Part shown: piece by piece, positions 1 to 64,000 of the stretch
Layout: every line of letters begins with the position of its first letter
Numbering within the stretch: position 1 is the first letter of the stretch
Assembly (NCBI GenBank): GCA_000739535.1
Contig: DF820468.1
Span: 345,466-409,465, forward strand
DNA length: 64,000 bases
Direction of reading: 5' to 3'
From: Candidatus Vecturithrix granuli
GTDB taxonomy: Bacteria > Moduliflexota > Moduliflexia > Moduliflexales > Moduliflexaceae
Notes under the pieces: model-generated
Seen by the model: the letters and a program-made list of their open reading frames with translations, nothing else
Told to the model about the DNA's origin: nothing
The model's database searches: none
Position numbers and translations under genes: made by a program

Positions 1-1
1 T

Positions 2-961
2 CATGTGAGTTTTTCACTGAGTATCACAGCGAATCCCTATGAACAACTGTCAATATATGTGCAGCCGAGTTATAGCGAGGGTGGGGCCGAATTTGAAGAG
101 GAAGACGTCAGCCTGGATTATGCCTTTGCCGAATGGTATTTTTCAGATACGTTTATTCTACGGATTGGGAAGGTCAAAGCCCCCTTTATGCTCTATACCG
201 AGATCTATGACGTCGGCACGGTTCGACCGTTTTTTTTCCTTCCTCAGGGGGTTTATCAACAATTGTCGGCCGAAGCGTATAAAGGGGCAGGACTGACCGG
301 CTCGCTGTTTTCTAAGGAAGGCTGGGAACTACAGTATGATCTGTATGGCGGAAAACTCAGTGTGCAGTCGAATCCTTTTGTGAACCTCCAGACCTTTGAA
401 TTTGTTCCGGTCGCTCCGGTTATCAATGATCTCATAGGTGGGCGTCTGTCTTTGCAAACGCCAGTTACCGGGTTTAACGCAGCAATTTCTTCGTTTGCCG
501 GAAATTTTGAGATGGACAATCCTATACTCTCGCTGGATGAACATTATGTGATAGTGGGACCCTCGTTAGAATATGTCTCGGAAAATTGGAAAATTTGTAG
601 TGAATACTTGACCCAGATCGACAGTTCCAAAATCTCTCTTGATTCGATCTACCTCGAAGCCTCGTATCAGGTCACGGAACACTGGCAAATTGCTGCCCGC
701 TATGAAAATACCAATGTCGAGATTGAGGTTCCTCCGGAACTGTACTACCTCCCTTCATCAATCTATGAACATCAGGAAACTGTGCTGGGTTTAAATTATT
801 GGCTCAACCCGAACCTGGTCTTCAAGCTTTCTTATCATATTGTGGATGGGAACCGTTTTGCTTTTCCAGAAAACGGGGAGAAATACCTCCTGCACACCCT
901 GGATGGCAATTTTGAAGAGACCACCCATCTTCTCCTCATTGGCACACAGTTTAGTTTTTAA
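2..961 (+). CDS. Outer-membrane porin-like beta-barrel protein, 5' truncated by window edge
   Basis: This is the C-terminal 319 codons of a gene that begins before the window. The frame is open from base 2, and residue 1 of the visible part aligns with about residue 75 of the complete paralogues at 1279 and 3155, so the GTG at 5 is not a real start. The sequence is rich in alternating polar/aromatic strands, has the shared segments LRIGKVKAPF and YDVGT(V/I)RPFF, and ends in Phe (IGTQFSF), the usual C-terminal signature recognised by the BAM complex. It resembles phosphate-selective or DcaP-like porins; the solute is unknown. Unlike its two paralogues it is not followed by a small binding-protein gene. 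It is the most diverged of the three copies. Family assignment is by fold pattern only. Confidence 0.8.
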   Translation, partial: HVSFSLSITANPYEQLSIYVQPSYSEGGAEFEEEDVSLDYAFAEWYFSDTFILRIGKVKAPFMLYTEIYDVGTVRPFFFLPQGVYQQLSAEAYKGAGLTGSLFSKEGWELQYDLYGGKLSVQSNPFVNLQTFEFVPVAPVINDLIGGRLSLQTPVTGFNAAISSFAGNFEMDNPILSLDEHYVIVGPSLEYVSENWKICSEYLTQIDSSKISLDSIYLEASYQVTEHWQIAARYENTNVEIEVPPELYYLPSSIYEHQETVLGLNYWLNPNLVFKLSYHIVDGNRFAFPENGEKYLLHTLDGNFEETTHLLLIGTQFSF

Positions 962-1122
962 ATCGGAGGATGCCATTACTAAGAATGGCGAACCTGGAGG
1001 TCAATAAAAATTTTCACTTGACGACCTCCTTTCTCAACCATATACAAATTTTAAGAAAATTTCAAAAGTCCTTAACCATCTATGGAACAAAAACTGTCTA
1101 TGGAATAAATGTAATGACACAG

Positions 1123-1211
1123 AAGGTTATGGACACGCTCTCCGGAGTGCGCAAGCTCTGCTTGCGCGGCCAGAGCAGAGCTTTGGCACTCCGAAAAATG
1201 TCCATAACCTT
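1123..1211. repeat. Twin-hairpin (BIME-like) repeat, family B copy 1
   Basis: A 13-bp perfect outer inverted repeat (AAGGTTATGGACA / TGTCCATAACCTT) encloses GGAGTGC...GCACTCC, and inside that sit two small hairpins with TCT or AGA loops (GCGCAAGC-TCT-GCTTGCGC). Related copies are at 17499-17547 (inside the megasynthase gene) and 50531-50650. It fills most of the gap between the first two porin genes; no gene is seen in 962-1245. Confidence 0.75.
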
Positions 1212-1245
1212 GCATGTCAATACAAATAAAGAGTAGCATTGTCAG

Positions 1246-1271
1246 CAACAGCCTTTGATAGAAAAGGAGGG
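1246..1271 (+). promoter_or_regulatory. Conserved leader with ribosome binding site, copy 1
   Basis: CAACA(G/A)CCTTTGATAGAAAAGGAGGG lies just upstream of the porin start at 1279 and recurs with a single difference at 3120-3145 before the porin at 3155, although the rest of the upstream DNA differs. The AAAGGAGGG part is a strong Shine-Dalgarno sequence and fixes the start codons. The role of the conserved 5' half is not known. Confidence 0.6.
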
Positions 1272-1278
1272 CACAAGG

Positions 1279-2412
1279 ATGAAAAATAGAGGATGTTTTT
1301 GGATGTTCTGGGTGTTCTGCTTCTGGGCGATATGGGGCGAGGAGGCTCAGGCGCAGTTTATGAACACCATTTCAATACACGGATTCGGCGGATGGGCTTA
1401 TGGAAAGACCGATAATGAGAATCAGTACCTTGTCGGCAATGAGGACGGCAGCTATGATACCGTCAATTTTTCGCTGAATATCACGGCCACGCCGTATGAA
1501 CGACTGTCACTCTATGTGCAGCCGAGTTATAACGAAGGCGGGTTTGAAGAGGAAGACGTCGGCCTGGATTATGCTTTTGCGGAATGGTATTTTTCTGATA
1601 AGCTTCTTCTCCGAGCTGGCAAAGTCAAAGCTCCCTTTCTGCTCTTTACCGAGGTGTATGACGTCGGGACGATTCGGCCGTTTTTTGGCCTTCCGCAGGG
1701 GATCTATCGCCAATTTTCGGCTGAAGCCTATAAAGGGGTAGGGCTGACCGGGTCGCTGTTCCCGAAAGAAGGGTGGGAGTTGCAGTATGATCTGTATGGC
1801 GGGAAACTCGAAGCACAGCCGAATGTCTTTGTGAATACGCAGACCTTTGAATTTTTCTCAGCCATTCCGGTTATCAATGATCTGGTTGGCGGGCGTCTGT
1901 CTGTACAAACGCCGCTTACCGGGTTAAGCACGGCAATTTCTGCACTTGGCGGCAATCTTGATTTCGGCAATCTGTACCAATCGTTGAATGACCGTTACGT
2001 GCTTGTGGGCCCCTCGTTAGAATATGCCTCAGAGCATTGGAAAATTTGTAGTGAATATTTAACCGAAACCAGCAGTGACAAAGTCTCTATTGATTCGATC
2101 TATGTTGACGCCGCATATCAGCTCACGGAACACTGGCAGGTGGCTGCCCGCTATGAATATGTTGATTTTGAGATTGCCGTTTCTTCCGAATTGCAGCAAA
2201 TGCCCTCATCATTATTTAAGCATCAGGAAACTGCGCTGGGGCTGAACTATTGGTTTAACCCGAATCTGGTCTTCAAGCTTTCCTATCACATCGTGGAGGG
2301 CAACCGGTTTGCCTTCCCGGACGACATTCAAACCTATTTACAGCGTATCCAGACCGGTGGTTTTGACGAAACCACCCATCTTGTCCTGATCGGTACGCAA
2401 TTTAGTTTTTAA
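1279..2412 (+). CDS. Outer-membrane porin-like beta-barrel protein, paralogue 2
   Basis: A 377-residue exported protein. The start was placed at ATG 1279, eight codons inside the longest frame, because it has a strong AGGAGG upstream and opens a Sec signal peptide (MKNRGCFWMFWVFCF, cleavage likely after AQAQ). The mature protein begins FMNTISIHGFGGWAYGKTD and continues as amphipathic strands to a terminal Phe, as expected for an outer-membrane barrel. It is close to the paralogue at 3155 and less close to the truncated copy at 2-961. It is followed 17 bp later by a small PstS-like protein gene, and this pair is duplicated at 3155-4758. A porin paired with a substrate-binding-like protein suggests anion or nutrient uptake, but the substrate cannot be read from the sequence. 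Confidence 0.85.
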   Translation: MKNRGCFWMFWVFCFWAIWGEEAQAQFMNTISIHGFGGWAYGKTDNENQYLVGNEDGSYDTVNFSLNITATPYERLSLYVQPSYNEGGFEEEDVGLDYAFAEWYFSDKLLLRAGKVKAPFLLFTEVYDVGTIRPFFGLPQGIYRQFSAEAYKGVGLTGSLFPKEGWELQYDLYGGKLEAQPNVFVNTQTFEFFSAIPVINDLVGGRLSVQTPLTGLSTAISALGGNLDFGNLYQSLNDRYVLVGPSLEYASEHWKICSEYLTETSSDKVSIDSIYVDAAYQLTEHWQVAARYEYVDFEIAVSSELQQMPSSLFKHQETALGLNYWFNPNLVFKLSYHIVEGNRFAFPDDIQTYLQRIQTGGFDETTHLVLIGTQFSF

Positions 2413-2599
2413 CCAGGAGGAACGCGAGTATGAAAAACCGTATCGTGTGCATGACCTTCTTGCTTCTCCTGCTCACAAATGGTCTGGTGAGCATTGCTGA
2501 AGAACCAGCGCCATTCAGCATCATTGTCCATGCCTCAAATCCTGTGACGCAGCTCTCAAAAGAGGATGTTTCAAACATGTTTTTAAAAAAGGTCAAACA
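2221..2599 (+). repeat. 379-bp identical direct repeat, copy 1 (gene-conversion tract)
   Basis: Bases 2221-2599 are identical, by reading through both copies, to 4097-4475. The tract covers the last 64 codons of the porin gene, the intergenic RBS and the first 57 codons of the small binding-protein gene. The sequence on either side is clearly diverged between the two copies, so identity is confined to this block. Confidence 0.85.
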
Positions 2600-2882
2600 C
2601 TGGAAAGAAAGCGGAGAAGCCGTGCTTCCGGTTGATTTGGTTGAAGATTCCCCGATTCGTGCGCAGTTTTCAGAAAGCATCCACGGGCGAAAGATTACCG
2701 CAATTAAGGCCTATTGGCAAAAACAGATCTTTTCGGGGCGTGGCGTGCCGCCAGAAGAAAAAAAATCGGAGAATGAAGTGCTGAAATACGTCTCTGAAAA
2801 TCCGGGAGCCATCGGCTATATTGCCGCCTCAACCCCAATTGACGACTACAATGTCAAGGTGCTAACAATCAAAGCGCAGTAG
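2430..2882 (+). CDS. Small PstS-like substrate-binding protein, paralogue 1
   Basis: A 150-residue exported protein with signal peptide MKNRIVCMTFLLLLLTNGLV followed by AEEPAPFSIIVHASNPVTQLSKEDV. The body (LSKEDVSNMFLKKVKHWKESGEAVLPVDL, and later GVPPEEKKSENEVLKYVSENPGAIGYI, given in part) resembles the shortened PBP-like proteins annotated as phosphate ABC transporter substrate-binding proteins; the motif PGAIGYI is typical of them. At about 125 mature residues it is one lobe of a normal binding protein, so it probably does not work as a classical two-lobed PstS. It lies 17 bp after the porin gene with its own AGGAGG and no ABC permease or ATPase nearby. The partner may therefore be the porin itself; that is inference. 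Confidence 0.8.
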   Translation: MKNRIVCMTFLLLLLTNGLVSIAEEPAPFSIIVHASNPVTQLSKEDVSNMFLKKVKHWKESGEAVLPVDLVEDSPIRAQFSESIHGRKITAIKAYWQKQIFSGRGVPPEEKKSENEVLKYVSENPGAIGYIAASTPIDDYNVKVLTIKAQ

Positions 2883-2931
2883 AGATGGGATGTTCTTTCA
2901 CTCAATACCGATCCTTGTATCGACTTCCACA

Positions 2932-2957
2932 GTATATTGTGGAAGTCACAATATGCT
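2932..2957. repeat. Perfect 10-bp hairpin in porin-unit intergenic region
   Basis: GACTTCCACA and TGTGGAAGTC flank a 6-base loop. No T-run follows on either strand, so it is not a standard terminator. Apart from this hairpin and the leader at 3120 I see nothing in the 2883-3154 gap. Confidence 0.55.
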
Positions 2958-3119
2958 GTGGAGGCTGCACCATGCTTCAAGAATCTTGCCTGCGAGGGAG
3001 CTATCCTCTAACCTCTTATCAAACGACGGGTTATCCCAGACAACACGCTAAACATCCTTGATGGCACGGAACGTGCAACACTATGTCTGTGATGGTTGCG
3101 ACAAGTTAGACACCTTTAT

Positions 3120-3145
3120 CAACAACCTTTGATAGAAAAGGAGGG
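3120..3145 (+). promoter_or_regulatory. Conserved leader with ribosome binding site, copy 2
   Basis: This is the second copy of the CAACA(G/A)CCTTTGATAGAAAAGGAGGG block found at 1246, placed 9 bases before the porin start at 3155. Its conservation against diverged surroundings suggests that the block moved with the gene or is under selection. Confidence 0.6.
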
Positions 3146-3154
3146 TGTACAAAG

Positions 3155-4288
3155 ATGAAAACGAGAACGTATTTTGGGATGCTCTGGGCACTCTGCGTTT
3201 TGGCTATTTGGGGTGAGGAGGCTCAGGCGCAGTTTATGAACACCATTTCAATCCATGGGTTCGGCGGATGGGCGTATGGAAAGACCGATAATGAAAACCA
3301 GTACCTTGTCGGCAATGAGGATGGCAGCTATGATACCGTCAATTTTTCGCTGAATATTACGGCCACGCCCTATGAACGGTTATCAATATATGTGCAGCCG
3401 GATTATAATGAGGGCGGGTTTGAAGAGGAAGGCGTCGGCCTGGATTATGCCTTTGCGGAATGGTATTTTTCAGATAAGCTTCTTCTGCGGGCCGGCAAGG
3501 TCAAAGCCCCCTTTCTGCTCTTTACCGAGGTGTATGACGTCGGGACGATTCGGCCGTTTTTTGCCCTACCTCAGGCGATCTATCAGCAAATGGCGGCTGA
3601 GGCGTATAAAGGGGTGGGACTGACCGGGTCACTGTTCCCGAAAGAAGGGTGGGAGTTGCAGTATGATCTATATGGCGGGAAACTCAGCTTACAGCCGAAT
3701 CCTGTGATCAATACGCAGACCTTTGAATTTATCTCTGTCACGCCGGAGGCTAACGATCTGGTCGGGGGGCGACTGTCCCTGCAAACGCCGCTGACCGGGT
3801 TCAACATCGCCATGTCTGCCTTTACCGCCAATTTTGAGTTGAGCAATCTCGGCCCATCTCTGAATGACCGTTATGTGCTGATGGGGCCGTCATTAGAATA
3901 CTGGTCGGATCGCTGGAGGATTCGGAGTGAGTACGTCACCCAGGCCAGCAGTTCCAAAGTTTCCTTTGATTCGGTCTATGTTGAAGCTGCGTATCAGGTC
4001 ACGGAACACTGGCAAATGGCTGCCCGCTATGAATATGCGAATTTTGAGACGACTGCTCCTCCTGAAACGCAAGCCCTGCCCTCATCAGTCTATGAGCATC
4101 AGGAAACTGCGCTGGGGCTGAACTATTGGTTTAACCCGAATCTGGTCTTCAAGCTTTCCTATCACATCGTGGAGGGCAACCGGTTTGCCTTCCCGGACGA
4201 CATTCAAACCTATTTACAGCGTATCCAGACCGGTGGTTTTGACGAAACCACCCATCTTGTCCTGATCGGTACGCAATTTAGTTTTTAA
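3155..4288 (+). CDS. Outer-membrane porin-like beta-barrel protein, paralogue 3
   Basis: A 377-residue exported beta-barrel protein, very close to the paralogue at 1279. The signal peptide is MKTRTYFGMLWALCVLAIW with cleavage after EEAQA; the mature start (QFMNTISIHGFGGWAYGKTD) matches the other copy and the C-terminus is again Phe. The start has an AAAGGAGGG ribosome site. Variation between the copies is concentrated in the middle (about residues 170-300), where surface loops would be expected, while the last 64 codons are identical at the DNA level. This suggests loop diversification plus homogenisation of the 3' end. It is followed by a second small PstS-like gene 17 bp downstream. Confidence 0.85.
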   Translation: MKTRTYFGMLWALCVLAIWGEEAQAQFMNTISIHGFGGWAYGKTDNENQYLVGNEDGSYDTVNFSLNITATPYERLSIYVQPDYNEGGFEEEGVGLDYAFAEWYFSDKLLLRAGKVKAPFLLFTEVYDVGTIRPFFALPQAIYQQMAAEAYKGVGLTGSLFPKEGWELQYDLYGGKLSLQPNPVINTQTFEFISVTPEANDLVGGRLSLQTPLTGFNIAMSAFTANFELSNLGPSLNDRYVLMGPSLEYWSDRWRIRSEYVTQASSSKVSFDSVYVEAAYQVTEHWQMAARYEYANFETTAPPETQALPSSVYEHQETALGLNYWFNPNLVFKLSYHIVEGNRFAFPDDIQTYLQRIQTGGFDETTHLVLIGTQFSF

Positions 4289-4475
4289 CCAGGAGGAACG
4301 CGAGTATGAAAAACCGTATCGTGTGCATGACCTTCTTGCTTCTCCTGCTCACAAATGGTCTGGTGAGCATTGCTGAAGAACCAGCGCCATTCAGCATCAT
4401 TGTCCATGCCTCAAATCCTGTGACGCAGCTCTCAAAAGAGGATGTTTCAAACATGTTTTTAAAAAAGGTCAAACA
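4097..4475 (+). repeat. 379-bp identical direct repeat, copy 2 (gene-conversion tract)
   Basis: This is the partner of 2221-2599, at an offset of 1876 bp, with no difference found. The first mismatch downstream is at 4476 (A against C at 2600). Such a block would also serve as a substrate for deletion or expansion of the two-gene unit by homologous recombination. Confidence 0.85.
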
Positions 4476-4758
4476 ATGGAAAGAAAGCGGAGAAGCCGTT
4501 CTTCCGGTTGATTTGGTTGAAGATTCCCCGGTTCGTTCCCAATTTTCAGAGAGCATTCATGGACGAAAAATCGCCTCGATTAAGGCTTATTGGCAAAAAC
4601 AGATTTTTTCGGGGCGCGGCGTACCGCCGGAAGAAAGAAAGTCTGAGAACGAGATGTTGAAATATGTGTCTGACAATCCGGGAGCCATCGGCTATATTGC
4701 GGCCTCAACTCCAATTGACACCTACAACGTCAAAATATTAAAGATTGAAGAGAAATAA
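4306..4758 (+). CDS. Small PstS-like substrate-binding protein, paralogue 2
   Basis: A 150-residue exported protein nearly identical to the one at 2430; the first 57 codons are the same at the DNA level and later differences are conservative (for example VRSQFSES against IRAQFSES). It keeps the signal peptide and the PGAIGYI motif. It closes the second copy of the porin/binding-protein unit and is followed by a long palindrome at 4781. Both copies have intact frames, so both are presumably expressed. Function is inferred as ligand binding in the periplasm; the ligand is unknown. Confidence 0.8.
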   Translation: MKNRIVCMTFLLLLLTNGLVSIAEEPAPFSIIVHASNPVTQLSKEDVSNMFLKKVKQWKESGEAVLPVDLVEDSPVRSQFSESIHGRKIASIKAYWQKQIFSGRGVPPEERKSENEMLKYVSDNPGAIGYIAASTPIDTYNVKILKIEEK

Positions 4759-4780
4759 ATATGGACGTTCGTAGTGTTGT

Positions 4781-4861
4781 GGGACAGAAATTTTTACTCA
4801 CAGACTTTGTCGGACAAGTCAGACCTATCCGACAAAGTTTGTGAGTAAAAATTTCTGTCCC
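4781..4861. repeat. 81-bp near-perfect palindrome after the porin unit
   Basis: Two 34-base arms (GGGACAGAAATTTTTACTCA...) pair with one mismatch around a 13-base loop. As RNA this would be a very stable hairpin; it may end transcription from the porin unit or protect its 3' end. It has no T-run, so a rho-independent terminator is not proven. The rest of 4759-5039 holds a family A repeat. Confidence 0.65.
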
Positions 4862-4935
4862 AAAGCAGGAGTAAACGCTTCAGTGTTTCTGAAAAGGCTG
4901 AAAACAACGCTAAAGCGTTGACTACGAATCGTATT
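4862..4935. repeat. Dispersed repeat, family A (AGTAAACGCT...ACTACGAA)
   Basis: The block carries GGAGTAAACGCTTCAGTGTTT, then AACGCTAAAGCGTT and ACTACGAATC. The same wording occurs at 10145, 36899, 60676 and 61692 (GTTCGTAGTT...GCTTCAGCGA...AACGCTAAAGCG). It is a palindromic intergenic repeat without coding content. Confidence 0.6.
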
Positions 4936-5039
4936 TCCGCTAATGTCTATGAATGTTGTTGAACTTTTACTGTGACAAAACATTTGTTTTCAGGCAATCA
5001 TCAGAAATACTTTTTTATGAGCAATCCTTGTAGTTACTT

Positions 5040-8000
5040 ATGTTAAAACATGTCAAATTTAAATATAAAATTCTGTTGATGCCGTTTCTGGCAATCATCG
5101 CCTTTCTCCTGCTCCTTTTCGTTTCGCAACTTTTTATGGGGCGGAATAATGCGCTATTGAGTGAGATTGAACAAAGTTTCGTGCCAGCCCTTGAATTATC
5201 GCACGACCTGGAACGGACGCTCACGGATTTACAGCGCAGTATGCAAGATGCGGTGGCGGCCGCCGATGAAGAGGAATTATCGTTTGCGAACACCTCTTAT
5301 GAACATATCCTGACCCTTTTTGAAAAGGTACGCACCAATTCTTTTTTCGCACAAGATCAGTTGACAGCTCTCATCCAGGAGTTTGAAGCCTATTATACCC
5401 TTGCCAACAGCACCTCGCAGCAGCTTATTGCCGGCGGAACTCTCGATGAAGAGACAGTGGCAAAATTAGGCGAGATGAGTGAACAATATAACGTGATCAA
5501 AGCTCAAATCCAAACCATGGTGCTCCAGGCCAAGCAGGAAGCCTCCCGTACGTTTGAAGCAACCCTGCAGAATTACAAGCAGTCTTCCTATTTCATGAAT
5601 CTCATCATTGCATGCAGCGTCCTTGTGCTTGGTATTCTGTCTTTACTAACTGCTCGTTCAATTTCTCGACCGATCCAGGAAGCCATACGTGTCACGGCGC
5701 AATTTGCTGAGGGTAGTCCGACAGTGCGCATTCCGGTCACAGGCCATGATGAATTGAGTGAACTGGGTAGGGCCTTCAATCGCATGATGGACACTCTGGC
5801 CATGCAAAACTGGTTCAAAACCGGGCAGGCCACATTAAATGAACGCATGCGGGGCGAACAGGAAGTCGCTGTGCTCTCGCGCAATATTATCAGTTATCTG
5901 GCAACCTACACGCAATCGCAAATCGGGGCTATTTATCTTATGGATGAAGAGCAGAAGACACTGCACTTGACTGGAAGCTATGCTTATACGCAGCGTAAAG
6001 GCAATCGCAACGCCTTTCAACCTGGCGAAGGTCTGGTTGGGCAGGTCGCATTGGAAAAGCAGCGTATTCTTTTTACTCAGGTGCCTGAGGATTATATTGC
6101 GATTCAATCAGGCCTCGGAGAAACTCCCCCGCGCTATCTGCTCATCCTGCCCCTGCTCCATGAGAATGTCTTAAAAGGTGTGATCGAACTCGGCGCAGTT
6201 CACGAATTTTCGACAATCGAGACCGATTTTTTGGAACAAAGTTGTGAGAGTATTGCGATCGCCTTACATTCGGCCCAATCGCGCGTCAAACTGCAAGCGT
6301 TGCTCCAGGAAACCCAACAACAATCAGAAGCGCTGCAAGCGCAGCAAGAAGAACTCCGCCATACCAATGAAGAGTTGGAAGCGCAAGCTAGGGCATTGAA
6401 AGCCTCGGAAGAAAAACTTCAGATGCAGCAGGAAGAGTTGAAGCAAACCAATGAAGAGCTGGAGGAACAGGCACGGATCCTCGAAATGCAAAAAGCGGAA
6501 TTAAGCGAGAAAAACCAGGAATTGGAACTATCACGTAAACTGATCGAAGAAAAAGCCAAAGAGTTGGATCTGACCAGCAAATACAAATCGGAGTTTCTGG
6601 CAAACATGTCGCATGAACTTCGCACTCCATTAAATAGTCTGCTCATTCTTTCGAAATTGCTGCTTGAGAATAAAGAGGCCAACCTGACAGACAAGCAGCT
6701 CGAATTCATTCGTACTATCCATTCTTCCGGCGCTGAATTACTCGCCTTGATTAACGATGTACTCGATCTCTCAAAAGTAGAAGCTGGTAAAATGGTTCTA
6801 AATTTTGAAGAGATGAGTCTCATTGGTTTGGGTACCTTTATTGAACAGAATTTCAGGCATGTTGCGGAACAACGGGCACTGGGATTGCGGGTAAGTCTTG
6901 CCGAAGATTTACCGTCCTCCATCTTCACCGACCGGCAGCGTGTCGAGCAGATCGTAAAGAATTTCCTCTCTAACGCCATGAAATTCACTGAACAGGGCGA
7001 GGTGCATGTTCAGATTCACCGGCCGCATCTGGACACCAACTTCTTTCGTAAAGAGCTTTCGTCTCAACAGGCTGTGGCGATTGCTGTCAGCGATACCGGC
7101 ATTGGTATTCCGCCGGACAAACAGCATTTGATTTTTGAAGCCTTTCAGCAAGCCGATGGCACAACAAGCCGCAAATACGGAGGAACAGGGTTGGGCCTCT
7201 CGATTTCCCGTGAAATTGTCAAACTGCTTGGAGGAGAGATTCACCTGCAAAGCGAAGTAGGCAAGGGAAGTACGTTCACTCTCTATCTGCCCGAAACGGC
7301 TCCAGCAGCGCAGCAGGAACAAGCACTTCCAACTCCTGAACGCAGTATTCAAGGCGATAGATTAACCAATATTTCCAGGCAAACTATTCCCTCCCCGGAG
7401 AACCGAGCTGTCTCCGCTCCTCCGACTGATCTTGGATCTATTCGCGATGATCGGCGCGATCTGACTCCGGATCAAAAATCGCTGCTGATCATTGAGGATG
7501 ATCCGAAATTCGCCAAAATTTTGTTCGATCTGGCTCGTGAGCGGGGATTTAAAGGTCTCATTGCCGGAGATGGGTCCTCCGGGCTGCACCTGGCGTATCA
7601 ATATGTTCCGAGTGCGATCATGCTCGATATTAATCTGCCGGAACTCGATGGCAGGATGGTGATGGACAAGCTCAAAAAAAATCCCGAAACGCGGCATATT
7701 CCGGTTCACTTCATTTCAGTGCTTGACGCCTCGCTTGAAGCCATGAAAATGGGGGCTATCGGCTATTTGACCAAACCGGTCAGCCTGGAACAACTCCGGG
7801 AAGCCTTTGAAAAAATCGAAGATCATCTGACACGCACCATCAAAGAGTTACTCATTGTCGAAGACGATGAGGCCATGCGCAACACGATGGTGGAACTGCT
7901 GCACGGCAAAGATCTGCTCATCACGACAGCAGCTACCGGACAGCAAGCGCACCGGCTGTTACGAGAGCAGCATTTTGATTGTGTGGTGCTTGATTTGGGC

Positions 8001-8642
8001 TTAACCGATATGTCAGGATTTGATCTGCTCGAACAAATTCGCCAGGATCCTGAAATCTCGGATTTTCCGATTATTGTCTATACCGGTAGAGATTTGACCC
8101 ACGACGAAGAGCTTGAATTGAAAAGATACGCCGACAGCATTATTCTCAAAGGAGTGCAATCGCACGAACGCTTACTGGATGAAGTGACCTTGTTTTTGCA
8201 CCGAGTCGAAAAGAATCTGCCGGAATCCCAAAAACGGGCATTACGCATATTACACGACAAAGAGACGGTCTTTCATGAGAAAACAATTTTGCTTGTTGAT
8301 GATGATGTGCGCAATATTTTTGCTCTGTCAAGTGTCCTGGAAGATAAAGGGCTTTCTGTTCTCGCTGCCGGAAATGGCAGGGAAGCGCTGGACATGTTAG
8401 CGTCGCATCCTGAGATTGATCTGGTGTTAATGGATATTATGATGCCTGAAATGGATGGCTATGAAACAATGCAGCACATCAGGAAACAGCCTGAATTCTC
8501 AAAACTCCCGATTATTGCCCTGACGGCAAAGGCCATGAAAGGTGACCGACAACGGTGCATCGAAGCCGGAGCCAGCGATTATTTATCGAAACCGGTTGAG
8601 AGCGAGAAGTTGCTTTCGCTCTTACGAGTATGGTTATATTAA
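5040..8642 (+). CDS. Membrane hybrid sensor histidine kinase with three receiver domains
   Basis: A 1200-residue kinase. In order: TM1 (about 10-30), a roughly 150-residue periplasmic helical sensor region, TM2 (about 182-204), HAMP (205-255), GAF (about 275-415), a long Glu/Gln-rich coiled coil (420-515), HisKA with phospho-acceptor His525 in FLANMSHELRTPLN, HATPase_c with N-box (NFLSNAMKFT) and G-boxes (DTGIGIP, GGTGLGLSI), and then three receiver domains with phospho-acceptor Asp863, Asp985 and Asp1132. The second receiver reads LDLGLTDMSG and the third MDIMMPEMDGYE, the most canonical. The start is set by TM1 immediately following. The gene is followed 9 bp later by a CheR-like gene, and a one-domain regulator comes next, an arrangement common for large phosphorelays that modulate behaviour or biofilm genes. 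Signal and targets are unknown. Confidence 0.9.
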   Translation: MLKHVKFKYKILLMPFLAIIAFLLLLFVSQLFMGRNNALLSEIEQSFVPALELSHDLERTLTDLQRSMQDAVAAADEEELSFANTSYEHILTLFEKVRTNSFFAQDQLTALIQEFEAYYTLANSTSQQLIAGGTLDEETVAKLGEMSEQYNVIKAQIQTMVLQAKQEASRTFEATLQNYKQSSYFMNLIIACSVLVLGILSLLTARSISRPIQEAIRVTAQFAEGSPTVRIPVTGHDELSELGRAFNRMMDTLAMQNWFKTGQATLNERMRGEQEVAVLSRNIISYLATYTQSQIGAIYLMDEEQKTLHLTGSYAYTQRKGNRNAFQPGEGLVGQVALEKQRILFTQVPEDYIAIQSGLGETPPRYLLILPLLHENVLKGVIELGAVHEFSTIETDFLEQSCESIAIALHSAQSRVKLQALLQETQQQSEALQAQQEELRHTNEELEAQARALKASEEKLQMQQEELKQTNEELEEQARILEMQKAELSEKNQELELSRKLIEEKAKELDLTSKYKSEFLANMSHELRTPLNSLLILSKLLLENKEANLTDKQLEFIRTIHSSGAELLALINDVLDLSKVEAGKMVLNFEEMSLIGLGTFIEQNFRHVAEQRALGLRVSLAEDLPSSIFTDRQRVEQIVKNFLSNAMKFTEQGEVHVQIHRPHLDTNFFRKELSSQQAVAIAVSDTGIGIPPDKQHLIFEAFQQADGTTSRKYGGTGLGLSISREIVKLLGGEIHLQSEVGKGSTFTLYLPETAPAAQQEQALPTPERSIQGDRLTNISRQTIPSPENRAVSAPPTDLGSIRDDRRDLTPDQKSLLIIEDDPKFAKILFDLARERGFKGLIAGDGSSGLHLAYQYVPSAIMLDINLPELDGRMVMDKLKKNPETRHIPVHFISVLDASLEAMKMGAIGYLTKPVSLEQLREAFEKIEDHLTRTIKELLIVEDDEAMRNTMVELLHGKDLLITTAATGQQAHRLLREQHFDCVVLDLGLTDMSGFDLLEQIRQDPEISDFPIIVYTGRDLTHDEELELKRYADSIILKGVQSHERLLDEVTLFLHRVEKNLPESQKRALRILHDKETVFHEKTILLVDDDVRNIFALSSVLEDKGLSVLAAGNGREALDMLASHPEIDLVLMDIMMPEMDGYETMQHIRKQPEFSKLPIIALTAKAMKGDRQRCIEAGASDYLSKPVESEKLLSLLRVWLY

Positions 8643-8651
8643 ATATATGTC

Positions 8652-9476
8652 ATGAAGGATCTTGACACACAAGACATTGAGATACAAGTCTTATTAGAAG
8701 CAATCTATTTGCGATATGGTTATGATTTTCGAGAATATGCCAGGGCATTGGTGAAACGGCGGATTCTGCGTCGGCTCTCGCTTTCAGGCTTGAAAACGCT
8801 GGCAGAGATGCAGCACAGGGTTCTGTACGATGCGACTTTCTTTGACACGCTGCTCAAGGATCTCTCAATTCCTGTTACGGAAATGTTCCGTGATCCGTCA
8901 TTTTACAAAGCGCTGCGCGAGCAAGTGATCCCGATGCTTAAAACCTATCCCTTGCTCAATATCTGGCATGCTGGCTGTTCGACAGGCGAAGAGGTGTATT
9001 CCCTGGCTATTCTTTTGCAAGAAGAAGGGTTGTATGAGCGCGCTCAAATCTATGCGACCGATTTCAATAATGATGTGTTACAAAAAGCGAAAGATGGCAT
9101 TTATCCGATTGAAAATGTGAAGGAATATACCTGTAATTATCAAAAAGCCGGGGGTAAAACATCTTTTGTGAATTACTATACTGCGAAGCATGATCATATT
9201 ATCATGAAACGTGCCTTAAAGTCTCGCGTTGTGTTTGCTAACCATAATTTGGCGTCTGATACGGTGTTTCATGAGATGAATATGATTGTATGCCGTAATG
9301 TTTTTATTTATTTCACGAAATGTTTGCAGAATCGAATTTTACGTCTTTTTTCAGAGAGCCTGGGTCATTACGGTTTCTTGTGTCTTGGCGCCAAAGAACA
9401 TCTCAAATTTTTAGATGATGCGCATCATTTTGAACCGGTTGTGGAAGATGAAAAAATTTTCAGGAAAACATGCTGA
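8652..9476 (+). CDS. CheR-type protein-glutamate methyltransferase
   Basis: A 274-residue protein matching the CheR family over its whole length. It has an N-terminal all-alpha domain (YGYDFREYARALVKRRILRR), then a SAM-binding Rossmann fold with WHAGCSTGEEVYSLAI (motif I) and IYATDFNNDVLQKA, and MIVCRNVFIYF near the end. CheR proteins methylate glutamates of chemoreceptors using SAM. No methyl-accepting receptor or CheB esterase is present in this window, so the substrate may be the neighbouring hybrid kinase or a distant receptor; such kinase-CheR pairs are known in other bacteria. It is cotranscribed with the kinase gene, with a 9-bp gap. Confidence 0.88.
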   Translation: MKDLDTQDIEIQVLLEAIYLRYGYDFREYARALVKRRILRRLSLSGLKTLAEMQHRVLYDATFFDTLLKDLSIPVTEMFRDPSFYKALREQVIPMLKTYPLLNIWHAGCSTGEEVYSLAILLQEEGLYERAQIYATDFNNDVLQKAKDGIYPIENVKEYTCNYQKAGGKTSFVNYYTAKHDHIIMKRALKSRVVFANHNLASDTVFHEMNMIVCRNVFIYFTKCLQNRILRLFSESLGHYGFLCLGAKEHLKFLDDAHHFEPVVEDEKIFRKTC

Positions 9477-9681
9477 AATTCAAACGCAATGTGGAGCAAT
9501 GGCTGTCTGCGACATTTCTTATACACCATTTTATCAGTATTGACATTTTTTATAGGAGTTATCATGAACATGCACTCACCCGACAAAATGAAAATGAGGG
9601 GGAGTGATGTACCGCGAAACTCCGTTTCGCGGGCGCGGAAAATAATTTCGCGCTGCATGTTGATTTCCATGGAAAGGAATT
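9477..9681 (+). other. Gap with small hairpin and an uncertain 51-codon frame
   Basis: The 205-bp gap between the CheR gene and the response regulator holds a TAGGAG-ATG start at 9564 that opens a frame of only 51 codons running into the next gene in a different frame. It also holds a perfect hairpin at 9612-9632 (CCGCGAAAC, TCC loop, GTTTCGCGG). A CheB gene is often found at this place in related clusters, but no CheB motif is visible here. I regard the short frame as probably non-functional. Confidence 0.4.
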
Positions 9682-10134
9682 ATGGCAGAAAGGATAAAAC
9701 CCAATATTTTGCTTGTTGACGATCGCCCTGAAAACCTCCTTGTGTTGGAAGGAGTACTGGATGGCGAAGGCTATAATTTACACAAAGCGAACTCTGGCCC
9801 CGAAGCGTTACGCATCGTATTGAAACAGCCCTTTGATTTGATCTTGTTAGATGTTCAGATGCCAGAGATGGATGGCTTTGAAGTCGCCAGACTCCTGCGC
9901 GGAAAGAAGGAATCAAAAGAGATTCCTATCATTTTTATTACGGCCATTAGCAAAGAGGCGAAATATGTTTCCAGAGGATTTGAACTGGGCGCGGAAAATT
10001 ACCTGTTTAAACCGATTGATCCGAACATCCTCAAAGAGAAAGTGAGGAACGCCATTCAATATTATCGCTATAAGCGTCAGATGAAAATGTATGAAGAACA
10101 GTTGCAAGCAAAACGTAAAGAACGTGTAAAATAA
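9682..10134 (+). CDS. Single-domain response regulator
   Basis: A 150-residue protein with one receiver domain (about 8-125). It has the acidic pair in ILLVDDRPEN, the phospho-acceptor Asp in LILLDVQMPEMDGFE, the Thr in IIFITA and the conserved Lys in NYLFKPID. A basic coiled C-terminal tail of about 25 residues follows, without an output domain. The start ATG has GGAAAGGAAT upstream. It probably receives phosphate from the hybrid kinase two genes upstream and acts by protein-protein contact, as stand-alone receivers do. The direct partner is inferred from gene order only. Confidence 0.88.
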   Translation: MAERIKPNILLVDDRPENLLVLEGVLDGEGYNLHKANSGPEALRIVLKQPFDLILLDVQMPEMDGFEVARLLRGKKESKEIPIIFITAISKEAKYVSRGFELGAENYLFKPIDPNILKEKVRNAIQYYRYKRQMKMYEEQLQAKRKERVK

Positions 10135-10144
10135 TAGTGGATGG

Positions 10145-10199
10145 GTTCGTAGTTCTCGCTTCAACGCATTTTCCCACTGAAGGAGGAACTACAAACCTA
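10145..10199. repeat. Dispersed repeat, family A
   Basis: GTTCGTAGTTCTCGCTTCAACG and GGAGGAACTACAAACCT form an imperfect inverted repeat after the response regulator gene. It shares the GTTCGTAGTT / AACTAC(G/A)AACC ends with copies at 36899, 60676 and 61692. The rest of 10135-10285 holds no gene; the two flanking genes converge here. Confidence 0.55.
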
Positions 10200-10285
10200 C
10201 CGTGATAGAGTAGTATCCGTTTTGAAAAATGGTGTTTCAGGAATGAATTTTCAAAATTCCCGTAACAACCTCAATGGCTCATGAG

Positions 10286-12427
10286 TCAGGGCTGTGCTTT
10301 CTTAACCTGAACCAGACAGGTATTCGAAGGAAACGCCCCGCCGGGCGACATCACATCTTTTGTCAGAACGTTGACGCAGCCGCCCGTATCGATCCCATCG
10401 GCATCAGGGACAAACCAGGCCCCGGCATCTAAACTTACAACGCCCCGCAGAATGCGATCCGTCACGTTCGCTGTTGTTCGCAAACATCCGCGCTCGTTAT
10501 AGACAAGCACGCTGTCGCCGTCAAGAATCCCTCGTTCGCGGGCGTCATTCGGATTCAGCCAGATAACATCATCCGCGAATTGTTTCAGTGCGGGAATATT
10601 ATCGAATTGTGAGTTGACTCTGGTTCTGGCATGGGGAGAGATCAGTTGAAGTGGATATATTTTTTCAAGTGGATCCTGCGGCCCCTCCCAGGGTTCGATA
10701 TAAGTGGGTAGCGCGGGCAGCAAGGGATTCTGTCGTTGCGCCAACATTTGACTGTAAATCTCGATCTTGCCTGATGGTGTTAGAAACGGATGCTGCTGCG
10801 GATCTTCAATTTCTTGCCGGAACGCCACCCAGGGATGATCATATTCAAGGCGATGAACGCCATTGGCGTTGAAGGTGTCATAATCCGGCAGGTCCGGAGT
10901 CGCTTTTACGAACTCTCTCAGCCAGGTTTCCTCAGAGTGCGGGTTATAGCCTTCCACACCCAGGCGCGCTGCCAATTCTGAAAAAATCGTTAAGTCAGAT
11001 TTCGTCTCAGGAAGCGGTTCTTGCACCTTATGCATGGGGATGAAATAATCACCGCCATTCCAGGGTTCCGCAATATCCTGGCGTTCGAAAAAATGCGTCA
11101 CAGGTAGAATAATGTCAGCATAACGAGCGGTAGGAGTCAAAAACAGTTCATGGATCACGATAAACTCTGGTTTCTGGAGAGCCTGAATGCCCTTATTGAG
11201 GTTCAAAAATTGGTTCAGCAGATTTGAGCCGACCAGATACAGCACCTTGACGTCGCTGTGAAATCCGCCGGATTTTCCTTGCAGTAAGGCGTCGTACACA
11301 TCAGTGATATGCACTAAGGGCTGCCCTTCATCGAGGGTGGGTAATGTGGCATTGAGAGACCCTAAGCCGATGAGTCCGCGGCTGCCGCTGGCAAAACCGC
11401 CTTTGATGCCGATATTGCCGGTCATAGCGGCCAGCGTACAAGCGGCGCGATGGAATTGTTCGCCAAAGGCGGACCGCCCCGGGGCCCAGCCGGTATAAAG
11501 CGCGGCCGGTTTGCAGACGCCATACTCCCGCGCTAATTCGTAAATGTTGGCGACCGGCACGCCGGTTTTCTCTGCGGCCCAGGCCGGATTTTTCGGAATC
11601 CCATCCATATTTCCCAACACATACTCGCGAAATTGCTCGAATCCTACGGTATAGGTGTGTAAGAAATGCTGATCGCAGAGGTTTTCGACGATCAATACAT
11701 GCGCCATCGCCAGCAGTAAGGCTGTATCCGTACCCGGCTTCACCGGAATCCACTGGTCGGCAAGCATTTTCGCTGTCGGGCTGTAGCGCGGATCAACACA
11801 CACAATCTTGATCCCCACCTTTTTGGCCTGCTGCAAATAGGAGAACGTTTCGGAACCAAAGCGGCTGATCGCCGGATTCCAGCCCCATAAAATAATCAAT
11901 TTGGAATACAGAAAATTATCCGGTGTATTTCCGCTGACATCTGTTCCAAATGTGGCGAGCGAGGCTAAACGCGCCGCCTCCATGGACGCGCCGCCCCAGG
12001 TTCGGGTACATCCGCCAAAGAGCGAGAAAAAACGGCGGGCTGTTTTGCGTGTCCCGTGCAGTGCGCTGAGAGACCCGGAATAATCCATCAGGAAAATCGC
12101 CCCTGCGCCATGCTGATCTTTAGTGGTTCTGAGTTTCAACGCGACCGTATCTAAAGCCTCTTCCCAGGAAATCGGTTCAAACTCGCCGCTGCCTCGTTTT
12201 CCGATCCGTTTCAAAGGCCGCGTCAGGCGGTCGAGAGCATGTACGACATCCTTTTGCGATAAACCACGTATGCACGCTCGTAACCCCGGATTTTGCGAAT
12301 CCGTTTCGATATGCGTAATTTGCCCCTCAGAGAGATGGACATTTAAGAAGCAGCGAGCGCCGCAATCGTAAGAACAGCTCGTGATCACGCGCTGTTCTGC
12401 TTTTGTTGAATCATATTGTACTGCCAT
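10286..12427 (-). CDS. Molybdopterin-dependent oxidoreductase, DMSO reductase family
   Basis: A 713-residue protein. The N-terminus has a [4Fe-4S] site, Cys18-x3-Cys22-x3-Cys26 with the fourth ligand at Cys52 (LRACIRG). Molybdopterin-binding segments follow ([46 protein letters not shown]), and a C-terminal molydop-binding domain (about 590-705) contains [11 protein letters not shown] and [17 protein letters not shown]. The residue expected to bind Mo lies near GGASMEAA and looks like Ser, as in DMSO/TMAO-type enzymes; this is by alignment in the head and unproven. No Tat signal is seen, so it is probably cytoplasmic, and no electron-transfer or membrane subunit lies next to it. The substrate cannot be called. 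Confidence 0.85.
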
Positions 12428-12448
12428 GAATATGCTCCTTCAGGAAAG

Positions 12449-12472
12449 ACCGGTTTCTTGAAGAAACCCGGT
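12449..12472. repeat. Dispersed hairpin, family D (ACCGGTTTCTT...AAGAAACCCGGT)
   Basis: A short near-perfect palindrome between the MATE gene stop and the oxidoreductase start. Related hairpins sit at 15011-15046, 28286-28320 and 28979-29009, always at gene boundaries. On the minus strand it is followed by a purine-rich run, not a T-run. Confidence 0.6.
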
Positions 12473-12485
12473 TTTTGAATATTGT

Positions 12486-13874
12486 CTATTGTTCACACAC
12501 GATTTTCTGTGGACCAGCCAGGTGCGTGAGGTTATGAATCCATTTGCCGGAGTGCATGCGATACAGGCCAACCGCCATCTTCAAGACTTCTTCCAGACTC
12601 ACGAGCGCAAACACCCAATAGACCGGAAATTTCCAATAAAATCCGCCTAAAAACGCCAGAGGCACACCCACACCCCAAATGCTCATGATCTCCATGTACA
12701 TCGAAAATTTGGTATCACCGCCGCCTCGCAAGACGCCGACTACATTGATTGTATTGAAAACCCGCGTCCATAACACGACGCTCAGGACAAAGAGTAGATT
12801 GACTGCAAACATCCGAATTTCCGGTGTGACCTTAAAAACCGATGTAATCCGAGAGGCATTGAGCCAGATAAGCCCCCCCACGAAGATTGCTCCGATAACT
12901 CCTGACAGCGCAAATCGTTTGGCATAAACATAGGCTGTTTTTTCATGCCCTGCGCCAATTTGATTACCAATCATCACAGAACCTGCGCTGGCCAGTCCGA
13001 AAAACACACCGCTGGAAATCTGCTCAACCGGATTGACAATATTCACGGCCGCCACTTCGGCGGTACCCATGTGTCCATAGACGATTGAATATGTGGTTAC
13101 GCCCACGACCCAGGAGAACTCATTCGCAATCACAGGCAGGGTCGTAACGAAAAATTGTTTGATTAATACACGGGGAATCGTTAAAAAGTCGGAAAGATGT
13201 ACTGCCGGATAGCGTTTTTGATAAGTACTGACCAGAATAATCGCAGCCTCGATCACTCTGGCAATCACTGTAGCGATAGCTGCGCCCTGAACCCCTAAGG
13301 CCGGAAATCCAAAATGTCCGAGGATCAGGCAGTAATTGAGCAATGTATTCAATCCTAACGCAATTGTGCTCGCGTACATCGGCAATTTGACCTGTTCCAT
13401 ACTGCGGAGGATGAATGCATATAACATTGTGACCGCCGACAACAGATAACTCCAGCCGATAACGCGCAGATACGTGCTGCCATTACTGATGACGAGCCGA
13501 TCTTTGGTAAATATCCGCATCACGAGATCGGGGATCACTAAGGCTCCAAATGAAAAGATGAGGGAGACAGCGATGATGAGCGTCAGCGCAATCGCCATAA
13601 CTTTACCGATGTGTTGCACATCTTTTTTACCCCAAAACTGCGCCGTGAAAATGGCAGTTCCGCTGCTGATGGCAAAGGACACCAGGATAAACACAAAAAA
13701 CAAGCGATTGGCCAGCCCTACCGCTGCGACTTCTACGGCACCAAGCTGGCCGATCATAATTGTATCTACAAGATTCAGCGATGATGAGATCATATTCTGA
13801 ATACTGACCGGAATTGCAAGCTTGACGAGGGTTTGATAAAATTGTCGTTTCTCAGAAATATGAGCATGAACCAT
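12486..13874 (-). CDS. MATE family multidrug/cation efflux transporter
   Basis: A 462-residue membrane protein with about 12 hydrophobic segments in two homologous halves, typical of MATE (NorM/DinF-like) transporters. Examples are IPVSIQNMISSSLNLVDTIMIGQLG near the N-terminus (given as family hallmark) and VFFGLASAGSVMIGNQIGAG at the start of the second half. MATE proteins export cationic drugs or metabolites with Na+ or H+. The start was placed at ATG 13874, 14 codons inside the longest frame, because AAAGGAG lies nine bases upstream there. It lies upstream of the oxidoreductase on the same strand and downstream of the KAS III gene; a role in exporting a lipid product would be speculation. 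Confidence 0.9.
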   Translation of the reverse strand: MVHAHISEKRQFYQTLVKLAIPVSIQNMISSSLNLVDTIMIGQLGAVEVAAVGLANRLFFVFILVSFAISSGTAIFTAQFWGKKDVQHIGKVMAIALTLIIAVSLIFSFGALVIPDLVMRIFTKDRLVISNGSTYLRVIGWSYLLSAVTMLYAFILRSMEQVKLPMYASTIALGLNTLLNYCLILGHFGFPALGVQGAAIATVIARVIEAAIILVSTYQKRYPAVHLSDFLTIPRVLIKQFFVTTLPVIANEFSWVVGVTTYSIVYGHMGTAEVAAVNIVNPVEQISSGVFFGLASAGSVMIGNQIGAGHEKTAYVYAKRFALSGVIGAIFVGGLIWLNASRITSVFKVTPEIRMFAVNLLFVLSVVLWTRVFNTINVVGVLRGGGDTKFSMYMEIMSIWGVGVPLAFLGGFYWKFPVYWVFALVSLEEVLKMAVGLYRMHSGKWIHNLTHLAGPQKIVCEQ

Positions 13875-13946
13875 GATATTGGCTCCTTTAACACTACAGG
13901 AATCAGGGATAAGCAAGAATTCGATTTCAGAATGTTTGTAATGCCT

Positions 13947-14990
13947 TTACCATTCCCAGCCCAACATTAAACAATTTAATCCGCTGCCAATGCCTAAAAA
14001 GCCAACGCGATCGCCGGGCTGTAAAAAATCGCGATCTTCTGCTAAACCAGCCGTGAGTGGCAGGGAAACCGTGCCGATATTCCCTAAATATTGATGGGTG
14101 GAGAAATCTTTATCATCCGCAAGATTGAGCGCATGTAAAATCGTGTCGCGGTGTGCGCTGCCGACCTGATGGCAGATCACCTTATCAACCTGCTCTGGCC
14201 GCCAACTCAATTCTTGTAAAAATGCCTGCCAGGTTCTGCGTCCTAACTCCACACCGTTCTGCAAGACCGCGACCGAATCGGTCGTCATAATCTGCCACCA
14301 GGGAGTTGACGGATCAGTATCCACGCCCCAGCGGCATAAGTCATGAAATTGGGGGGCTGTTTGCATCACTCCGCCGATCAAACGTCGGCGCGGATTAGGG
14401 TTAAACGAACCATCGCTGAGAATTATCGCAACTGCGCCGGAGCCACCGGTCAAAGTCGCTAGCGAGAGTTTAAAGGATTCCATATCGCGCATCTGCAACA
14501 TGCGTTCAATCGTGGTTTTCATGATTTCGCGAGCGGTTTCACAGGAAACCACCATTCCGGCGCGAATCTGGCCTAGCTCAATCCGGTTGGCGATCTCAAG
14601 GATGCCATTTAACACGCCCAAACAGGCGTTGCTGATGTCATACACGGCTGCTGCCGGATTCACGCCCACATAGTGCGCCACTCGGCAGGCGGTCGCTGGT
14701 TCAAATCCCTCACGGCATACACCGGCGTAAATCAAGACTTCAAGATCATCAGGTTGTACCGCCGATTTGAGCAACGCTTTCCGCGCAGCCGCAATCGCGC
14801 CGTCCGACAGCCGGTATCCGGGTTCCCACCAGCGGCGTTCAATAATGCCGGTCAGGGCTTCCAATTGCCCCAGGGGAATGTGCAAAGTCTTATAAATCGG
14901 GGTCAATTGTTCTTCCAATTCTGAAGACGTGACGACAATTGGGGCCAGTTCATAACCAATCGCCTCTAAAAATACGCGTGAATATTTCAT
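13947..14990 (-). CDS. 3-oxoacyl-ACP synthase III (FabH/OleA-like thiolase fold)
   Basis: A 347-residue condensing enzyme of the KAS III type. Active-site residues visible are Cys123 in SNACLGVLNG, His in ICHQVGSAHRD and Asn in YLGNIGTVSLP; GVCREGFEPATA and VGFLGIGSGLNC are typical family segments. The start was placed at ATG 14990, since the longer frame reads through the hairpin at 15011-15046. KAS III enzymes start chains with acyl-CoA (FabH) or join two acyl chains head to head (OleA). It follows the KS-CLF-AT-DH megasynthase by 71 bp, so it most likely supplies or joins acyl chains for that system. Which reaction it catalyses cannot be decided from sequence alone. Confidence 0.88.
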   Translation of the reverse strand: MKYSRVFLEAIGYELAPIVVTSSELEEQLTPIYKTLHIPLGQLEALTGIIERRWWEPGYRLSDGAIAAARKALLKSAVQPDDLEVLIYAGVCREGFEPATACRVAHYVGVNPAAAVYDISNACLGVLNGILEIANRIELGQIRAGMVVSCETAREIMKTTIERMLQMRDMESFKLSLATLTGGSGAVAIILSDGSFNPNPRRRLIGGVMQTAPQFHDLCRWGVDTDPSTPWWQIMTTDSVAVLQNGVELGRRTWQAFLQELSWRPEQVDKVICHQVGSAHRDTILHALNLADDKDFSTHQYLGNIGTVSLPLTAGLAEDRDFLQPGDRVGFLGIGSGLNCLMLGWEW

Positions 14991-15010
14991 AACATCGTGT
15001 TTTCGTTTGC

Positions 15011-15046
15011 GAAAAAAACCAGGTTTCTTCAAGAAACCTGGTTTTT
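15011..15046 (-). terminator. Terminator-like hairpin after the megasynthase gene (family D)
   Basis: Read on the minus strand, AAACCAGGTTTCTTGAAGAAACCTGG is followed by a run of seven T. This has the form of an intrinsic terminator or attenuator between the megasynthase and the KAS III gene. It belongs to the same hairpin family as 12449 and 28286. Partial read-through would lower KAS III expression relative to the megasynthase. Confidence 0.65.
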
Positions 15047-15061
15047 CAGAGCATCTCTTCG

Positions 15062-18000
15062 TCAAGACATTTTCAATGTAAAACGTTCCATCTGGTAAAT
15101 AATACGGCCATCCACAATCAGAAAACCCTGAGCTTCAAGGAAACGCTGTACGTCGTCAACAGCAGTGATTTCAGCCTGAATGGTGACATGCCGGTCGGTT
15201 GGGATCACCTGACCGCGATAGGTCCATTCGTGCGGATGGTGTAAGGCCATGGTTTCAACGCGATTCTGCGGCTGCCAGCCCCAACGTTTCACCGCCGCTA
15301 TTTTGAGCAGTTGCAAAAATGCTTCCAATCCCAGGGAGCCAGGCCAGACCGGATCTTGATAAAAATGCGCCTGAAAAAACCATTCCTGCGGATTGACGAT
15401 TTTGCTGCCGCGAATAAAGCCCAATCCCTGCGGGCCGCCGTCAGGCACGTACAGGTCGATCTGATCCACCATGCGTAACTGCGTATCAGGGTAGGGAGGT
15501 TCTTGCGGATACGCGAAGGATTCGCCGCGCGCCGCTTCTTCAGCGGTGGGTTCATACGGTTTCGCATCGCGCAGACCGATTTGGTGCGCTAACGCCTGTT
15601 TCGTGAAAAAGCCGAAATAGGTTGCGCCCTGATACACAATAGCTCCGGCGCTGTTGGTCAGCGTATAATCATAATGTTGAATAATCATCCCGCCGGAGGT
15701 GGAGACGCTGGTGAGCGTGACCGTTGTGGTCAGAGTGCCGATATCCGGAGTCACCGGCAGAAATTGCGTGGCTTTCCCCCCCAGATTACGGAACGACAAA
15801 TCCACATCGCTGGTTAAGGCCGACCCGATGTAGGCCGCCAGCCAGCCACAGGGCTGCAGCACGATTTCCAGCAGGACGGCAAAGGGCATGTTGATATGGC
15901 GGTTTGCCGCAAAATACCAGGCCTCTGGCGGGACATCGTACTGCGCTTCCGCGCTTTTGGGGGCCGTCATGATCCAGGGGTCACCGTGTACTTCTGTGAT
16001 GCGATCTAAAAACTGATAAGGCGGACCCGGCAGACGCGCGATTACCCGCTCTACATCGAACACCTGGTAGCGGTCGCCAAAGGCTTCCGAAGGTTTGCCG
16101 TTTGAGAATGCCAGAATGCTGTTGTGGTCGTAAATCGCGGGTTTACGGTGATAGTGCGGGGCTATCCACCCCTGGCCTCTCCCAGAATGAGAATTTTTCC
16201 CCCCCTCGTTCCTTTCAGGAGGGGAATGAAAACTCCAGATCGTTTCCAATTTTGCCTGTGTCATCCCGGACAGGCGCAGTGACATGTCGATCATGCGTAC
16301 AATCGGTCGGCCATCGGCGTACATCACGGCGTCACTGATCACATACGGTTCAGGCCGGAATCCGAGTTCTTTGATCGAAATTTCATAGACCACTTTTTGC
16401 GTGGAAGCCGTCACCTGTCCGCGGCATTTCAATTGTCCGGCCACGCCGGGCACGGGTTGCCAGGCGATTTCATTCTGCTCGCCGACCCAGCCCATACGCA
16501 TCAACAACACGCGCAGCGTGTGCAGGCAGCATTCATACATCAACGTGCCCGGCATGACCTGGTCGTCCACAAAATGACAGGTCAAAAACCAATCGTTCGG
16601 ATGAATATCCGCTTCTCCTCGAATTTGCCCCAGACCATAACGTCCGCCGGTCGGATCAAGATGTAAAATCCGATCCACCAGTTTCATGCGTCCGCCCGGC
16701 AAACGGCAGGGATTTTCCAGGGGCAGTCCGGCAAAGCACTGTCCGAAACAGGCCGCCAGGTCGCCGTGCCGCAAGGCGTCCAACTGCGCATCGGAATAGA
16801 ATTCGACCGGCGCGATCTCAGTCAATGGCTGCCAATCTTCCGGCATTTTGCCGGGTATCGGACACAGATCCATGTTCGTAAACACCAACCCGCGTCCTTC
16901 ATCGAGTTCCTGCGAGGTAAAAAATCCGGCGCAGCCTTTTTGCATGGTCAAAAACAATTGGCCGTCTGCCGTACACTCAAAACGGAAGCGAAATAAATGG
17001 GTATTGCCCTGCTGGAAGAATTCGTCAATATGAATATCATAGTGCAGCAAAGTTCCCGGCCCCGGTAAATCGCCGTGAAACGTGACCTCGGCATCTAACA
17101 AACGATAGACCGCGAGACCTTTGGTGACAAAATCAATCCCCAGATACCCGGAGAGAAACAGGTCGGCCTGTCCTGATTCAACGGCGATGCAGGTCGGAAT
17201 CCGGCCGCAGTCCAGATACCAGTCCTCAGGTAAAATATCGTGTTCTGTGATCACCCGTCCATGCGTCATGAAACAGGGCTCGCCTTCCACCGCAATAATG
17301 CGATCCACCAGCATCAGCGGTTCATCAGGCAGTCGTACTCGCGTGGGGTGCGTGTCAACTTCAGCAAATTTTTCACCCAATACCTTTGCAATTGATCCAA
17401 CCGCAAATTCCAAACATTGTTCACGCGTCATGAACACACCGGGTTTAGAGGCCGCACTCCCCTCCTGGGAGGCAGGGCTGTTAAGTTCTCGATGATCAGG
17501 AGTGCCAAAGCTCTGCTTTGGCAGCGAAAACAGAGCTTTCGCACTCCGATATTTTGCATAATCTGCATAACCCACCCCTGACCCCTCCCAGGAGGGGAGT
17601 ATTTCCCTCTCAATCAGCGACATCTGGAACGCGACCTGATTGGCGTAGCTTTCAGTCAGACCCTGCGCTAGTTTCAGGTAGGCCTTATGCGCCTGAACAC
17701 TGCGGGCGTGAGCTTCGCCAACCTGCTGCACCAGTTCTGTAATCTGCTGTTCACCGAACTGATCCATCAAGTTGGGTGTTTCTGCTTGTGTTTTTTGCAC
17801 CGCAGAGGACGCAGAGAACGCAGGGGAAGCTTGTTGAGTCTGCCTGTTTTCTTGCCGTGTCACGTTTCGCTGTTCAACAGGAATGGCGGAAATTGGGGGC
17901 GGTTCAGGTGGTTTCTTTGCGCTCTCTGCGTTCTCTGCGCGAGAAGAGATTTCTGGCAAGGGAATTTGGAACGGCTGCCCACCGGTCGGAATGTGCAAGG

Positions 18001-21000
18001 ACTTCTGTTTTTCGGCCTGTTGTTCAGTTTGATGGGCAATTACAAGAGTTTCTTGTCCATATAATGCTGAGAAATCAACAGGCACTCGTTCAACAAACAG
18101 TTTGCCTAACAGACGCAGAATGGTGTTCGAATCTTCACCATTGGCCGCGCAGGCTGATGCAGCGATATGCGGCTGATTTTCCAGGATTTTTGCGATCATA
18201 TTAGTGCAGCTGTTGCCTGGTCCTATTTCGATAAACACCCGTACCCCATCCTGATAGGCCTGTCGAATGACCGCCGGAAAATCAATTGTATCCGACGCCT
18301 GCGCCAGGATCGCATCCGCCGCACTTGCGGCTGTCACCTGATAGGCTTTGCTCCAGGCCCCGCTGTAAAATCGGATGCCGGCAGGCGCGGAAGTGTTTTT
18401 GAAATAATGTAAGTCCCGATACGGGCCTTCGACCTGTTTGATAATTTCACAATGCGCAGCCGAAACCCCGGCTAAGGGATACGTCGGACAGCCAAGCTGC
18501 ACAATCACGTTCTGCACAGCTTGACGATCTCCGCCAAGCACGCAACTGCCGGGCGTGTTGATAATTAACAGATACACTCTGTTATGTTCTTTTAACACCC
18601 ATTGTACCTCTTCTGCCGGACACTGCACCGCGGTAATCACCCAGTCTGCGGGCATATCGCCGCTCAAATTCCAGGTCCGACTGACTGCCAGGAATTTTCC
18701 AGCTAAATCTCTGGTATAGAGCGGCGAAGTCATGACCCGTTGCAGCATCTCATCCCGGTCAGTCCAGGCTTTCAATGCAAAAAAAGCTGAGGACTCCCCT
18801 AGCGAATAGCCGATAACCGCTTGAGGCCGGAGACCAAAATGACGAAGCAGATCCGTCATCATGGTGCTATATGCGACCTGTCCGAGCAGAATTTCACGGG
18901 GATATTGATTAATGCGCTCAGCCGAAGGCGAATTCCACAGTAATTCCGGCACAAATTGACTGCGCAGGTACTGATTATGGCGATCCTGCTCGCGTAAAAT
19001 TTCCGGCCATTGGACGGAAATTGTGCGTCCCATAAACGGGTAATGATTGCCGGACCCCGGAAATATAAACGCAAGTTCTCCAGTTTGCCCGATGGGATTG
19101 GCCGTGTAAAAACTGCGATTGCCAGGCAACGTAAGCGGCTGATCGTTGCGAATGGCATGACGTATCTGCTCAAGCTGCTGATCTAATTCCGCTTTTTCCC
19201 GCGCCAGCAGCGCAGCGCCGAATTTTTTTTTGCCCTGAACAGGTTGTTGCTGCCAGAAACTTCGCGCCAGAGTTTCGATCTGTTCGCTCCTGGTCTGATT
19301 AACATATTTGTGTAGTTTCTCCAATCGCTCAAGCAGTTCAACCTGATTGTTCCCTTCAACGGCAAACAAAGCGTCCGGTCTGGCTCCCAGAGGTTGCAGG
19401 CGTTCCTGCGCAATTACTTTATCTATGGCCACATTTTCCCCCTGATAGGATTCCAGGATCACCGTTACACAATTGCCGTCCATACTCAGGCAGGCTACTC
19501 CGGCGCGACGCGGTCCTTCGACGCGATTGCACAGCCAGTATTGAGGTGCGTTCGGAAAATAATGTTGATTTTCCACTGTATTGTTCAGACTTGCAATTGG
19601 CTTTTCAGGCTGTAGCAAGGTTGGAATAATTTCCTGGTAGAGACACAGACAGGCTTTGACAAAGGAAACTACGCCGGATGCAGCTCCGGTATGCCCGATG
19701 GCAGCTTTCACGCTTCCCAACGCTATTCTCCCCTCCTGAGAGGGGCCATGGGTGGGTTTTCCTTTCGGACAGAGGGCTGACGAGGAGGACAAATCGGACG
19801 AGTGGGGAAAACACTGCGTTAATGCTTCTGCTTCTATCTGGTCTTCCTGGGGAATAGCGCTGCCATGAGTTTCGAAGTACTGCACTGAGGCAGGCTCAAT
19901 CTGCACTTGCTGGCAGGCGCGTTCGAAGGCATCTTGATAGGCTTGCGAATCAGCAGAAAATGGCGTCTTGCCGCCGGAGGCTTTGCCGATCCCTTTCAGA
20001 ACGGCATAGATTCGATTGCCGTCACGCACAGCATCATCTAATCGTTTCAACACCACCGCGACCGCGCCTTCGCCTGGCAGCGTGCCATCGGCCTGCGCAT
20101 CAAAGGGATGAACGCAGCCTGTTTTAGAAAATGGCGTATGGGCATGAGTGGCTAATAAGGAACGAATATCGCCATTCAAATCTATGGCGCCGACAAGAGC
20201 ATGGTCGAGTTCTTTGCGCTGTAAGGCCTGCACCGCGACATCTAATGCCTGCAAACCCGAACTTTCTTCGGCCGAGATCGTGATCCCGGCTCCGCCGACC
20301 TTAAATTCTCTGGCAATCCGGCTGGCGACGATGCCTCCTAACGCGCCGACCGTGCGATTGGCAGTTAAAGGTGGATGAAAAGCGTCTCGCAGAGATTGGA
20401 TCCAAGCCTGTAACTTTTTTTCGCTTACCTTCAAGCTCAGAGTCTTCGCCCATGCTCTGGCCTTGTTCAGAATTTGCCAGCGATAAGAAAAATTGGTGCT
20501 GTTAAAATCGAGTCCAATGCCGATAAACACGCCGGTACGCAAAGAATGTGCTTCATCCAATTCGATATGGGCGTCTTTCAATGCACCATCAGCAACCTGT
20601 AACATCAGCAATTGTTGGGGCAGCGATTCCTGCATTTCTTTGGGCGGAATGCGGAACTGTCCGAAGGGAATATCCACGCCATCCACAAAATAGCCTTGCA
20701 GGTTAGGCAGATCAATCCCCCAGGAATCTGTTTTTGACGCTGGTGTAACATCATCCTGACCGCCAAACACTCGTTCCTGAAAAGACCGTAACGACTGCCA
20801 GGGACCGATCTGCGCACTCAAACCGACAACCGCGATCACTTCTTCTTCAGCAGGAGAATTAAGAGTAATTGAAGTCTCTGGGGGTGATTGAGACAATGCA
20901 GCATCCCATTCTTCTAACAATACATGGGCATTGATGCCGCCAAATCCAAACGCGCTGACTGCCGCCCGACGCGGAATACACTCATCGCGCCGCAGCCAGG

Positions 21001-22267
21001 GCTGCGCCTGGATCAAAACGGTGAAGGGGCTGTTGGGCAGATCCAGTTTGGGATCTGGTTTGAAAAAATTCGCTGTCGGCGGCAAAGTCTGATGTTTTAG
21101 AGCCAACACAGTTTTCATCAAGCCTGCGGCCCCGGCTCCGGTCAATAAATGCCCGACATTTGATTTGACGCCGCCGATCACGCATTGATTGCGACGCCAG
21201 CCATTTTTACCCCACAACATTTTCAGACTGCTGAATTCGACTGCATCTCCGACCGGCGTGCCGGTGGCGTGGCATTCGATCAAATCCACATCCTGCGGCT
21301 TCCACCCCGCCTGTTGATAGGCGGCTTGCATGGCTCGCACCTGTCCTTCGGAATCGGGCGCCAGCAAGGTTCCCTGACGGTCGTTTGATAACCCGATACC
21401 GCGAATCACAGCATAAATCTGATTGCCCTCACGCAGGGCATCCTCCAGGCGTTTCAACACAAAAATCCCGGCCCCTTCGCCAACTACCAATCCATCACCC
21501 TGTTCGTCAAAAGGAGCGCACACCCCGGTCGGCGATAGTGCGCGGAGCTGCGAAAAGCCCATCTGCGTAAACGCACTGTCCGGGCGACAGACGCCGCCTG
21601 TCAACATCACATCAGCCCGTCCGGTTTGCAGATCGTTCACCGCAAATTTCAGAGCGTACAGGGAGGCTGCGCAGGCTCCATCAACCGTAAAACTTCCGCC
21701 GCCTAATCCAAAGGCTTTGGCAATCATCCCGGCTACCATGCCCACCGCATAGCGATTCAGCGGATGGGTTTGGAGTTTCCTTGTATTTTCCTTTTTTTCA
21801 GGATTGAGGGCCGTCAACACCTGTTCCTCGAACTTCCGTCCTAAAATTTCAGCGGTAATGGCGGAAGTCTTTTCAGTCGGCAGAGCAATATTCCCGATAA
21901 TAACACCGGTAAGATTGTGGTTAAAGTCTGTCAGATTGGCATCACGCAAGGCTGCACGGGCAGCGTGCAGGGCCAGATGAAATACCGGGTCAAGCTGCGG
22001 AATCAACGCCAGATCAAGCTGAATCCCCTCGGCGTCAAATTCAAAATCCGTAATATAACATCCCCGCTTGGAATACACTTTATCTGGCAGACCGCGTTCC
22101 GGGGCGTAGATGTCGTCTAATTCCAGCGGCCAGCGTCCTGGTGGAACTTCTTGCGCCGCACTGATCCCCTGTTTAATATTCGTCCAGAATTGTTCGAGAG
22201 TGGGAGCGCCAGGGAAAATCCCGCCAATGCCCACAATCGCAATCGGAGTGTAGCTGTGATTCTGCAT
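15062..22267 (-). CDS. Multidomain PUFA/HGL-type fatty acid megasynthase: KS-CLF-AT-DH-DH (PfaC-like)
   Basis: A 2401-residue protein. Domains in order: ketosynthase (about 5-460) with active Cys199 in VDGACAASL and His in ECHATGT and NVGHL; a second ketosynthase-like domain (about 480-930) in which the Cys position is Glu668 (SAEESSG), so a chain-length factor; an acyltransferase (about 1065-1400) with Ser1155 in GYSLGES; a low-complexity linker (1440-1600); and four hot-dog units forming two FabA-like dehydratase pairs (about 1640-2010 and 2075-2395) with LVDRI-type motifs. No ACP (DSL motif), ketoreductase or enoyl reductase is seen, so partner proteins must lie elsewhere. The start was placed at ATG 22267 because the longer frame begins with TTG and adds 17 residues outside the KS fold. 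Four dispersed-repeat insertions lie in frame. The arrangement combines PfaC (KS-CLF-DH-DH) with an AT as in HglC; the product may be a polyunsaturated or glycolipid-type long chain. Confidence 0.88.
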   Translation of the reverse strand: MQNHSYTPIAIVGIGGIFPGAPTLEQFWTNIKQGISAAQEVPPGRWPLELDDIYAPERGLPDKVYSKRGCYITDFEFDAEGIQLDLALIPQLDPVFHLALHAARAALRDANLTDFNHNLTGVIIGNIALPTEKTSAITAEILGRKFEEQVLTALNPEKKENTRKLQTHPLNRYAVGMVAGMIAKAFGLGGGSFTVDGACAASLYALKFAVNDLQTGRADVMLTGGVCRPDSAFTQMGFSQLRALSPTGVCAPFDEQGDGLVVGEGAGIFVLKRLEDALREGNQIYAVIRGIGLSNDRQGTLLAPDSEGQVRAMQAAYQQAGWKPQDVDLIECHATGTPVGDAVEFSSLKMLWGKNGWRRNQCVIGGVKSNVGHLLTGAGAAGLMKTVLALKHQTLPPTANFFKPDPKLDLPNSPFTVLIQAQPWLRRDECIPRRAAVSAFGFGGINAHVLLEEWDAALSQSPPETSITLNSPAEEEVIAVVGLSAQIGPWQSLRSFQERVFGGQDDVTPASKTDSWGIDLPNLQGYFVDGVDIPFGQFRIPPKEMQESLPQQLLMLQVADGALKDAHIELDEAHSLRTGVFIGIGLDFNSTNFSYRWQILNKARAWAKTLSLKVSEKKLQAWIQSLRDAFHPPLTANRTVGALGGIVASRIAREFKVGGAGITISAEESSGLQALDVAVQALQRKELDHALVGAIDLNGDIRSLLATHAHTPFSKTGCVHPFDAQADGTLPGEGAVAVVLKRLDDAVRDGNRIYAVLKGIGKASGGKTPFSADSQAYQDAFERACQQVQIEPASVQYFETHGSAIPQEDQIEAEALTQCFPHSSDLSSSSALCPKGKPTHGPSQEGRIALGSVKAAIGHTGAASGVVSFVKACLCLYQEIIPTLLQPEKPIASLNNTVENQHYFPNAPQYWLCNRVEGPRRAGVACLSMDGNCVTVILESYQGENVAIDKVIAQERLQPLGARPDALFAVEGNNQVELLERLEKLHKYVNQTRSEQIETLARSFWQQQPVQGKKKFGAALLAREKAELDQQLEQIRHAIRNDQPLTLPGNRSFYTANPIGQTGELAFIFPGSGNHYPFMGRTISVQWPEILREQDRHNQYLRSQFVPELLWNSPSAERINQYPREILLGQVAYSTMMTDLLRHFGLRPQAVIGYSLGESSAFFALKAWTDRDEMLQRVMTSPLYTRDLAGKFLAVSRTWNLSGDMPADWVITAVQCPAEEVQWVLKEHNRVYLLIINTPGSCVLGGDRQAVQNVIVQLGCPTYPLAGVSAAHCEIIKQVEGPYRDLHYFKNTSAPAGIRFYSGAWSKAYQVTAASAADAILAQASDTIDFPAVIRQAYQDGVRVFIEIGPGNSCTNMIAKILENQPHIAASACAANGEDSNTILRLLGKLFVERVPVDFSALYGQETLVIAHQTEQQAEKQKSLHIPTGGQPFQIPLPEISSRAENAESAKKPPEPPPISAIPVEQRNVTRQENRQTQQASPAFSASSAVQKTQAETPNLMDQFGEQQITELVQQVGEAHARSVQAHKAYLKLAQGLTESYANQVAFQMSLIEREILPSWEGSGVGYADYAKYRSAKALFSLPKQSFGTPDHRELNSPASQEGSAASKPGVFMTREQCLEFAVGSIAKVLGEKFAEVDTHPTRVRLPDEPLMLVDRIIAVEGEPCFMTHGRVITEHDILPEDWYLDCGRIPTCIAVESGQADLFLSGYLGIDFVTKGLAVYRLLDAEVTFHGDLPGPGTLLHYDIHIDEFFQQGNTHLFRFRFECTADGQLFLTMQKGCAGFFTSQELDEGRGLVFTNMDLCPIPGKMPEDWQPLTEIAPVEFYSDAQLDALRHGDLAACFGQCFAGLPLENPCRLPGGRMKLVDRILHLDPTGGRYGLGQIRGEADIHPNDWFLTCHFVDDQVMPGTLMYECCLHTLRVLLMRMGWVGEQNEIAWQPVPGVAGQLKCRGQVTASTQKVVYEISIKELGFRPEPYVISDAVMYADGRPIVRMIDMSLRLSGMTQAKLETIWSFHSPPERNEGGKNSHSGRGQGWIAPHYHRKPAIYDHNSILAFSNGKPSEAFGDRYQVFDVERVIARLPGPPYQFLDRITEVHGDPWIMTAPKSAEAQYDVPPEAWYFAANRHINMPFAVLLEIVLQPCGWLAAYIGSALTSDVDLSFRNLGGKATQFLPVTPDIGTLTTTVTLTSVSTSGGMIIQHYDYTLTNSAGAIVYQGATYFGFFTKQALAHQIGLRDAKPYEPTAEEAARGESFAYPQEPPYPDTQLRMVDQIDLYVPDGGPQGLGFIRGSKIVNPQEWFFQAHFYQDPVWPGSLGLEAFLQLLKIAAVKRWGWQPQNRVETMALHHPHEWTYRGQVIPTDRHVTIQAEITAVDDVQRFLEAQGFLIVDGRIIYQMERFTLKMS
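16161..16226. repeat. In-frame dispersed repeat (family C) in megasynthase linker
   Basis: CCACCCCTGGCCTCTCCCAG and CCTTTCAGGAGGGGA are the two recognisable parts of the dispersed CCCACCCCTGACCCCTCCCAGGAGGGGA-type repeat seen at 17451, 19728 and 27402. Translated in frame it gives a Gly/Ser/Pro-rich stretch (SPPERNEGGKNSHSGRGQGW) between the second and third hot-dog units. Confidence 0.75.
17451..17601. repeat. In-frame composite repeat (two family C arms around a family B twin hairpin)
   Basis: The left arm at 17451-17480 and right arm at 17569-17601 are inverted copies of family C. Between them (17499-17547) lies a family B twin hairpin (TGCCAAAGC-TCT-GCTTTGGCA, then GCGAAAACAGAGCTTTCGC). 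The frame of the megasynthase stays open through all of it, giving about 50 residues (ILPSWEGSGVGYADY and onward) directly before the first dehydratase. Confidence 0.8.
17798..17947. repeat. In-frame inverted repeat pair of CGCAGAGAACGCAG type in megasynthase linker
   Basis: CGCAGAGGACGCAGAGAACGCAG at 17798-17825 and its inverted relative GCGCTCTCTGCGTTCTCTGCG at 17914-17947 flank about 90 bp. Each is a version of a GCAGAGAACGCAGAG repeat that is common between genes in many bacterial genomes. Here it encodes part of the Ala/Glu/Pro/Gln-rich linker after the AT domain. Confidence 0.65.
19728..19758. repeat. In-frame family C repeat inside the CLF domain
   Basis: CTCCCCTCCTGAGAGGGG followed by CCATGGGTGGGTT is a compact family C repeat. 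It encodes KPTHGPSQEGRIA and sits in a surface loop of the chain-length-factor domain, just before the conserved LGSVKAAIGHTGAASG, where related ketosynthases usually have only a short turn. Confidence 0.75.
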
Positions 22268-22382
22268 AAGATTCTGAAATCTTGTTTCTTTTTGGAAATA
22301 ACCCGCAAAACACGCCAAACACGTAAAAAGTGTTTATGTGTTTATGTATTTCGCGGGCTGAATAGTTTTATGTTGTCAAGTT

Positions 22383-22593
22383 CAGGGAACTACACGGATA
22401 AGAGAGAAGAAAAGGGTAATGGTTACATGATAAGTGACATCCGCTCGTTGAGCGAAGTCGAAACGAGCCTGGACGTGTTTCCTTCGACTTCGCTCAGGGA
22501 ACGGTATCACTTACCATTTAATCGCTACCCCAAAAAGAATGTTCTGGTGAAAAATACATCCTTCTTCTTATCTCTTATCCCTGTAGTTCCCTA
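22383..22593. repeat. MITE-like long inverted repeat
   Basis: AGGGAACTACACGGATAAGAGAGAAG at the left end pairs imperfectly with CTTCTTATCTCTTATCCCTGTAGTTCCCT at the right end. Inside is a second inverted pair (GAGCGAAGTCGAAACG / CTTCGACTTCGCTCAGGGA). The element is about 210 bp, has no gene, and lies upstream of the megasynthase start. It looks like a non-autonomous mobile element or large palindromic repeat. Confidence 0.6.
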
Positions 22594-22608
22594 ACTCTCA
22601 CGGCAGAG

Positions 22609-22749
22609 CTATGATTTTTTCAATATTCCCCCAATATATTCAAACACATTCTCTCTGGCAAATTCTTCTTTCAAACATCCCCTGATCTCGTCAAGCTTTA
22701 AGTATCTTTTCCTGAGATTTTTGTCGCCGCCAGGCATTTTTCTTGACAT
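22609..22749 (-). CDS. Possible small basic protein beside the insertion sequence
   Basis: A 46-codon frame (MSRKMPGGDKNLRKRYLKLD...) on the minus strand. It begins three bases after the stop of another minus-strand frame (HAVELFTLYHDKYNDGS) that runs up to the left end of the insertion sequence. The tight stop/start spacing (TGACTGATG) is what translationally coupled genes show. No family is recognised, and frames this short can arise by chance. It may be the surviving downstream member of a two-gene unit broken by the IS. Confidence 0.25.
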   Translation of the reverse strand: MSRKMPGGDKNLRKRYLKLDEIRGCLKEEFARENVFEYIGGILKKS

Positions 22750-22834
22750 CAGTCAGGAACCATCATTGTATTTGTCATGATACAAAGTGAAAAGCTCAAC
22801 TGCATGAAACTCCGATACATTTTTACCAAAAAAC

Positions 22835-23993
22835 CTTAGTACACGACAAAAATGAGAAATAGAGTGGACATCATCAGCCTTCCTCTGGTAAAAGGATGTT
22901 AGCCCAACAACCCTGAACCAGGAGGATGATATGACTGAACTCAGCCCACTCATAACGGCATTGAGAGCAACTTTTGCTTGGCATGGTACCAGAATTACCT
23001 GGGTATCGCAATTCCTGCTTGCCCTGATTCGGGTCAGAACGGTCAACTTGACTGAGCTGGCCACCGCCTTTTGCGGGATAGCCCAGCCCGACGCTCATTA
23101 TCGCCGGATGCAGCGGTTCTTAAAAGACGTTGCGCTGACCAGGGCGCAGATTGCCGCTGTCGTCGTGCAGTGGCTACCCCTTGGGGAAAAGTGGCTCTTG
23201 TGCCTCGATCTGACGAACTGGCAATTTGGCAGCCTGAATATCAATATTCTCGTCCTGGCCGTCGCCTATCAGGGCGTCGCGATCCCGCTCCTCTGGATGT
23301 TTTTAGACAAACGGGGCAACTCCAATTCGCTCGAACGCATGGCGCTCCTCAAACATTTTCTGAGCGCGTTCGTCCGTGAACGGATTCAGTGTCTGACAGC
23401 GGATCGCGAGTTTATCGGCACGGCATGGATCAAATTTCTCAAACGACAGCACATTCGCTTTCGGATTCGGATCAAACGAAATATCCTGGTGTCGAACCCC
23501 AGCGCCACCAGCGCAATCGCCGCGTTCCGCTTCTTCCAAAACTGCCGCGTGGGGGAAGCTCGACTCCTCTCTCAACGTCGACGGGTCTGGGGGGATGATG
23601 GTGTTTGTCGTCGGGATGCGGATCAAAAATGACTATCTGCTTGTCATCACCAATGACACCCCAAACACGGCTTTAGACGACTATGCCCGCCGCAGGGACA
23701 TCGAAACCCTCTTTGGCTGTCTGAAAAGTCGCGGGTTCAACTTTGAAGAGACCCATCTGACCAAACCGGAACGCATCAGCAAACTGCTGGGGCTGTTGAC
23801 GCTGGCCCTGTCGTGGTGTCTGCGGATCGGTGAATGGCGGCACGGGCAGAAGTCGATTTCCATCAAAAAACATGGACGCCGGGCAAAGAGCCTCTTTCGC
23901 TATGGATTTGACCAACTTCGAACTATTGTGCTCAATCTGGCTCTTAAAGAACGTGAATTCTGTTGGGCAACAACCTTTTTGTCGTGTACTTAG
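22835..23993 (+). mobile_element. IS4-type insertion sequence
   Basis: The element is about 1159 bp. Terminal inverted repeats read CTTAGTACACGACAAAAA at the left and, reverse-complemented, CTAAGTACACGACAAAAAGG at the right, with the core AGTACACGACAAAAA shared exactly. It contains one transposase gene in two frames. No clear target-site duplication was seen. The transposase stop codon lies within the right inverted repeat. Confidence 0.75.
22931..23993 (+). pseudogene. IS4-family transposase, frameshifted
   Basis: The first frame (22931-about 23590) carries the N-terminal half with CLDLTNWQF (first catalytic Asp) and CLTADREFIG (second Asp). The second frame (about 23595-23993) carries YARRRDIETLFGCLKSRGFNFEETH, which holds the Y-x2-R-x3-E-x6-K signature with the catalytic Glu. 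Together they make a complete DDE enzyme of about 350 residues. The shift is +1 and falls near a run of six G at about 23589, so one extra G would explain it. A programmed frameshift is possible but less usual for this family. The start has AGGAGGATGAT-ATG upstream. Whether the copy can still move is doubtful. Confidence 0.75.
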
Positions 23994-24167
23994 ATCTATT
24001 TTTCTGAATTTTTTGCTGCAAGAATACATTTTTCTTGACAATCGCCTGAGAGGATTTAAATCGTATAATGGTATAACCATTAGATATTTTGAAAACTACA
24101 AGAATGAAGAATAAGCAAGAATCTCGAGGGTTTTTCCCTGAATAACGACTATTATCATCAAGTAAAA

Positions 24168-25010
24168 GTGAAAGAAATTGATAGAAAGATTATGATGAAT
24201 CAAAAAATAATTCCTTCAGGAAGCGTGTTGAATATTCAACGCTATGCGGTGCATGACGGCCCGGGCATTCGCGTGGTGGTGTTTTTGAAAGGCTGCCCCT
24301 TGCGCTGCTGGTGGTGTCATAATCCTGAAAGTCAGCAATTACAATGCAAAAGGATCACGCAAACCGTCAAACTCGACGACCGTACCCAGGTTGAGGAAGA
24401 AGAAACCATCGGGCAACTGATGAGCGTGAATGAAGTTATGCGGGCGATTGAGAAAGAAGTGATTTTCTTTGATCAATCCGGCGGCGGCGTGACCTTTTCC
24501 GGCGGCGAACCCTTCATGCAGCCGCAATTTTTAGACGCACTGCTCACGCGCTGCCAGGAACAGGAAATCCATACGGCGGTAGATACGACCGGCTATGCTG
24601 CGCCGTATATGTTCGAACCGATCAGCGAAAAAGTGGATATTTTTCTCTATGATCTCAAACTGATTGATGACACGCTGCACCGGCAATATACCGGCGTTTC
24701 CAACGAGTTGACACTGAAAAATCTGCACAGTCTTTCCGTACGCGAAAAGCAGATATGGATTCGCTTTCCAGTCATTCCGGGCATCACGGATACTGTCCAA
24801 AATGTATATGACATTCAGCGCGTGATCAGCAGGCTCAAGGGTGTTCAGCAGGTGAATCTCTTACCTTTTCATAAAATCGCGGATGGAAAATACCGCAAAT
24901 TCGGGTTAGAAAATAAAATGAAGGACATCCAGCCGCCCTCTGACGATCAGATGGCGGCGTTGAAAGAACAATTTGAACAACAGGGTTTTCCTGTCAAAAT
25001 CGGAGGATAA
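24168..25010 (+). CDS. Glycyl-radical enzyme activating protein (radical SAM)
   Basis: A 280-residue radical SAM enzyme with the cluster motif Cys-x3-Cys-x2-Cys in KGCPLRCWWCHNPES, preceded by YAVHDGPGIR and followed by FSGGEPFMQPQF, all typical of PFL-AE-like activases. It uses SAM to place a glycyl radical on the partner encoded 3 bp downstream. Most activases of the dehydratase type carry a ferredoxin-like insert with eight extra cysteines after CHNPES; here that insert is missing, and only about 45 residues without Cys lie before the SGGEP motif. This makes it closer in build to the pyruvate formate-lyase activase. GTG 24168 and ATG 24192 are both possible starts; neither has a strong ribosome site. 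Confidence 0.88.
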   Translation: MKEIDRKIMMNQKIIPSGSVLNIQRYAVHDGPGIRVVVFLKGCPLRCWWCHNPESQQLQCKRITQTVKLDDRTQVEEEETIGQLMSVNEVMRAIEKEVIFFDQSGGGVTFSGGEPFMQPQFLDALLTRCQEQEIHTAVDTTGYAAPYMFEPISEKVDIFLYDLKLIDDTLHRQYTGVSNELTLKNLHSLSVREKQIWIRFPVIPGITDTVQNVYDIQRVISRLKGVQQVNLLPFHKIADGKYRKFGLENKMKDIQPPSDDQMAALKEQFEQQGFPVKIGG

Positions 25011-25013
25011 CTT

Positions 25014-27377
25014 ATGACAGAACGCATTCAACGCTTACGCGCAAACAGTATCAAGACCAGACCGTATATTTCGCCGGAGCGGGCGATCTTGATAACAAAA
25101 TTTTATCAAAGCGACGCGGCCCGGGAAGTTTCTGCGCCGGTTAGACGCGCGCTGGCGTTTCAGTATGTATTGGAACAGAAAAAAATCTGCATCAATGAGG
25201 GCGAATTGATTGTCGGCGAACGCGGCCCCGCGCCATTAGCTACTCCGACCTATCCTGAAATCTGCATTCACTCGTTGCAAGACCTGGAAATCATCCATTC
25301 GCGTCCCAAAGTGCCGTTTACGGTGGACGACGAAACGCGTAAAGTTTATGAGGAGAGCATTATTCCTTACTGGAAAGGCAAAAGTCTGCGCGACCGGATT
25401 TTTGCCAACATGTCGCCAGCCTGGATTGATGCTTACGAAGCCGGGATTTTCACCGAATTTCAGGAACAACGCGCGCCGGGACATACGGTATTGGGTAAGA
25501 AAATCTATTCCAAAGGGCTGCTGGATATGAAAGCCGATATTCGGCGCAGTCTGGAATCCCTTGACTTTCTGAACGATCCGGAAGCCTACGATAAGCGCGA
25601 AGAACTCAAGGCTATGGAGATTGCGGCCGACGCGATGATCGCTTTTGCCAAACGTCATGCGGACAAACTGCATGAATTAGCAGCAGCAGAACAGGATGCC
25701 GCTCGTCAAAAGGAACTTGAACAGATGGCGGTCATCTGCGAGCATGTGCCGGCCCATGCGCCGCGAACATTTTGGGAAGCCTTGCAATATTACTGGTTTG
25801 TGCATTTAGGCGTGGTCACGGAATTGAATCCCTGGGATTCCTTTAATCCGGGACGGCTGGATCAACATCTGTATCCATTTTACCAACGTGAGCTTGAAAA
25901 TGGAACTCTGACCAAAGAATGGGCTACAGAACTCTTGCAGTCTTTCTGGGTGAAATTCAACCATCATCCTTCGCCGCCCAAAATGGGCGTCACGGCCAAA
26001 GAGAGCAATACTTATACGGATTTTGCATTGATCAACATGGGCGGAGTCAAAGAAGATGGTTCGGATGCGGTCAATGAATTAAGTTATCTGCTGCTGGATG
26101 TAGTCGAAGAAATGCGGATTTTGCAGCCCAGTTCGATGATTCAACTCAGCAAAAAGAATCCGGATCGTTTCCTGAAACGCGCCTTAAAGATTGTGAAAAC
26201 CGGCTTCGGACAACCCTCGATTTTTAATACGGACTCGATTGTGCAGGAATTGATGCGTCAGGGTAAATCCGTGGAAGATGCGCGTAACGGCGGATGTAGC
26301 GGTTGCGTCGAAACCGGGGCGTTTGGCGTGGAAGCTTACATTCTGACCGGTTATTTTAATTTGCCCAAAATTCTTGAAATTACCTTACACAATGGCGTTG
26401 ATCCGCGCACCGGCAAGAAAATCGGGCTGGAAACCGGTGACCTAACGACGTTTGCGACCTTTGAAGAATTGTTAGAAGCCTATCGTCGGCAAGTGCAATA
26501 TTTTGCGGATGTTAAGTTGGAAGGGAACAACATCATTGACCGCATTTACGCTCGCAATATGCCGGTGCCCTTCCTGTCGCTGATGATTGACGATTGCATT
26601 GCCAAAGGCAAGGATTATCTCGATGGCGGCCCGCGCTACAATACCAGCTATGTGCAGGGCGTCGGACTTGGCAGCATCACCGACGCGCTCGCGGCGATTA
26701 AATATCAGGTGTTTGACCAACAAAAATACAGCATGAAGGAACTCTTAGACGCCCTGAACGCGGATTTTGAAGGATACGACGCCTTGCGCAATGATCTGCT
26801 CAATCATACGCCCAAATATGGCAATGATGATGACTACGCCGATGATGTGTCTCGCCAAGTGTTTGATATCTATTACAACGCGATCAACGGCCGACCGAGC
26901 AGCAAAGGCGGTTTTTTCAGAATTAACATGCTGCCCACCACCTGTCATGTCTATTTCGGAAGCGTGACCGGCGCGTTGCCTGACGGCCGTAAAGCCGGGC
27001 AGCCGGTTTCTGAGGGTATTTCCCCGGTACAGGGTGCGGATCGGCAGGGGCCGACGGCAGTCGTGAAATCCGCCGCCAAAATTGACCATATCAAAACCGG
27101 CGGTACGCTGCTCAATCAAAAATTTACGCCCCAATTCCTGGCTGATGACGACGGCATTGACAAAGTCGCACACCTGGTACGCAGTTATTTCAAAATGGAC
27201 GGCCATCATATTCAATTCAATGTGGTCAATGCCAAAACTTTGCGCGACGCCCAGCGTCATCCCCAAAACTACCGAGATTTGATCGTGCGCGTGGCCGGTT
27301 ATAGCGATTATTTTGTTGACTTAACCGAAGAGTTGCAGGAAGAGATCATCAAACGGACTGAACATCAGAATGTATAA
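25014..27377 (+). CDS. hypD: Glycyl radical enzyme, HypD-like (probable trans-4-hydroxy-L-proline dehydratase)
   Basis: A 787-residue glycyl radical enzyme. The thiyl-radical Cys431 and general base Glu433 lie in SGCVETGAFG, and the glycyl radical Gly762 in RVAGYSDYF near the C-terminus. Segments such as RAPGHTVLGKKIYSKG, TELNPWDSFNPGRLDQHL, TPKYGNDDDYAD and MLPTTCHVYFG match, as I remember it, trans-4-hydroxyproline dehydratase HypD better than choline lyase, glycerol dehydratase or PFL. HypD removes water from hydroxyproline to give pyrroline-5-carboxylate under anaerobic conditions. No P5C reductase gene is seen nearby, so the family call is firmer than the substrate. The ribosome site GGAGG lies in the end of the activase gene, so the two are coupled. 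The enzyme implies anaerobic growth. Confidence 0.82.
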   Translation: MTERIQRLRANSIKTRPYISPERAILITKFYQSDAAREVSAPVRRALAFQYVLEQKKICINEGELIVGERGPAPLATPTYPEICIHSLQDLEIIHSRPKVPFTVDDETRKVYEESIIPYWKGKSLRDRIFANMSPAWIDAYEAGIFTEFQEQRAPGHTVLGKKIYSKGLLDMKADIRRSLESLDFLNDPEAYDKREELKAMEIAADAMIAFAKRHADKLHELAAAEQDAARQKELEQMAVICEHVPAHAPRTFWEALQYYWFVHLGVVTELNPWDSFNPGRLDQHLYPFYQRELENGTLTKEWATELLQSFWVKFNHHPSPPKMGVTAKESNTYTDFALINMGGVKEDGSDAVNELSYLLLDVVEEMRILQPSSMIQLSKKNPDRFLKRALKIVKTGFGQPSIFNTDSIVQELMRQGKSVEDARNGGCSGCVETGAFGVEAYILTGYFNLPKILEITLHNGVDPRTGKKIGLETGDLTTFATFEELLEAYRRQVQYFADVKLEGNNIIDRIYARNMPVPFLSLMIDDCIAKGKDYLDGGPRYNTSYVQGVGLGSITDALAAIKYQVFDQQKYSMKELLDALNADFEGYDALRNDLLNHTPKYGNDDDYADDVSRQVFDIYYNAINGRPSSKGGFFRINMLPTTCHVYFGSVTGALPDGRKAGQPVSEGISPVQGADRQGPTAVVKSAAKIDHIKTGGTLLNQKFTPQFLADDDGIDKVAHLVRSYFKMDGHHIQFNVVNAKTLRDAQRHPQNYRDLIVRVAGYSDYFVDLTEELQEEIIKRTEHQNV

Positions 27378-27401
27378 CTTTTGAAAATTGTGGTTCCACC
27401 G

Positions 27402-27595
27402 CCGTCCCCCTGACAAGGGTAGGTATTGGGTGGAACAGCCGCCGGATTCCCCTCCGGGGAGGGGTGAGGGGTGGGTTACTGAAGCTGATGACACGCTCAC
27501 ATCGGAGCCCACTCCTGCCCCTCCCCGGAGGGGAATCCACTGCTTCGCAACAAACATACCTACCCTTCTCGGCCTCTCCTTTGGGAGAGGCAGGA
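27402..27595. repeat. Composite inverted repeat, family C
   Basis: An outer pair (GGGTAGGTAT / ATACCTACCC) and an inner pair (GGATTCCCCTCCGGGGAGGGG / CCCCTCCCCGGAGGGGAATCC) make a nested palindrome of nearly 200 bp between hypD and the acyltransferase gene. It carries the CCCACCCCT/AGGAGGGG-type signature also found inside the megasynthase gene. No gene is present in 27378-27640; a frame that reads through it is an accident of the repeat. Confidence 0.7.
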
Positions 27596-27640
27596 GGTAA
27601 GATTTTTCGAAAAATTTCATCAGAGAAGGATATTGATTTC

Positions 27641-28273
27641 ATGCGCTATATTGATCTTGAACACTGGCCCAGAAGAAAACATTTCGAGTTCTTTCGTATT
27701 CTGGATTACCCACATTTCAATTTGACCGCCAATGTGGATATTTCGACTTTGTATTCGCATTGTAAATCTCATCAACTCTCATTGTTCAAGACAATTGTGT
27801 ATGTTGCGGCGACCGCTGCCAATGCTGTACCGGAATTTCGACAGCGCATCCGCGACGGACAGGTGGTTGAACATGAGGTGGTGCATCCTTCTGTCACCGT
27901 GATGAGCGGGGAAGACCTGTTCAGTTTTTGCCATATCGCTTACACGCCCAACTTTCAAGACTTCCTTGCCAATCTGGGACAGGCCATTGAAAGAGTGAAG
28001 AATGCTCCGACCCTGGAGGAATCTCTGGAACGGGCGGATGATGTGCTGTATATGACCAGCATCCCCTGGATTGCTTTTACGGGTGTGACTCATCCGATTC
28101 ATCTGCACCCGGTAGATTCGGTGCCGCGCATTGCGTGGGGGAAGTTTTTTGAAGAAGGGGACACGCGCAAAATGCCGCTTTCGGTGCAGGCGCACCATGC
28201 CTTAGTTGATGGCATTCATGTGGCCCGGTATTTTCAGCATTTTCAAGACCTGCTCGATCATTTGGAGCAATGA
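27641..28273 (+). CDS. Chloramphenicol acetyltransferase-like acyltransferase
   Basis: A 210-residue protein of the CAT fold. It has the catalytic motif His-His-x3-Asp-Gly (QAHHALVDGIHVARYF) near residue 190 and a substrate-side segment SIPWIAFTGVTHP as in type A/B CAT trimers. Members transfer acetyl or other acyl groups from CoA to hydroxyls or amines; many chromosomal copies are not antibiotic resistance enzymes. The start ATG 27641 has AGAAGGA upstream; a longer frame begins in the repeat at 27402 and is unlikely to be translated. The gene ends at a hairpin shared with the converging DJ-1 gene. Confidence 0.82.
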   Translation: MRYIDLEHWPRRKHFEFFRILDYPHFNLTANVDISTLYSHCKSHQLSLFKTIVYVAATAANAVPEFRQRIRDGQVVEHEVVHPSVTVMSGEDLFSFCHIAYTPNFQDFLANLGQAIERVKNAPTLEESLERADDVLYMTSIPWIAFTGVTHPIHLHPVDSVPRIAWGKFFEEGDTRKMPLSVQAHHALVDGIHVARYFQHFQDLLDHLEQ

Positions 28274-28285
28274 TAGAACAAAAAC

Positions 28286-28320
28286 AAAAAACCGGGTTTT
28301 TTGAAAAAACCCGGTTTTTT
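28286..28320. terminator. Bidirectional terminator hairpin (family D) between converging genes
   Basis: AAAAACCGGGTTTTTT, loop GAAA, then AAAACCCGGTTTTTT forms a stable stem with A-runs on one side and T-runs on the other, so it can end transcription in both directions. It lies between the acyltransferase stop (28273) and the DJ-1 stop (28345). Confidence 0.8.
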
Positions 28321-28344
28321 GCAGAGCTGTGAAATATGTCCTTT

Positions 28345-28932
28345 TTATAGCTCGATTTTTGTCCCTAACAATTCCAGGAACTTGCGCATCCATTCAGGAT
28401 GAGCAGGCCAGGCCGGGGCCGTCACCAGGTTGCCGTCAACCACCGCATTTGAGAAGGTTTCGTTGATTTTACCCAGCGTCGCGCCAGCGATCACTAAATC
28501 TGGCTGCACCGCAGGATACGCAATGCAGGTTTTACCTTTGACCACGCCGGCTGCCGCTAAAATTTGCGGGCCATGGCAAATTGCGGCAATCGGTTTTTTG
28601 GCGTCCGCAAAGTGACGAGTCATGGCAAGCACCTTCTCGTTCAGGCGCAGATATTCCGGAGCGCGCCCGCCAGGAATCACTAACCCATCGTAACCTTCAG
28701 CCTTTACTTCATCAAACGCAGCGTTCAGCGTAAAATTATGTCCCGGTTTTTCGCTGTAGGTCTGGTCCCCTTCAAAATCATGCACCGCAGTTCTGACCTT
28801 TTCCCCGGCCTTTTTGCCCGGACAGACCGCATGCACTGTATGGCCTGCCATAATCAGCATTTGAAACGGTACCATCACTTCATAATCTTCCACAAAATCG
28901 CCCACTAACATTAAAATTTTCTTCGCGCTCAT
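28345..28932 (-). CDS. DJ-1/PfpI family protein
   Basis: A 195-residue class I glutamine-amidotransferase-like protein. The nucleophile elbow [14 protein letters not shown] holds the catalytic Cys, and Glu in VGDFVEDYE is in the usual supporting place. The segment [14 protein letters not shown] is typical of the PfpI/YhbO branch, which includes proteins described as proteases, chaperones or deglycases; the true activity in this branch is debated. No Parkinson-type dimer feature can be read. ATG 28932 has AGGAGGAAT just upstream. It converges with the CAT-like gene and has no evident operon partner. Confidence 0.88.
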
Positions 28933-28978
28933 TTCTCATTCCTCCTGTGTAAATGAAACGTTCTTACATTGCATATAA

Positions 28979-29009
28979 GAAACCGAGCTTTTGTCAAAAA
29001 CCCGGTTTC
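28979..29009. repeat. Dispersed hairpin, family D
   Basis: GAAACCG and CGGTTTC flank an imperfect stem (AGCTTTTGTCAAAAACC). It lies upstream of the DJ-1 start and is the fourth copy of the AACCGGGTTTCTT-type hairpin in this window. Confidence 0.5.
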
Positions 29010-29188
29010 TATAGCCAGGCTGCTCGGTAAAAAATCGAGCCATGCCAGGCAATATTTGTCAAGTTGATTTGTGCTGATAATTTATTTCTGAGAAAAGGGA
29101 TTGTTATTATTGCCGTGTCGGTTTTCTTTACACTTAATATGCCCTGAACCTCCCGGAAATTCAATGTCTTCAGGATCGTCAAAATTAG

Positions 29189-29205
29189 TGTAAACTTTTC
29201 CGTCA
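29189..29205 (-). promoter_or_regulatory. Putative activator box (reverse orientation), diverged copy
   Basis: TGTAAACTTTTCCGTCA is the reverse complement of TGACGGAAAAGTTTACA, which differs from the box TGTCGAAAAATTTTACA at 3 of 17 positions. It lies 77 bp upstream of the box at 29266 and about 210 bp before the sigma-54 promoter, a usual range for enhancer sites. Confidence 0.5.
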
Positions 29206-29265
29206 CAATTCATACACAAGCAACCTCTTTCATATCAATCACTTAAACCTTTTCATAAAATCTTA

Positions 29266-29282
29266 TGTCGAAAAACTTGACA
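29266..29282 (+). promoter_or_regulatory. Putative activator box TGTCGAAAAACTTGACA
   Basis: This 17-bp box matches the three boxes at 46081, 46169 and 46260 at 15 of 17 positions or better and lies 132 bp upstream of a sigma-54 promoter. The same combination at both loci points to an enhancer-binding protein as the activator; PrsR-type regulators of PEP-CTERM genes are the candidates I would test. Confidence 0.65.
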
Positions 29283-29397
29283 AAAGAAACATACGTATAT
29301 TTTATTTATTTTTTATTTCAAGATGCGTATATTCTGAAAGTGGCTTTATAGCAGTTAAAATAAGGATATTTTTCTAAATTTTTCTCAAATCAAAATT

Positions 29398-29414
29398 TCG
29401 GCATGTATTTTGCA
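29398..29414 (+). promoter_or_regulatory. Sigma-54 (-24/-12) promoter
   Basis: TCGGCATGTATTTTGCA has GG at 29400-29401 and GC at 29412-29413 with exactly ten bases between, as sigma-54 requires. The start of transcription should fall near 29425, just before the riboswitch. Confidence 0.7.
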
Positions 29415-29427
29415 TATCATTATGATA

Positions 29428-29501
29428 GAAAAAGCCAAACTCACTGTGAGGTGAGGGCGGAAAACCACGGGTCCCTTAGAAATTTGGATAGCCGGGTTGC
29501 C
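29428..29501 (+). promoter_or_regulatory. GEMM-I (c-di-GMP-I type) riboswitch aptamer
   Basis: The RNA has AGCCAAACU, a stem CUCACU/GGUGAG closed by a GUGA tetraloop, then GGGCGGAAAACCACGGGUC and the 3' strand AGCCGGGUUGCC. These are the landmarks of the GEMM-I aptamer, including its GNRA tetraloop. The 3' strand also forms the 5' half of the terminator at 29491-29531, so ligand binding and termination exclude each other; this predicts that the ligand turns the gene on. Some GEMM-I members prefer cGAMP, and sequence alone does not decide. Confidence 0.8.
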
Positions 29502-29531
29502 TAAATACGGGTAACTCGGCTTCTTTTTTTT
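29491..29531 (+). terminator. Riboswitch-controlled intrinsic terminator
   Basis: GCCGGGUUGCC pairs over 11 bp with GGUAACUCGGC and is followed by TTCTTTTTTTT. The 5' strand is shared with the riboswitch aptamer. The gene it controls starts 37 bp downstream at 29568. Confidence 0.85.
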
Positions 29532-29567
29532 CTGTGTGAGTTGTTTTGGTGAGGAAAGGAGACCACG

Positions 29568-30632
29568 ATGAAAAATCCAGGTTATCAGCTTATTTTTCAA
29601 GGAGTAATTGCACCCGGGCAAGAACTCGAAGAGGTCAGGAGAAAACTCAGCGCCCGGTTTCATATAGATGCGGCTCAGCTTGATCGGCTTTTTAACGGAA
29701 AGCCGATTATTGTCAAGGAAGATGCTGATTATAAGACTGTTTTGAAATACCAGATTCTTTTTGAATGGGCGGGGGCGATTGGCCGGATAGAATCGAAAAC
29801 GCCCGATATTGAGCCAGATGATTTGCAAGCGTACCCTTCTCATGTGAACGTCATTTTTGACGGTGCCATCGAGCAGCGGTATCGCGTGGAAGATGTCAAA
29901 AAAAATCTGAAGGATTTGTTAAAATTGAATGACAGACGGCTTGAAGAATTGTTTTCAGGGCATCCGGTACTGATCATGCAGAATGTCAATTATCTTCCGG
30001 CGTTAAAAATTCAAACCAGTTTTGAACTGGCCGGAGCGATGTGCCGTATTGAACCTGTTGAACAGGCATCTTCTGAGGAATCAAGTGCAGAAGAGTCTCA
30101 GCAAGAACAGTCTGGACAAGTTTCCTACGAAACCATGCACTGCCCCAAATGCGGGCGAGAACAAAAAAAATCTCGAAAATGCCGCTATTGTGGAATTTAT
30201 ATTGAGACCTATTTGAAGAAAAACACTGACTCAACATCAAAGTCAAGGAAACAATCCGCTTTCAAAAGTACGTTGAATTTGAAGCGAGAATTGTCTCAGT
30301 GGGGGACAGGACTGATTGTGTTAGGTATTATTCAGTTTACCGGTTTGGGGGTATGGGCTTCTGCTCTTGTCCTGATAGGTATCTTGAATCTGCTTGTACA
30401 GCAGCGTGTCATGTTCCTTGTGAACGGAGTCACGCTACTTATCTCAGGGACAGCGGGTTTCGTGTTCATGATCCTTCATACAGTGTTTATGAAGCAAGAC
30501 GTTGTCGTTCAAGCTGGAAACGGCGGCACTCAATGGTTCATTGAACTTGGGTATATAGTCATCATCAGCGGAATCCAGTTCTATCTGGGCGCCAGGGCAT
30601 TTAAAAAATTTGTCAGCTATCGCCGCGCTTAA
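29568..30632 (+). CDS. Membrane protein with duplicated N-terminal domain and zinc ribbon, under sigma-54 and riboswitch control
   Basis: A 354-residue protein not assigned to a named family. Residues about 5-75 and 92-165 are two copies of one domain: YQLIFQGVI...LFNGKPIIVKEDADY...EWAGAIGRIE against VNVIFDGAI...LFSGHPVLIMQNVNY...ELAGAMCRIE. An acidic linker is followed by a zinc ribbon, Cys-x2-Cys-x8-Cys-x2-Cys (CPKCGREQKKSRKCRYCG), and then about three membrane helices (245-345). The duplicated unit has the alpha/beta look of small adaptor domains; its role is unknown. ATG 29568 follows GAAAGGAG by nine bases. It is controlled by boxes, a sigma-54 promoter and a GEMM-I riboswitch built like those before the PEP-CTERM gene at 46684. 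It is therefore probably part of the same surface or matrix programme. Confidence 0.8.
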   Translation: MKNPGYQLIFQGVIAPGQELEEVRRKLSARFHIDAAQLDRLFNGKPIIVKEDADYKTVLKYQILFEWAGAIGRIESKTPDIEPDDLQAYPSHVNVIFDGAIEQRYRVEDVKKNLKDLLKLNDRRLEELFSGHPVLIMQNVNYLPALKIQTSFELAGAMCRIEPVEQASSEESSAEESQQEQSGQVSYETMHCPKCGREQKKSRKCRYCGIYIETYLKKNTDSTSKSRKQSAFKSTLNLKRELSQWGTGLIVLGIIQFTGLGVWASALVLIGILNLLVQQRVMFLVNGVTLLISGTAGFVFMILHTVFMKQDVVVQAGNGGTQWFIELGYIVIISGIQFYLGARAFKKFVSYRRA

Positions 30633-30870
30633 TTCCTCTTTCCTTGTTATTACCCTGTCCTTTAGATCATTTTTCCACAAAATGAAAGGGCAGGGTGAGA
30701 AAAATCATCATGTTCAGCGTTTGAGACAATTGCGATCCTGAAAAATAACTTGACAGAAACCGAATAGCATCTTCATGTTAGGCATTCTAGTTGAAGGTTT
30801 GCTTGTTTGTCTGGGTACAGACAGGCAGGTAAACAAGAATAATAGGTTTTGTCATAGCGAGGGGAGTTTT

Positions 30871-31872
30871 GTGAACACAACGCAGCAGCGCGAAAACAAT
30901 ATCTTACTCAATATTTCCGGTTTGCAAACATATTTCTATACCGACGAAGGCGTCTCAAAAGCGGTCGACGGCGTTGATTATTATGTGAAGAGAGGGGAGA
31001 CGATCGGAGTTGTCGGAGAATCCGGATGCGGCAAAAGTGTCGCTGCGCTTTCGGTGATGCGCCTGATTCCTCAACCGCCAGGCAAAATTGTCGGCGGCGA
31101 TATTACGTTTGAAGGGAAAAGTCTGTTAGGGCTTTCCAAGCATGACATGCGTAAGATCCGAGGAAATAAAATCTCTATGATCTTTCAGGAGCCGATGACC
31201 TCGCTCAATCCTGTGTTTACCATTGGCAATCAAATTTCAGAAGCGATTCAACTCCATCAGGGGTTTTCTAAAAAAGAAGCAATGAATCGGGCGGTTGAAA
31301 TGCTCAAACTTGTAGGAATTCCCTCTCCTGAACAGCGCGTGAAAGAATATCCGCACCAATTAAGCGGAGGAATGCGCCAACGGGCGATGATCGCGATGGC
31401 GTTGTCGTGTAATCCCAGTTTATTGATTGCCGATGAACCTACGACCGCATTAGATGTCACCATTCAAGCGCAGATTCTTGATTTAATGGCGAGTTTAAAG
31501 GAAGAATTCAATACCGCGATCATTCTGATTACTCATGATCTCGGCGTTGTGGCTGAGACTGTCGCGCGGGTTGTGGTGATGTATGCCGGAAAAGTGGTCG
31601 AAGAAGCGGATGTCTATCATATCTTTGAACAACCGCTGCACCCTTACACGGTTGGTTTATTGCGCTCAATTCCACGCATCGACCTTAGTGTGAAGAAAAA
31701 GGAACGCTTACAGGAAATTTCAGGAATCGTTCCCATCCCTTCACAATTACCATCCGGGTGTTTGTTTCATCCCAGATGTTCATCTGTCATGGACATCTGT
31801 CGCCAGAAATTGCCAGAATTGAAATATTACAAAGAGGAGAAACACAAAGTCCGGTGTTGGCTTTATGACTAA
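30871..31872 (+). CDS. Dipeptide/oligopeptide ABC transporter ATP-binding protein (DppD/OppD-like)
   Basis: A 333-residue ABC ATPase with Walker [10 protein letters not shown]-loop [13 protein letters not shown], signature [15 protein letters not shown], Walker [14 protein letters not shown] and switch His in LITHDLGVV. The C-terminal oligopeptide-transporter extension carries cysteines in [10 protein letters not shown] and VRCWL that bind an iron-sulfur cluster in relatives. The start was set at GTG 30871 because GAGGGGAG lies just before it; the longer frame from 30775 adds a stretch without family similarity. It pairs with the DppF-like gene 85 bp downstream. Permease and binding-protein genes are not in the window. 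No gene is seen in 30633-30870. Confidence 0.9.
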
Positions 31873-31957
31873 GGCGAGTGACAAACGCGACGAGTTGCAT
31901 GTTACTTAATATCATCTGAACTACATAACCTGCAACCCGTTATTTGTAACCCTATCC

Positions 31958-32947
31958 ATGGCTGAAAAATTACTCGATGTTCGTAATCTGAAAAAGCATT
32001 TCCCAATTAAAGGAGGAGTCCTCTCAAAAACTATCGGCTATGTGTATGCCGTTGATGGAATTAGTTTTTTCTTACGGAAAGGAGAAACTCTTGGCCTTGT
32101 GGGGGAAAGCGGGTGCGGCAAATCTACTACCGGCCGGCTTATTTTGCGGCTGATCGAGCTGACAGAAGGGGATGTGTTTTTTGAAGGGCAAAATATTTCC
32201 GTCCTCAATAAACAACAGATGCGCGCGCTGCGACGGGACATGCAGATTATTTTTCAAGATCCTTATGCCTCGCTGAATCCTCGCATGACTGTGGGGAAGA
32301 TTGTCGGGGAACCCCTCAGGATTCATCAAGTGACCAGGGGCAAAGAACTGGATGAACGTGTCGAAGAGCTATTGGAAAAAGTCGGCTTACATCCGGAACA
32401 TAGCCGACGTTACCCGCATGAATTCAGCGGCGGACAACGACAACGGATCGGAATTGCGCGCGCCCTGGCGCTGAATCCGAAATTAATTGTCGCCGATGAA
32501 CCAGTCTCGGCCTTAGATGTTTCCATTCAGGCCCAGGTCATTAACTTGCTTCAGGATCTCAAGCAAGAATTTGAATTGTCCTATTTGTTTATCGCCCATG
32601 ATTTGAGTGTAGTTGAATATATGAGCGACCGGGTGGCGGTCATGTATCTCGGGAAAATCGTTGAGTTAGCCAGTTCAAGCGCCTTGTACCGTTCTCCAAA
32701 ACATCCTTATACTCAGGCGTTGTTATCTGCAGTCCCAATTCCTGATCCTCGCACCGAAAAGAAACGACAGATTTTGGAGGGGGATGTCCCCAGTCCGATC
32801 AATCCGCCGCGCGGATGCCATTTTCATACCCGCTGTATCTACCGGAAAGATGAATGTTCACAATTTGAACCAGCTTTTGTTGATGTTGGCGACGGGCATT
32901 ATGCAGCCTGCCCGGTCAGGGCCGGAGGCGATTTTATACGTTTATAG
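31958..32947 (+). CDS. Dipeptide/oligopeptide ABC transporter ATP-binding protein (DppF/OppF-like)
   Basis: A 329-residue ABC ATPase, second of the pair. Walker A is [10 protein letters not shown]-loop [14 protein letters not shown], signature [15 protein letters not shown], Walker [14 protein letters not shown] and switch His in [13 protein letters not shown]; the C-terminal domain has [15 protein letters not shown]. The N-terminal part ([25 protein letters not shown], in part) is typical of DppF rather than DppD. The two ATPases form the heterodimeric motor of peptide or nickel uptake systems. ATG 31958 has no clear Shine-Dalgarno sequence. It precedes an inverted repeat and then argH. Confidence 0.9.
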
Positions 32948-32956
32948 CTATTGACC

Positions 32957-33035
32957 ATTGAAGATTGAGAATTGAGAATTGTAAAAGGAACACTTCCACT
33001 GTTAACCTTCAATTCTTAATTCTCAACCTTCAATT
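32957..33035. repeat. Inverted repeat of ATTGAGAATTGAGAATTG type
   Basis: ATTGAAGATTGAGAATTGAG at the left pairs with CTTAATTCTCAACCTTCAAT at the right across a 30-base centre. This AT-rich palindromic repeat type is common between genes in many genomes. It fills nearly all of the gap before argH and lies immediately upstream of its start. Confidence 0.6.
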
Positions 33036-33046
33036 GTTATTTTTCC

Positions 33047-34426
33047 ATGGGAAAAACCTGGGGAGGTCGGTTCGGACAGGAAACCCACGCGCTGGTTGAA
33101 GAATTGACTGCATCTATTCATTATGATCAGAATTTGTATGTCTGGGATATTCTGGGAAGTAAAGCTCATGCACGCATGTTAACGGCATGCGGCGTACTGA
33201 CTCAGCCAGACCTGGAAGCGATTCTGCGTGGATTAGATGAGGTTCAACAGGAAATTGAAGCAGGGAAATTGGAGTTTACGAATCGCCTTGAAGATATTCA
33301 TACACACGTTGAGCATCGCTTGATTGAAAAAATCGGAGAACCCGGACGAAAACTCCATACCGCTCGCAGTCGTAATGATCAAGTTGCCACCGATTTTCGT
33401 TTATATTTACGGAACGAAGTCGATCAGATCCTCGCTTTGCTGCACAACTTCCAATGCACACTGGTCGCCCTTGCTGAGCAACATGTTGATACACTTTTTC
33501 CAGGATATACGCACTTACAACGGGCGCAGCCGATTGTCTTCGGACACCATCTCCTGGCGTATTACGAAATGTTGCAGCGCGATTCAGCTCGGTTCAGGGA
33601 ATGCCGGCAACGTATTAACGTGCTTCCGCTCGGAGTAGCCGCGCTGGCTGGTACATCATACCCGATTGACCGCCAGGCCGTGGCGCGTGAACTTGGTTTT
33701 GATCAGGTAGCCGCGAACAGCCTTGATGCCGTCAGTGACCGTGATTTTGCGATTGAATTCAGCGCACATGCCGCGATTCTTATGATGCACCTCAGTCGCC
33801 TGTGTGAAGAACTCATCCTCTGGTCTTCTATCGAATTTGGATTTATTGAGTTAAGCGATGCGTTTTGTACGGGAAGCAGCATCATGCCTCAGAAAAAAAA
33901 CCCTGATGTGGCTGAATTGATTCGCGGAAAAACAGGGCGCGTGTATGGTCATCTGATGAGCTTGTTGACGCTCATGAAATCCCTCCCGCTGACCTATAAT
34001 CGCGACATGCAAGAAGACAAAGAACCGGTGTTTGATATTGCCGCCACCCTGAATATTTCATTACGGGTTTTCCCAGAAATGCTGAGGAACATGAAGGTAA
34101 ACAATGTTCAGATTGCTCAAACGCTTGAAGGCGGATTTATGACCGCGACCGAGGTGGCGGATTATTTAGTACGGCGAGGAGTATCATTCAGAACAGCGCA
34201 TGGAATTGTCGGCGAACTCATCCGCTATAGTCTTGGCGCCGGGAAAACCCTGCAAGAGTTGAGCCTTGAAGAATATCAGCGTATTTCCGAGAAATTTGAT
34301 GAGGCTGTGCTAGACGTTGTAACGCCGCAACAGGCGGTCAATTGTAAAACGAGTGTTGGCGGAACTGCACCACATAATGTATTCAGGGCGATACAAGCCG
34401 CGAAAGATCAGTTAGGAATTCACTAA
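33047..34426 (+). CDS. argH: Argininosuccinate lyase
   Basis: A 459-residue enzyme of the fumarase/aspartase superfamily. It splits argininosuccinate into arginine and fumarate, the last step of arginine synthesis, in the cytoplasm. Visible family segments are the N-terminal KTWGGRFGQETHALVEELTA, HTARSRNDQVATD, LFPGYTHLQRAQPI and the signature GSSIMPQKKNPD with the catalytic Ser loop. Length is normal for the family. Other arg genes are not adjacent. The gene starts 12 bp after the inverted repeat at 32957 and has no obvious ribosome site. It is followed 71 bp later by a lipoprotein gene on the same strand, an arrangement that resembles the small lipoprotein found near argH/lysA in other Gram-negative bacteria. 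Confidence 0.95.
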   Translation: MGKTWGGRFGQETHALVEELTASIHYDQNLYVWDILGSKAHARMLTACGVLTQPDLEAILRGLDEVQQEIEAGKLEFTNRLEDIHTHVEHRLIEKIGEPGRKLHTARSRNDQVATDFRLYLRNEVDQILALLHNFQCTLVALAEQHVDTLFPGYTHLQRAQPIVFGHHLLAYYEMLQRDSARFRECRQRINVLPLGVAALAGTSYPIDRQAVARELGFDQVAANSLDAVSDRDFAIEFSAHAAILMMHLSRLCEELILWSSIEFGFIELSDAFCTGSSIMPQKKNPDVAELIRGKTGRVYGHLMSLLTLMKSLPLTYNRDMQEDKEPVFDIAATLNISLRVFPEMLRNMKVNNVQIAQTLEGGFMTATEVADYLVRRGVSFRTAHGIVGELIRYSLGAGKTLQELSLEEYQRISEKFDEAVLDVVTPQQAVNCKTSVGGTAPHNVFRAIQAAKDQLGIH

Positions 34427-34497
34427 TCAAGCCAACGAGATGCGGAAACTGTCTGATAGGACCATTTCTGAATCTCAACAGCAGATCGTCTTAGATT

Positions 34498-36765
34498 ATG
34501 AAACAGATAGTTACGATAATTCTTCTTATTATAGGCGTCCTCTTCCTACTCATGGGATGTGGGAAAAAGGGCGATCCGATTGAACCAGTTGCGCCTCTAC
34601 CTCTCCCAGTGCAAGGAGTTGTTGCGAGTGTGGATGCGCAGGGAATTACACTGTCATGGACTCCGCCAACAGAATATGATACCGGTAAACAATTAGAATC
34701 TGGGGATATTAAAAAATTCGTTGTGTCTCGGAAAACAGAAGCCCCTGTAACTAAAGGATGGGAGTTTACTACAACAAATGAAGGCTGGTCTGCGGTTGGA
34801 AAAACCGCTCCAATCAAGCATCATAAAGGTGTATTACGAACAACCTCGACCCAATCAAAACTCTTTATTCGTTCTCAAGATGCTCTCGCGCTTTCAGCCG
34901 AACAAAATCGCTATATTCGTCTGAAACTCTGGTCCAAAAATACTCGACAAGGATATATCGCCTTTATCACCGATACTATGACCAATTGGGATATTGACAG
35001 CAGCCTGGAATTCTATCCCGCCGTTCACACCTCATATTATAGCTATCAAAATGCTTTTGGTGCTTTGAAACTCAAGTCCTTTCCGATCAGCTCATCAGCG
35101 TTGGATACGGCTCAGGATTATATGATTGATATGAGCACTGTTCCGACCTGGAAAGGGAGTATTAAACAAATCGGAATTCTGTTGCAAAATGAGCACCCCG
35201 AGGTGACTGAGAGCGAACAAAAGGAGCAAACCGAGGTAACTGAGGTCGAACTTGGCCTGGATCGCGTAGAATTCATCCCGGCGATCGCACAACAACTTTC
35301 GCCCTATCAAGCTCCGCCATGGCTATTTTTGGAGGATACGGAAGGTTGGACATCTCCCCAGACCAAACAGTTGCTGCCAGTAGCCTATAACGGAGTGTTG
35401 TATGCTCAGGGAACAATGCCAATCATCCTGCTTTCCGCGCCAGGGCAGGCCATAAAGATAGATAAATCGCTCCAGGCGCAAATCCGAATGCAAGTCACGG
35501 CTGGCGACATGGCTTATCTCTGGTTGCAAAGAAACGCGGATGACAAAATTCCTGATTTTCAAAAAATTTCTGAGGTTTCAGCGCTTACCATGTCTTCGGA
35601 TTTCATCCCTATCCCTCTCAGCAAAACATCAGATTTTCATGTCTATACCGTAAACATTGGTGAGTTACTACTGGCAGAAACCGTCTCTACCGGAACGATT
35701 TCACAAATCGGCGTGTTCTTTCCCCAAGTGGAAGTTCCTCAAAGACGCCACATCATGATTGATTATATTGACTTCTCTTCATCTGAAGCAGACGCCGCTC
35801 GTTGGACCCAATACGCTCTTCCGACCCCTGCCGAACTTGAACAGTGGGTACAAACCCTGAAAATAGAGCAGGATCCGGAATTCTTCATCCCTTACGGAGG
35901 ACTTCCTGAGGAGAAGAAGACCCTGCCGGTCACTTCTGTCAAATTGGCTGAAATTTCCCCCCAACATCCTGAACCAGCAACGCTGGAAAATGGACAGTTT
36001 TTTCTGAAAGATACCGGAAATTTTCTCGTCGAAGACAACCCTGCGCCTCTTGATTATGAGGCGCGCTATACATATCAAATTGATGTTATTGACCACAAAA
36101 AGCGAACCAACAAGCAATTGAGCACGGTGACAGTCGATTTTTTTAGAATTCCTCAAAATCCGCAGCATCTGACAGCGACCCCGGGCGACGAAAAAATTAC
36201 GCTGACCTGGGAACGTCCTGTTCTGACTGTGGATAGCTATAAAATTCGACAATTAAACGGATATATGATCTTTCGTTCCTTAGAATCCGGGGTGTTTCCA
36301 CAAACTCCTTTAATCAGAGTTCCTGCAAATACAACCGCCTTTACCGATACTAATCTTTCCAATGGAGTGACATATTATTATACCATTCAATCAGTTGCTT
36401 CGACTCTATCGAAGATCAGTAATTCGGAATTTTCTGCAGAAGTCTCTGCTGTTCCGGTTGATAATATCGCGCCGGACGCTCCAGAAGACGTTGTGGGAGT
36501 CTATATTGGGAATGTCGTGAAACTGTATTGGAGTCAGAAGCAACCACGGGATTTTGGAGGATTTTATGTCTATCGTAGTGAAACAGCGGCGAACGGATAT
36601 ACCAAAATCACGATACAGCCAGTATTGACAGCCTCGTATCAAGATGAGACTGCTGAACCGCGTAAACGGTATTATTATCGAATTACAGCGATTGATGATG
36701 AAACGCCGCCCAATGAAAGCGAACCATCTGACATGGCTGTCGTTGATACACTTCTCCTAGATTAA
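34498..36765 (+). CDS. Large lipoprotein with fibronectin type III-like domains
   Basis: A 755-residue lipoprotein. The signal peptide ends in a lipobox LLMGC, followed by GKKGDPIEPVAP, the opening seen in the tiny LptM/YifL-type lipoproteins that often sit beside lysA or argH. Here that head is joined to a long body. An FN3-like segment begins at about 38 (VQGVVASVDAQGITLSWTPP), and two more are at about 555-655 (PQNPQHLTATPGDEKITLTW) and 660-755. Between them lie two beta-rich segments (about 80-230 and 260-425) that resemble carbohydrate-binding or jelly-roll folds. It is probably anchored in the outer membrane and extends to the surface or periplasm. No catalytic motif is recognised, so a structural or binding role is likely. 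Confidence 0.75.
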   Translation: MKQIVTIILLIIGVLFLLMGCGKKGDPIEPVAPLPLPVQGVVASVDAQGITLSWTPPTEYDTGKQLESGDIKKFVVSRKTEAPVTKGWEFTTTNEGWSAVGKTAPIKHHKGVLRTTSTQSKLFIRSQDALALSAEQNRYIRLKLWSKNTRQGYIAFITDTMTNWDIDSSLEFYPAVHTSYYSYQNAFGALKLKSFPISSSALDTAQDYMIDMSTVPTWKGSIKQIGILLQNEHPEVTESEQKEQTEVTEVELGLDRVEFIPAIAQQLSPYQAPPWLFLEDTEGWTSPQTKQLLPVAYNGVLYAQGTMPIILLSAPGQAIKIDKSLQAQIRMQVTAGDMAYLWLQRNADDKIPDFQKISEVSALTMSSDFIPIPLSKTSDFHVYTVNIGELLLAETVSTGTISQIGVFFPQVEVPQRRHIMIDYIDFSSSEADAARWTQYALPTPAELEQWVQTLKIEQDPEFFIPYGGLPEEKKTLPVTSVKLAEISPQHPEPATLENGQFFLKDTGNFLVEDNPAPLDYEARYTYQIDVIDHKKRTNKQLSTVTVDFFRIPQNPQHLTATPGDEKITLTWERPVLTVDSYKIRQLNGYMIFRSLESGVFPQTPLIRVPANTTAFTDTNLSNGVTYYYTIQSVASTLSKISNSEFSAEVSAVPVDNIAPDAPEDVVGVYIGNVVKLYWSQKQPRDFGGFYVYRSETAANGYTKITIQPVLTASYQDETAEPRKRYYYRITAIDDETPPNESEPSDMAVVDTLLLD

Positions 36766-36778
36766 AACAGATTAAGAG

Positions 36779-36836
36779 AGGCTATGTGAAGGTTTAAAAC
36801 ATTGGGAATCATTGTTGTTTAGACCTTCACAGCCTT
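36779..36836. terminator. Possible hairpin terminator between converging genes
   Basis: AGGCTATGTGAAGGTTTAAA pairs with TTTAGACCTTCACAGCCTT with one bulge, across a 19-base loop. It lies directly after the lipoprotein stop and before the converging cNMP/patatin gene. The T-run is missing, so the call is tentative. Confidence 0.4.
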
Positions 36837-36898
36837 AAAAGCCTGAAAACATTCGGAAAGGGGAAATCGCTTCTTAGCCAGGATCTCTCACTACATTA

Positions 36899-36970
36899 GT
36901 ATTGACAAGTTCTTAGTCTCGCCTTCAGGTGGAAGAACTTGCTCAAGTGAGAACTGCAGACCTCTCAAAA
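36899..36970. repeat. Dispersed repeat, family A
   Basis: AAGTTCTTAGTCTCGCCTTCAG and CTCAAGTGAGAACTGCAGACC, then CTCTCAAAATTGAA, closely follow the copy at 61692 (TTCATAGCCCCGCCTTCAG, CTCAAGCGAGAACTACGAACC). It is the diverged member of the pair and lies just past the stop of the cNMP/patatin gene. Confidence 0.55.
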
Positions 36971-36986
36971 TTGAATTGGTTATGCG

Positions 36987-38966
36987 CTATATTCTTCTGT
37001 AAAGGCGACGATTGTCGATGACGGTTTTGAGTTCCGGGAGTATTTGTTCCGCTGCCTTTTCCCCGGCATCAATAATGTCTCGGGCATGTTTAAAATCGAC
37101 CCAGCTATACCCGATCAAGTCTGGAATAATTGTCACATCCGCGATCATGGCTTTGGCTGTACTGATTTCATATTGCAAATTTTGAAAAGATCGGGTGATA
37201 ATATCTATCATTTTCATATTCTCAGCATACCCGACGAGATTGGTGTAATTTTCGGGAGGTGGAGGATAACTTGGCGTAAGTTGGCCAAAACTGTTCACTC
37301 CGATCAAAATATCGGCTTCCATTTCGATCAGATCACTGATTGGCACCGGATTAATGGTAGAACCATCGACCAGAAAATTTTCATCATAATTGACCGGCGG
37401 GAAAATCCCTGGCATAGCGATACTGGCTTCAATACCTTTGAGCAATGAACCAGAAGAGAGAGGCACTTCTTTACCGACATCCAGTGTCATGGTAATAATC
37501 CTCAAAGGAAGGCGCAGGTCATGAAACGTAAGTTTTTCCGGGATATACTCCGCAATCAGTTTCATAATTCGGCGATGACTCAATAATCCGCCGCTTAATG
37601 GACTGAAATCTCGAAAAGAAACCAGGGGAAGATATTTTTGCGCGTCAAGGGCTGCCTGTTCGATCTCGGCCGCACTCATTCCCAACGCATACATTGCGCC
37701 GATAATCGCCCCTGTGTTGCTTGCGGCAATCATATCAATCTGGATCTGATTGCGTTCCAACACTTTCAAGACCCCAATATGCGACAAACCACGTGCAGCC
37801 ATCCCCCCAAGGGCTAACCCAATTCGCAAATTGGCGATATGACGGGCAATTTTATTGACGACCGTATTCGTGACGACATGATCCGGAGAAAAAAGGCTCA
37901 TTTCCCCCTGCTCATAGAATTGATGCTCGGCCTTCTGATCAAAAGGAAGGATTAACGGGGTTATTTCAGTCGAATCGGTGAACATCCTCGCCGTCTCTTG
38001 AGGAGAATAATAGACAGTAATAATTTCCTGATGATCAAACATGCCTACTGGAGGTTCCTCTCCGACTGGCGAGAGCAATACAACCGTATTGGAGAGATCT
38101 AAGGCTTCAAACGTGTTATTGCTAATTTCCGTCGAGGTATTGATCAACACATACTGGTATGATGCTTTCAGCATCCCCAGAATTCCGGCAATGCGCTCAC
38201 GCGAGATTTTTCCTGTTCGGAGAAGTTCCGACGACAGAGTCAGTAAATAAAAACCGGACGCATGTTGGTAGCAGAAATCTTGTAGGGTCTCCTCCGTAAG
38301 TTCTTCTCCAACGGATTGAATACCTTCCATACGTAAAATCGAGGCGATGTCAGGCGTATTCATCGTCATATCCAGAATGATGACGGGTTGGGTAGTTTGC
38401 GAAGAGAGGCTTGCCGCAAGGTGCACGGCTAAGAAAGTTTTTCGGGGAGTTTTCTTGGGACTATAAATAGAGACAATCTGACTGTGTTTGGGTTGCTGGT
38501 GAAAAAGTCCCAGAGTCTTTTTGCGAATGCGTTGATCGACTGTGCGAATAATATTATGGATAATTGTCGGGTCGCGTTCGACGAATTCATGAAAGCTCTG
38601 CTGACCTAATAAGACAATTTCTGCATCAATCACAGCTTCTGCGGTGACTGAGCGTGGCTCATTCGTGAGCACGGCGCTTTCTCCGAAAAAATCTCCGGCG
38701 TTCAAATAGGCCAGGTTCGTCGTGTGCGTATTTTCCGTCATACTCAACTTCACTTGCCCTGAAAGAATGATATAAATTGATGATCCCTGTTCACCTTCAC
38801 GGCAGATGATTGCACTTCTGGGATAGTACTCTTTGCGTAAGGTAGGCAGGATTCTCCGTAATTCAGCCACTTTGACATCGGCAAACAACGCATTTCTTCG
38901 TAAATCAGCAATAGTGATCAATGCTATATAATGAATAATTGAAGAGTGATACGTGGCAATCGTCAC
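36987..38966 (-). CDS. cNMP-binding / MinD-like / patatin-like protein with degenerate active sites
   Basis: A 659-residue protein of three domains. A cyclic-nucleotide-binding domain (about 20-150) has GEQGSSIYIILSGQVKLS and GDFFGESAVLTNEPRSVTA. A MinD/ParA-like segment (about 163-330) reads SPKKTPRKTFLAVHLAASL where SPKGGVGKTT is expected, so the P-loop glycines are lost although Lys176 remains. A patatin/RssA-like domain (about 380-650) has a weakened oxyanion loop (GGMAARGLSHIGVL) and reads IAASNTGAIIG where GxSxG is expected, so the nucleophile Ser is Asn417; Asp534 (VDGSTINPVP) is kept. It is probably a non-catalytic sensor or scaffold. The N-terminal 15 codons overlap a palindrome, so the true start may be TTG 38921. 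It lies beside two receiver-domain proteins. Confidence 0.82.
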   Translation of the reverse strand: MTIATYHSSIIHYIALITIADLRRNALFADVKVAELRRILPTLRKEYYPRSAIICREGEQGSSIYIILSGQVKLSMTENTHTTNLAYLNAGDFFGESAVLTNEPRSVTAEAVIDAEIVLLGQQSFHEFVERDPTIIHNIIRTVDQRIRKKTLGLFHQQPKHSQIVSIYSPKKTPRKTFLAVHLAASLSSQTTQPVIILDMTMNTPDIASILRMEGIQSVGEELTEETLQDFCYQHASGFYLLTLSSELLRTGKISRERIAGILGMLKASYQYVLINTSTEISNNTFEALDLSNTVVLLSPVGEEPPVGMFDHQEIITVYYSPQETARMFTDSTEITPLILPFDQKAEHQFYEQGEMSLFSPDHVVTNTVVNKIARHIANLRIGLALGGMAARGLSHIGVLKVLERNQIQIDMIAASNTGAIIGAMYALGMSAAEIEQAALDAQKYLPLVSFRDFSPLSGGLLSHRRIMKLIAEYIPEKLTFHDLRLPLRIITMTLDVGKEVPLSSGSLLKGIEASIAMPGIFPPVNYDENFLVDGSTINPVPISDLIEMEADILIGVNSFGQLTPSYPPPPENYTNLVGYAENMKMIDIITRSFQNLQYEISTAKAMIADVTIIPDLIGYSWVDFKHARDIIDAGEKAAEQILPELKTVIDNRRLYRRI

Positions 38967-38985
38967 GTATCACTCTTCAATTATT
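38934..38985. repeat. Perfect 22-bp palindrome at a gene boundary
   Basis: AATAATTGAAGAGTGATACGTG and CACGTATCACTCTTCAATTATT flank an 8-base loop. It covers the stop of the receiver/DUF4388 gene and the annotated start of the next gene on the minus strand. It could attenuate expression of the second gene or act as an mRNA processing site. Confidence 0.65.
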
Positions 38986-39754
38986 TCGGATTCGCACATT
39001 TCAAGACCACCCATCGCATGGGCTGTCCCGAAGGAATTTTTTCAGGATTCGCGCGTCCAAAGGAAAAAATGCCTTCCGCCCATTCGACCATCGATTGTAA
39101 GGCTTCTGTCCCTTCCAACCGTTTTTTCGGACGACTTGTCGGATCAACAAGAATAATATGTGTAATTTCTCCATAGCGAATGTGCATTGAACCAGTTTGC
39201 TTCGTTTTCGGGTTGGTCAAGGTGGCGAAACCAGAGGCATTTACTAAACTTAACATCTGCAAAATCGAGGGCAGATATTCCTCTTTCAAATTCGCCAATA
39301 ACGTGGTATTTTTCCTTTTCAATGCCCCGACGCTTGATTTCACCAATCGGTCGAGCACCGATCTCAATCGATCCAGAAACTCATTAAGGGAATCAATTGT
39401 CGTTGGTTCAATCAGGTATTCAATGCCGCGCGAGGAAAATTCACTTTGCACCAGCCCAACTTGTTCCTGATTCACAATAAACACTACAGGAATGCCGCTA
39501 CTTGTTGTTGTATTGGCAATCGAACGCATTTTACGATGCACATCCAGGGCATCTTTGAGGGCAAAATTTCCTAATTCCACAAATAATAAATCCGGCAGAA
39601 ATTCACCGCCGTTTTCTTCGACCTGATTAATGAGGCTTTGAAGCGCATCACTGAGCGACGGCATGAGAGTAACTTCATGTTCCGCCAATTCCAACACTTT
39701 CGCCATGTACTGATGCAAGTCAGCACGTTCATCAACTAACATAATTCTTGCCAC
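38981..39754 (-). CDS. Response regulator with receiver and DUF4388 (PATAN-like) domains
   Basis: A 257-residue protein. The receiver-like part (about 4-130) starts RIMLVDERADLHQYMAKVL and has LLFVELGNFALKD where the phospho-acceptor Asp is normally found; Glu stands in that place, so phosphorylation is doubtful or mimicked. Residues about 160-250 (LKEEYLPSILQMLSLVNASGFATLT, in part, and GSMHIRYGEITHIILV) are a DUF4388/PATAN domain, which in other bacteria binds partners in gliding, two-component or GTPase systems. The start was placed at GTG 39754, where GGGAGG lies eight bases upstream. It forms a group with the stand-alone receiver at 39863 and the cNMP/patatin-like protein at 36987. Confidence 0.8.
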   Translation of the reverse strand: MARIMLVDERADLHQYMAKVLELAEHEVTLMPSLSDALQSLINQVEENGGEFLPDLLFVELGNFALKDALDVHRKMRSIANTTTSSGIPVVFIVNQEQVGLVQSEFSSRGIEYLIEPTTIDSLNEFLDRLRSVLDRLVKSSVGALKRKNTTLLANLKEEYLPSILQMLSLVNASGFATLTNPKTKQTGSMHIRYGEITHIILVDPTSRPKKRLEGTEALQSMVEWAEGIFSFGRANPEKIPSGQPMRWVVLKCANPK

Positions 39755-39862
39755 AATAACACCTCCCACGGACAATTGACAATTGGATGATTGATTATTA
39801 TCTTTGTTCTGCTACTGAGGGGCACACTCGTAATGAATACACATTACGACGCATTCCAGGGT

Positions 39863-40249
39863 TTATTCCTCAAGAATCACTTTAATCTTTTTGACAAGTT
39901 GAGCAATACAGGATTTCATATCCTGGTCTTTGCGGACATAATCGCGTGCGCCTGACAGTTCTGCTGCCCGTTTAATTTCTTCTTCCGGTTTTGCTGAAAA
40001 GATAACGATAGGGATACTCTCGGTTTCATCCATGCCGCTCAGCATAATTCCTAAATCTTCCCCTTCAAGCGCGGGAAGATTCAAATCGAGGATAATCAGA
40101 TCCGGCTTGGTTTCCATTTGGAGAATTTGGATGTGCCCTGATTCGGCATCTTCAGCAAACACAATATTAAAGCCATGTTTTTTTAATTCTTTTGATAAGA
40201 TAGCTCGCGCAAACTGACTATCTTCAACAACCACAAGCGTCTTAGGCAT
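39863..40249 (-). CDS. Single-domain response regulator (CheY-like)
   Basis: A 128-residue receiver domain without output. It has the acidic residues in TLVVVEDSQFARAIL, phospho-acceptor Asp in LIILDLNLPALEGED, Ser in VIFSAK and a Lys in DYVRKDQD. An AAGGAG ribosome site precedes ATG 40249. With the neighbouring receiver/DUF4388 protein and cNMP/patatin-like protein it may form a small signalling module; the kinase that feeds it is not next to it. The DNA between this gene and 39754 holds nothing recognisable. Confidence 0.87.
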   Translation of the reverse strand: MPKTLVVVEDSQFARAILSKELKKHGFNIVFAEDAESGHIQILQMETKPDLIILDLNLPALEGEDLGIMLSGMDETESIPIVIFSAKPEEEIKRAAELSGARDYVRKDQDMKSCIAQLVKKIKVILEE

Positions 40250-40379
40250 AACGATCTCCTTCTCTCCTTCTATTGAGGATCAATAATACGATTCATGTCT
40301 TGTTAAAATTTACCAAGACATAGTTTTATGCTATAACCTTAACTGAAAAAGGTCAACTGAAAATTCTGAGATTTTTCTC

Positions 40380-41741
40380 TCAAGGGCGTTCGTCTTGCTC
40401 CAGGGTTTGTAAATACTGTACTGCCACCTGATCGGATGGGGCAAACTGAAGATACTGCCGGAGTAATTTGACGACTTCCTCTTTCATCGCTGGTTGCGGA
40501 GTTTCCTGATATTTTCGATACAACACCAGCGCCAGGTTAAACAGAATAAAATCTCGGGCATCCACCCGCAAGGCTTCGCGTAAAATGGTTTCAGCCTCTT
40601 TGCCCTGACGTAATTCCGCGAATGCCACTCCAAGATTATTTGCAGCATATTTATTTCCAGGTTCAACCGCTAATACCTGCTGGTACTCCGCAATCGCCCG
40701 CTGCAACATCATCCAATCGGGCCTGCCTCGCAACAATTGAATATTTTCCAGTTCAAGCGCGCCGGGGTAGGCGAGCAAAAATTGATCGCCTTCGCTAGAA
40801 TCCCAATATTGAAGATGATAGGCTACTCCCAGACCAATGCGCGCCGTTCGGCTCTGAGGAAAGAGCGACAGTATGGATTCAAAAATCAGCGAGGCTTCCT
40901 GATAATTTCCTTGATCCAGCGCGTCTCTCCCCTGTGGAAACAGCTTACTGACCTCAATCGCTTTAATGCGAAATAGTTCCAATTGTTCAATTCGTTCTGA
41001 AAGAGTTGGATGGGTTGAAAGGTTCGAAGGTTTATCCGGAACAAACAGGTCTTGCTCTAATTGAAAATCTTCTCCGTATAACCTCCGTAACCGTCGTAAT
41101 ACCTGCGTACTGCCAGAAAAGCGATACCCTGCTCGTAGAGCATACAACGCCCCGAACTGATCTGCTTCAATTTCTTTGATCTGACGCAGTTTCATGATAT
41201 ATGGAAACAGGATATTATGCAATTCTTCAGAATATTTCGGCTGCTCTTCTTCTGCTACGAAATTCTGCTGCTGAATTAATTGCTTGAGATACGCGACTTG
41301 CTGCTCATCTCGCAGTTTATAATCGGCATAGTGCCGTAAAGCCGCATGAGCAATTTCATGCCCCAGGATAAAGGCAACATCATCATCCGTCTGGCAAACT
41401 GCATCAATGATGCTTCTGGAGATCAACACATACCCTCCAGGAAGCGCAAGCGCTTGTGGTTCAAGCGACCCTTCGATCACATAAAATGCATAGTGTAAAT
41501 GCACCCGGTCTGAATAACGCGCAATCGCCTGACCAATGGCCGCGATTTGGGGATCGGTCGTCACCATAAACCCCCGTTCAGTTAATTTCCGTTCAAGCGT
41601 ATAAAATGCCATTCTTCCGGCAATCCGTTCCTCCATTTCACTCAGAACAAGTAGTTGTAATTCTTCTTGCGCAGTCCAGCCCCAAATTGCTTGACAGCTG
41701 ATAAATAGAATTCCCAATAACGGACCGATGAGTTTTCTCAT
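40380..41741 (-). CDS. Exported M48 family zinc metallopeptidase with TPR region (BepA-like)
   Basis: A 453-residue protein with signal peptide MRKLIGPLLGILFISCQAIWG. The peptidase domain has His128-Glu129-x2-His132 in GHEIAHAALRHYAD and the third zinc ligand Glu192 in EIEADQFGALYA, the M48 signature. The C-terminal part (about 250-450) consists of TPR-like helices (QGNYQEASLIFESIL, YAANNLGVAFAEL). This order is that of BepA/YfgC proteins, which degrade or assist misfolded outer-membrane proteins in the periplasm. It is cotranscribed with the TPR-CHAT gene 19 bp upstream on the same strand. Zinc dependence is from the family; the substrate here is unknown. Confidence 0.87.
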   Translation of the reverse strand: MRKLIGPLLGILFISCQAIWGWTAQEELQLLVLSEMEERIAGRMAFYTLERKLTERGFMVTTDPQIAAIGQAIARYSDRVHLHYAFYVIEGSLEPQALALPGGYVLISRSIIDAVCQTDDDVAFILGHEIAHAALRHYADYKLRDEQQVAYLKQLIQQQNFVAEEEQPKYSEELHNILFPYIMKLRQIKEIEADQFGALYALRAGYRFSGSTQVLRRLRRLYGEDFQLEQDLFVPDKPSNLSTHPTLSERIEQLELFRIKAIEVSKLFPQGRDALDQGNYQEASLIFESILSLFPQSRTARIGLGVAYHLQYWDSSEGDQFLLAYPGALELENIQLLRGRPDWMMLQRAIAEYQQVLAVEPGNKYAANNLGVAFAELRQGKEAETILREALRVDARDFILFNLALVLYRKYQETPQPAMKEEVVKLLRQYLQFAPSDQVAVQYLQTLEQDERP

Positions 41742-41760
41742 AATAATTTACACCTTTCTT

Positions 41761-44709
41761 TTACTTCCAGTCTCCAATAAGCACAAAGGATGACCAAAAA
41801 AATGGATGAACCAATTCAATCTCCCGTTTTTTCCGTCGGCCCAGGTGCAACGTGGTACGCATCACGCTTCGTGCGGCTTGTTGAAGCGCTCTGGCTTTGC
41901 CTGATTCCGATAAATTCTGATAAAACGCGCTCATCAAATACTGCGTGGCAGTATCATTGACTCGCCACAGACTGGCAAGAATTGACGGCGTTCCAGCATA
42001 CATAAATGCTCGAATAAACCCCACCAATTCATCCCCTGAAACCAGGGTATGAATATCTTTTACCTCAATCTGCTGAGGGAGAAACGTTTCACACCCACTC
42101 AGTGTCACTAACGAACATTCCAATTGCAGCCCAAAAATATCTCTGGCGTAAAGATAGGACTTGGAAGCGAATTCCAGATAGGAAAACATGGGGTGCTGTT
42201 TATCAAATACGCCATGGGTTGCCAGGTGAATCATCTCATACTGTCTGGCTTCATTAAATAGCCGCTGCTCTGTCGCCTCATTGCCGATATACCCCTGAGA
42301 GTCAGGAAATTGACTGAGAATTGCGGCAATTTCTTCTTCTACTCCTGGTAAATTTTCTACCGCATTAGCCATGCCAAGAATAGAGCGCATCGGACTGGCT
42401 GCCATATACCGGGCGTTGCGCTGCGATCGCTCGCGTACAATGGGAAGCATGCTCAATGACGGAAGCATAAACACAGCATACTGTTCGATAAAATAGGCAG
42501 GATTTCCATCCTCCTGTTGCCGAACCAGCGCGCCGAACGGTACAAAGTGTAGAATTTCAAAGGGCACAATCCCGACAATCCGTGTGTGCGTCAAATATTT
42601 CTCAACCGGACTCACCAGGCAGGTATATAATTCTTGCAAAGAGGTAAAAATTTTTGTTGATTCATAATTCCCCAGTTCCGTGCGAAATCGTAACACATGA
42701 TCAATCACTGTTGTGTAAGCGGCCGGAAACGATTCATAGTATACCTGATCCCGCGTGAGTACCCAGATGTGTACGCGATCATCATCTAAAAAATATTCCA
42801 GGATGGAGACGTCATCTTCCAACAATGTCAGGGCGTTGTGAACAAGGTGTTCAATTTCCTCGGCGTCAACAGTTTTTAGACGATAATATTCCGGATATTG
42901 TAATTTAATCCGTAAAAGAAGTTGTTCATATTGTTCCTTCGCTTGATACAATTCCTGTTGCAGGTCTTCAGAAATCTGGAATTCCGGCTGAAGCGCATCA
43001 GGAGCAGCACTCAGCCGTTCACTTAACAACCGGATACGAGTCAAAAGCTCTTTTTCTTCCTGAAGTAATATTGGTGCCTCGTGTAATTGCGGTTCACCAT
43101 AGGCCACAACTTCAAGAAATGTCCGCGCTTTAAACCGTTCAAGATACCAGAGGGCTTCGGTATATTCACCTCGTTCAAGTAATAAATGAATCATTTGCAC
43201 ATAGGGATTCCGATCCTTTTGCAAAAAGGATCGGCGCAACTCCGAAACCTGCAAGTAATTTCGCATCTGCTCAAGCGTCTGAATGGCGGCCTGGAAATAT
43301 GGCAGCGCGCGCTCAGGCTGCGCCACGTGCAATGTAATTTCTCCCAGGTAATATTGCACAATCCAGAGGGAATTCATATCCTGTAATTCTCTGGCAAGCT
43401 GCAATGCGCGTTCAAAGTATGGCGCAGCGTCTTGAAAACGGTACTGACTGATATACGTTTGGCCTATAAATGTCAATGCTTCAAGGATACCTTTTTGCGA
43501 ACCAATTTTCTCATAGAGTGTTAAGGATCGCGAAAAATACTCCGAGGCCTGCGGAAAGGCCTGTTGAGAGAGCGCCAGCATTCCGAGTTGCCCGTAAATA
43601 TTTGCCTGAGAGAGGAACGAATTATGCTCAATTGCAATCGTCAATGCCTCCTGCAAATAGGCATCAGCCTCAATAAATCGCTGCTGTTTGATCGCTAAGG
43701 AGGCCAGGTTCGTCAAGGCAATAGAGAGTTGAATCGAGGTTCCGCTTAATTTCTTGAAGCGCAATGATTCTTCTTGATAACGCCAGGCCTGTTCGACATC
43801 GCCTAATTCTTCGTAACATGATCCAATACTTCCGAGAACGGCAGCTTTCCCGGGCAGATCGTTCAGTTGTGTATAAACATCTAACGCCTGATAATAACAG
43901 GTTAACGCCTTTTGAAAATCCCCAAGGTTTTTATGGGCTGTTCCCATGTTCAAAAGCGTATTGGCCTGCCCACGTATATCTTCGCTGCTCTGCTTCAGCG
44001 TAAGGGATTGCGATAAATATTCCAGCGCCTGTTGAGAATTTCCAAGATAGAGCGAGAGTTGTCCAAGGTTTCCAAGCGTATAAGATACCCCGCTCTCATT
44101 GCGAAGTTCTGTATAGATCGCTAAGACGCGGGTGAAGTATTGGAGCGCCTCCTGTAATCGTCCGAGTTCACTATACACAATTCCCAGATTGGTTAAGACC
44201 TGGGCGATACCATCTTGATCTTGCAAGCGTGTCAGCAGTTCAAGAGCATCCTGATAATATGAAATAGCCTCAAAGAGCTTTCCCTGATATCGAGCCAGAA
44301 CCCCAAGTCGTCTTAACGCCTTTGATTGACCATTTTGATCGCCAAGATCAACATACATTCGAATAGCGGAGTGTTGAAACGCCAGAGATGTCTCAAAGTC
44401 TCCAAGTTTCCGATAGATCACCGCCATTTCACTGAGCACCTCCGCTTCTCTATGAGCGTCCTGTTCTTGCTGGAAAAATTGACGCGCTATCTCATAGCGG
44501 GCAAGAGCTTCCCGGTATTGTCCGGCGTTATCCAGGTGTTTCCCTACCTCCAACGATTTTTCTATTTCCGCGAGAGACAGGTCTCCCTTTCCTGCTTCAG
44601 AATTGATGTCAGCCTCTTCTTGATCCCTTTGAAAAGGCGCGGCATCACTCCATTCAGGCAACAAGCACACGATGATGATGCTCCATATCCAAAAAAAGCG
44701 ATACGCCAT
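41761..44709 (-). CDS. Exported TPR-repeat protein with CHAT (caspase-like) domain
   Basis: A 982-residue protein. The N-terminus is a signal peptide (MAYRFFWIWSIIIVCLLPEWSDA). About eleven TPR units of the Kinesin-light-chain/GPSM type follow (about 50-500; e.g. ALQYFTRVLAIYTEL), then a helical linker, and a CHAT domain (about 690-982). The catalytic dyad is His832 in HLATHGVFDKQHP and Cys873 in TLSGCETFLP, so the peptidase should be active. CHAT proteins are separase/caspase-like proteases; TPR-CHAT members include the protease of type III-E CRISPR effectors, but no CRISPR genes are present here. Secretion through a signal peptide is common for cyanobacterial-type TPR-CHAT proteins. It pairs with the M48 peptidase at 40380, suggesting an envelope proteolytic unit. 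Confidence 0.87.
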   Translation of the reverse strand: MAYRFFWIWSIIIVCLLPEWSDAAPFQRDQEEADINSEAGKGDLSLAEIEKSLEVGKHLDNAGQYREALARYEIARQFFQQEQDAHREAEVLSEMAVIYRKLGDFETSLAFQHSAIRMYVDLGDQNGQSKALRRLGVLARYQGKLFEAISYYQDALELLTRLQDQDGIAQVLTNLGIVYSELGRLQEALQYFTRVLAIYTELRNESGVSYTLGNLGQLSLYLGNSQQALEYLSQSLTLKQSSEDIRGQANTLLNMGTAHKNLGDFQKALTCYYQALDVYTQLNDLPGKAAVLGSIGSCYEELGDVEQAWRYQEESLRFKKLSGTSIQLSIALTNLASLAIKQQRFIEADAYLQEALTIAIEHNSFLSQANIYGQLGMLALSQQAFPQASEYFSRSLTLYEKIGSQKGILEALTFIGQTYISQYRFQDAAPYFERALQLARELQDMNSLWIVQYYLGEITLHVAQPERALPYFQAAIQTLEQMRNYLQVSELRRSFLQKDRNPYVQMIHLLLERGEYTEALWYLERFKARTFLEVVAYGEPQLHEAPILLQEEKELLTRIRLLSERLSAAPDALQPEFQISEDLQQELYQAKEQYEQLLLRIKLQYPEYYRLKTVDAEEIEHLVHNALTLLEDDVSILEYFLDDDRVHIWVLTRDQVYYESFPAAYTTVIDHVLRFRTELGNYESTKIFTSLQELYTCLVSPVEKYLTHTRIVGIVPFEILHFVPFGALVRQQEDGNPAYFIEQYAVFMLPSLSMLPIVRERSQRNARYMAASPMRSILGMANAVENLPGVEEEIAAILSQFPDSQGYIGNEATEQRLFNEARQYEMIHLATHGVFDKQHPMFSYLEFASKSYLYARDIFGLQLECSLVTLSGCETFLPQQIEVKDIHTLVSGDELVGFIRAFMYAGTPSILASLWRVNDTATQYLMSAFYQNLSESGKARALQQAARSVMRTTLHLGRRKKREIELVHPFFWSSFVLIGDWK

Positions 44710-45064
44710 AGATTACTGGCTCTTTTGTAAAAAATATATTGAACGCCCTCATCTTGGCAACTGCTTGCATGAGGGGAGATTGTTTCTGGGTGCAACTTTA
44801 CTGTCTGGAACACTCTTGTATCTTTTTATATGCCTTGTCAACAACTTTTTCTGGAATGTTATAAAGTTGGGAGGTAACGTAAGCAGAAGCTATAGATACA
44901 GTTCTTTCTTCTGCCTTTTCACCGAAGAAATTCCCCACCCTGAATTGATTTTTAGAGACAATCATGTATCATGACTCATCGTGAAAAATGTCAAGCAGTC
45001 TTTTTTTGTTATTTTCCGCTAAAATTTTCTTGTTCTTTTAATCCATCTGCTTTTAGGAGTGTTC

Positions 45065-45100
45065 ATGATAATGAATGTATGTGCAGGTGTGTTTGATTGA
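45065..45100 (+). CDS. Possible 11-residue leader peptide before the exported hydratase gene
   Basis: TTTTAGGAGTGTTC-ATG opens a frame MIMNVCAGVFD that ends at TGA 45098-45100, overlapping a small hairpin (GATTGA, GTA, TCAATC). A good ribosome site on such a short frame is the only support, so this may be chance. Otherwise 44710-45136 holds no recognisable gene. Confidence 0.2.
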   Translation: MIMNVCAGVFD

Positions 45101-45136
45101 GTATCAATCCAATATTAATCAAAAGGAGAAAACGTT

Positions 45137-45973
45137 ATGCAATCAATGAAAAAATGGTCAGTAGTTCTGTTTGTGTTGTTTGTGTTCACTGCATCAACCG
45201 CTATCGCTCAGGTTCTCGATCCAGCGGAAGAATTATTCCAGGCCCAGCAGGCTGGGAAACCAATTCCAGTGCTTTCGATCCAGCACCCGGCAATGGATAC
45301 CGCGATGGCCTATCAAATCCAAAAAGCCTTTGTGGAAAAAATTCTGACAAAGGATAAAATCGCAGGGTTTAAAGCTGGGTTGACTACTGAAGGCGGGCAG
45401 AAGAAATTTGGAGTTGATGCGCCGCTGGCCGGAGTGTTATTTGAATCGGGAAAACTCGCCGATAATGCGACAATTGATCATGTCGCGTTTCATGCCCTGA
45501 TGCTGGAAACAGAGGTTGGTTTTGTGATCGGCTCAGCCATTACAGAACCTCTCAAAGATGTTGCTGAGCTTCAAACGCATATTCAGGCCGTGATGCCGGC
45601 GATTGAAGTACCGGATCTGGGCTTTGCGGATATGAAACAACTCAAAGGCCTCGATATTATCGCCGCTAATGTCTCAGCCCGGCAATTCATTGTGGGACAG
45701 GAAAAGGCCGTTGAAGGCACGGATTTGAACGCTATAACAGTCAAATTGGCCTTAGACGGACAGGAAGTGAATGTCGGCAAAGGTGCTGATGCGTTGGGCG
45801 ATCAATGGCAAGCTGCCCTCTGGCTGGTGAATACTACCATTGAACATGGTTGGAACTTAGAACCAGGGCAAATTATCATCACCGGCGCTTTGGGCAATAT
45901 GGTTCCCGGCAAACCCGGAAAGTATCTGGCAGATTTTGGCGATTTTGGGCAGTTGAATTTTGAAGTCAAATAA
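45137..45973 (+). CDS. Exported 2-keto-4-pentenoate hydratase-like protein (MhpD family)
   Basis: A 278-residue protein with a clear signal peptide (MKKWSVVLFVLFVFTASTAIA, cleavage before QVLDPAEE). The mature part is the hydratase/decarboxylase fold of MhpD/TesE. It keeps the metal-binding acids Glu124 and Glu126 (LETEVGFVIG) and Glu157 (PAIEVPDLGF), and the family segments AYQIQKAFVEK and GFKAGLT. Family members hydrate 2-oxopent-4-enoate in aromatic degradation and are cytoplasmic, so a secreted version is unusual. No other aromatic pathway gene is nearby. ATG 45137 follows AAGGAG by nine bases. It ends before a strong terminator. Substrate and reason for export are unknown. Confidence 0.8.
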   Translation: MQSMKKWSVVLFVLFVFTASTAIAQVLDPAEELFQAQQAGKPIPVLSIQHPAMDTAMAYQIQKAFVEKILTKDKIAGFKAGLTTEGGQKKFGVDAPLAGVLFESGKLADNATIDHVAFHALMLETEVGFVIGSAITEPLKDVAELQTHIQAVMPAIEVPDLGFADMKQLKGLDIIAANVSARQFIVGQEKAVEGTDLNAITVKLALDGQEVNVGKGADALGDQWQAALWLVNTTIEHGWNLEPGQIIITGALGNMVPGKPGKYLADFGDFGQLNFEVK

Positions 45974-46026
45974 AATGGCTTGAAAACCTGAAAGAAGGGA
46001 CAAATCATGATTTTGTCCAACAAAAA

Positions 46027-46064
46027 CCCTCTCGACATCCGGAAGATGTCGAGAGGGTTTTTTT
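46027..46064 (+). terminator. Intrinsic terminator after the exported hydratase gene
   Basis: CCCTCTCGACATC and GATGTCGAGAGGG form a perfect 13-bp stem with loop CGGAA, followed by seven T. It isolates the hydratase gene from the control region that begins 16 bp further on. Confidence 0.9.
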
Positions 46065-46080
46065 ATGTTCGAAAATAGAC

Positions 46081-46097
46081 TGTCGAAAAATTTTACA
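46081..46097 (+). promoter_or_regulatory. Putative activator box 1, TGTCGAAAAATTTTACA
   Basis: This is the first of three near-identical 17-bp boxes spaced 88 and 91 bp apart upstream of the sigma-54 promoter at 46404. Boxes 1 and 2 are identical. The box has partial dyad symmetry (TGT...ACA), as expected for a dimeric enhancer-binding protein. Confidence 0.75.
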
Positions 46098-46168
46098 AAA
46101 TCTTTCCAGCTATAAATCGTTAATTTATAATATATTATGAATAGATAGCTTATATAAGCAAAATTTTA

Positions 46169-46185
46169 TGTCGAAAAATTTTACA
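46169..46185 (+). promoter_or_regulatory. Putative activator box 2, TGTCGAAAAATTTTACA
   Basis: Identical to box 1 and placed 88 bp downstream of it. The DNA between the boxes is AT-rich without other recognised signals. Confidence 0.75.
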
Positions 46186-46259
46186 TATAAGTACATCAAG
46201 CATACCATATTGTTTTACAATGCATTACAAGTATATTCTTCACCTGTAACAAAAATACC

Positions 46260-46276
46260 TGTCGAAAAAATTTACA
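46260..46276 (+). promoter_or_regulatory. Putative activator box 3, TGTCGAAAAAATTTACA
   Basis: One substitution from boxes 1 and 2. It lies 91 bp after box 2 and about 145 bp before the promoter, similar to the 132 bp separating the box at 29266 from its promoter. Confidence 0.75.
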
Positions 46277-46403
46277 CAATTATTTGTTTGGGGCAGAAAA
46301 AAAGAAGTGTTTTTTTCTGTCATCGTTTTCACTAATATTTTTTTCTCTACAAAATCCCTGGGATTACACGAAATAACAAAAATAAATCACAAAATTTTTT
46401 AAT

Positions 46404-46421
46404 CTTGGTGTGTTTCTTGCA
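46404..46421 (+). promoter_or_regulatory. Sigma-54 (-24/-12) promoter
   Basis: TTGGTGTGTTTCTTGCA has GG at 46407-46408 and GC at 46419-46420 separated by ten bases, a good fit to the TTGGCACG-N4-TTGCA consensus. Transcription should begin near 46432 and run directly into the riboswitch. Confidence 0.75.
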
Positions 46422-46461
46422 AAAAGCTAAAACAGAAATTTTAACACACAGAATATTTCCT

Positions 46462-46531
46462 GAAGAAAGCTAAACCATTCGTGAGGATGGGGCGGAAAAC
46501 CACGGGTCTTACACAAGACAGCCGGGTTGCC
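46462..46531 (+). promoter_or_regulatory. GEMM-I (c-di-GMP-I type) riboswitch aptamer
   Basis: AGCUAAACC, a stem CCAUUC/GGAUGG capped by a GUGA tetraloop, GGGGCGGAAAACCACGGGUC (20 bases), a variable hairpin (GUCUUACACAAGAC) and the 3' strand AGCCGGGUUGCC match the GEMM-I aptamer and the copy at 29428 in all fixed parts. The 3' strand is reused in the terminator at 46521, so ligand binding should prevent termination. The genes it precedes and the sigma-54 promoter before it make c-di-GMP the expected ligand; cGAMP is not excluded. Confidence 0.85.
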
Positions 46532-46555
46532 TGGAAAGGTAGCCCGGCTTTTTTT
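46521..46555 (+). terminator. Riboswitch-controlled intrinsic terminator
   Basis: GCCGGGUUGCC pairs over 11 bp with GGUAGCCCGGC around loop UGGAAA and is followed by seven T. Its 5' strand is the last conserved strand of the riboswitch. A further 128 bp separate it from the start codon at 46684; that stretch holds only the ribosome site GGGAGG. Confidence 0.88.
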
Positions 46556-46683
46556 ATGGGAAATCCTATCGTTAGAAGGGGGGATGGCTTATGCGATGGA
46601 AAGAGAGAAACAGAGTGTAAAATGAGGATGTAAGAAATGGAAATTATAAACAATTTACCAATGATAAAGGGAGGAAAATTTTT

Positions 46684-49600
46684 ATGAAAGTACAGAATTT
46701 TTCATCGAAATTATTCTCTGTGAGTATAACGCTGCTCATCCTGGGAATACTTGTGAGTCTGGTGGTATCTCCGGCGTTGGCAGATACATTCACATTCCCC
46801 GGCGGATCGCTCACCACAAAAAATCTGAATGCCTGGGGCGGAGTAAATACCATTCAATACAATGCGTACTTCGATTTTAGTACAGGTCCCAGCACAATCA
46901 CTGTTTACGGCTTAGATCTTACGGATATCTGGTATGAAGGGAAATGGCCCTGGCCTCCGCTCGCAGAAAGTCTGGGGGCACAGGCTCGATTTGGGATCAA
47001 TGCCAATGGTTTCTGGAGCCAGCATCAAATCCACAGTGCGATTGGCAATGGCGGCGGATCCTGGGATCAGCAGAGTGCAGCCTGGGATCACGACGACGGC
47101 TTCCGCAAATATCTCATCCAAAACCAGTGGTCCGGCACAACATCTGACGTCACCGTTGGAAATCATCAGTATAATGTCGAAGCCTATATTCCTCGCATTG
47201 GCGCTGGTTCCAGCGTGAATGATCCGAGCCAGGTTACTGATCGGGCGTATAATACCTTTGACATGAAAATTACATATACCCCGACCAGCACTCCCGGTGC
47301 ATACGAAGTTCAGGGCTGGGTACGACTACACAAAGCTGCCTCTACTGACGAAATGGCTGTCCGCCCAGGTAGTCCAGTGTGGGGAAGTCCATACACCTGG
47401 GTTTGGAATAAGGCCATCAACAATCAAACGAATCCTGAAAATGCCTGGGTGCCATTTTTTGATGGAGCATGGACGATCACGGGCGACTACACCTCAGCGC
47501 GTCCTTATCTCGAAATCATAAACTGGGGAGTTCCTCAGACAAGAAATCATACCTTTTCCTGGGATAGCATGGTCGTCGAAGGCACGCCAGTGATACCGGA
47601 TGAAGTATGGGTTGATGATGATTGGACAGGGCACAGTAACGGCGACATTGTCGATGGGCATGTTTTCGGTTATGATGCCTTTGCGACTATCCAGGATGGC
47701 ATTGATGCGGTTTCCGGCAGCACCGTGCATGTCGCCGCAGGGACATATAACGAGGCTGTGACTGTCAACAAATCCGTTTCTCTGCTTGGCAGCCTCGGCG
47801 CGATTCTTGACGGCTCCGGAGTTGGCGGAAACGGTTTTCTGATCAAGGCTGCTAATATCAGCATTGACGGATTCGAGATCAAGAACTTTGCCATTGGTGT
47901 GAGAACTTACGGTGGTCCCAGCGACTTTGGGAATTTGGATATCCTGAATTGCAATATCCACGATAACACTCAAAATGGCATGTTAATCGTGTATGATACA
48001 TTTGATACTGTCACAGTTGGAAACTGCGAGATCAGCAGCAATGGACAAAACGGGGTCGGCCTTGGCAACAATACGACGATCACAGCTTTGAACATCAACG
48101 ATACCGCTGTTTCAGATAATGGACAGCATGGGATGTTTGTTGCGCAGACGCACATTGCTTCGATCTCCATTGGAAATTCCCAATTCATTGATTCAAAAAC
48201 ATACTCCGGAATTACCTTTGGAACAACGGCGTCGACCATTGGCTCTTTTGTCATGGAAGGCGGCGAGCTTTCAGGAAATAAAGAATCAGGGCTGTCAATT
48301 GTGCAGAAGGCTTCGACATTTCAGGTGATTACGCTGAATGGAGTCGCTGTGAAGAACAACAAGGCAAGCGGTGTGATGCTTGGCGGCGGAGCCAGTACAG
48401 GCAATTTATCGGTTCTTAACTCAACCTTTCAAGGGAACAGTTGGGAGGAATTTGATCTGAGCGGCGGCTGGTTTGGCGCGTTTTCTGTTTCCGGCGACAC
48501 ATCTTTTACTGGCAACACCTTTGAAGGTGGCCCCTGGGCGGCTATCTACATTGGTGATCTGGCGAGTTTTGGTTCCGCCCCGGTTATTTTTAATAATGAC
48601 CTGTCTGGTTATGGAAATGCGGTTTTCAACGCCAGTACAACGATCGTCAATGCCTCCGGAAACTGGTGGGGCACTAATACGCCGGCAGGCGTGGCGTCTA
48701 AAGTGACTGCTGCTACAGTTGATTATACTCCCTGGCTGCACAGCGGCACCGATACAGGCGATCCCAGTTTCCAGGGCGATTTCTCGACCTTGCACGTCGA
48801 TGACGACAGTCCGCAGGTTGGCGCAACCGGACGCATTCAAGAAGCTATCGATCTGGTCACTGGCAGCACGATCTATGTCGCTGCGGGAACGTATGAAGAA
48901 AACATCAATGTCAATACATCTGTGGAGATAATCGGAGCGGGCAGCGGCGATGACCCGGCGTCGAACACCATCATCACCCAAACTACGGCTGGGGCCGGGG
49001 AGACGAAGATCGGCGTTGTCCAACTCAGTGCTTCGGGCACATCCGGCAATCCGATTCTCTTGCAGGATATGCGCCTGGAGCCGGTCGGCATGGCTGGCAT
49101 CAGCGTCGGCCGCTTTACTGAAGGCACTGGCCAGACAGTGGAGCATGTCAAGTTAGACAACGTGCAGGTGATCGGCACGAATGCGAATCCAAGCACTGAG
49201 CAAGAACGCGGACTGTACGTGGATTTGACCTCGACGCTGCGCTATCTGGATGTTGACAACTGCGCTTTCGACAACCTCACCTATGGGTGGTACCTGCAAA
49301 AGGCCGTCAGCGCCGACGCCAGCACTGTCCGGTATGTCACCGTTGATAATACGACTTTCAACCACAACAATCACAAAGGCCTTTACGCCGAGAAATTGTC
49401 CGATGCGACGTTCACCGGGTGTACCGCTGATGACAATGGTTTCGACTCATCAGCCCTGCCCAGCTACTTTGCGCCATGGAGCGCTGGCATCGACATCAAC
49501 CTGAAAGCCGGAACCTACACGAATCTTGCCTTCATGACCTGTACGATCACCAACAACGCCAACGACGAAGCCAAAGAGGGTGTAGGCCTGACCGTGAAAG

Positions 49601-50517
49601 CGCGCGATGATGGCAGTTATAGCGCATATCCGGCAACGCTGACCAATGTCACGATTGAAGACGGCCTGTTCAGCGGCAACGAACGCGGTATCCGCATTGG
49701 CGAACCATTGAAGAACAACGCCGGTCCGATCAATGTTCAGGTGCATTATAATAATATCACCGGCAACGTTCAGAACTATAGCGGCAATGATGGCTCTCAA
49801 TATGGCGGTTTGATCAACCACACTCAGACTCAGGTTCATGGCACTTGCAATTGGTGGGGAGCAGCCGATGGCCCCTCTGGCGCAGGCAGCGGCAGCGGCG
49901 ATGCCGTGAGTAGCAATGTGGAATTCATCCCCTGGCTGCTTGATCCGGCGCCTGATGGAGCTTGTGAAGGGTATCCGTTAGAAGGTATTACTATAGAGAA
50001 AAGCCAGGAGCTTGAATTTGATCGTGGCTCTGATCCATTTACAGAAACGCCATTTGTGGATCATGGCGATGAGATCGTGTACAGCATCGAAGTGACCAAT
50101 ACCTTCGCTCAGGCGGTAGATGTACTTGTTTCCGATGCGATGAGCGCGTACGTGGATTATCTCGCTGATTCATTAGAAGTGTACATAAACGGTATCGAAT
50201 TCGATGATCCTGACAAAGAAGACAGTATCTCCTATGACGCCATTCTCGATGTGTACTCTCTGGCGTACGTCTTTAACTCGCTTGGCGCAAACGAGACCCT
50301 AAAACTTGAGTTCACTGTGAAAGTTGAAGATTTTGTGCCGCTTGGAGAATGGATTGAAAATTTCGCGATTGTAACTGTGACCATTCCGGGCTTGGAGTTT
50401 GAGGTCGAGAGCAACACGGTAAGGGTTGAAGTAGTGCCTGAACCGGCGACATTTTTTTTGATCGGCTCCGGCTTACTCGGAATCGGCGCACTGGTATGGA
50501 GAAAAAGAAAACAATAA
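46684..50517 (+). CDS. Secreted parallel beta-helix protein with PEP-CTERM sorting signal
   Basis: A 1277-residue exported protein. Signal peptide about 1-33 (cleavage after SPALA); a beta-rich domain (about 35-300) rich in Trp and Asn; a first beta-helix (about 310-680) introduced by WVDDDWTGHSNGD and VHVAAGTYNEAVTVNKSVSLLGS (in part) and closed by GNWWGTNTP; a second beta-helix (about 695-1110) introduced by LHVDDDSPQVG and closed by CNWWGAADGP; a DUF11/CARDB-like adhesion-type domain (about 1125-1240); and the tail VPEPATFFLIGSG...GALVWRKRKQ, a PEP-CTERM motif recognised by exosortase. Such proteins are processed and sorted to the cell surface or matrix, and are linked with exopolysaccharide and floc formation. 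Exosortase genes are not in this window. Start ATG follows GGGAGGAAAATTTTT. Control is by three boxes, sigma-54 and a GEMM-I riboswitch. Confidence 0.9.
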   Translation: MKVQNFSSKLFSVSITLLILGILVSLVVSPALADTFTFPGGSLTTKNLNAWGGVNTIQYNAYFDFSTGPSTITVYGLDLTDIWYEGKWPWPPLAESLGAQARFGINANGFWSQHQIHSAIGNGGGSWDQQSAAWDHDDGFRKYLIQNQWSGTTSDVTVGNHQYNVEAYIPRIGAGSSVNDPSQVTDRAYNTFDMKITYTPTSTPGAYEVQGWVRLHKAASTDEMAVRPGSPVWGSPYTWVWNKAINNQTNPENAWVPFFDGAWTITGDYTSARPYLEIINWGVPQTRNHTFSWDSMVVEGTPVIPDEVWVDDDWTGHSNGDIVDGHVFGYDAFATIQDGIDAVSGSTVHVAAGTYNEAVTVNKSVSLLGSLGAILDGSGVGGNGFLIKAANISIDGFEIKNFAIGVRTYGGPSDFGNLDILNCNIHDNTQNGMLIVYDTFDTVTVGNCEISSNGQNGVGLGNNTTITALNINDTAVSDNGQHGMFVAQTHIASISIGNSQFIDSKTYSGITFGTTASTIGSFVMEGGELSGNKESGLSIVQKASTFQVITLNGVAVKNNKASGVMLGGGASTGNLSVLNSTFQGNSWEEFDLSGGWFGAFSVSGDTSFTGNTFEGGPWAAIYIGDLASFGSAPVIFNNDLSGYGNAVFNASTTIVNASGNWWGTNTPAGVASKVTAATVDYTPWLHSGTDTGDPSFQGDFSTLHVDDDSPQVGATGRIQEAIDLVTGSTIYVAAGTYEENINVNTSVEIIGAGSGDDPASNTIITQTTAGAGETKIGVVQLSASGTSGNPILLQDMRLEPVGMAGISVGRFTEGTGQTVEHVKLDNVQVIGTNANPSTEQERGLYVDLTSTLRYLDVDNCAFDNLTYGWYLQKAVSADASTVRYVTVDNTTFNHNNHKGLYAEKLSDATFTGCTADDNGFDSSALPSYFAPWSAGIDINLKAGTYTNLAFMTCTITNNANDEAKEGVGLTVKARDDGSYSAYPATLTNVTIEDGLFSGNERGIRIGEPLKNNAGPINVQVHYNNITGNVQNYSGNDGSQYGGLINHTQTQVHGTCNWWGAADGPSGAGSGSGDAVSSNVEFIPWLLDPAPDGACEGYPLEGITIEKSQELEFDRGSDPFTETPFVDHGDEIVYSIEVTNTFAQAVDVLVSDAMSAYVDYLADSLEVYINGIEFDDPDKEDSISYDAILDVYSLAYVFNSLGANETLKLEFTVKVEDFVPLGEWIENFAIVTVTIPGLEFEVESNTVRVEVVPEPATFFLIGSGLLGIGALVWRKRKQ

Positions 50518-50530
50518 AAATAAGTGTACC

Positions 50531-50650
50531 TGTAAATAATTCTGTGCGGGAGTGCAAAAGTTCTACTTTTGCGTGTCAATTTTTCGGCAAACACTCGCTT
50601 GCGAAAGTAGAACTTTCGCACTCCAGCCAGGCGGCACAGAATTATTTACA
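50531..50650. repeat. MITE-like twin-hairpin element, family B copy 3
   Basis: A perfect 17-bp terminal inverted repeat (TGTAAATAATTCTGTGC / GCACAGAATTATTTACA) encloses GGAGTGCAAAAGTTCTACTTTTGC and GCGAAAGTAGAACTTTCGC-ACTCC. The inner hairpins keep the TCT and AGA loops of the other copies, with paired C-to-T and G-to-A changes. It lies 14 bp after the PEP-CTERM gene and directly before a broken LRR gene. Confidence 0.8.
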
Positions 50651-50654
50651 GTAA

Positions 50655-51104
50655 ACAAAATTGGAATTCCTGGAAGCGCGCAGCGAAAAATCCGGCTTCA
50701 ATAAGCTTGAAGTGATCAACTCCCTCCCAAATCTGAAACGCTTGTAGTTAGACCGGAACGACAAAATCCAGAATTGGGAACCGCTGAAGACTGCAACAAG
50801 CATTGAAGATCTTTCGATCGGCGTCACCAGTTTCAACGACCTGAAATTGCTGGAAAATCTGGTGAATCTGAAAGACCTCAATATTTATGAATGTACGGTG
50901 AAAAATCCCGAAGCGCTCTTAAAATTGCCTGAACTCAAACGAATTTTCATCAGCCACACCAAAGGAATTGATGATATTACGATCTTTAAAGACCTCCCGA
51001 AACTTACCGAACTGTCGCTGAGTTACGATACCGGGCAATTTCCGCAAGAACAGATTGACGCACTCAACAAAGCCAAAGAAGAGGCCCAGAAGAAGAAACA
51101 ATAG
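50655..51104 (+). pseudogene. Leucine-rich repeat protein remnant
   Basis: The frame from 50655 reads TKLEFLEARSEKSGFNKLEVINSLPNLKRL (in part), then a TAG stop at 50745-50747, then LDRNDKIQNWEPLKTATSIEDL and four more LRR-like units (e.g. LENLVNLKDLNIYECTV, LLKLPELKRIFISH) to the stop at 51104. The units fit 22-24-residue leucine-rich repeats of the bacterial internalin-like type. The N-terminal part is missing and begins right after the family B element, and the TAG breaks the frame. It is therefore most likely a decayed gene. A start at 50847 would give an 85-residue fragment only. Confidence 0.7.
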
Positions 51105-51122
51105 GCCGGATGGTCTATCGAT

Positions 51123-51151
51123 GTGCCCGGTATTTCCAAAATACCGGGCAC
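51123..51151. repeat. Perfect 13-bp hairpin
   Basis: GTGCCCGGTATTT and AAATACCGGGCAC flank a CCA loop. It lies between the LRR remnant and the TPR gene. A T-run does not follow, so terminator function is uncertain. Confidence 0.6.
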
Positions 51152-51261
51152 TATAATTTGTTGTTTCAGAAATGGGCCTCGAAATTTCCGAAATACAACG
51201 ACATTCCAGGGAACTGGAATTCGTGTCTCATTTCCGAAACAACGGAAGTGGAGAAAAACCT

Positions 51262-52764
51262 ATGGAACGGAAATCTTATGGAGAGCTAAGTGTTTTCTTT
51301 CTGTCTGTGATACTCCTGACCTGCCTGATTCTGGTTCCATCACAACATGTCGCCTATGCTGAGGAAGACTCCCAACAAGCCATTGAGCGACTGACTAAAA
51401 CGATCGAACAAAATCCTCAAGACGCCGAAGCCTATTATCAGCGCGCTGAGGAATATTTTCTGATCGATAAATATGAAGAAGCGATTCATGATTACAGCAA
51501 AGTGCTTGAACTGAACCCCAAACATGTCGCTGCGTATAATAATCGCGGTTTTGCCTATGCCCAGGCAGGCTATTATGACGAGGCTTTTGCAGATTACAAG
51601 CAGACAATCGCCCTTGACCCCGCGAACGCGGTCGCCTATCGCCGTTATGGATTGGCGCTCAACCAACGTGGCCAACATGAGGAGGCGTTGCCATTGTTTG
51701 ACAAAGCGCTTGAACTCGATCCAGAAGACGGCGTAAGCTATTTTGAGCGCGGCAATGCGTACTTTCTCCTGAACAAATATGAAGAAAGCAGCGCTGATTA
51801 TACCAAAAGTCTCGAATTTCTGCCTGAACATCCGAATGCCTGGTATTATCGCGGCATGTCCTATTTTAAGCTTGACAAATATGAGGAAGCCATTCGGGAT
51901 TATACCCAAGCTCAGGCTCTCGGCATCGAAGCGCAAGATCTGTACAGCGAACGCGGTCTGGCCTATCAACGAACGCAGCAATATGACCAGGCGCTTCAAT
52001 ATCTCAGTACGGTCATTGCAATGCAGCCTGATTCTTCCAGAGCCTACACCGACCGGGGATTTACCTATTATGACGCCAAACGCTATGAAGAGGCGATTCA
52101 AGATTTTGGGAAAGCCATCGAATTAGAACCGAAAAATGCGACGGCCTTTTATTTTCGCGGGCATAGTTATCGCGCGGTCGGACAATACAAAGAAGCGGTT
52201 GATGATTATCGCGCTGTGGAAAAACTTGATCCGCGTTGGACGGAACGGATCATCGAAGAATATAGCAAAGTGATCGAACTCGATCCGCAGAATATCCGTG
52301 CGATCTTTTCCAGAGCCGAAAGTTATAACTCGCTCAAACGCTATGAAGAAGCCTTACCGGATTATACGAAGGTAGTCGAATTTGCGCCCAACAATGCGAA
52401 TGCCTATTATCTACGGGGGATGTGTCAGCGCCGTTTAAAGCACTATCAGGAGGCGATCCAGGATTTCAGCAAAGCGATTGAACTCGACGCGCAGCATACT
52501 GATGCTTATAAGAATCGCGGCGATTGTTATACGATTCTCAAGCAACATGCTGAGGCGATTGAGGATTATACCACCGCGATCACACTCGATCCCGAATTGA
52601 TCTATGCTTATTATAACCGTGCGCTTACCTATGAACAGTTACAACAGAATGAGCAAGCGGCCAATGATTATAACATCTATTTAAAACTTCGAGGTGACAA
52701 GGATAAAGATGCCGGTAAAATCAGTCAGAAAATCCGGGACTTAGGATTTACGCCCGAATTTTGA
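51262..52764 (+). CDS. Exported TPR-repeat protein
   Basis: A 500-residue protein with a signal peptide (about 1-33, MERKSYGELSVFFLSVILL..., cleavage after AYA) followed by about thirteen tandem TPR units, most of the regular form AYYQRAEEYFLIDKYEEAIHDYSKVLELNP (in part). The repeats contain the normal small and aromatic positions, so they should stack into one superhelix that binds partner proteins. The start was set at ATG 51262, where the signal peptide begins; the longer frame adds 30 residues without signal character. It ends 9 bp before the converging Uma2-like gene, with no terminator visible. Its partner is unknown. Confidence 0.82.
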   Translation: MERKSYGELSVFFLSVILLTCLILVPSQHVAYAEEDSQQAIERLTKTIEQNPQDAEAYYQRAEEYFLIDKYEEAIHDYSKVLELNPKHVAAYNNRGFAYAQAGYYDEAFADYKQTIALDPANAVAYRRYGLALNQRGQHEEALPLFDKALELDPEDGVSYFERGNAYFLLNKYEESSADYTKSLEFLPEHPNAWYYRGMSYFKLDKYEEAIRDYTQAQALGIEAQDLYSERGLAYQRTQQYDQALQYLSTVIAMQPDSSRAYTDRGFTYYDAKRYEEAIQDFGKAIELEPKNATAFYFRGHSYRAVGQYKEAVDDYRAVEKLDPRWTERIIEEYSKVIELDPQNIRAIFSRAESYNSLKRYEEALPDYTKVVEFAPNNANAYYLRGMCQRRLKHYQEAIQDFSKAIELDAQHTDAYKNRGDCYTILKQHAEAIEDYTTAITLDPELIYAYYNRALTYEQLQQNEQAANDYNIYLKLRGDKDKDAGKISQKIRDLGFTPEF

Positions 52765-52773
52765 TAGGCGTCG

Positions 52774-53613
52774 CTATCTCCCTTCCGGTTCAATCCCTAA
52801 TGCCCGTAACTGAGCGGCTAATCGTTCGGATCGCTGGCGTTCCTGTTCAGCGCGTTGAGCCTCCTGTTCAGCGCGTTGAGCCTCCTGTTCAGCGCGTTGA
52901 GCCTCCTGTTTAGCGCGTTGAGTTTCCTGCTCGGCGCGTCGGGCTTCCTGTTCAGCCCAGACGATAGCTTCCTCTAAAGAGGGTACCGCTTTACCGGTGT
53001 GGGGATCAATGATCCGTAAAATCTCATCTTCTGAACGCAAGAGTACCTCAAGTTCCTGGCTCCACAGACAGCCTTGCTGATCAGGCTCTAAGGGGACGTA
53101 TTCATGGTGCTCTAACCGAAATCCCATCATAGCTTTGCCCACATACTCGCGTAACGGATCAAAGATAAAATATTCCTGCACTCCCAATGCGGCATAAAGA
53201 CTGCTTTTCGTCACCAGATCTTCCGCCATCGTTGCTTTTGAGGTGATTTCAAACACCACGCACGGGACTGCATTTTCCTCCCAGGTTTTAAAGATCCGCC
53301 GCTCCTGGTTAGCCACGCCTTTGATGACCATTACATCCGGCGCTTTATTGGCATAACGGTTGCCCTCTTCATAATATAGAAACATGTCTGCTGCCACATA
53401 GATGTCGTCTCGCAATCTGAAAAATTGGCGTAAAGCCCCATATAAGTGCAACGTCGCCCTGACATGAAATCCGGTTTCTCCCATAGGTTTTCCGTCTGAC
53501 TCAGGATACTCTACTTTGGCCTCTTCTACCACGAACGCCTCATCTTTCTGCTTCGCGTAAAAAACCATGGCATCCCTGTCGCTCACTTGCTCTTGAAGTC
53601 CTGTTTCCACCAT
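52774..53613 (-). CDS. Uma2 family (DUF820) putative nuclease with repeat-expanded coiled tail
   Basis: A 279-residue protein. Residues about 30-215 are a Uma2/DUF820 domain of the PD-(D/E)xK nuclease fold, with KAPDVMVIKG and CVVFEITSKAT carrying the acidic and Lys positions, and the family segment VQEYFIFDP. Such genes are abundant in cyanobacteria and filamentous bacteria; their role is not established. The tail (about 220-265) is AEQEARRAEQETQRAKQEAQ and further copies of (R/K)AEQEAQ, encoded by tandem 21-bp repeats at 52838-52957, and is predicted to form a charged coiled coil or single alpha-helix. No Shine-Dalgarno sequence is evident before ATG 53613. Confidence 0.8.
   Translation of the reverse strand: MVETGLQEQVSDRDAMVFYAKQKDEAFVVEEAKVEYPESDGKPMGETGFHVRATLHLYGALRQFFRLRDDIYVAADMFLYYEEGNRYANKAPDVMVIKGVANQERRIFKTWEENAVPCVVFEITSKATMAEDLVTKSSLYAALGVQEYFIFDPLREYVGKAMMGFRLEHHEYVPLEPDQQGCLWSQELEVLLRSEDEILRIIDPHTGKAVPSLEEAIVWAEQEARRAEQETQRAKQEAQRAEQEAQRAEQEAQRAEQERQRSERLAAQLRALGIEPEGR
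52838..52957 (-). repeat. Tandem 21-bp coding repeats in the Uma2-like gene
   Basis: Units GCGTTGAGCCTCCTGTTCAGC are repeated head to tail about five times, three of them identical or nearly so. They encode the heptad-like (R/K)AEQEAQ. Copy number is likely to vary between strains by slippage without shifting the frame. Confidence 0.85.
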
Positions 53614-53807
53614 CTCTTATTGTGTCCGCTAATGTCTGTCTTACAAACGTTATCAGCAAACATTTCGTAAAAAATTTGCAACGCACCATCACCTTTTCGT
53701 AAACAATGAGTTGCTGTCATAATATTATGTCTGTCCTTTTTCAACTCAACATACCAGACATACCTTGTCAAGCGAAAAGTTGCAAACGAACTTTCGGAAA
53801 GGAGTTC

Positions 53808-55769
53808 TCATGATCGTAGTTTCGGCTGTAAGGGTGAAGTTGAAGCCATGCTCACCTGGTTGCGTCCGTTGGCTTTTGCCTGATAAAGGGCGGTATCAGC
53901 GGCATGGATCACTTTCTCAAGCTCACACCCATGATCGGGGATAGCGGCGACGCCAATCGACACCGTCACATGTAGAAATTTTTCTTGGTAGGCAAATTGA
54001 AAGCTCCGGACTTTATCAAGAATCTCTGTTGCCCGATTGTTTGTGATGGTCAAAGAGGCCCCCGGGAGAATAAGCAAAAATTCCTCGCCGCCATAGCGAC
54101 ACACAATATCTTCCAGGCGGACTGAGCATTGTAAGATATTCCCCATTTCTTGTAAGAGCAGATCGCCGACGGGGTGGCCGTAAGTGTCATTAAACCGTTT
54201 AAAATGATCAATATCAAGTAGGAGCAGACCGACTGGCGTCTGATCCCGTGTTGCCCGGTAGATTTCACGTTGGAGTGATGTTTCCATATAGCGTCTGTTA
54301 TACAGTTTGGTCAAGGGATCGCGGATGGCTTCTACTCTGAGTGTTTCGCGTAAACGCAGATTATTTAAAAAAAGGGCATAATGGTCAGTAATCCGGGCAA
54401 TGACCATCCGCTTAGCTTCCATTTCCTGTTTCCAATTTTGTTCAGCATAATCGGAACCAGGATCGCTAAAGGAGAGGCATAGAATCCCCAGTAAATCTCC
54501 CATCGTGGTAATTGCTGCATATACAAGGCGTTCTTCGGGAAAGTACGCGAGTGTTGAACTGAGGGACGTCGGTTCAGCTGGATCTTTGTACTTCTGGTCT
54601 TGTTGGTAAGCCCGGGCGTAATCTTCCACACTTTGTTCTTTAGATTCTGCCAATACAGTTCCCCAGGAATGGACTTTTTGTAACGCACTTTTTTGTTCAT
54701 TCAGAATATATAAACATCCGGAACTTGCAGGGAAGAGCAGCCGGCAAATATTAATAACCACACTGTATGTTTCTTTTTCGATGCGACAGGTTTGCAGCAA
54801 TCCGCCCATGTGGTTTAACAAATACAATTCTCGTGTGCGTTGTTCCTGTTCTTTGATCGCGTAGTGCAGCAATTCTTCTGTTCTTTTGCGCTCGGTAATA
54901 TTGCTCATCACGCCATAGACCACTTTCGAGCCATCTTCCTGGCAGCGTACGCGCCCGCTATCGCGAATCCATATAACCTGTCCGTCGGCTCGCACCAGCC
55001 GGTATTCCAATTCACTGTCAATGCCACGCGCTAATCTCTCAGCCTGAGCTACGGCCGCAGTTCTGTCATCTGGGTGCACAACATCGGTGAGCCAGAAATC
55101 CCAGTCGTTTATAAACATCTCAACAGAGTACCCGGTTAGACTTTCAATATCGGGGGAATGATAGATATTGACAGGTTTCCCTTGACCAGGCATTTCAGTA
55201 ACATAAATGTAATCACTGATGGAATCAATCACCTGTCGAAAGCGATCTTCGCTCCTGCGCAGGGCTTGTTCAATCTGTTTACGCCTGGTCACGTCGCGTT
55301 GAATTCCGAAACAGCCGGTAATATCCCCGGCTTCATTATAGATGCATATATAATCGCCTTCAATCCACATCGGGGTGCCATCAAATTTGTGGTGCTGAAT
55401 TTCAAAGTGCCAGCATCCTTGCTCGTATAAATCATACCAACCTCTTTGATTCAGAATGATGCCGCGCTCAAATAAATCCTTTGGCGTCAGACCGAGCATT
55501 TGTTCCTCGGTCACCTGGTATTGGACAAGCATGGCATTATTAATTTTGGCGATACGTTGATGCATCAGGATATACTCGATTGCCTGTTTTTTATCAACCT
55601 GTTCGTTCCAACACACTGGTTTATCAAGCAGCATGACAAAAAATCCTTCCAGCGATTGAGAAAAAAACAGTTCCAGCAGCATATCCGTATGTTTGAGTTT
55701 CCTTGAGGTTCGAGAATGTTTTGATTGCACGGTATTTCTGATGACGGCAGATACCCACAATAGGGGCAC
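53808..55769 (-). CDS. Diguanylate cyclase with two PAS domains and a GAF-like region
   Basis: A 653-residue protein. PAS 1 (about 30-150, FFSQSLEGFFVMLLDKPVCWNE, in part) and PAS 2 (about 165-290, DRFRQVIDSISDYIYVTEMPG, in part) each have the PAC segment. A GAF-like region follows (about 315-470), then a GGDEF domain (about 480-645). The catalytic loop is GGEEF at 560-564, with an RxxD inhibition site (RLED) at the usual spacing before it, so it should make c-di-GMP from two GTP with product feedback. GTG 55769 and ATG 55682 are both possible starts; the second lies just before PAS 1 and is attractive. No membrane helix is seen. It may supply the ligand for the two riboswitches at 29428 and 46462; that link is inference. 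Confidence 0.9.
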   Translation of the reverse strand: MPLLWVSAVIRNTVQSKHSRTSRKLKHTDMLLELFFSQSLEGFFVMLLDKPVCWNEQVDKKQAIEYILMHQRIAKINNAMLVQYQVTEEQMLGLTPKDLFERGIILNQRGWYDLYEQGCWHFEIQHHKFDGTPMWIEGDYICIYNEAGDITGCFGIQRDVTRRKQIEQALRRSEDRFRQVIDSISDYIYVTEMPGQGKPVNIYHSPDIESLTGYSVEMFINDWDFWLTDVVHPDDRTAAVAQAERLARGIDSELEYRLVRADGQVIWIRDSGRVRCQEDGSKVVYGVMSNITERKRTEELLHYAIKEQEQRTRELYLLNHMGGLLQTCRIEKETYSVVINICRLLFPASSGCLYILNEQKSALQKVHSWGTVLAESKEQSVEDYARAYQQDQKYKDPAEPTSLSSTLAYFPEERLVYAAITTMGDLLGILCLSFSDPGSDYAEQNWKQEMEAKRMVIARITDHYALFLNNLRLRETLRVEAIRDPLTKLYNRRYMETSLQREIYRATRDQTPVGLLLLDIDHFKRFNDTYGHPVGDLLLQEMGNILQCSVRLEDIVCRYGGEEFLLILPGASLTITNNRATEILDKVRSFQFAYQEKFLHVTVSIGVAAIPDHGCELEKVIHAADTALYQAKANGRNQVSMASTSPLQPKLRS

Positions 55770-55908
55770 AAACGTCAGAATTGTTTAGGCTGTAGGGTTA
55801 ATTCCTGATATTCGCTCGATGTCAAATAAAAAAACCTTGCGACAGTACAAATCTCTCGCAAGGTATTAACATGTAAACGCTCATTGCGATCTGTTTAGAA
55901 GGCATGGC

Positions 55909-56091
55909 CTAGCTGTACGCTTCCTTCATCCTGATCAGGAAAGAATCGACTTTTTTGATCAAACGGCTGATATGTTCTAAATTTCCGGTATCGATCTTCT
56001 GTCTGTCCAGACGATCAATCTCATATTGTAATTCTTGTTTTGCCAGTTGAATCGTTTCAATCGCATCATCCAGATAATTATCAGTAATCAT
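55909..56091 (-). CDS. Small helical coiled-coil protein
   Basis: A 60-residue acidic protein (MITDNYLDDAIETIQLAKQELQYEIDRL..., ending VDSFLIRMKEAYS). It appears to be two amphipathic helices. The start has a strong AGGAGGGGG six bases upstream, which makes a real gene likely. It resembles no family that I recognise. It lies between the diguanylate cyclase and the CsgG-like lipoprotein gene on the same strand. Confidence 0.6.
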   Translation of the reverse strand: MITDNYLDDAIETIQLAKQELQYEIDRLDRQKIDTGNLEHISRLIKKVDSFLIRMKEAYS

Positions 56092-56438
56092 AAGCCCCCT
56101 CCTCAGGAAAGCATGATGTTGATTGATAGATTATGCTTGTGTCACACTTACTTGCTTCTCCCTTCATAAACGAGGAGTGTTATACTCTTAAAGGTAGGGA
56201 ACTGTCAAGGGAAAAGCAGCAAAAAAACAGGTTTTATCAGCAAATACGCGCCCTGTGATAGATCCGGTAAGGTACAACCCTATTTTCAGGTTGAACGACC
56301 CTTGAGAGAGTGTTGACCCGTGTCAGGGGGTCACAATCAAGTCAACCGGGGAAAGCGGAGCACTTTCAGGAACGTCCTGGGTGACGAGACCGATCGCCCG
56401 CGCCTGATAGATTGCCCCGACAATCCCCAGAGGTGGAA
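56092..56438. other. Intergenic stretch, possible remnant of a coding region
   Basis: No complete gene is seen. On the minus strand a frame (EFVIPPLGIVGAIYQARAIG and on to VDLIVTP) continues from the end of the CsgG-like gene in a different register up to a stop near 56327. This might be an old frameshifted extension, but there is no start codon for it. The rest of the stretch is non-coding. Confidence 0.3.
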
Positions 56439-57065
56439 TTACAAACTCTGCGTGTGCAACTGTTTTACGATATGTTGAGCAAGCTGTCGGGCAGCGTCTT
56501 GCAATGCTTCATTTAACAAGCTACGTTCATGTATAGCGTCAACAGAAATCGGCCCTTCTCGAAAAAAACGGGTTGTCCGTTTTTCTGCGGTCCCAGTCGC
56601 CAGTTCGGTCGAAAGATGCCGGGCGATGGCAACCTCAATCAGATCCGCTTTGACATGCGTGATCGCGTTATATTCGTGACGTTGCGAGAGCAGAGGCGCT
56701 TCTGGATTATGATCATGATCCACATAAAAGTCCATGATTTTTCCAATAATCACAACGTCGGCTCCAGCCACTTTGCCTATGCTGATTGCATCATCGCGCA
56801 TGGTTTCATCAATGTTCGCTTGCCAATCTTTGCGGGGGATGACCGTAATCTGACCGGTTTTCGTTAATGCCTGTTCCAGAAGTTCAGAGGCGTCATAAGG
56901 AATTTTCCCATAGGAATACTGACTTGCATCGCTAAATTCCACCACCACCACCCGCTTAGGTTCAATCACTGAATTTTGCTGAATCTCCTTATTCATCGAA
57001 CAACCAGAGATAAATATCTCTGTTACTGTGAACACTATAACGATAAACATGTATATTTTTTTCAT
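56439..57065 (-). CDS. CsgG-like (curli assembly family) lipoprotein
   Basis: A 208-residue lipoprotein with signal peptide MKKIYMFIVIVFTVTE and lipobox IFISGC. The body has RVVVVEFSDAS near the N-terminus, YDASELLEQALTKTGQITVIPRKD and GADVVIIGKIMDF, as in CsgG-type or GNA1162-type periplasmic/outer-membrane lipoproteins. CsgG itself forms the curli secretion pore; many distant relatives have unknown roles. It is shorter than CsgG (about 277 residues) and lacks a clear pore-strand region. It has no curli genes nearby, so curli secretion is not claimed. Confidence 0.7.
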   Translation of the reverse strand: MKKIYMFIVIVFTVTEIFISGCSMNKEIQQNSVIEPKRVVVVEFSDASQYSYGKIPYDASELLEQALTKTGQITVIPRKDWQANIDETMRDDAISIGKVAGADVVIIGKIMDFYVDHDHNPEAPLLSQRHEYNAITHVKADLIEVAIARHLSTELATGTAEKRTTRFFREGPISVDAIHERSLLNEALQDAARQLAQHIVKQLHTQSL

Positions 57066-57089
57066 AGTTTTATGACGTTCAAGACCTTG

Positions 57090-57206
57090 TAATCGTGTAG
57101 AACAAAATTAGAATTTCGCTCTCCCACAAGATCATATCCAATTTTATGTCTAATATTCAGTCAATACTCTATAGCCGTATAGAGCGAAATCAGAATTTCG
57201 CTCTAC
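57090..57206. repeat. Palindromic repeat of AGAGCGAAATTCTGATTTCGCTCT type
   Basis: TAGAGCGAAAT, CAGA, ATTTCGCTCTA at 57180-57205 is a perfect hairpin. A related half (GTAGAACAAAATTAGAATTTCGCTCTC) at 57099-57123 gives a second arm. It lies between the transglutaminase gene and the CsgG-like gene and may end or process their transcripts. Confidence 0.6.
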
Positions 57207-57249
57207 AAAAATAATGCCGTGTATAATATACAGTCATTTTTCTGATTCG

Positions 57250-59457
57250 TCAAGGGGCAGAGGTACGTTGTTTTTTCTGTAGCTCGCGTAACCTGTGCTC
57301 GATGCTGAGGATTTCTTCTTGCTGCAACTGGTGTTGGCCATACCGGACAGCGTAATACAGATTCGTAATATGCTGCACATCCTGGCTGTAGGCAGGATGT
57401 TTTTGATCAATCAATTGTGCAAATTCTCCCGGGGTTGCGGCGACATGTTTCGGCATCCCTTTTCTGGCTAAAATGTGTAACATACGCTGATAAAAAAGGA
57501 TCACCTGTTTTCGCGCAGATCGCCGACGTTTCGTCAACTTAGGAAATTTGAGGTGTACATAGCGCAAGGTGCGCCGAATAAGGTACAGCAAAAACGCCAG
57601 GGTAGGAATAGCGGCAAGCATAGTCCACAGATCGCGCGATGTTAGATGAGGCATCATTTGCTGTACCCGATCTTTCAGTCGGCGTAAAGACCCTGAGAGA
57701 TTGCGCCGGGCAGACCGGCTGGCGCGAAAAGCGCTGACAGCCAGTTGAGCCTGATCGAGCGTGCTGAAATCAATCACGTAGCGGTTCCATTTTGTTCTGA
57801 GATATTCGGAATACCGGTACACATTCGCCAGAAAATTGCGCTGCTCCGCAAATTCTTGATACGTATCGCCAAACGCTGCCGCAGGCGTTGGATCAAAGGT
57901 AACCCAGCCAGCAGAGGGAAAATACACTTCTACCCAGGCATGAGCGTCGCTCTGACGCACGGTAAAAAACTGACCGTATTCATTCCAACGCCCCTGCGCA
58001 AACCCATTCACGAGCCGTGTAGGAATTCCCAAAATGCGCAGCAAAATCGTCATACTAGTGGCGTAATACTCACAATGACCGGCCTTGTTCACAAATAAAA
58101 AGTCTTCTAATGGGGTCACATCAGAGGAACGCTGAACATCAAGGCTATAGGCATAGTTCTGTTCCAAATACTCCTGGATTGCAAGAACGCTTTGATAAGG
58201 ATTAGTCGTATCAGCCCGGATCTCGTGCGCTAAACGGATTACTCGCTCGGGCAGATCAGGAGTTTGCAGATACAGCGTGAGAATTTCTTCAGGATATTCC
58301 TGGCCCTCTTGCTGTAACACCTTGTCAGCAGGGCGCGAAATATCGGAATAGGCAGTATAATTTGGGGCATAGGGATTATAGATGACCTGCGTATTGCCTG
58401 TCAGTTGATCGTAATATAACCCCAAAAAACGGCCTTCTGCGCCTTGCACCGCATTGGCCGCAAACAGGACTTCATAGCCTGAAGATATCAATTCAACACG
58501 TTGTTCCAGCAGCGTATTCTTATCATCAGATACACCAAACCAGGCCACGTGTTCGTATTCCCGCGCAGAGCGAATGTGCTTTTTGCGCTGCGCGTCAGCG
58601 CGCCAGCGAAGGCCATCATAATGATTATAGGAAAGCCCTTTCCAATACAAACGGAAGGGCAATGTCTGTTCAGCGTTTATTTTCGGCAAGGTGACGCGCA
58701 TGACCGGGCGATGATCCAGACGAACCACGCCAAAACTATCTAAGGCGACTTCCTCGGAAAACCCTGATACCCGTTGTGAGAATCCGCTCCCATACCGAAA
58801 TAACATGCCTTCTCGGAAACGCGGCAGAATCACAAACACCGCCAGACTGATGATAAAACTGGCCAGGGTCACGCCAAACGTGCCTGCGAAAAATTTACCA
58901 TTTAACACTGAACTCAGGGCTGGAACGTTCAGATACGCCTCTTCGATTGAACTATCAGCAACGCCTGTTGTTGACTCCGGCAGAAGGTGCATTTCAATAT
59001 CCCGTTTCATGGTGAGCGTGCTCAACGCCCAGGTGGCCGTGACGGCAAAAAGGATGCACGACAGCGCAAATAAGACGCTAAACGTCATAATTGATGTTAT
59101 CAGCATGAGAAAGAAACTGATCACGTAAATCGTGATATAGTCGCGATCGCGCTTAGACGAAAAAATTTTTGCCGTTTGCAAAAATATCAAAAAATTCACC
59201 AGTCCGATAGAACCGATTCGTCGGAAAAAGAGTACGTCAGCGACACTGACCAACAAGAAGGCAATCATCGCCAGATTCCAGAACAGCGGCGAAACCGGAA
59301 TGCGCCATTTCCCGGAATCAACTTGCCAGCCAATCGCCAGGATCGCCGCAAAGATCAGGGCTGCAAACATGCCATAATCCTCGGTAATCAGCAGCGCCAA
59401 AAAGCCTGAGCCGATTAACAGGTAACTTGAAAGGCGAAAATAGAATAAAAAGCGCAT
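57250..59457 (-). CDS. Transglutaminase-like membrane protein (TgpA family, DUF3488-DUF4129)
   Basis: A 735-residue protein with about five membrane helices in the first 200 residues, a soluble transglutaminase-like domain (about 400-545), a further helix near 625 and a cytoplasmic tail. The catalytic Cys462 is in NKAGHCEYYATSM, and the His and Asp follow in DAHAWVEVYFP and VTFDPTPAA. It matches TgpA, the inner-membrane periplasmic transglutaminase-like protein essential in Pseudomonas aeruginosa. The gene follows the DUF58 gene by 3 bp, and moxR is upstream, the usual trio. The role is thought to be envelope protein modification or assembly; direct substrates are not known. Confidence 0.9.
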   Translation of the reverse strand: MRFLFYFRLSSYLLIGSGFLALLITEDYGMFAALIFAAILAIGWQVDSGKWRIPVSPLFWNLAMIAFLLVSVADVLFFRRIGSIGLVNFLIFLQTAKIFSSKRDRDYITIYVISFFLMLITSIMTFSVLFALSCILFAVTATWALSTLTMKRDIEMHLLPESTTGVADSSIEEAYLNVPALSSVLNGKFFAGTFGVTLASFIISLAVFVILPRFREGMLFRYGSGFSQRVSGFSEEVALDSFGVVRLDHRPVMRVTLPKINAEQTLPFRLYWKGLSYNHYDGLRWRADAQRKKHIRSAREYEHVAWFGVSDDKNTLLEQRVELISSGYEVLFAANAVQGAEGRFLGLYYDQLTGNTQVIYNPYAPNYTAYSDISRPADKVLQQEGQEYPEEILTLYLQTPDLPERVIRLAHEIRADTTNPYQSVLAIQEYLEQNYAYSLDVQRSSDVTPLEDFLFVNKAGHCEYYATSMTILLRILGIPTRLVNGFAQGRWNEYGQFFTVRQSDAHAWVEVYFPSAGWVTFDPTPAAAFGDTYQEFAEQRNFLANVYRYSEYLRTKWNRYVIDFSTLDQAQLAVSAFRASRSARRNLSGSLRRLKDRVQQMMPHLTSRDLWTMLAAIPTLAFLLYLIRRTLRYVHLKFPKLTKRRRSARKQVILFYQRMLHILARKGMPKHVAATPGEFAQLIDQKHPAYSQDVQHITNLYYAVRYGQHQLQQEEILSIEHRLRELQKKQRTSAP

Positions 59458-59460
59458 AAT

Positions 59461-60591
59461 TTATATCTCTCGTGCTTGTTCGCGTGAACTTACGGTCACA
59501 ACTTTGGCAAAACCTCCATGCGAGGCGTACTCCAGAGTATTCACGCAGATCAGTATTTTCATAACATCCGCACGAGCGATCTGCTGAATCGCACGCGCCA
59601 GGTTTTGGCGGCTGTGTCCATTCGATGGCTGCAATAAGGCTAAGATTCTCAGCAAACGAAACAAGTGATGCTGCCCGCGATCAAACGGAGTACGCTGCAC
59701 TGGCGTAATGAGTTGCAATTGAAAGTCCTGTTTGATAAAGTGCATGATATACGAAGCTGCCAGCGTAATCGCGTGTTCAACATCCTGGTAAAAAGTTCCT
59801 GGCGTATTTTTTGAAGGAAAAGACACATCCAGAATCAGAGAAACTTTTTTCTTCTGTTCCTCCTCAAATTCTCTGGTCATTAACTTGGCGAATTTTGCTG
59901 TGCTTTTCCAATGGATACGGGTACTTTCATCGCCGTGGACATACTCGCGGATGCTGTAAACTTCAGTTCCTCGTCCTTTTTTCGACGCCCAGGAATCTCC
60001 GAGCAGAGATGCCTGCTGCGGCAGATCTGCCGGTTGAAGCTGCTCAAGGCGAGGATACACCAGCACATCTTCATCCATTTCAACAAAGGTGGCAGACTTG
60101 AGAAAGAATCCAAAAGGAAAACGCGTTGATATGCGGATTTTGCCCGGATGATGGAGGCCTCGCTGTCTGAAAGTTACCGGATAGGTGATCGTCTCAGTGG
60201 AATGTGCCGGGATTTTCAACAGATAACAGCGCTGCTCCGTATGGCGTTCCTGCGTAAAATCTTCAATCAGCAAAGAAAATGACGGAACATATTTTTTACG
60301 GTTTGTGATCGCCATGCTCACTGGCGTCGCCTGCTGAGCAAAGATATGCCTGAGAAAGCTGCGTTCCAGGCGAATTTTACGCAGCATCAATTCCGAAAGT
60401 ACACCCGATGCGGTGATGAAACTTAACATGCAGCCAAAGACCAGATATAATAGGTTATTGCTAGTATTCACGGCTGCCAGGCCGACAATGGTTGTCAATC
60501 CCAGAAATTTCCATCCCGCTTTCGTAATGCGTAACGACCGCGGCGGCCTGAGCCATTTTTGAAGATAACGAAGAATTTTCCGTAATGTCAT
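59461..60591 (-). CDS. DUF58 domain protein
   Basis: A 376-residue protein with two N-terminal membrane helices (about 25-75) and a cytoplasmic DUF58/vWA-like domain. The family hallmark GRGTEVYSIREYVHGDESTRIHWKSTAK (given in part here) is present around residue 205, and the metal-site-like LILDVSFPSK around 258. DUF58 proteins act with MoxR AAA ATPases, possibly as chaperone adaptors. It is placed between the moxR and transglutaminase genes with a 3-bp gap to the latter, so the three are probably one transcription unit, although a family A repeat separates it from moxR. Confidence 0.9.
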   Translation of the reverse strand: MTLRKILRYLQKWLRPPRSLRITKAGWKFLGLTTIVGLAAVNTSNNLLYLVFGCMLSFITASGVLSELMLRKIRLERSFLRHIFAQQATPVSMAITNRKKYVPSFSLLIEDFTQERHTEQRCYLLKIPAHSTETITYPVTFRQRGLHHPGKIRISTRFPFGFFLKSATFVEMDEDVLVYPRLEQLQPADLPQQASLLGDSWASKKGRGTEVYSIREYVHGDESTRIHWKSTAKFAKLMTREFEEEQKKKVSLILDVSFPSKNTPGTFYQDVEHAITLAASYIMHFIKQDFQLQLITPVQRTPFDRGQHHLFRLLRILALLQPSNGHSRQNLARAIQQIARADVMKILICVNTLEYASHGGFAKVVTVSSREQAREI

Positions 60592-60675
60592 TGCTCAAAA
60601 ATCCCTACCAGAGATGAATAATAATAAGCGAAAGTAACACTTGCGTATCCCTGCTCTTCCCATATAAATCTCTGT

Positions 60676-60732
60676 TGGAGTAAACGCTTTAGCGTTTTCT
60701 AACGTCGCTGAAGCGACAACTACGAACCGATT
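60676..60732. repeat. Dispersed repeat, family A
   Basis: GGAGTAAACGCTTTAGCGTT, TCTAACG, then CGCTGAAGCGACAACTACGAACC forms paired hairpins (AACGCTTTAGCGTT and TCGCTGAAGCGA). It shares the arms with 4862. It lies between moxR and the DUF58 gene on the minus strand and could reduce read-through into the downstream genes. Confidence 0.6.
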
Positions 60733-60733
60733 C

Positions 60734-61699
60734 CTAAAGAGGTACGGGGGTTTCAGCGACAATCTCCTGAATCACTCGTTCCGCATCTTCAGCTCCAGTT
60801 TCACTCAACGTATCAGTCTGAAGCATGACCCGATGCGCTAACACTGAAACCGCTAAGGCTTTAATATCGTCCGGAAGGCAATACTGTCTTCCCGCGATCA
60901 GAGCAGAAGCCCGGGCGGCGCGCTGCAACGCCAGGGTTCCACGAGGACTTGCCCCTAATTCCAACCATTTTGAGGTACGTGTGCGATTCACAATACGAAT
61001 GATATATTCCTGTAAACTTTCATCAATCGGCACCTGATCGACCATCGCCTGAATCGCCGTGACATCTCTGGCAGAGAGCACTGGTTGCAGATGTTCAATC
61101 GCGATCATCGAACGTTCAGCCTTGAGGATGGCTTTCTCCTGATCCGGGGCCGGATACCCGATACGCAGACGCATAAAAAACCGGTCGAGCTGCGATTCCG
61201 GCAGCGGATAGGTGCCGTGATATTCCAACGGATTCTGAGTCGCAAGCACCATAAACGGCGTTTTCAAATGATGGGTGATCCCATCCACCGACACCTGACG
61301 TTCACTCATAGCTTCTAATAAGCTGCTCTGAGTCTTCGGCGTGGTTCGGTTAATTTCATCGGCTAACACAATATTGGCAAAAATTGGCCCATATTGAAAT
61401 TCAAATTCCCGGCGTTGTTGATTATAGACGGAGACGCCGATAATATCCGACGGCAGCATGTCGCTCGTAAATTGAATGCGTTGAAAGGTGCAATCAATCG
61501 ATTTCGCCAGGGCGTGTGCCAGAGTCGTTTTTCCGACTCCCGGCACATCTTCGATTAAAAGATGTCCTTCTGCCAGAAGAGCGATGATCGCCAGACGAAC
61601 CACATCAGGCTTGCCGATAATCACCCGCTCAATATTCTGTTGTAAGGCCTGAATTTGTTGAAGTTCGTTCATTGCTGTTTGTTGGTTTGGGAAGTTCAT
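60734..61699 (-). CDS. MoxR-family AAA+ ATPase
   Basis: A 321-residue ATPase with Walker A DVPGVGKTTLAHAL, Walker B VLADEINR, sensor 1 ATQNPLEYHGTYPLPESQ and the family segment GASPRGTLALQRAARA. MoxR proteins are chaperone-like ATPases that assemble or mature metal or envelope enzymes, working with DUF58 proteins. It heads the moxR-DUF58-tgpA set on the minus strand. Two start codons are possible, ATG 61699 and ATG 61672; the first has a GGCGGGG stretch upstream that comes from the family A repeat at 61692. Substrate is unknown. Confidence 0.92.
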   Translation of the reverse strand: MNFPNQQTAMNELQQIQALQQNIERVIIGKPDVVRLAIIALLAEGHLLIEDVPGVGKTTLAHALAKSIDCTFQRIQFTSDMLPSDIIGVSVYNQQRREFEFQYGPIFANIVLADEINRTTPKTQSSLLEAMSERQVSVDGITHHLKTPFMVLATQNPLEYHGTYPLPESQLDRFFMRLRIGYPAPDQEKAILKAERSMIAIEHLQPVLSARDVTAIQAMVDQVPIDESLQEYIIRIVNRTRTSKWLELGASPRGTLALQRAARASALIAGRQYCLPDDIKALAVSVLAHRVMLQTDTLSETGAEDAERVIQEIVAETPVPL

Positions 61700-61756
61700 A
61701 GCCCCGCCTTCAGACGGAAAAACTCGCTCAAGCGAGAACTACGAACCTCTTAAAAT
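61692..61756. repeat. Dispersed repeat, family A, overlapping the moxR start
   Basis: TTCATAGCCCCGCCTTCAG and CTCGCTCAAGCGAGAACTACGAACC, then TCTTAAAATTC. It is a closer match to the copy at 36899 than to the others. Read on the minus strand its last bases (AAGGCGGGG) precede the ATG at 61699 and may serve as the ribosome site. Confidence 0.55.
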
Positions 61757-61812
61757 TCTTGTGGTCAGGTAACAATTATTTAATAGGGTCTTTTTTCTGG
61801 ATTGTCAACAGA

Positions 61813-62577
61813 TCAAATATATCCGGCGAGTTTATAAGCAAGCAGGCCAATGTATTCGTGCAGGACAGCGGACGATCTTCTAAAGGCTCCGGGTCCCGGG
61901 ATAATATCCGAAATGTAATACTTCCGATCAGGGGCAAGTTGAAAATCCACAGGATAGGCTATTGGATCGATCCCAAGCTTGTGAAAACAAGCCATTGCTC
62001 TGGGGAGGTGAATCGCGGTAGTCACAAGCATAATCTGCGAAATGCCATGTTCTTGCATAATGCGTTTGGTTTGGATCGCATTCTCATACGTATTACGCGA
62101 GGTGAACTCCATCAGAATTTGGGATTCAGGAACGCCGAATTCTATGGCAAAGTTGCGGAGAAGCGGGGCTTCTTTCTTTTCTTGATCGTATAAACTTCCC
62201 GTACCCCCAGAAATCAATAATGTTCGCGCATGTCCTTGTTTCACCATCTGAATGCCCGTGAGAATTCGTTCAATGCCTTCGTTAAATTCAATGTATTCCG
62301 GCGTTGATAATTTCAGATTCATTATACCTGCCAGTACGACAACTGCATCGACCCGGGGCACTTCAGCAGGAATTTGATACTGGTTCTCCAACAAATGCGT
62401 TAAGAGATCAGGCGCAAAATATGTTCCGAATACTAGAAAAACTCCAAGTGCAAGCCCAAGGCACCATTTGACAAAACGGGGATTACGATGAAAGAGCAAA
62501 GCCAGTACGACCAGGATAAAAATATAGGTAAGCGGCTCAATAAGCAGCGTGAATAATTTCGAAAGCCAAAAAAACAT
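61813..62577 (-). CDS. YdcF/ElyC-like DUF218 membrane protein
   Basis: A 254-residue protein with two N-terminal membrane helices (about 5-25 and 38-60) and a DUF218 domain (about 75-245). Motifs are DAVVVLAGI at the start, TLLISGGTGSLYDQEKKEA, FTSRNTYENAIQTK with the Asn/Glu pair, and LVTTAIHLPRAMACFHKLG. E. coli relatives ElyC and SanA act in cell-envelope integrity, and YdcF binds SAM. The start was placed at ATG 62577 because GAGG precedes it and the longer frame adds 15 residues outside the membrane helix. It is followed upstream on the same strand by the SH3-TPR-DUF1566 gene. Confidence 0.87.
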   Translation of the reverse strand: MFFWLSKLFTLLIEPLTYIFILVVLALLFHRNPRFVKWCLGLALGVFLVFGTYFAPDLLTHLLENQYQIPAEVPRVDAVVVLAGIMNLKLSTPEYIEFNEGIERILTGIQMVKQGHARTLLISGGTGSLYDQEKKEAPLLRNFAIEFGVPESQILMEFTSRNTYENAIQTKRIMQEHGISQIMLVTTAIHLPRAMACFHKLGIDPIAYPVDFQLAPDRKYYISDIIPGPGAFRRSSAVLHEYIGLLAYKLAGYI

Positions 62578-62631
62578 AATGATTGTCCTCTTGTCTCGCC
62601 AAACACTCAAACACCTGAACACTCAGACAAT

Positions 62632-63738
62632 TTATTGATATGTCCGCACTGCCAACACAAAGAGCGCGCTATCAAGCTCAAGCTCTTGAATGCCGCCGCC
62701 GCTGAAACTGACATACCAGGCTTTCTGGCCTGAATCTGCCCGGTCGGCGCTCCAACACCACAGAGGGATCGTCCCAAACATAGGGGTTAGATACAATTTC
62801 GTTAACGTTTTTTCCGGTTCGATGAGCGAGGCCAATTCTTCAATCGTCGGGACACGCCAATCCGTATAGCCAGCGTAACCTTGACGGTTAAAATTGGTGA
62901 CATGCTCAAAAGCTGCGGGCCAGGACATTGAATTCGCAGCAGCGTTTTGCTGCCACATCAACCCGGTGGCATGGTCGAGAATCACCTGTACGCCCTGAGC
63001 ATTCATGAGTTTGTAATCATGGCGCATGTTGCCGGTGATACTAAATGACAGTCCATGTTTCGACCAGTCTGCCGGATGGTGAAAACCATATTTTTGCACC
63101 ATCGCTGTAATCCCCTGTTTCGAACAAACAAGAGGGTCGCTGCGCAGCCGTCTGATTTGCAACGCATTCCCGGATATGGCAGAGGGATGCTCTGTTTGTT
63201 GCAATAAGCTCAACACCTCCTGATCCTCGGGGATCAGAAAAAGATAGCGTTGATAAAAGGTTCTGGCTTTTTCGTATTCGCCCTGTTGCGATGCCTGTTC
63301 TGCCCAGAGTTTATAAGTATGCGCCATTTGTTTGATACGTTTTTGCGCATGGGCGTTTTCCGGGTCGAGCTGTAAAACTTTACGATACAAATCGTAGGCA
63401 TTGGCCTCCGGCGGAGTGGTAAACTGATTGATCTGAAAATAATGATCAGCCTGAGCTAATACCTCTTGCAGACTGGTATCGTAGAGCACTTTGACAGCTT
63501 GCTCGAAAACCCAGCCGAGCGTGCCTTCAACACTGATTTGATACCATTCTCCCTGTTTTTGAAGGATTTTATATTTTTCCTCTTTTTTAACCACCGCGAC
63601 CACATCATGAGTACGAGCCGGCCCGGAACGCACATTTAATTGGTCTCCGGTGATGATCAGCATCTCTGCGCCAGAAACTTCGCCGTACAGTGCGAGCAAA
63701 AGCAATAGACCTGTTTGAAACCATCGTTTTGTTTTCAT
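62632..63738 (-). CDS. Exported SH3b-TPR-DUF1566 protein
   Basis: A 368-residue protein with signal peptide MKTKRWFQTGLLLLLALYGE (cleavage after SGA). A bacterial SH3 domain follows (about 25-80, LNVRSGPARTHDVVAVV and GEWYQISVEGTLGWV), then TPR-like helices (about 95-190), and a C-terminal DUF1566 (Lcl) domain (about 240-368) with DHATGLMWQQNAA, GYTDWRVPTIEELASLI and the closing LAVRTYQ. DUF1566 domains are found in secreted adhesins such as Lcl of Legionella; SH3b domains bind peptidoglycan or partners. The ATG overlaps the stop of the upstream gene by ATGA, so translation is coupled. It is probably a cell-surface or periplasmic binding protein. Confidence 0.82.
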   Translation of the reverse strand: MKTKRWFQTGLLLLLALYGEVSGAEMLIITGDQLNVRSGPARTHDVVAVVKKEEKYKILQKQGEWYQISVEGTLGWVFEQAVKVLYDTSLQEVLAQADHYFQINQFTTPPEANAYDLYRKVLQLDPENAHAQKRIKQMAHTYKLWAEQASQQGEYEKARTFYQRYLFLIPEDQEVLSLLQQTEHPSAISGNALQIRRLRSDPLVCSKQGITAMVQKYGFHHPADWSKHGLSFSITGNMRHDYKLMNAQGVQVILDHATGLMWQQNAAANSMSWPAAFEHVTNFNRQGYAGYTDWRVPTIEELASLIEPEKTLTKLYLTPMFGTIPLWCWSADRADSGQKAWYVSFSGGGIQELELDSALFVLAVRTYQ

Positions 63739-64000
63739 ATACGTCCTAACCGTCCGTCTTCATTCATCGTTAAGATCGCATTGCCTGGCAGGCGATGACG
63801 CATGACACGCTGCCAATTGGGCAGATCGTTAAATTCATAGTGCTGCACGGCTGCTTGATATGCCCGGCCTCCTCGTTGTTGACGCGCTAATAAGCGTTCA
63901 CGTGCCACGGCTTCAGGGCATTCGACAAAAATGGACAAATCGGTGTAGTTATGAAATTCCTGCCAGTCCGGTTCATCCAGCAGCAAATAGTTCCCTTCGA
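63735..64000 (-). CDS. P-loop nucleoside/nucleotide kinase-like protein, truncated by window edge
   Basis: Only the last 87 residues are present; the N-terminus with the P-loop lies beyond 64000. The visible part begins EGNYLLLDEPDWQEF and contains LSIFVECPEAVARERLLARQQRGG, as in the uridine kinase/phosphoribulokinase-like kinases (YggC/FrcK-type), where EGNYLLL follows the central strand and the Arg-rich helix is the lid. The stop overlaps the next start as ATGA. It therefore shares an operon with the SH3-DUF1566 protein. The substrate cannot be told from this part. Confidence 0.72.
   Translation of the reverse strand, partial: EGNYLLLDEPDWQEFHNYTDLSIFVECPEAVARERLLARQQRGGRAYQAAVQHYEFNDLPNWQRVMRHRLPGNAILTMNEDGRLGRI

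Follow-up and report, generated by a model that had tools for sequence, protein, structure and literature searches.

Nested palindromic repeats apparently read in frame within an interdomain linker of a PfaC-like synthase gene from Candidatus Vecturithrix granuli

Rickettsia palindromic elements (RPEs) are dispersed repeats of ~100–150 bp that lie in frame in unrelated protein genes and are translated (review PMC10969869). Intragenic GTAG/CGTC REPs are small palindromes, usually extragenic and in some cases found in ORFs, for which neutrality in flexible linkers and loops has been proposed (PMC3733652). Enterobacterial RU/ERIC elements are, from the abstract and outline of the study in question, MITE-like and intragenic, with open frames fused to genes and new peptides proposed as the outcome (PMC2759123). 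The locus described here belongs to the window, i.e., the whole stretch of 64,000 nt that was analysed, and resembles RPEs in being palindromic, dispersed and inserted in frame in protein genes (translation being read here from the frame alone), yet it differs in coming from another phylum, in the nesting of its families, in that one of these is a MITE with 9-bp duplications and in its use of more than one reading frame. With the GTAG/CGTC REPs it shares small, mostly extragenic palindromes of which some fall within ORFs; neither a GTAG nor a CGTC end tag was present at the ends of the family C and B copies read, and while those REPs are hosted mainly by replication and repair genes, among the host genes found here are a fatty-acid/polyketide synthase and genes for signalling. 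RU/ERIC elements, too, are MITE-like repeats whose open frames lie in genes, though they occur in bacteria unrelated to the window's host, and the abstract and outline of that work do not report that one enzyme family is hit repeatedly at the same linkers (PMC2759123). Judged by titles and abstract openings, none of the literature retrieved on such elements in polyketide-synthase linkers addressed the subject. The kind of element is already known (RPEs, intragenic REPs, RU elements); what seems new against the literature we looked at is its lineage, its nesting and its repeated occurrence within a single enzyme family.

The host gene (Table 1) encodes, in this order, KS, a chain-length-factor-like KS2, AT and at least three FabA-type dehydratase stretches. 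It is the occurrence of KS, KS2, AT and FabA-type dehydratase in a single protein that identifies a PfaC-like synthase, and AF2 models of the dehydratase stretches match FabA (Foldseek); the best NCBIfam model is PfaA, at a score under that model's cut-off, and we therefore claim no exact subfamily name. The frame is open over 2418 codons without interruption, and the KS and AT active-site motifs are intact by reading. The AT ends at about residue 1420 and the first dehydratase (DH1) begins at about residue 1630, which places the composite repeat block where the earlier note had seen it, inside an open frame between the AT linker and the first dehydratase. A KAS III gene (NCBIfam PRK09258; window 13947–15065) follows the synthase immediately downstream and shares 4 bases with it. 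The window also contains three similar genes at 5–4288, with 300-nt blocks 81–88% identical and small ORFs in between, and six 21-bp direct repeat units within an ORF at 52803–52970.

Table 1. Positions in the window of the synthase gene and of the repeat features discussed.
Feature	Position	Strand	Basis and remarks
PfaC-like polyunsaturated-fatty-acid/polyketide synthase, 2418 aa	15062..22318	-	Pfam/NCBIfam, homologue alignment, AF2 + Foldseek
Composite palindromic repeat, 146 bp	17456..17601	read on minus strand	Putative in-frame peptide ILPSWEGSGVGYADYAKYRSAKALFSLPKQSFGTPDHRELNSPASQEGS, residues 1573-1621; RNA fold
Left outer arm: family C core TCCCCTCCTGGGAG	17458..17471	.	Sequence comparison
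Family D arm GCAGGGCTGTTAAGTTCT, exact; end of ~114-bp MITE	17472..17489	+	D has 9-bp target duplications elsewhere
Family B twin hairpin	17499..17547	.	Profile E=1.2e-15 in 2.45 Mb sampled
Right outer arm: full family C arm	17569..17598	+	Profile E=3.3e-8
Second inverted pair in AT-DH linker, CGCAGAG-type arms, in frame	17801..17939	-	Few copies in sampled genome
DH2-DH3 linker expansion with C-like arm SFHSPPERNEGGKNSHSG	16181..16234	-	Homologue alignment
Family C arm in KS2 loop, in frame, KPTHGPSQEGR	19729..19758	-	Profile; homologue alignment; pLDDT <50 at 846-860
Family B hairpin within another MITE (TIR TGTAATGACACAGAAGGTTATGGACA), intergenic	1110..1224	.	B hairpin itself at 1144-1192
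Family C inverted pair, intergenic	27444..27538	.	Sequence + profile
Family B copy, intergenic	50549..50624	.	Sequence + profile

Two family C arms around a family B twin hairpin had been the earlier description of this block, and both are present; the layout nevertheless holds three nested families rather than two, running from a family C core through a family D arm, the family B twin hairpin and a degenerate right inner part to a full family C arm, such that the left arm is a C core fused to an arm of the third family (D). The in-frame product of the 146 bp would be 49 residues long and repeat-encoded almost throughout. Relatives of the block elsewhere in the genome (composite or D-B-D copies) show 79–92% identity. 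At the synthase composite no target-site duplication is visible (flanks CCGC / ATTT) and the right D arm is degenerate, so that for this copy we can only infer the order of nesting. Three many-copy families, mostly intergenic, are shown by these comparisons to be nested in the block, where they would be read in frame without a stop; as far as its letters tell, the block represents a mobile palindromic element, nested and non-autonomous, that probably landed in the gene and now forms coding sequence. Beyond it, a further inverted pair and two additional C-type insertions are present in the synthase gene. Copies of the same families, reported earlier at 1123, 27402 and 50531, were recovered close to each of these positions as family B, a family C pair and family B, respectively (Table 1).

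Family D comprises 38 inverted pairs, mostly spanning 114–127 bp, and is a MITE by being short and many-copied with terminal inverted repeats. Of these 38 sites, 18 are flanked by a 9-bp target duplication (≥8/9 identity of the flanks), a feature seen at 0 of 400 random sites; in some cases a D copy interrupts a family C core, and the 9-bp duplication is then exact. The empty sites are hairpins with a stem of ≥6 in 13/38 cases vs. 4.6% of random intergenic sites, by a test with loops that was devised after inspecting the sites; a first palindrome test of D targets, without loops, gave nothing. Family D elsewhere in the genome is thereby shown, on the evidence of its copies, as a small putative mobile element of ~114 bp with inverted repeats and 9-bp duplications, often in hairpins. 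Because D inserts into hairpins, family C included, nested C-D-B composites can arise in general. As an observation on individual sites, GC-rich hairpins are a frequent place of insertion for family D, and family C cores are among them (e.g., C17:153648–153773, among L066–L185). Some insertion sequences target REPs. Family D is like these and like MITEs in its short length, inverted ends, target duplications and insertion in hairpins, but its target preference is partial, at the 13 sites just given. Family B, for its part, is central in at least three short inverted-repeat elements, i.e., D, the TGTATTGACATGCAAGG type and the AGAAGCTGTTTTAAAAGT type (window 1110–1224; C17:199434–199542; L023–L030). 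No transposase-sized element with family D ends was recognised in the 2.45 Mb sampled, in which some stretches were masked.

The assembly amounts to 8.38 Mb in 21 contigs, with an estimated contamination of 10.75%, and the repeat census covered 2.45 Mb (29% of the genome), with genes called from ORFs and a dicodon score. Family B has 87 sites in this sample, only 4 of them within confident genes vs. 70 expected (p~1e-53), and family C has 21, with 6 within genes vs. 16.9 expected. This genome has 56 exact C cores, whereas three relatives of the same phylum have none. An unbiased search returned 20 internal intergenic-type repeat segments in 14 of 1692 genes; most other repeat segments are found near the ends of genes, a region in which the called starts are uncertain. 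When eight other genes (the synthase excluded) were scanned with Pfam, 12 of 13 in-frame repeat segments proved to lie outside domains, the one exception being in a histidine-kinase ATPase domain. The repeat-bearing linkers of other genes include an E2 acyltransferase linker, a PHP/UvrD junction, a receiver-Hpt linker, a helicase-NOV_C linker and TIR-NACHT-FGE linkers.

Several individual genes can be recorded alongside these counts. A PHP-like/UvrD fusion (L118, C17:256408–259743) has a family C pair where its two parts join, and in TIR-NACHT-FGE and NACHT-FGE proteins (C18:372539–375811 and C20:142496–145519) other dispersed repeats would be translated between domains (VPFDSAQGTG, SLSGVEG). 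In a 1549-codon ORF suggestive of a DNA methylase (L194, C18:833674 region), several B copies lie in frame, in more than one frame. The reading-frame bias that the earlier note had suggested looking for was not strong in family B, which is open in 4.65 of 6 frames, the values for shuffles and for random intergenic stretches of equal length being 4.17 and 3.17, respectively; in-gene copies use more than one frame, and the strong claim that frame bias points to an encoded peptide was rejected.

Homologues were gathered with an alignment query (a single-protein query had found no relatives), and the resulting alignment contains 69 homologous genes, i.e., the window gene and 68 homologues. Only the window gene has the repeat peptide: it is absent from all 68 homologues aligned, among which its presence in distant lineages had been named beforehand as the evidence that would count against repeat-derived linker peptide. 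Together with the mostly intergenic location of the repeats elsewhere, this absence supports the earlier suggestion that intergenic-type repeats entered the linker in frame and may make new linker peptide. The half-linker of the synthase is 99 residues long vs. a median of 75 in homologues, of which 7 have a longer one; its KS2 loop has 58 residues vs. a median of 39 and its DH2-DH3 linker 73 vs. 55, with homologues 18–19 residues shorter at both of the latter. A KSB3 orthologue from the same family (G001) is cleanly without the DH2-DH3 expansion. The linker that this orthologue has at the main site is unrelated in sequence and only ~8 residues shorter, for which reason no clean empty site exists at the exact main locus among the aligned homologues. 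Comparison with orthologues, as the earlier note had proposed, thus bears out a gene-specific peptide and expansions of the KS2 loop and DH2-DH3 linker, and does not yield a clean empty site for the main block. Length evidence cleaner than that of the main site comes from the KS2 loop, the DH2-DH3 linker and a helicase that carries a D-B-D composite in this same frame. In the helicase, the stretch measures 91 residues vs. 36 and 26 in two homologues (i.e., the helicase is 55–65 residues longer across it), and the D ends show a target duplication matching at 8/9 positions.

Structure predictions agree with a location outside folded domains. In AF2 models built from alignments of the window protein and homologous loci, pLDDT falls below 50 at residues 1578–1621, 846–860 and 2042–2058, which overlap three repeat-bearing sites, and exceeds 90 in the neighbouring dehydratase and ketosynthase folds. 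As low pLDDT is expected for any unaligned insertion, disorder is supported rather than proven, and the models support the view that the repeat-encoded peptides lie in predicted disordered linker or loop.

Palindromes also recur in other PfaC-like genes. Of the 24 palindromes seen across the 69 homologous genes, 15 are located in the AT-DH or DH2-DH3 linker, which together make up 9% of the residues (OR 17, p=9e-11, an optimistic value because the genes counted are related); codon-shuffled genes have almost no palindromes. Those near the start of L240 and L261 were left out, as they precede the first domain of ORFs delimited from stop to stop. The palindromes are not all independent, sister genes sharing some, and the genes with linker palindromes occupy at least five separate tree positions. 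In L260/L220, L234, L288 and L246 the elements are multi-copy, matching many places in their respective genomes, and hence are dispersed repeats too. Between lineages, the palindromes at the same two linkers, likewise in frame, differ and are unrelated to each other. That PfaC-like interdomain linkers are a recurrent landing and domestication site, at which unrelated palindromes supply functional linker sequence in several phyla, strikes us as rather doubtful; if true, 'selfish' hairpins would contribute to the variation of linkers in megasynthases.

Frame-preserving insertion into tolerant linkers followed by near-neutral retention is, with high probability, the best explanation of these patterns. 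Mobile palindromes would insert throughout the genome, and insertions that break a frame or strike a folded domain would be lost; those kept would have a net length that is a multiple of three, an open frame and a position in a disordered linker or surface loop, where they would persist because little harm is done. A multidomain synthase, with its long tolerant linkers, may accumulate several insertions, and any role of the peptide beyond length and flexibility is assumed to be close to neutral. Insertions tolerated in frame would in this way let repeats supply raw material for linker peptide. It is unlikely, in our judgement, that the repeats were kept for a benefit that the synthase draws from the peptide or from the length of the linker (e.g., in AT-dehydratase spacing or flexibility), as adaptive domestication rather than tolerated noise. 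Such usefulness would fit the repeated, independent strikes on the same two linkers in several lineages and the several insertions in one gene; yet linker length varies widely without repeats (half-linker 17–114 residues), the linker peptides differ completely, and the repeats in the eight other proteins are also mostly outside domains, as tolerance alone predicts.

The transcript of the block folds very stably (−93.8 vs. −56.2 kcal/mol for dinucleotide shuffles, z −8.8), as might be expected if the element worked as DNA or RNA (attenuator, mRNA hairpin or protein-binding site) and translation were a by-product. This is very improbable given that the block is mid-gene, that unrelated repeat families behave alike inside genes and that a regulatory hairpin or terminator was rejected as a candidate, with no excess over shuffles (9 terminator-like matches over the gene vs. 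9.1) and no Rfam match. An assembly or binning artefact, in which a repeat was misjoined into the gene, or a pseudogene, is scarcely credible: the number of contigs and the estimated contamination leave room for one, but the synthase copy differs from every other copy (best 79–92%), which makes misassembly unlikely, the codons are open throughout with active-site motifs retained, and the same pattern is found in other genes and in other genomes.

The best-known examples of mobile palindromes captured in frame come from Rickettsia and a small number of REP-rich genomes. With the present case such capture would extend to a distant candidate phylum (KSB3), in several genes and mostly outside annotated domains, with recurrence at two linkers of one family. 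Independent recurrence at the same two linkers makes the question of tolerance vs. benefit of repeat-built linkers testable, and the sites point to natural insertion positions that a megasynthase apparently tolerates—useful for domain engineering.

Follow-up and report, generated by a model that had tools for sequence, protein, structure and literature searches.

The window, a stretch of 64,000 nucleotides, comes from UASB270, Candidatus Vecturithrix granuli, a filamentous bacterium of the phylum KSB3/Modulibacteria whose source was an industrial reactor with anaerobic sludge granules (PMC4312070). Two control regions of similar build are found in it, at 46 kb and at 29 kb (Table 1). The first had been described previously, from the DNA alone, as three 17-bp boxes, two of them identical, ahead of a sigma-54 promoter and a GEMM-I riboswitch with an overlapping terminator. 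All three boxes are present with that identity and spacing, a sigma-54 site is readable behind them, the riboswitch matches RF03167 above the gathering score (by a narrow margin), and the terminator hairpin overlaps the P3' strand of the aptamer. The transcript probably starts near position 46432.

Table 1. Features of the two control regions and their downstream genes, in window coordinates
Feature	Positions	Strand	Remarks
PrsR-type box 1	46081..46097	+	TGTCGAAAAATTTTACA; read in sequence; exact genome-wide match
PrsR-type box 2	46169..46185	+	same sequence as box 1; 88 bp downstream of it
PrsR-type box 3	46260..46276	+	TGTCGAAAAAATTTACA; 91 bp downstream of box 2
Sigma-54 promoter	46406..46421	+	TGGTGTGTTTCTTGCA (-24 GG / -12 GC); 129 bp after box 3
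c-di-GMP-I-GGC aptamer	46460..46535	+	Rfam match to RF03167, 60.2 bits (cut-off 59), E 1.1e-11
Intrinsic terminator hairpin	46520..46549	+	-25.2 kcal/mol; 5' arm formed by the aptamer P3' strand
Terminator U-run	46550-46555	+	predicted ON-type expression platform
PEP-CTERM protein gene	46684..50517	+	1277 aa, secreted, right-handed beta-helix
Sister box 1	29116..29132	+	TGTCGGTTTTCTTTACA
Sister box 2	29189..29205	-	TGACGGAAAAGTTTACA; inverted
Sister box 3	29266..29282	+	TGTCGAAAAACTTGACA
Sister sigma-54 site	29399..29414	+	CGGCATGTATTTTGCA
Sister c-di-GMP-I-GGC aptamer	29425..29505	+	69.6 bits (cut-off 59)
Sister terminator hairpin	29486..29524	+	overlaps P3' strand (predicted ON type); U-run follows
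Sister downstream gene	29568..30632	+	354 aa

The gene behind the 46-kb region encodes, as had been proposed, a PEP-CTERM beta-helix protein: it contains a PF13229 domain and exceeds both curated PEP-CTERM cut-offs (Pfam, 25.8 against 20.7; NCBIfam, 20.6 against 16), and its tail, VPEPATFFLIGSGLLGIGALVWRKRKQ (approximately 50434-50514), consists of a PEP motif, a hydrophobic helix and a basic C-terminal end. The PEP-CTERM gene is followed by a gene for a 530-aa TPR protein (51172-52764) that also matches MamA models and scores 154.8 bits with the PrsT model, below the cut-off of 312. At the sister locus, the first box had been missed in the preliminary description, and the 354-aa product shows no PEP-CTERM match in either Pfam or NCBIfam. 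The shared regulatory grammar suggested for the two loci is common to both; it is actually that of about 16 loci, and the 29-kb target is not a PEP-CTERM protein.

Box arrays and their candidate regulator

The pattern TGTCGRNNNNNTTTACA has 42 matches in the 8.38 Mb genome compared to 3 for the reversed control, and nearly all of these, with only a handful of exceptions, are in 16 arrays; random recurrence, which had been set beforehand as a refutation, was not seen. All counts refer to the assembly of 8,384,694 bp in 21 contigs, which was binned from a metagenome and has a contamination estimated at 10.75%; the arrays are spread over 9 of the contigs. Fifteen arrays consist of three boxes and one (A15) of two, and the neighbourhood of A13 is partly N. 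Only two of the eight possible triplet orientations occur, >>> and ><>, with mean box spacings of 89.5 and 77.3 bp, respectively (Mann-Whitney P 8e-6), such that only the middle box flips and the outer boxes are invariably directed downstream.

A sigma-54 site is located 108-131 bp past the last box in all 15 readable arrays (that of A5 is weak), a placement with a chance probability of about 1e-34 given the background rate of such sites. Just downstream, at the predicted start site, 12 of the 16 arrays have a riboswitch; conversely, 12 of the 26 riboswitch loci of the genome belong to arrays (P ~1e-30), and C15:68326 is a less perfect thirteenth case. The succession of three ordered boxes, a sigma-54 promoter at this distance and a c-di-GMP-I riboswitch opening the transcript is directly visible in the DNA. 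The PEP-CTERM enrichment expected behind the boxes is also observed: the first gene encodes a PEP-CTERM protein in 10 of the 16 arrays, compared to 27 such genes among about 7000 (hypergeometric P ~1e-21), and in an eleventh array, A8, a PEP-CTERM gene lies farther downstream. About 16 of the 27 PEP-CTERM genes have no array.

In Proteobacteria, a 17-nt motif ending in TTTACA and sometimes repeated (motif 1) has been found upstream of PEP-CTERM genes, followed by a sigma-54 motif (motif 2) after a spacer of 62.8 +/- 10.6 nt (range 32-92), and has been assigned to PrsR, with a matching PrsR/PrsK/PrsT set; at that time the motif was seen in no group other than Proteobacteria (Haft et al. 2006; PMC1569441). 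The control of PEP-CTERM genes by RpoN and PrsK/PrsR given in the preliminary description agrees with that work. The Vecturithrix system resembles the published one in its 17-nt box ending in TTTACA (matched to the text of the paper rather than to its logo), the downstream sigma-54 site, the PEP-CTERM targets, and the presence of PrsR, PrsK and an EpsH-type exosortase. It differs in the box-to-promoter distance (108-131 bp against 32-92 nt, a published statistic and no defining property), in its fixed three-box layouts and riboswitch in series, neither of which is described by Haft et al., and in its occurrence in KSB3/Modulibacteria. The riboswitch layer and the long spacing are new relative to the 2006 motif. 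A lone box with a sigma-54 site at a spacing of 53 bp, similar to that of Haft et al., is present at C20:423953-424038 (L226) and has no clear target gene.

The prsR and epsH/xrtA genes that were to be sought in this genome are both present. PrsK (708 aa; 391 bits, cut-off 300) adjoins PrsR (454 aa; 614 bits, cut-off 502.6) behind a chain-length/tyrosine-kinase gene, and the exosortase XrtA scores 232 bits against a cut-off of 208. Because dozens of sigma-54 activators are encoded in the genome (about 44 proteins match the activator region), the binder of the boxes has to be inferred, and we infer PrsR from its being the sole activator above the PrsR cut-off, from the motif and from the targets. 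Binding by another NtrC-type activator, which would leave the architecture and the riboswitch logic unchanged, accords with this multitude of candidates and with the departure from the published box-to-promoter distance; we consider it unlikely given the single activator above the cut-off, the fit of the box to motif 1 as described, the PEP-CTERM targets, and the presence of both such boxes and an above-cut-off PrsR in the one same-family and the two same-order genomes. Identical 17-mers recurring in threes on many contigs might also suggest a repeat or mobile element that landed upstream of surface genes by chance. This explanation is extremely improbable: the inter-box spacers are unrelated between loci (three short weak matches in 91 pairs), which speaks against a simple repeat or mobile origin of the arrays, and the position of the arrays relative to sigma-54 sites and riboswitches is fixed. 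Since the spacers differ, the boxes appear to be maintained rather than freshly copied.

Riboswitch polarity and ligand

The genome contains 29 RF03167 riboswitches at 26 loci. In both window leaders, the 5' arm of the terminator is the aptamer P3' strand (AGCCGGGTTGCC), so that aptamer and terminator cannot coexist, and forcing the aptamer in folding removes the terminator; hence the two riboswitches look like ON switches, and most of the others with this overlapping layout are predicted to be ON as well. A different layout is seen at C16:317217, C17:515396, C13:284117, C17:371056 and C18:145159, where the P3' strand has a possible alternative partner, a separate GGAAACCGGCT-like segment, which doubles as the 5' arm of a terminator farther downstream. 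When the aptamer is forced at these loci, the terminator is able to form, and accordingly they read as OFF; C15:68326 has the same antiterminator layout, as judged by eye. The automatic terminator caller took the antiterminator hairpin at three OFF-type loci, and their assignment therefore comes from folding with the aptamer forced or from visual inspection. By this reading, the array riboswitches would comprise 8 ON and 4 OFF types, with C10:213470 ambiguous. The predicted OFF riboswitches belong in part to the same box regulon as the ON types of the window.

In the two window leaders, folds computed without ligand or tertiary energy favour the terminator over the aptamer by 16-21 kcal/mol, and switching would therefore have to be co-transcriptional. 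Such a stable terminator, together with the modest aptamer score, might indicate a relic riboswitch with a terminator that attenuates constantly; this is quite unlikely considering that aptamers with overlapping terminators occur at many loci with differing sequences and are kept in another genus. With respect to the ligand, a G at position 20 of GEMM-I RNAs confers c-di-GMP specificity, whereas an A is typical of those that sense 3',3'-cGAMP. A hand-anchored alignment shows A20 in 4 of the 29 riboswitches (C18:511147, C18:508541, C21:116508 and C4:76918), which would fit RNAs that respond chiefly to a different cyclic dinucleotide, for instance 3',3'-cGAMP; the G20 of both window riboswitches and 23 others, and the assignment of the Rfam family as c-di-GMP-I-GGC, make this reading very improbable.

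Tandem arrangements were detected at two loci. At C14:491404-491910 (L074), a single box array is followed by three c-di-GMP riboswitches, and an individual terminator overlaps each of them; at C2:17809-18114 (L067), the first of two riboswitches has a terminator and the second apparently masks the ribosome-binding site.

Relatives and comparable systems

The genome set used contains, besides Vecturithrix granuli, a single genome of the family (G001), which belongs to another genus, and two of the order. The three RF03167 riboswitches of G001 are all located behind one or more boxes and a sigma-54 site, at spacings of 111-121 bp, and two of them precede a PEP-CTERM gene; a fourth box/sigma-54 promoter precedes a PEP-CTERM gene without a riboswitch. 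All three expression platforms look like the OFF type, the third by eye. The two same-order genomes (G002 and G003) contain box arrays upstream of PEP-CTERM genes with no riboswitch adjacent to these arrays. Among 65 stretches upstream of PEP-CTERM genes in ten PrsR-bearing genomes of other lineages, there is no c-di-GMP riboswitch at the Rfam gathering score. Because the riboswitch layer is kept in G001 and absent from these 65 stretches, it looks lineage-specific within this sample. A search of 385 genomes for the short-spacing box and sigma-54 pattern yielded one site, in the Vecturithrix granuli genome itself; this negative is weak evidence because few of the genomes searched are PrsR-bearing and the boxes of Proteobacteria may follow a looser pattern.

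A riboswitch ahead of PEP-CTERM genes had been thought not to be widely described, which is a fair statement, not an absolute one. In Methylophaga strain GP59, four c-di-GMP riboswitches were reported in 2025 before PEP-CTERM-type genes, directly upstream of PEP-CTERM or VPLPA-CTERM genes as in Vecturithrix, a published independent case; neighbours and transcript levels are given there, and the accessible part makes no mention of PrsR boxes, sigma-54 or switch polarity (PMC12530212). The pepA gene of the floc former Aquincola tertiaricarbonis is a PEP-CTERM gene that depends on RpoN experimentally and has a predicted upstream enhancer, similar to the Vecturithrix genes; unlike Vecturithrix, this organism is a proteobacterium, and no riboswitch is reported (PMC9850573). 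In Geobacter sulfurreducens, the GEMM-I genes GSU1945 and GSU1948 are close by locus number to prsK/prsR (GSU1941/1940), and the available portions of the two reports do not describe a series of box, sigma-54 site and riboswitch (PMC10599522, PMC7726332).

Predicted dual control and a possible riboswitch-linked C-terminal tag

Taken by its DNA features, the 46-kb region is quite probably a member of a PrsK/PrsR-sigma-54 regulon with an added second-messenger layer. Phosphorylated PrsR bound to the three boxes would drive sigma-54 RNA polymerase through looping, and transcription would begin just ahead of the aptamer. Without c-di-GMP, the P3' strand would fold into the terminator and transcription would stop; with c-di-GMP bound, the aptamer would keep the P3' strand, the polymerase would read on, and the surface protein would be sorted by XrtA. 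A PrsR-driven start combined with an ON riboswitch would thus make the window gene an AND gate for the PrsK/PrsR signal and high c-di-GMP. At the antiterminator-type riboswitches of the same regulon, c-di-GMP binding would instead stop transcription. Given the mixed ON and OFF platforms, c-di-GMP would choose among the PrsR targets and may split one PrsR regulon.

PEP-CTERM/exosortase proteins are associated with the formation of flocs and granules in wastewater treatment, and ideas on the switching of their genes have so far been largely inferential. In Vecturithrix, which lies outside Proteobacteria, where the PrsR site was defined, the same genes would receive two inputs in series, one from a two-component/sigma-54 system and one from a c-di-GMP RNA. 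It thus appears that the outer coat is produced only when an external signal coincides with a suitable level of an internal messenger, and the mixture of ON and OFF types suggests that c-di-GMP may select which coat is made. In a filament of anaerobic granules, c-di-GMP is thereby connected, in a way open to testing, with surface proteins sorted by an exosortase.

Riboswitches without boxes are associated with another group of proteins. Six of them precede secreted proteins that end in LLWT[KR]; the product of the first gene of A8, the array with three riboswitches, has the same ending, bringing the number of such riboswitch loci to seven. The whole-genome tag pattern has 46 matches here and none in G001; eight other genomes contain 0-3 each. 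Among open frames of at least 70 aa, 37 end in the tag, 31 of them in YLLWT[KR] and 24 in SYLLWT[KR], and by a simple rule most of the tagged proteins have a signal-peptide-like start. After removal of the last ten residues, the full set of 41 tagged proteins falls into 29 unrelated groups. Four tagged proteins compared with the NCBIfam tail models gave no match, and no relevant publication on LLWTK came up in the literature. Judging from these patterns, (S)YLLWT[KR] seems to be a C-terminal tag not described before; that it serves in sorting is speculative.

A broader scheme, in which PrsR would activate the entire regulon, c-di-GMP would permit the ON set and silence the OFF set to yield two alternative coats, and the same riboswitch family would also control the YLLWT[KR]-tagged secreted class, is tentative, possible rather than probable. 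Genes for tagged proteins form clusters at C18:502500-522000 (L089) and C4:74500-92500 (L088) and are found in about 20 other places.
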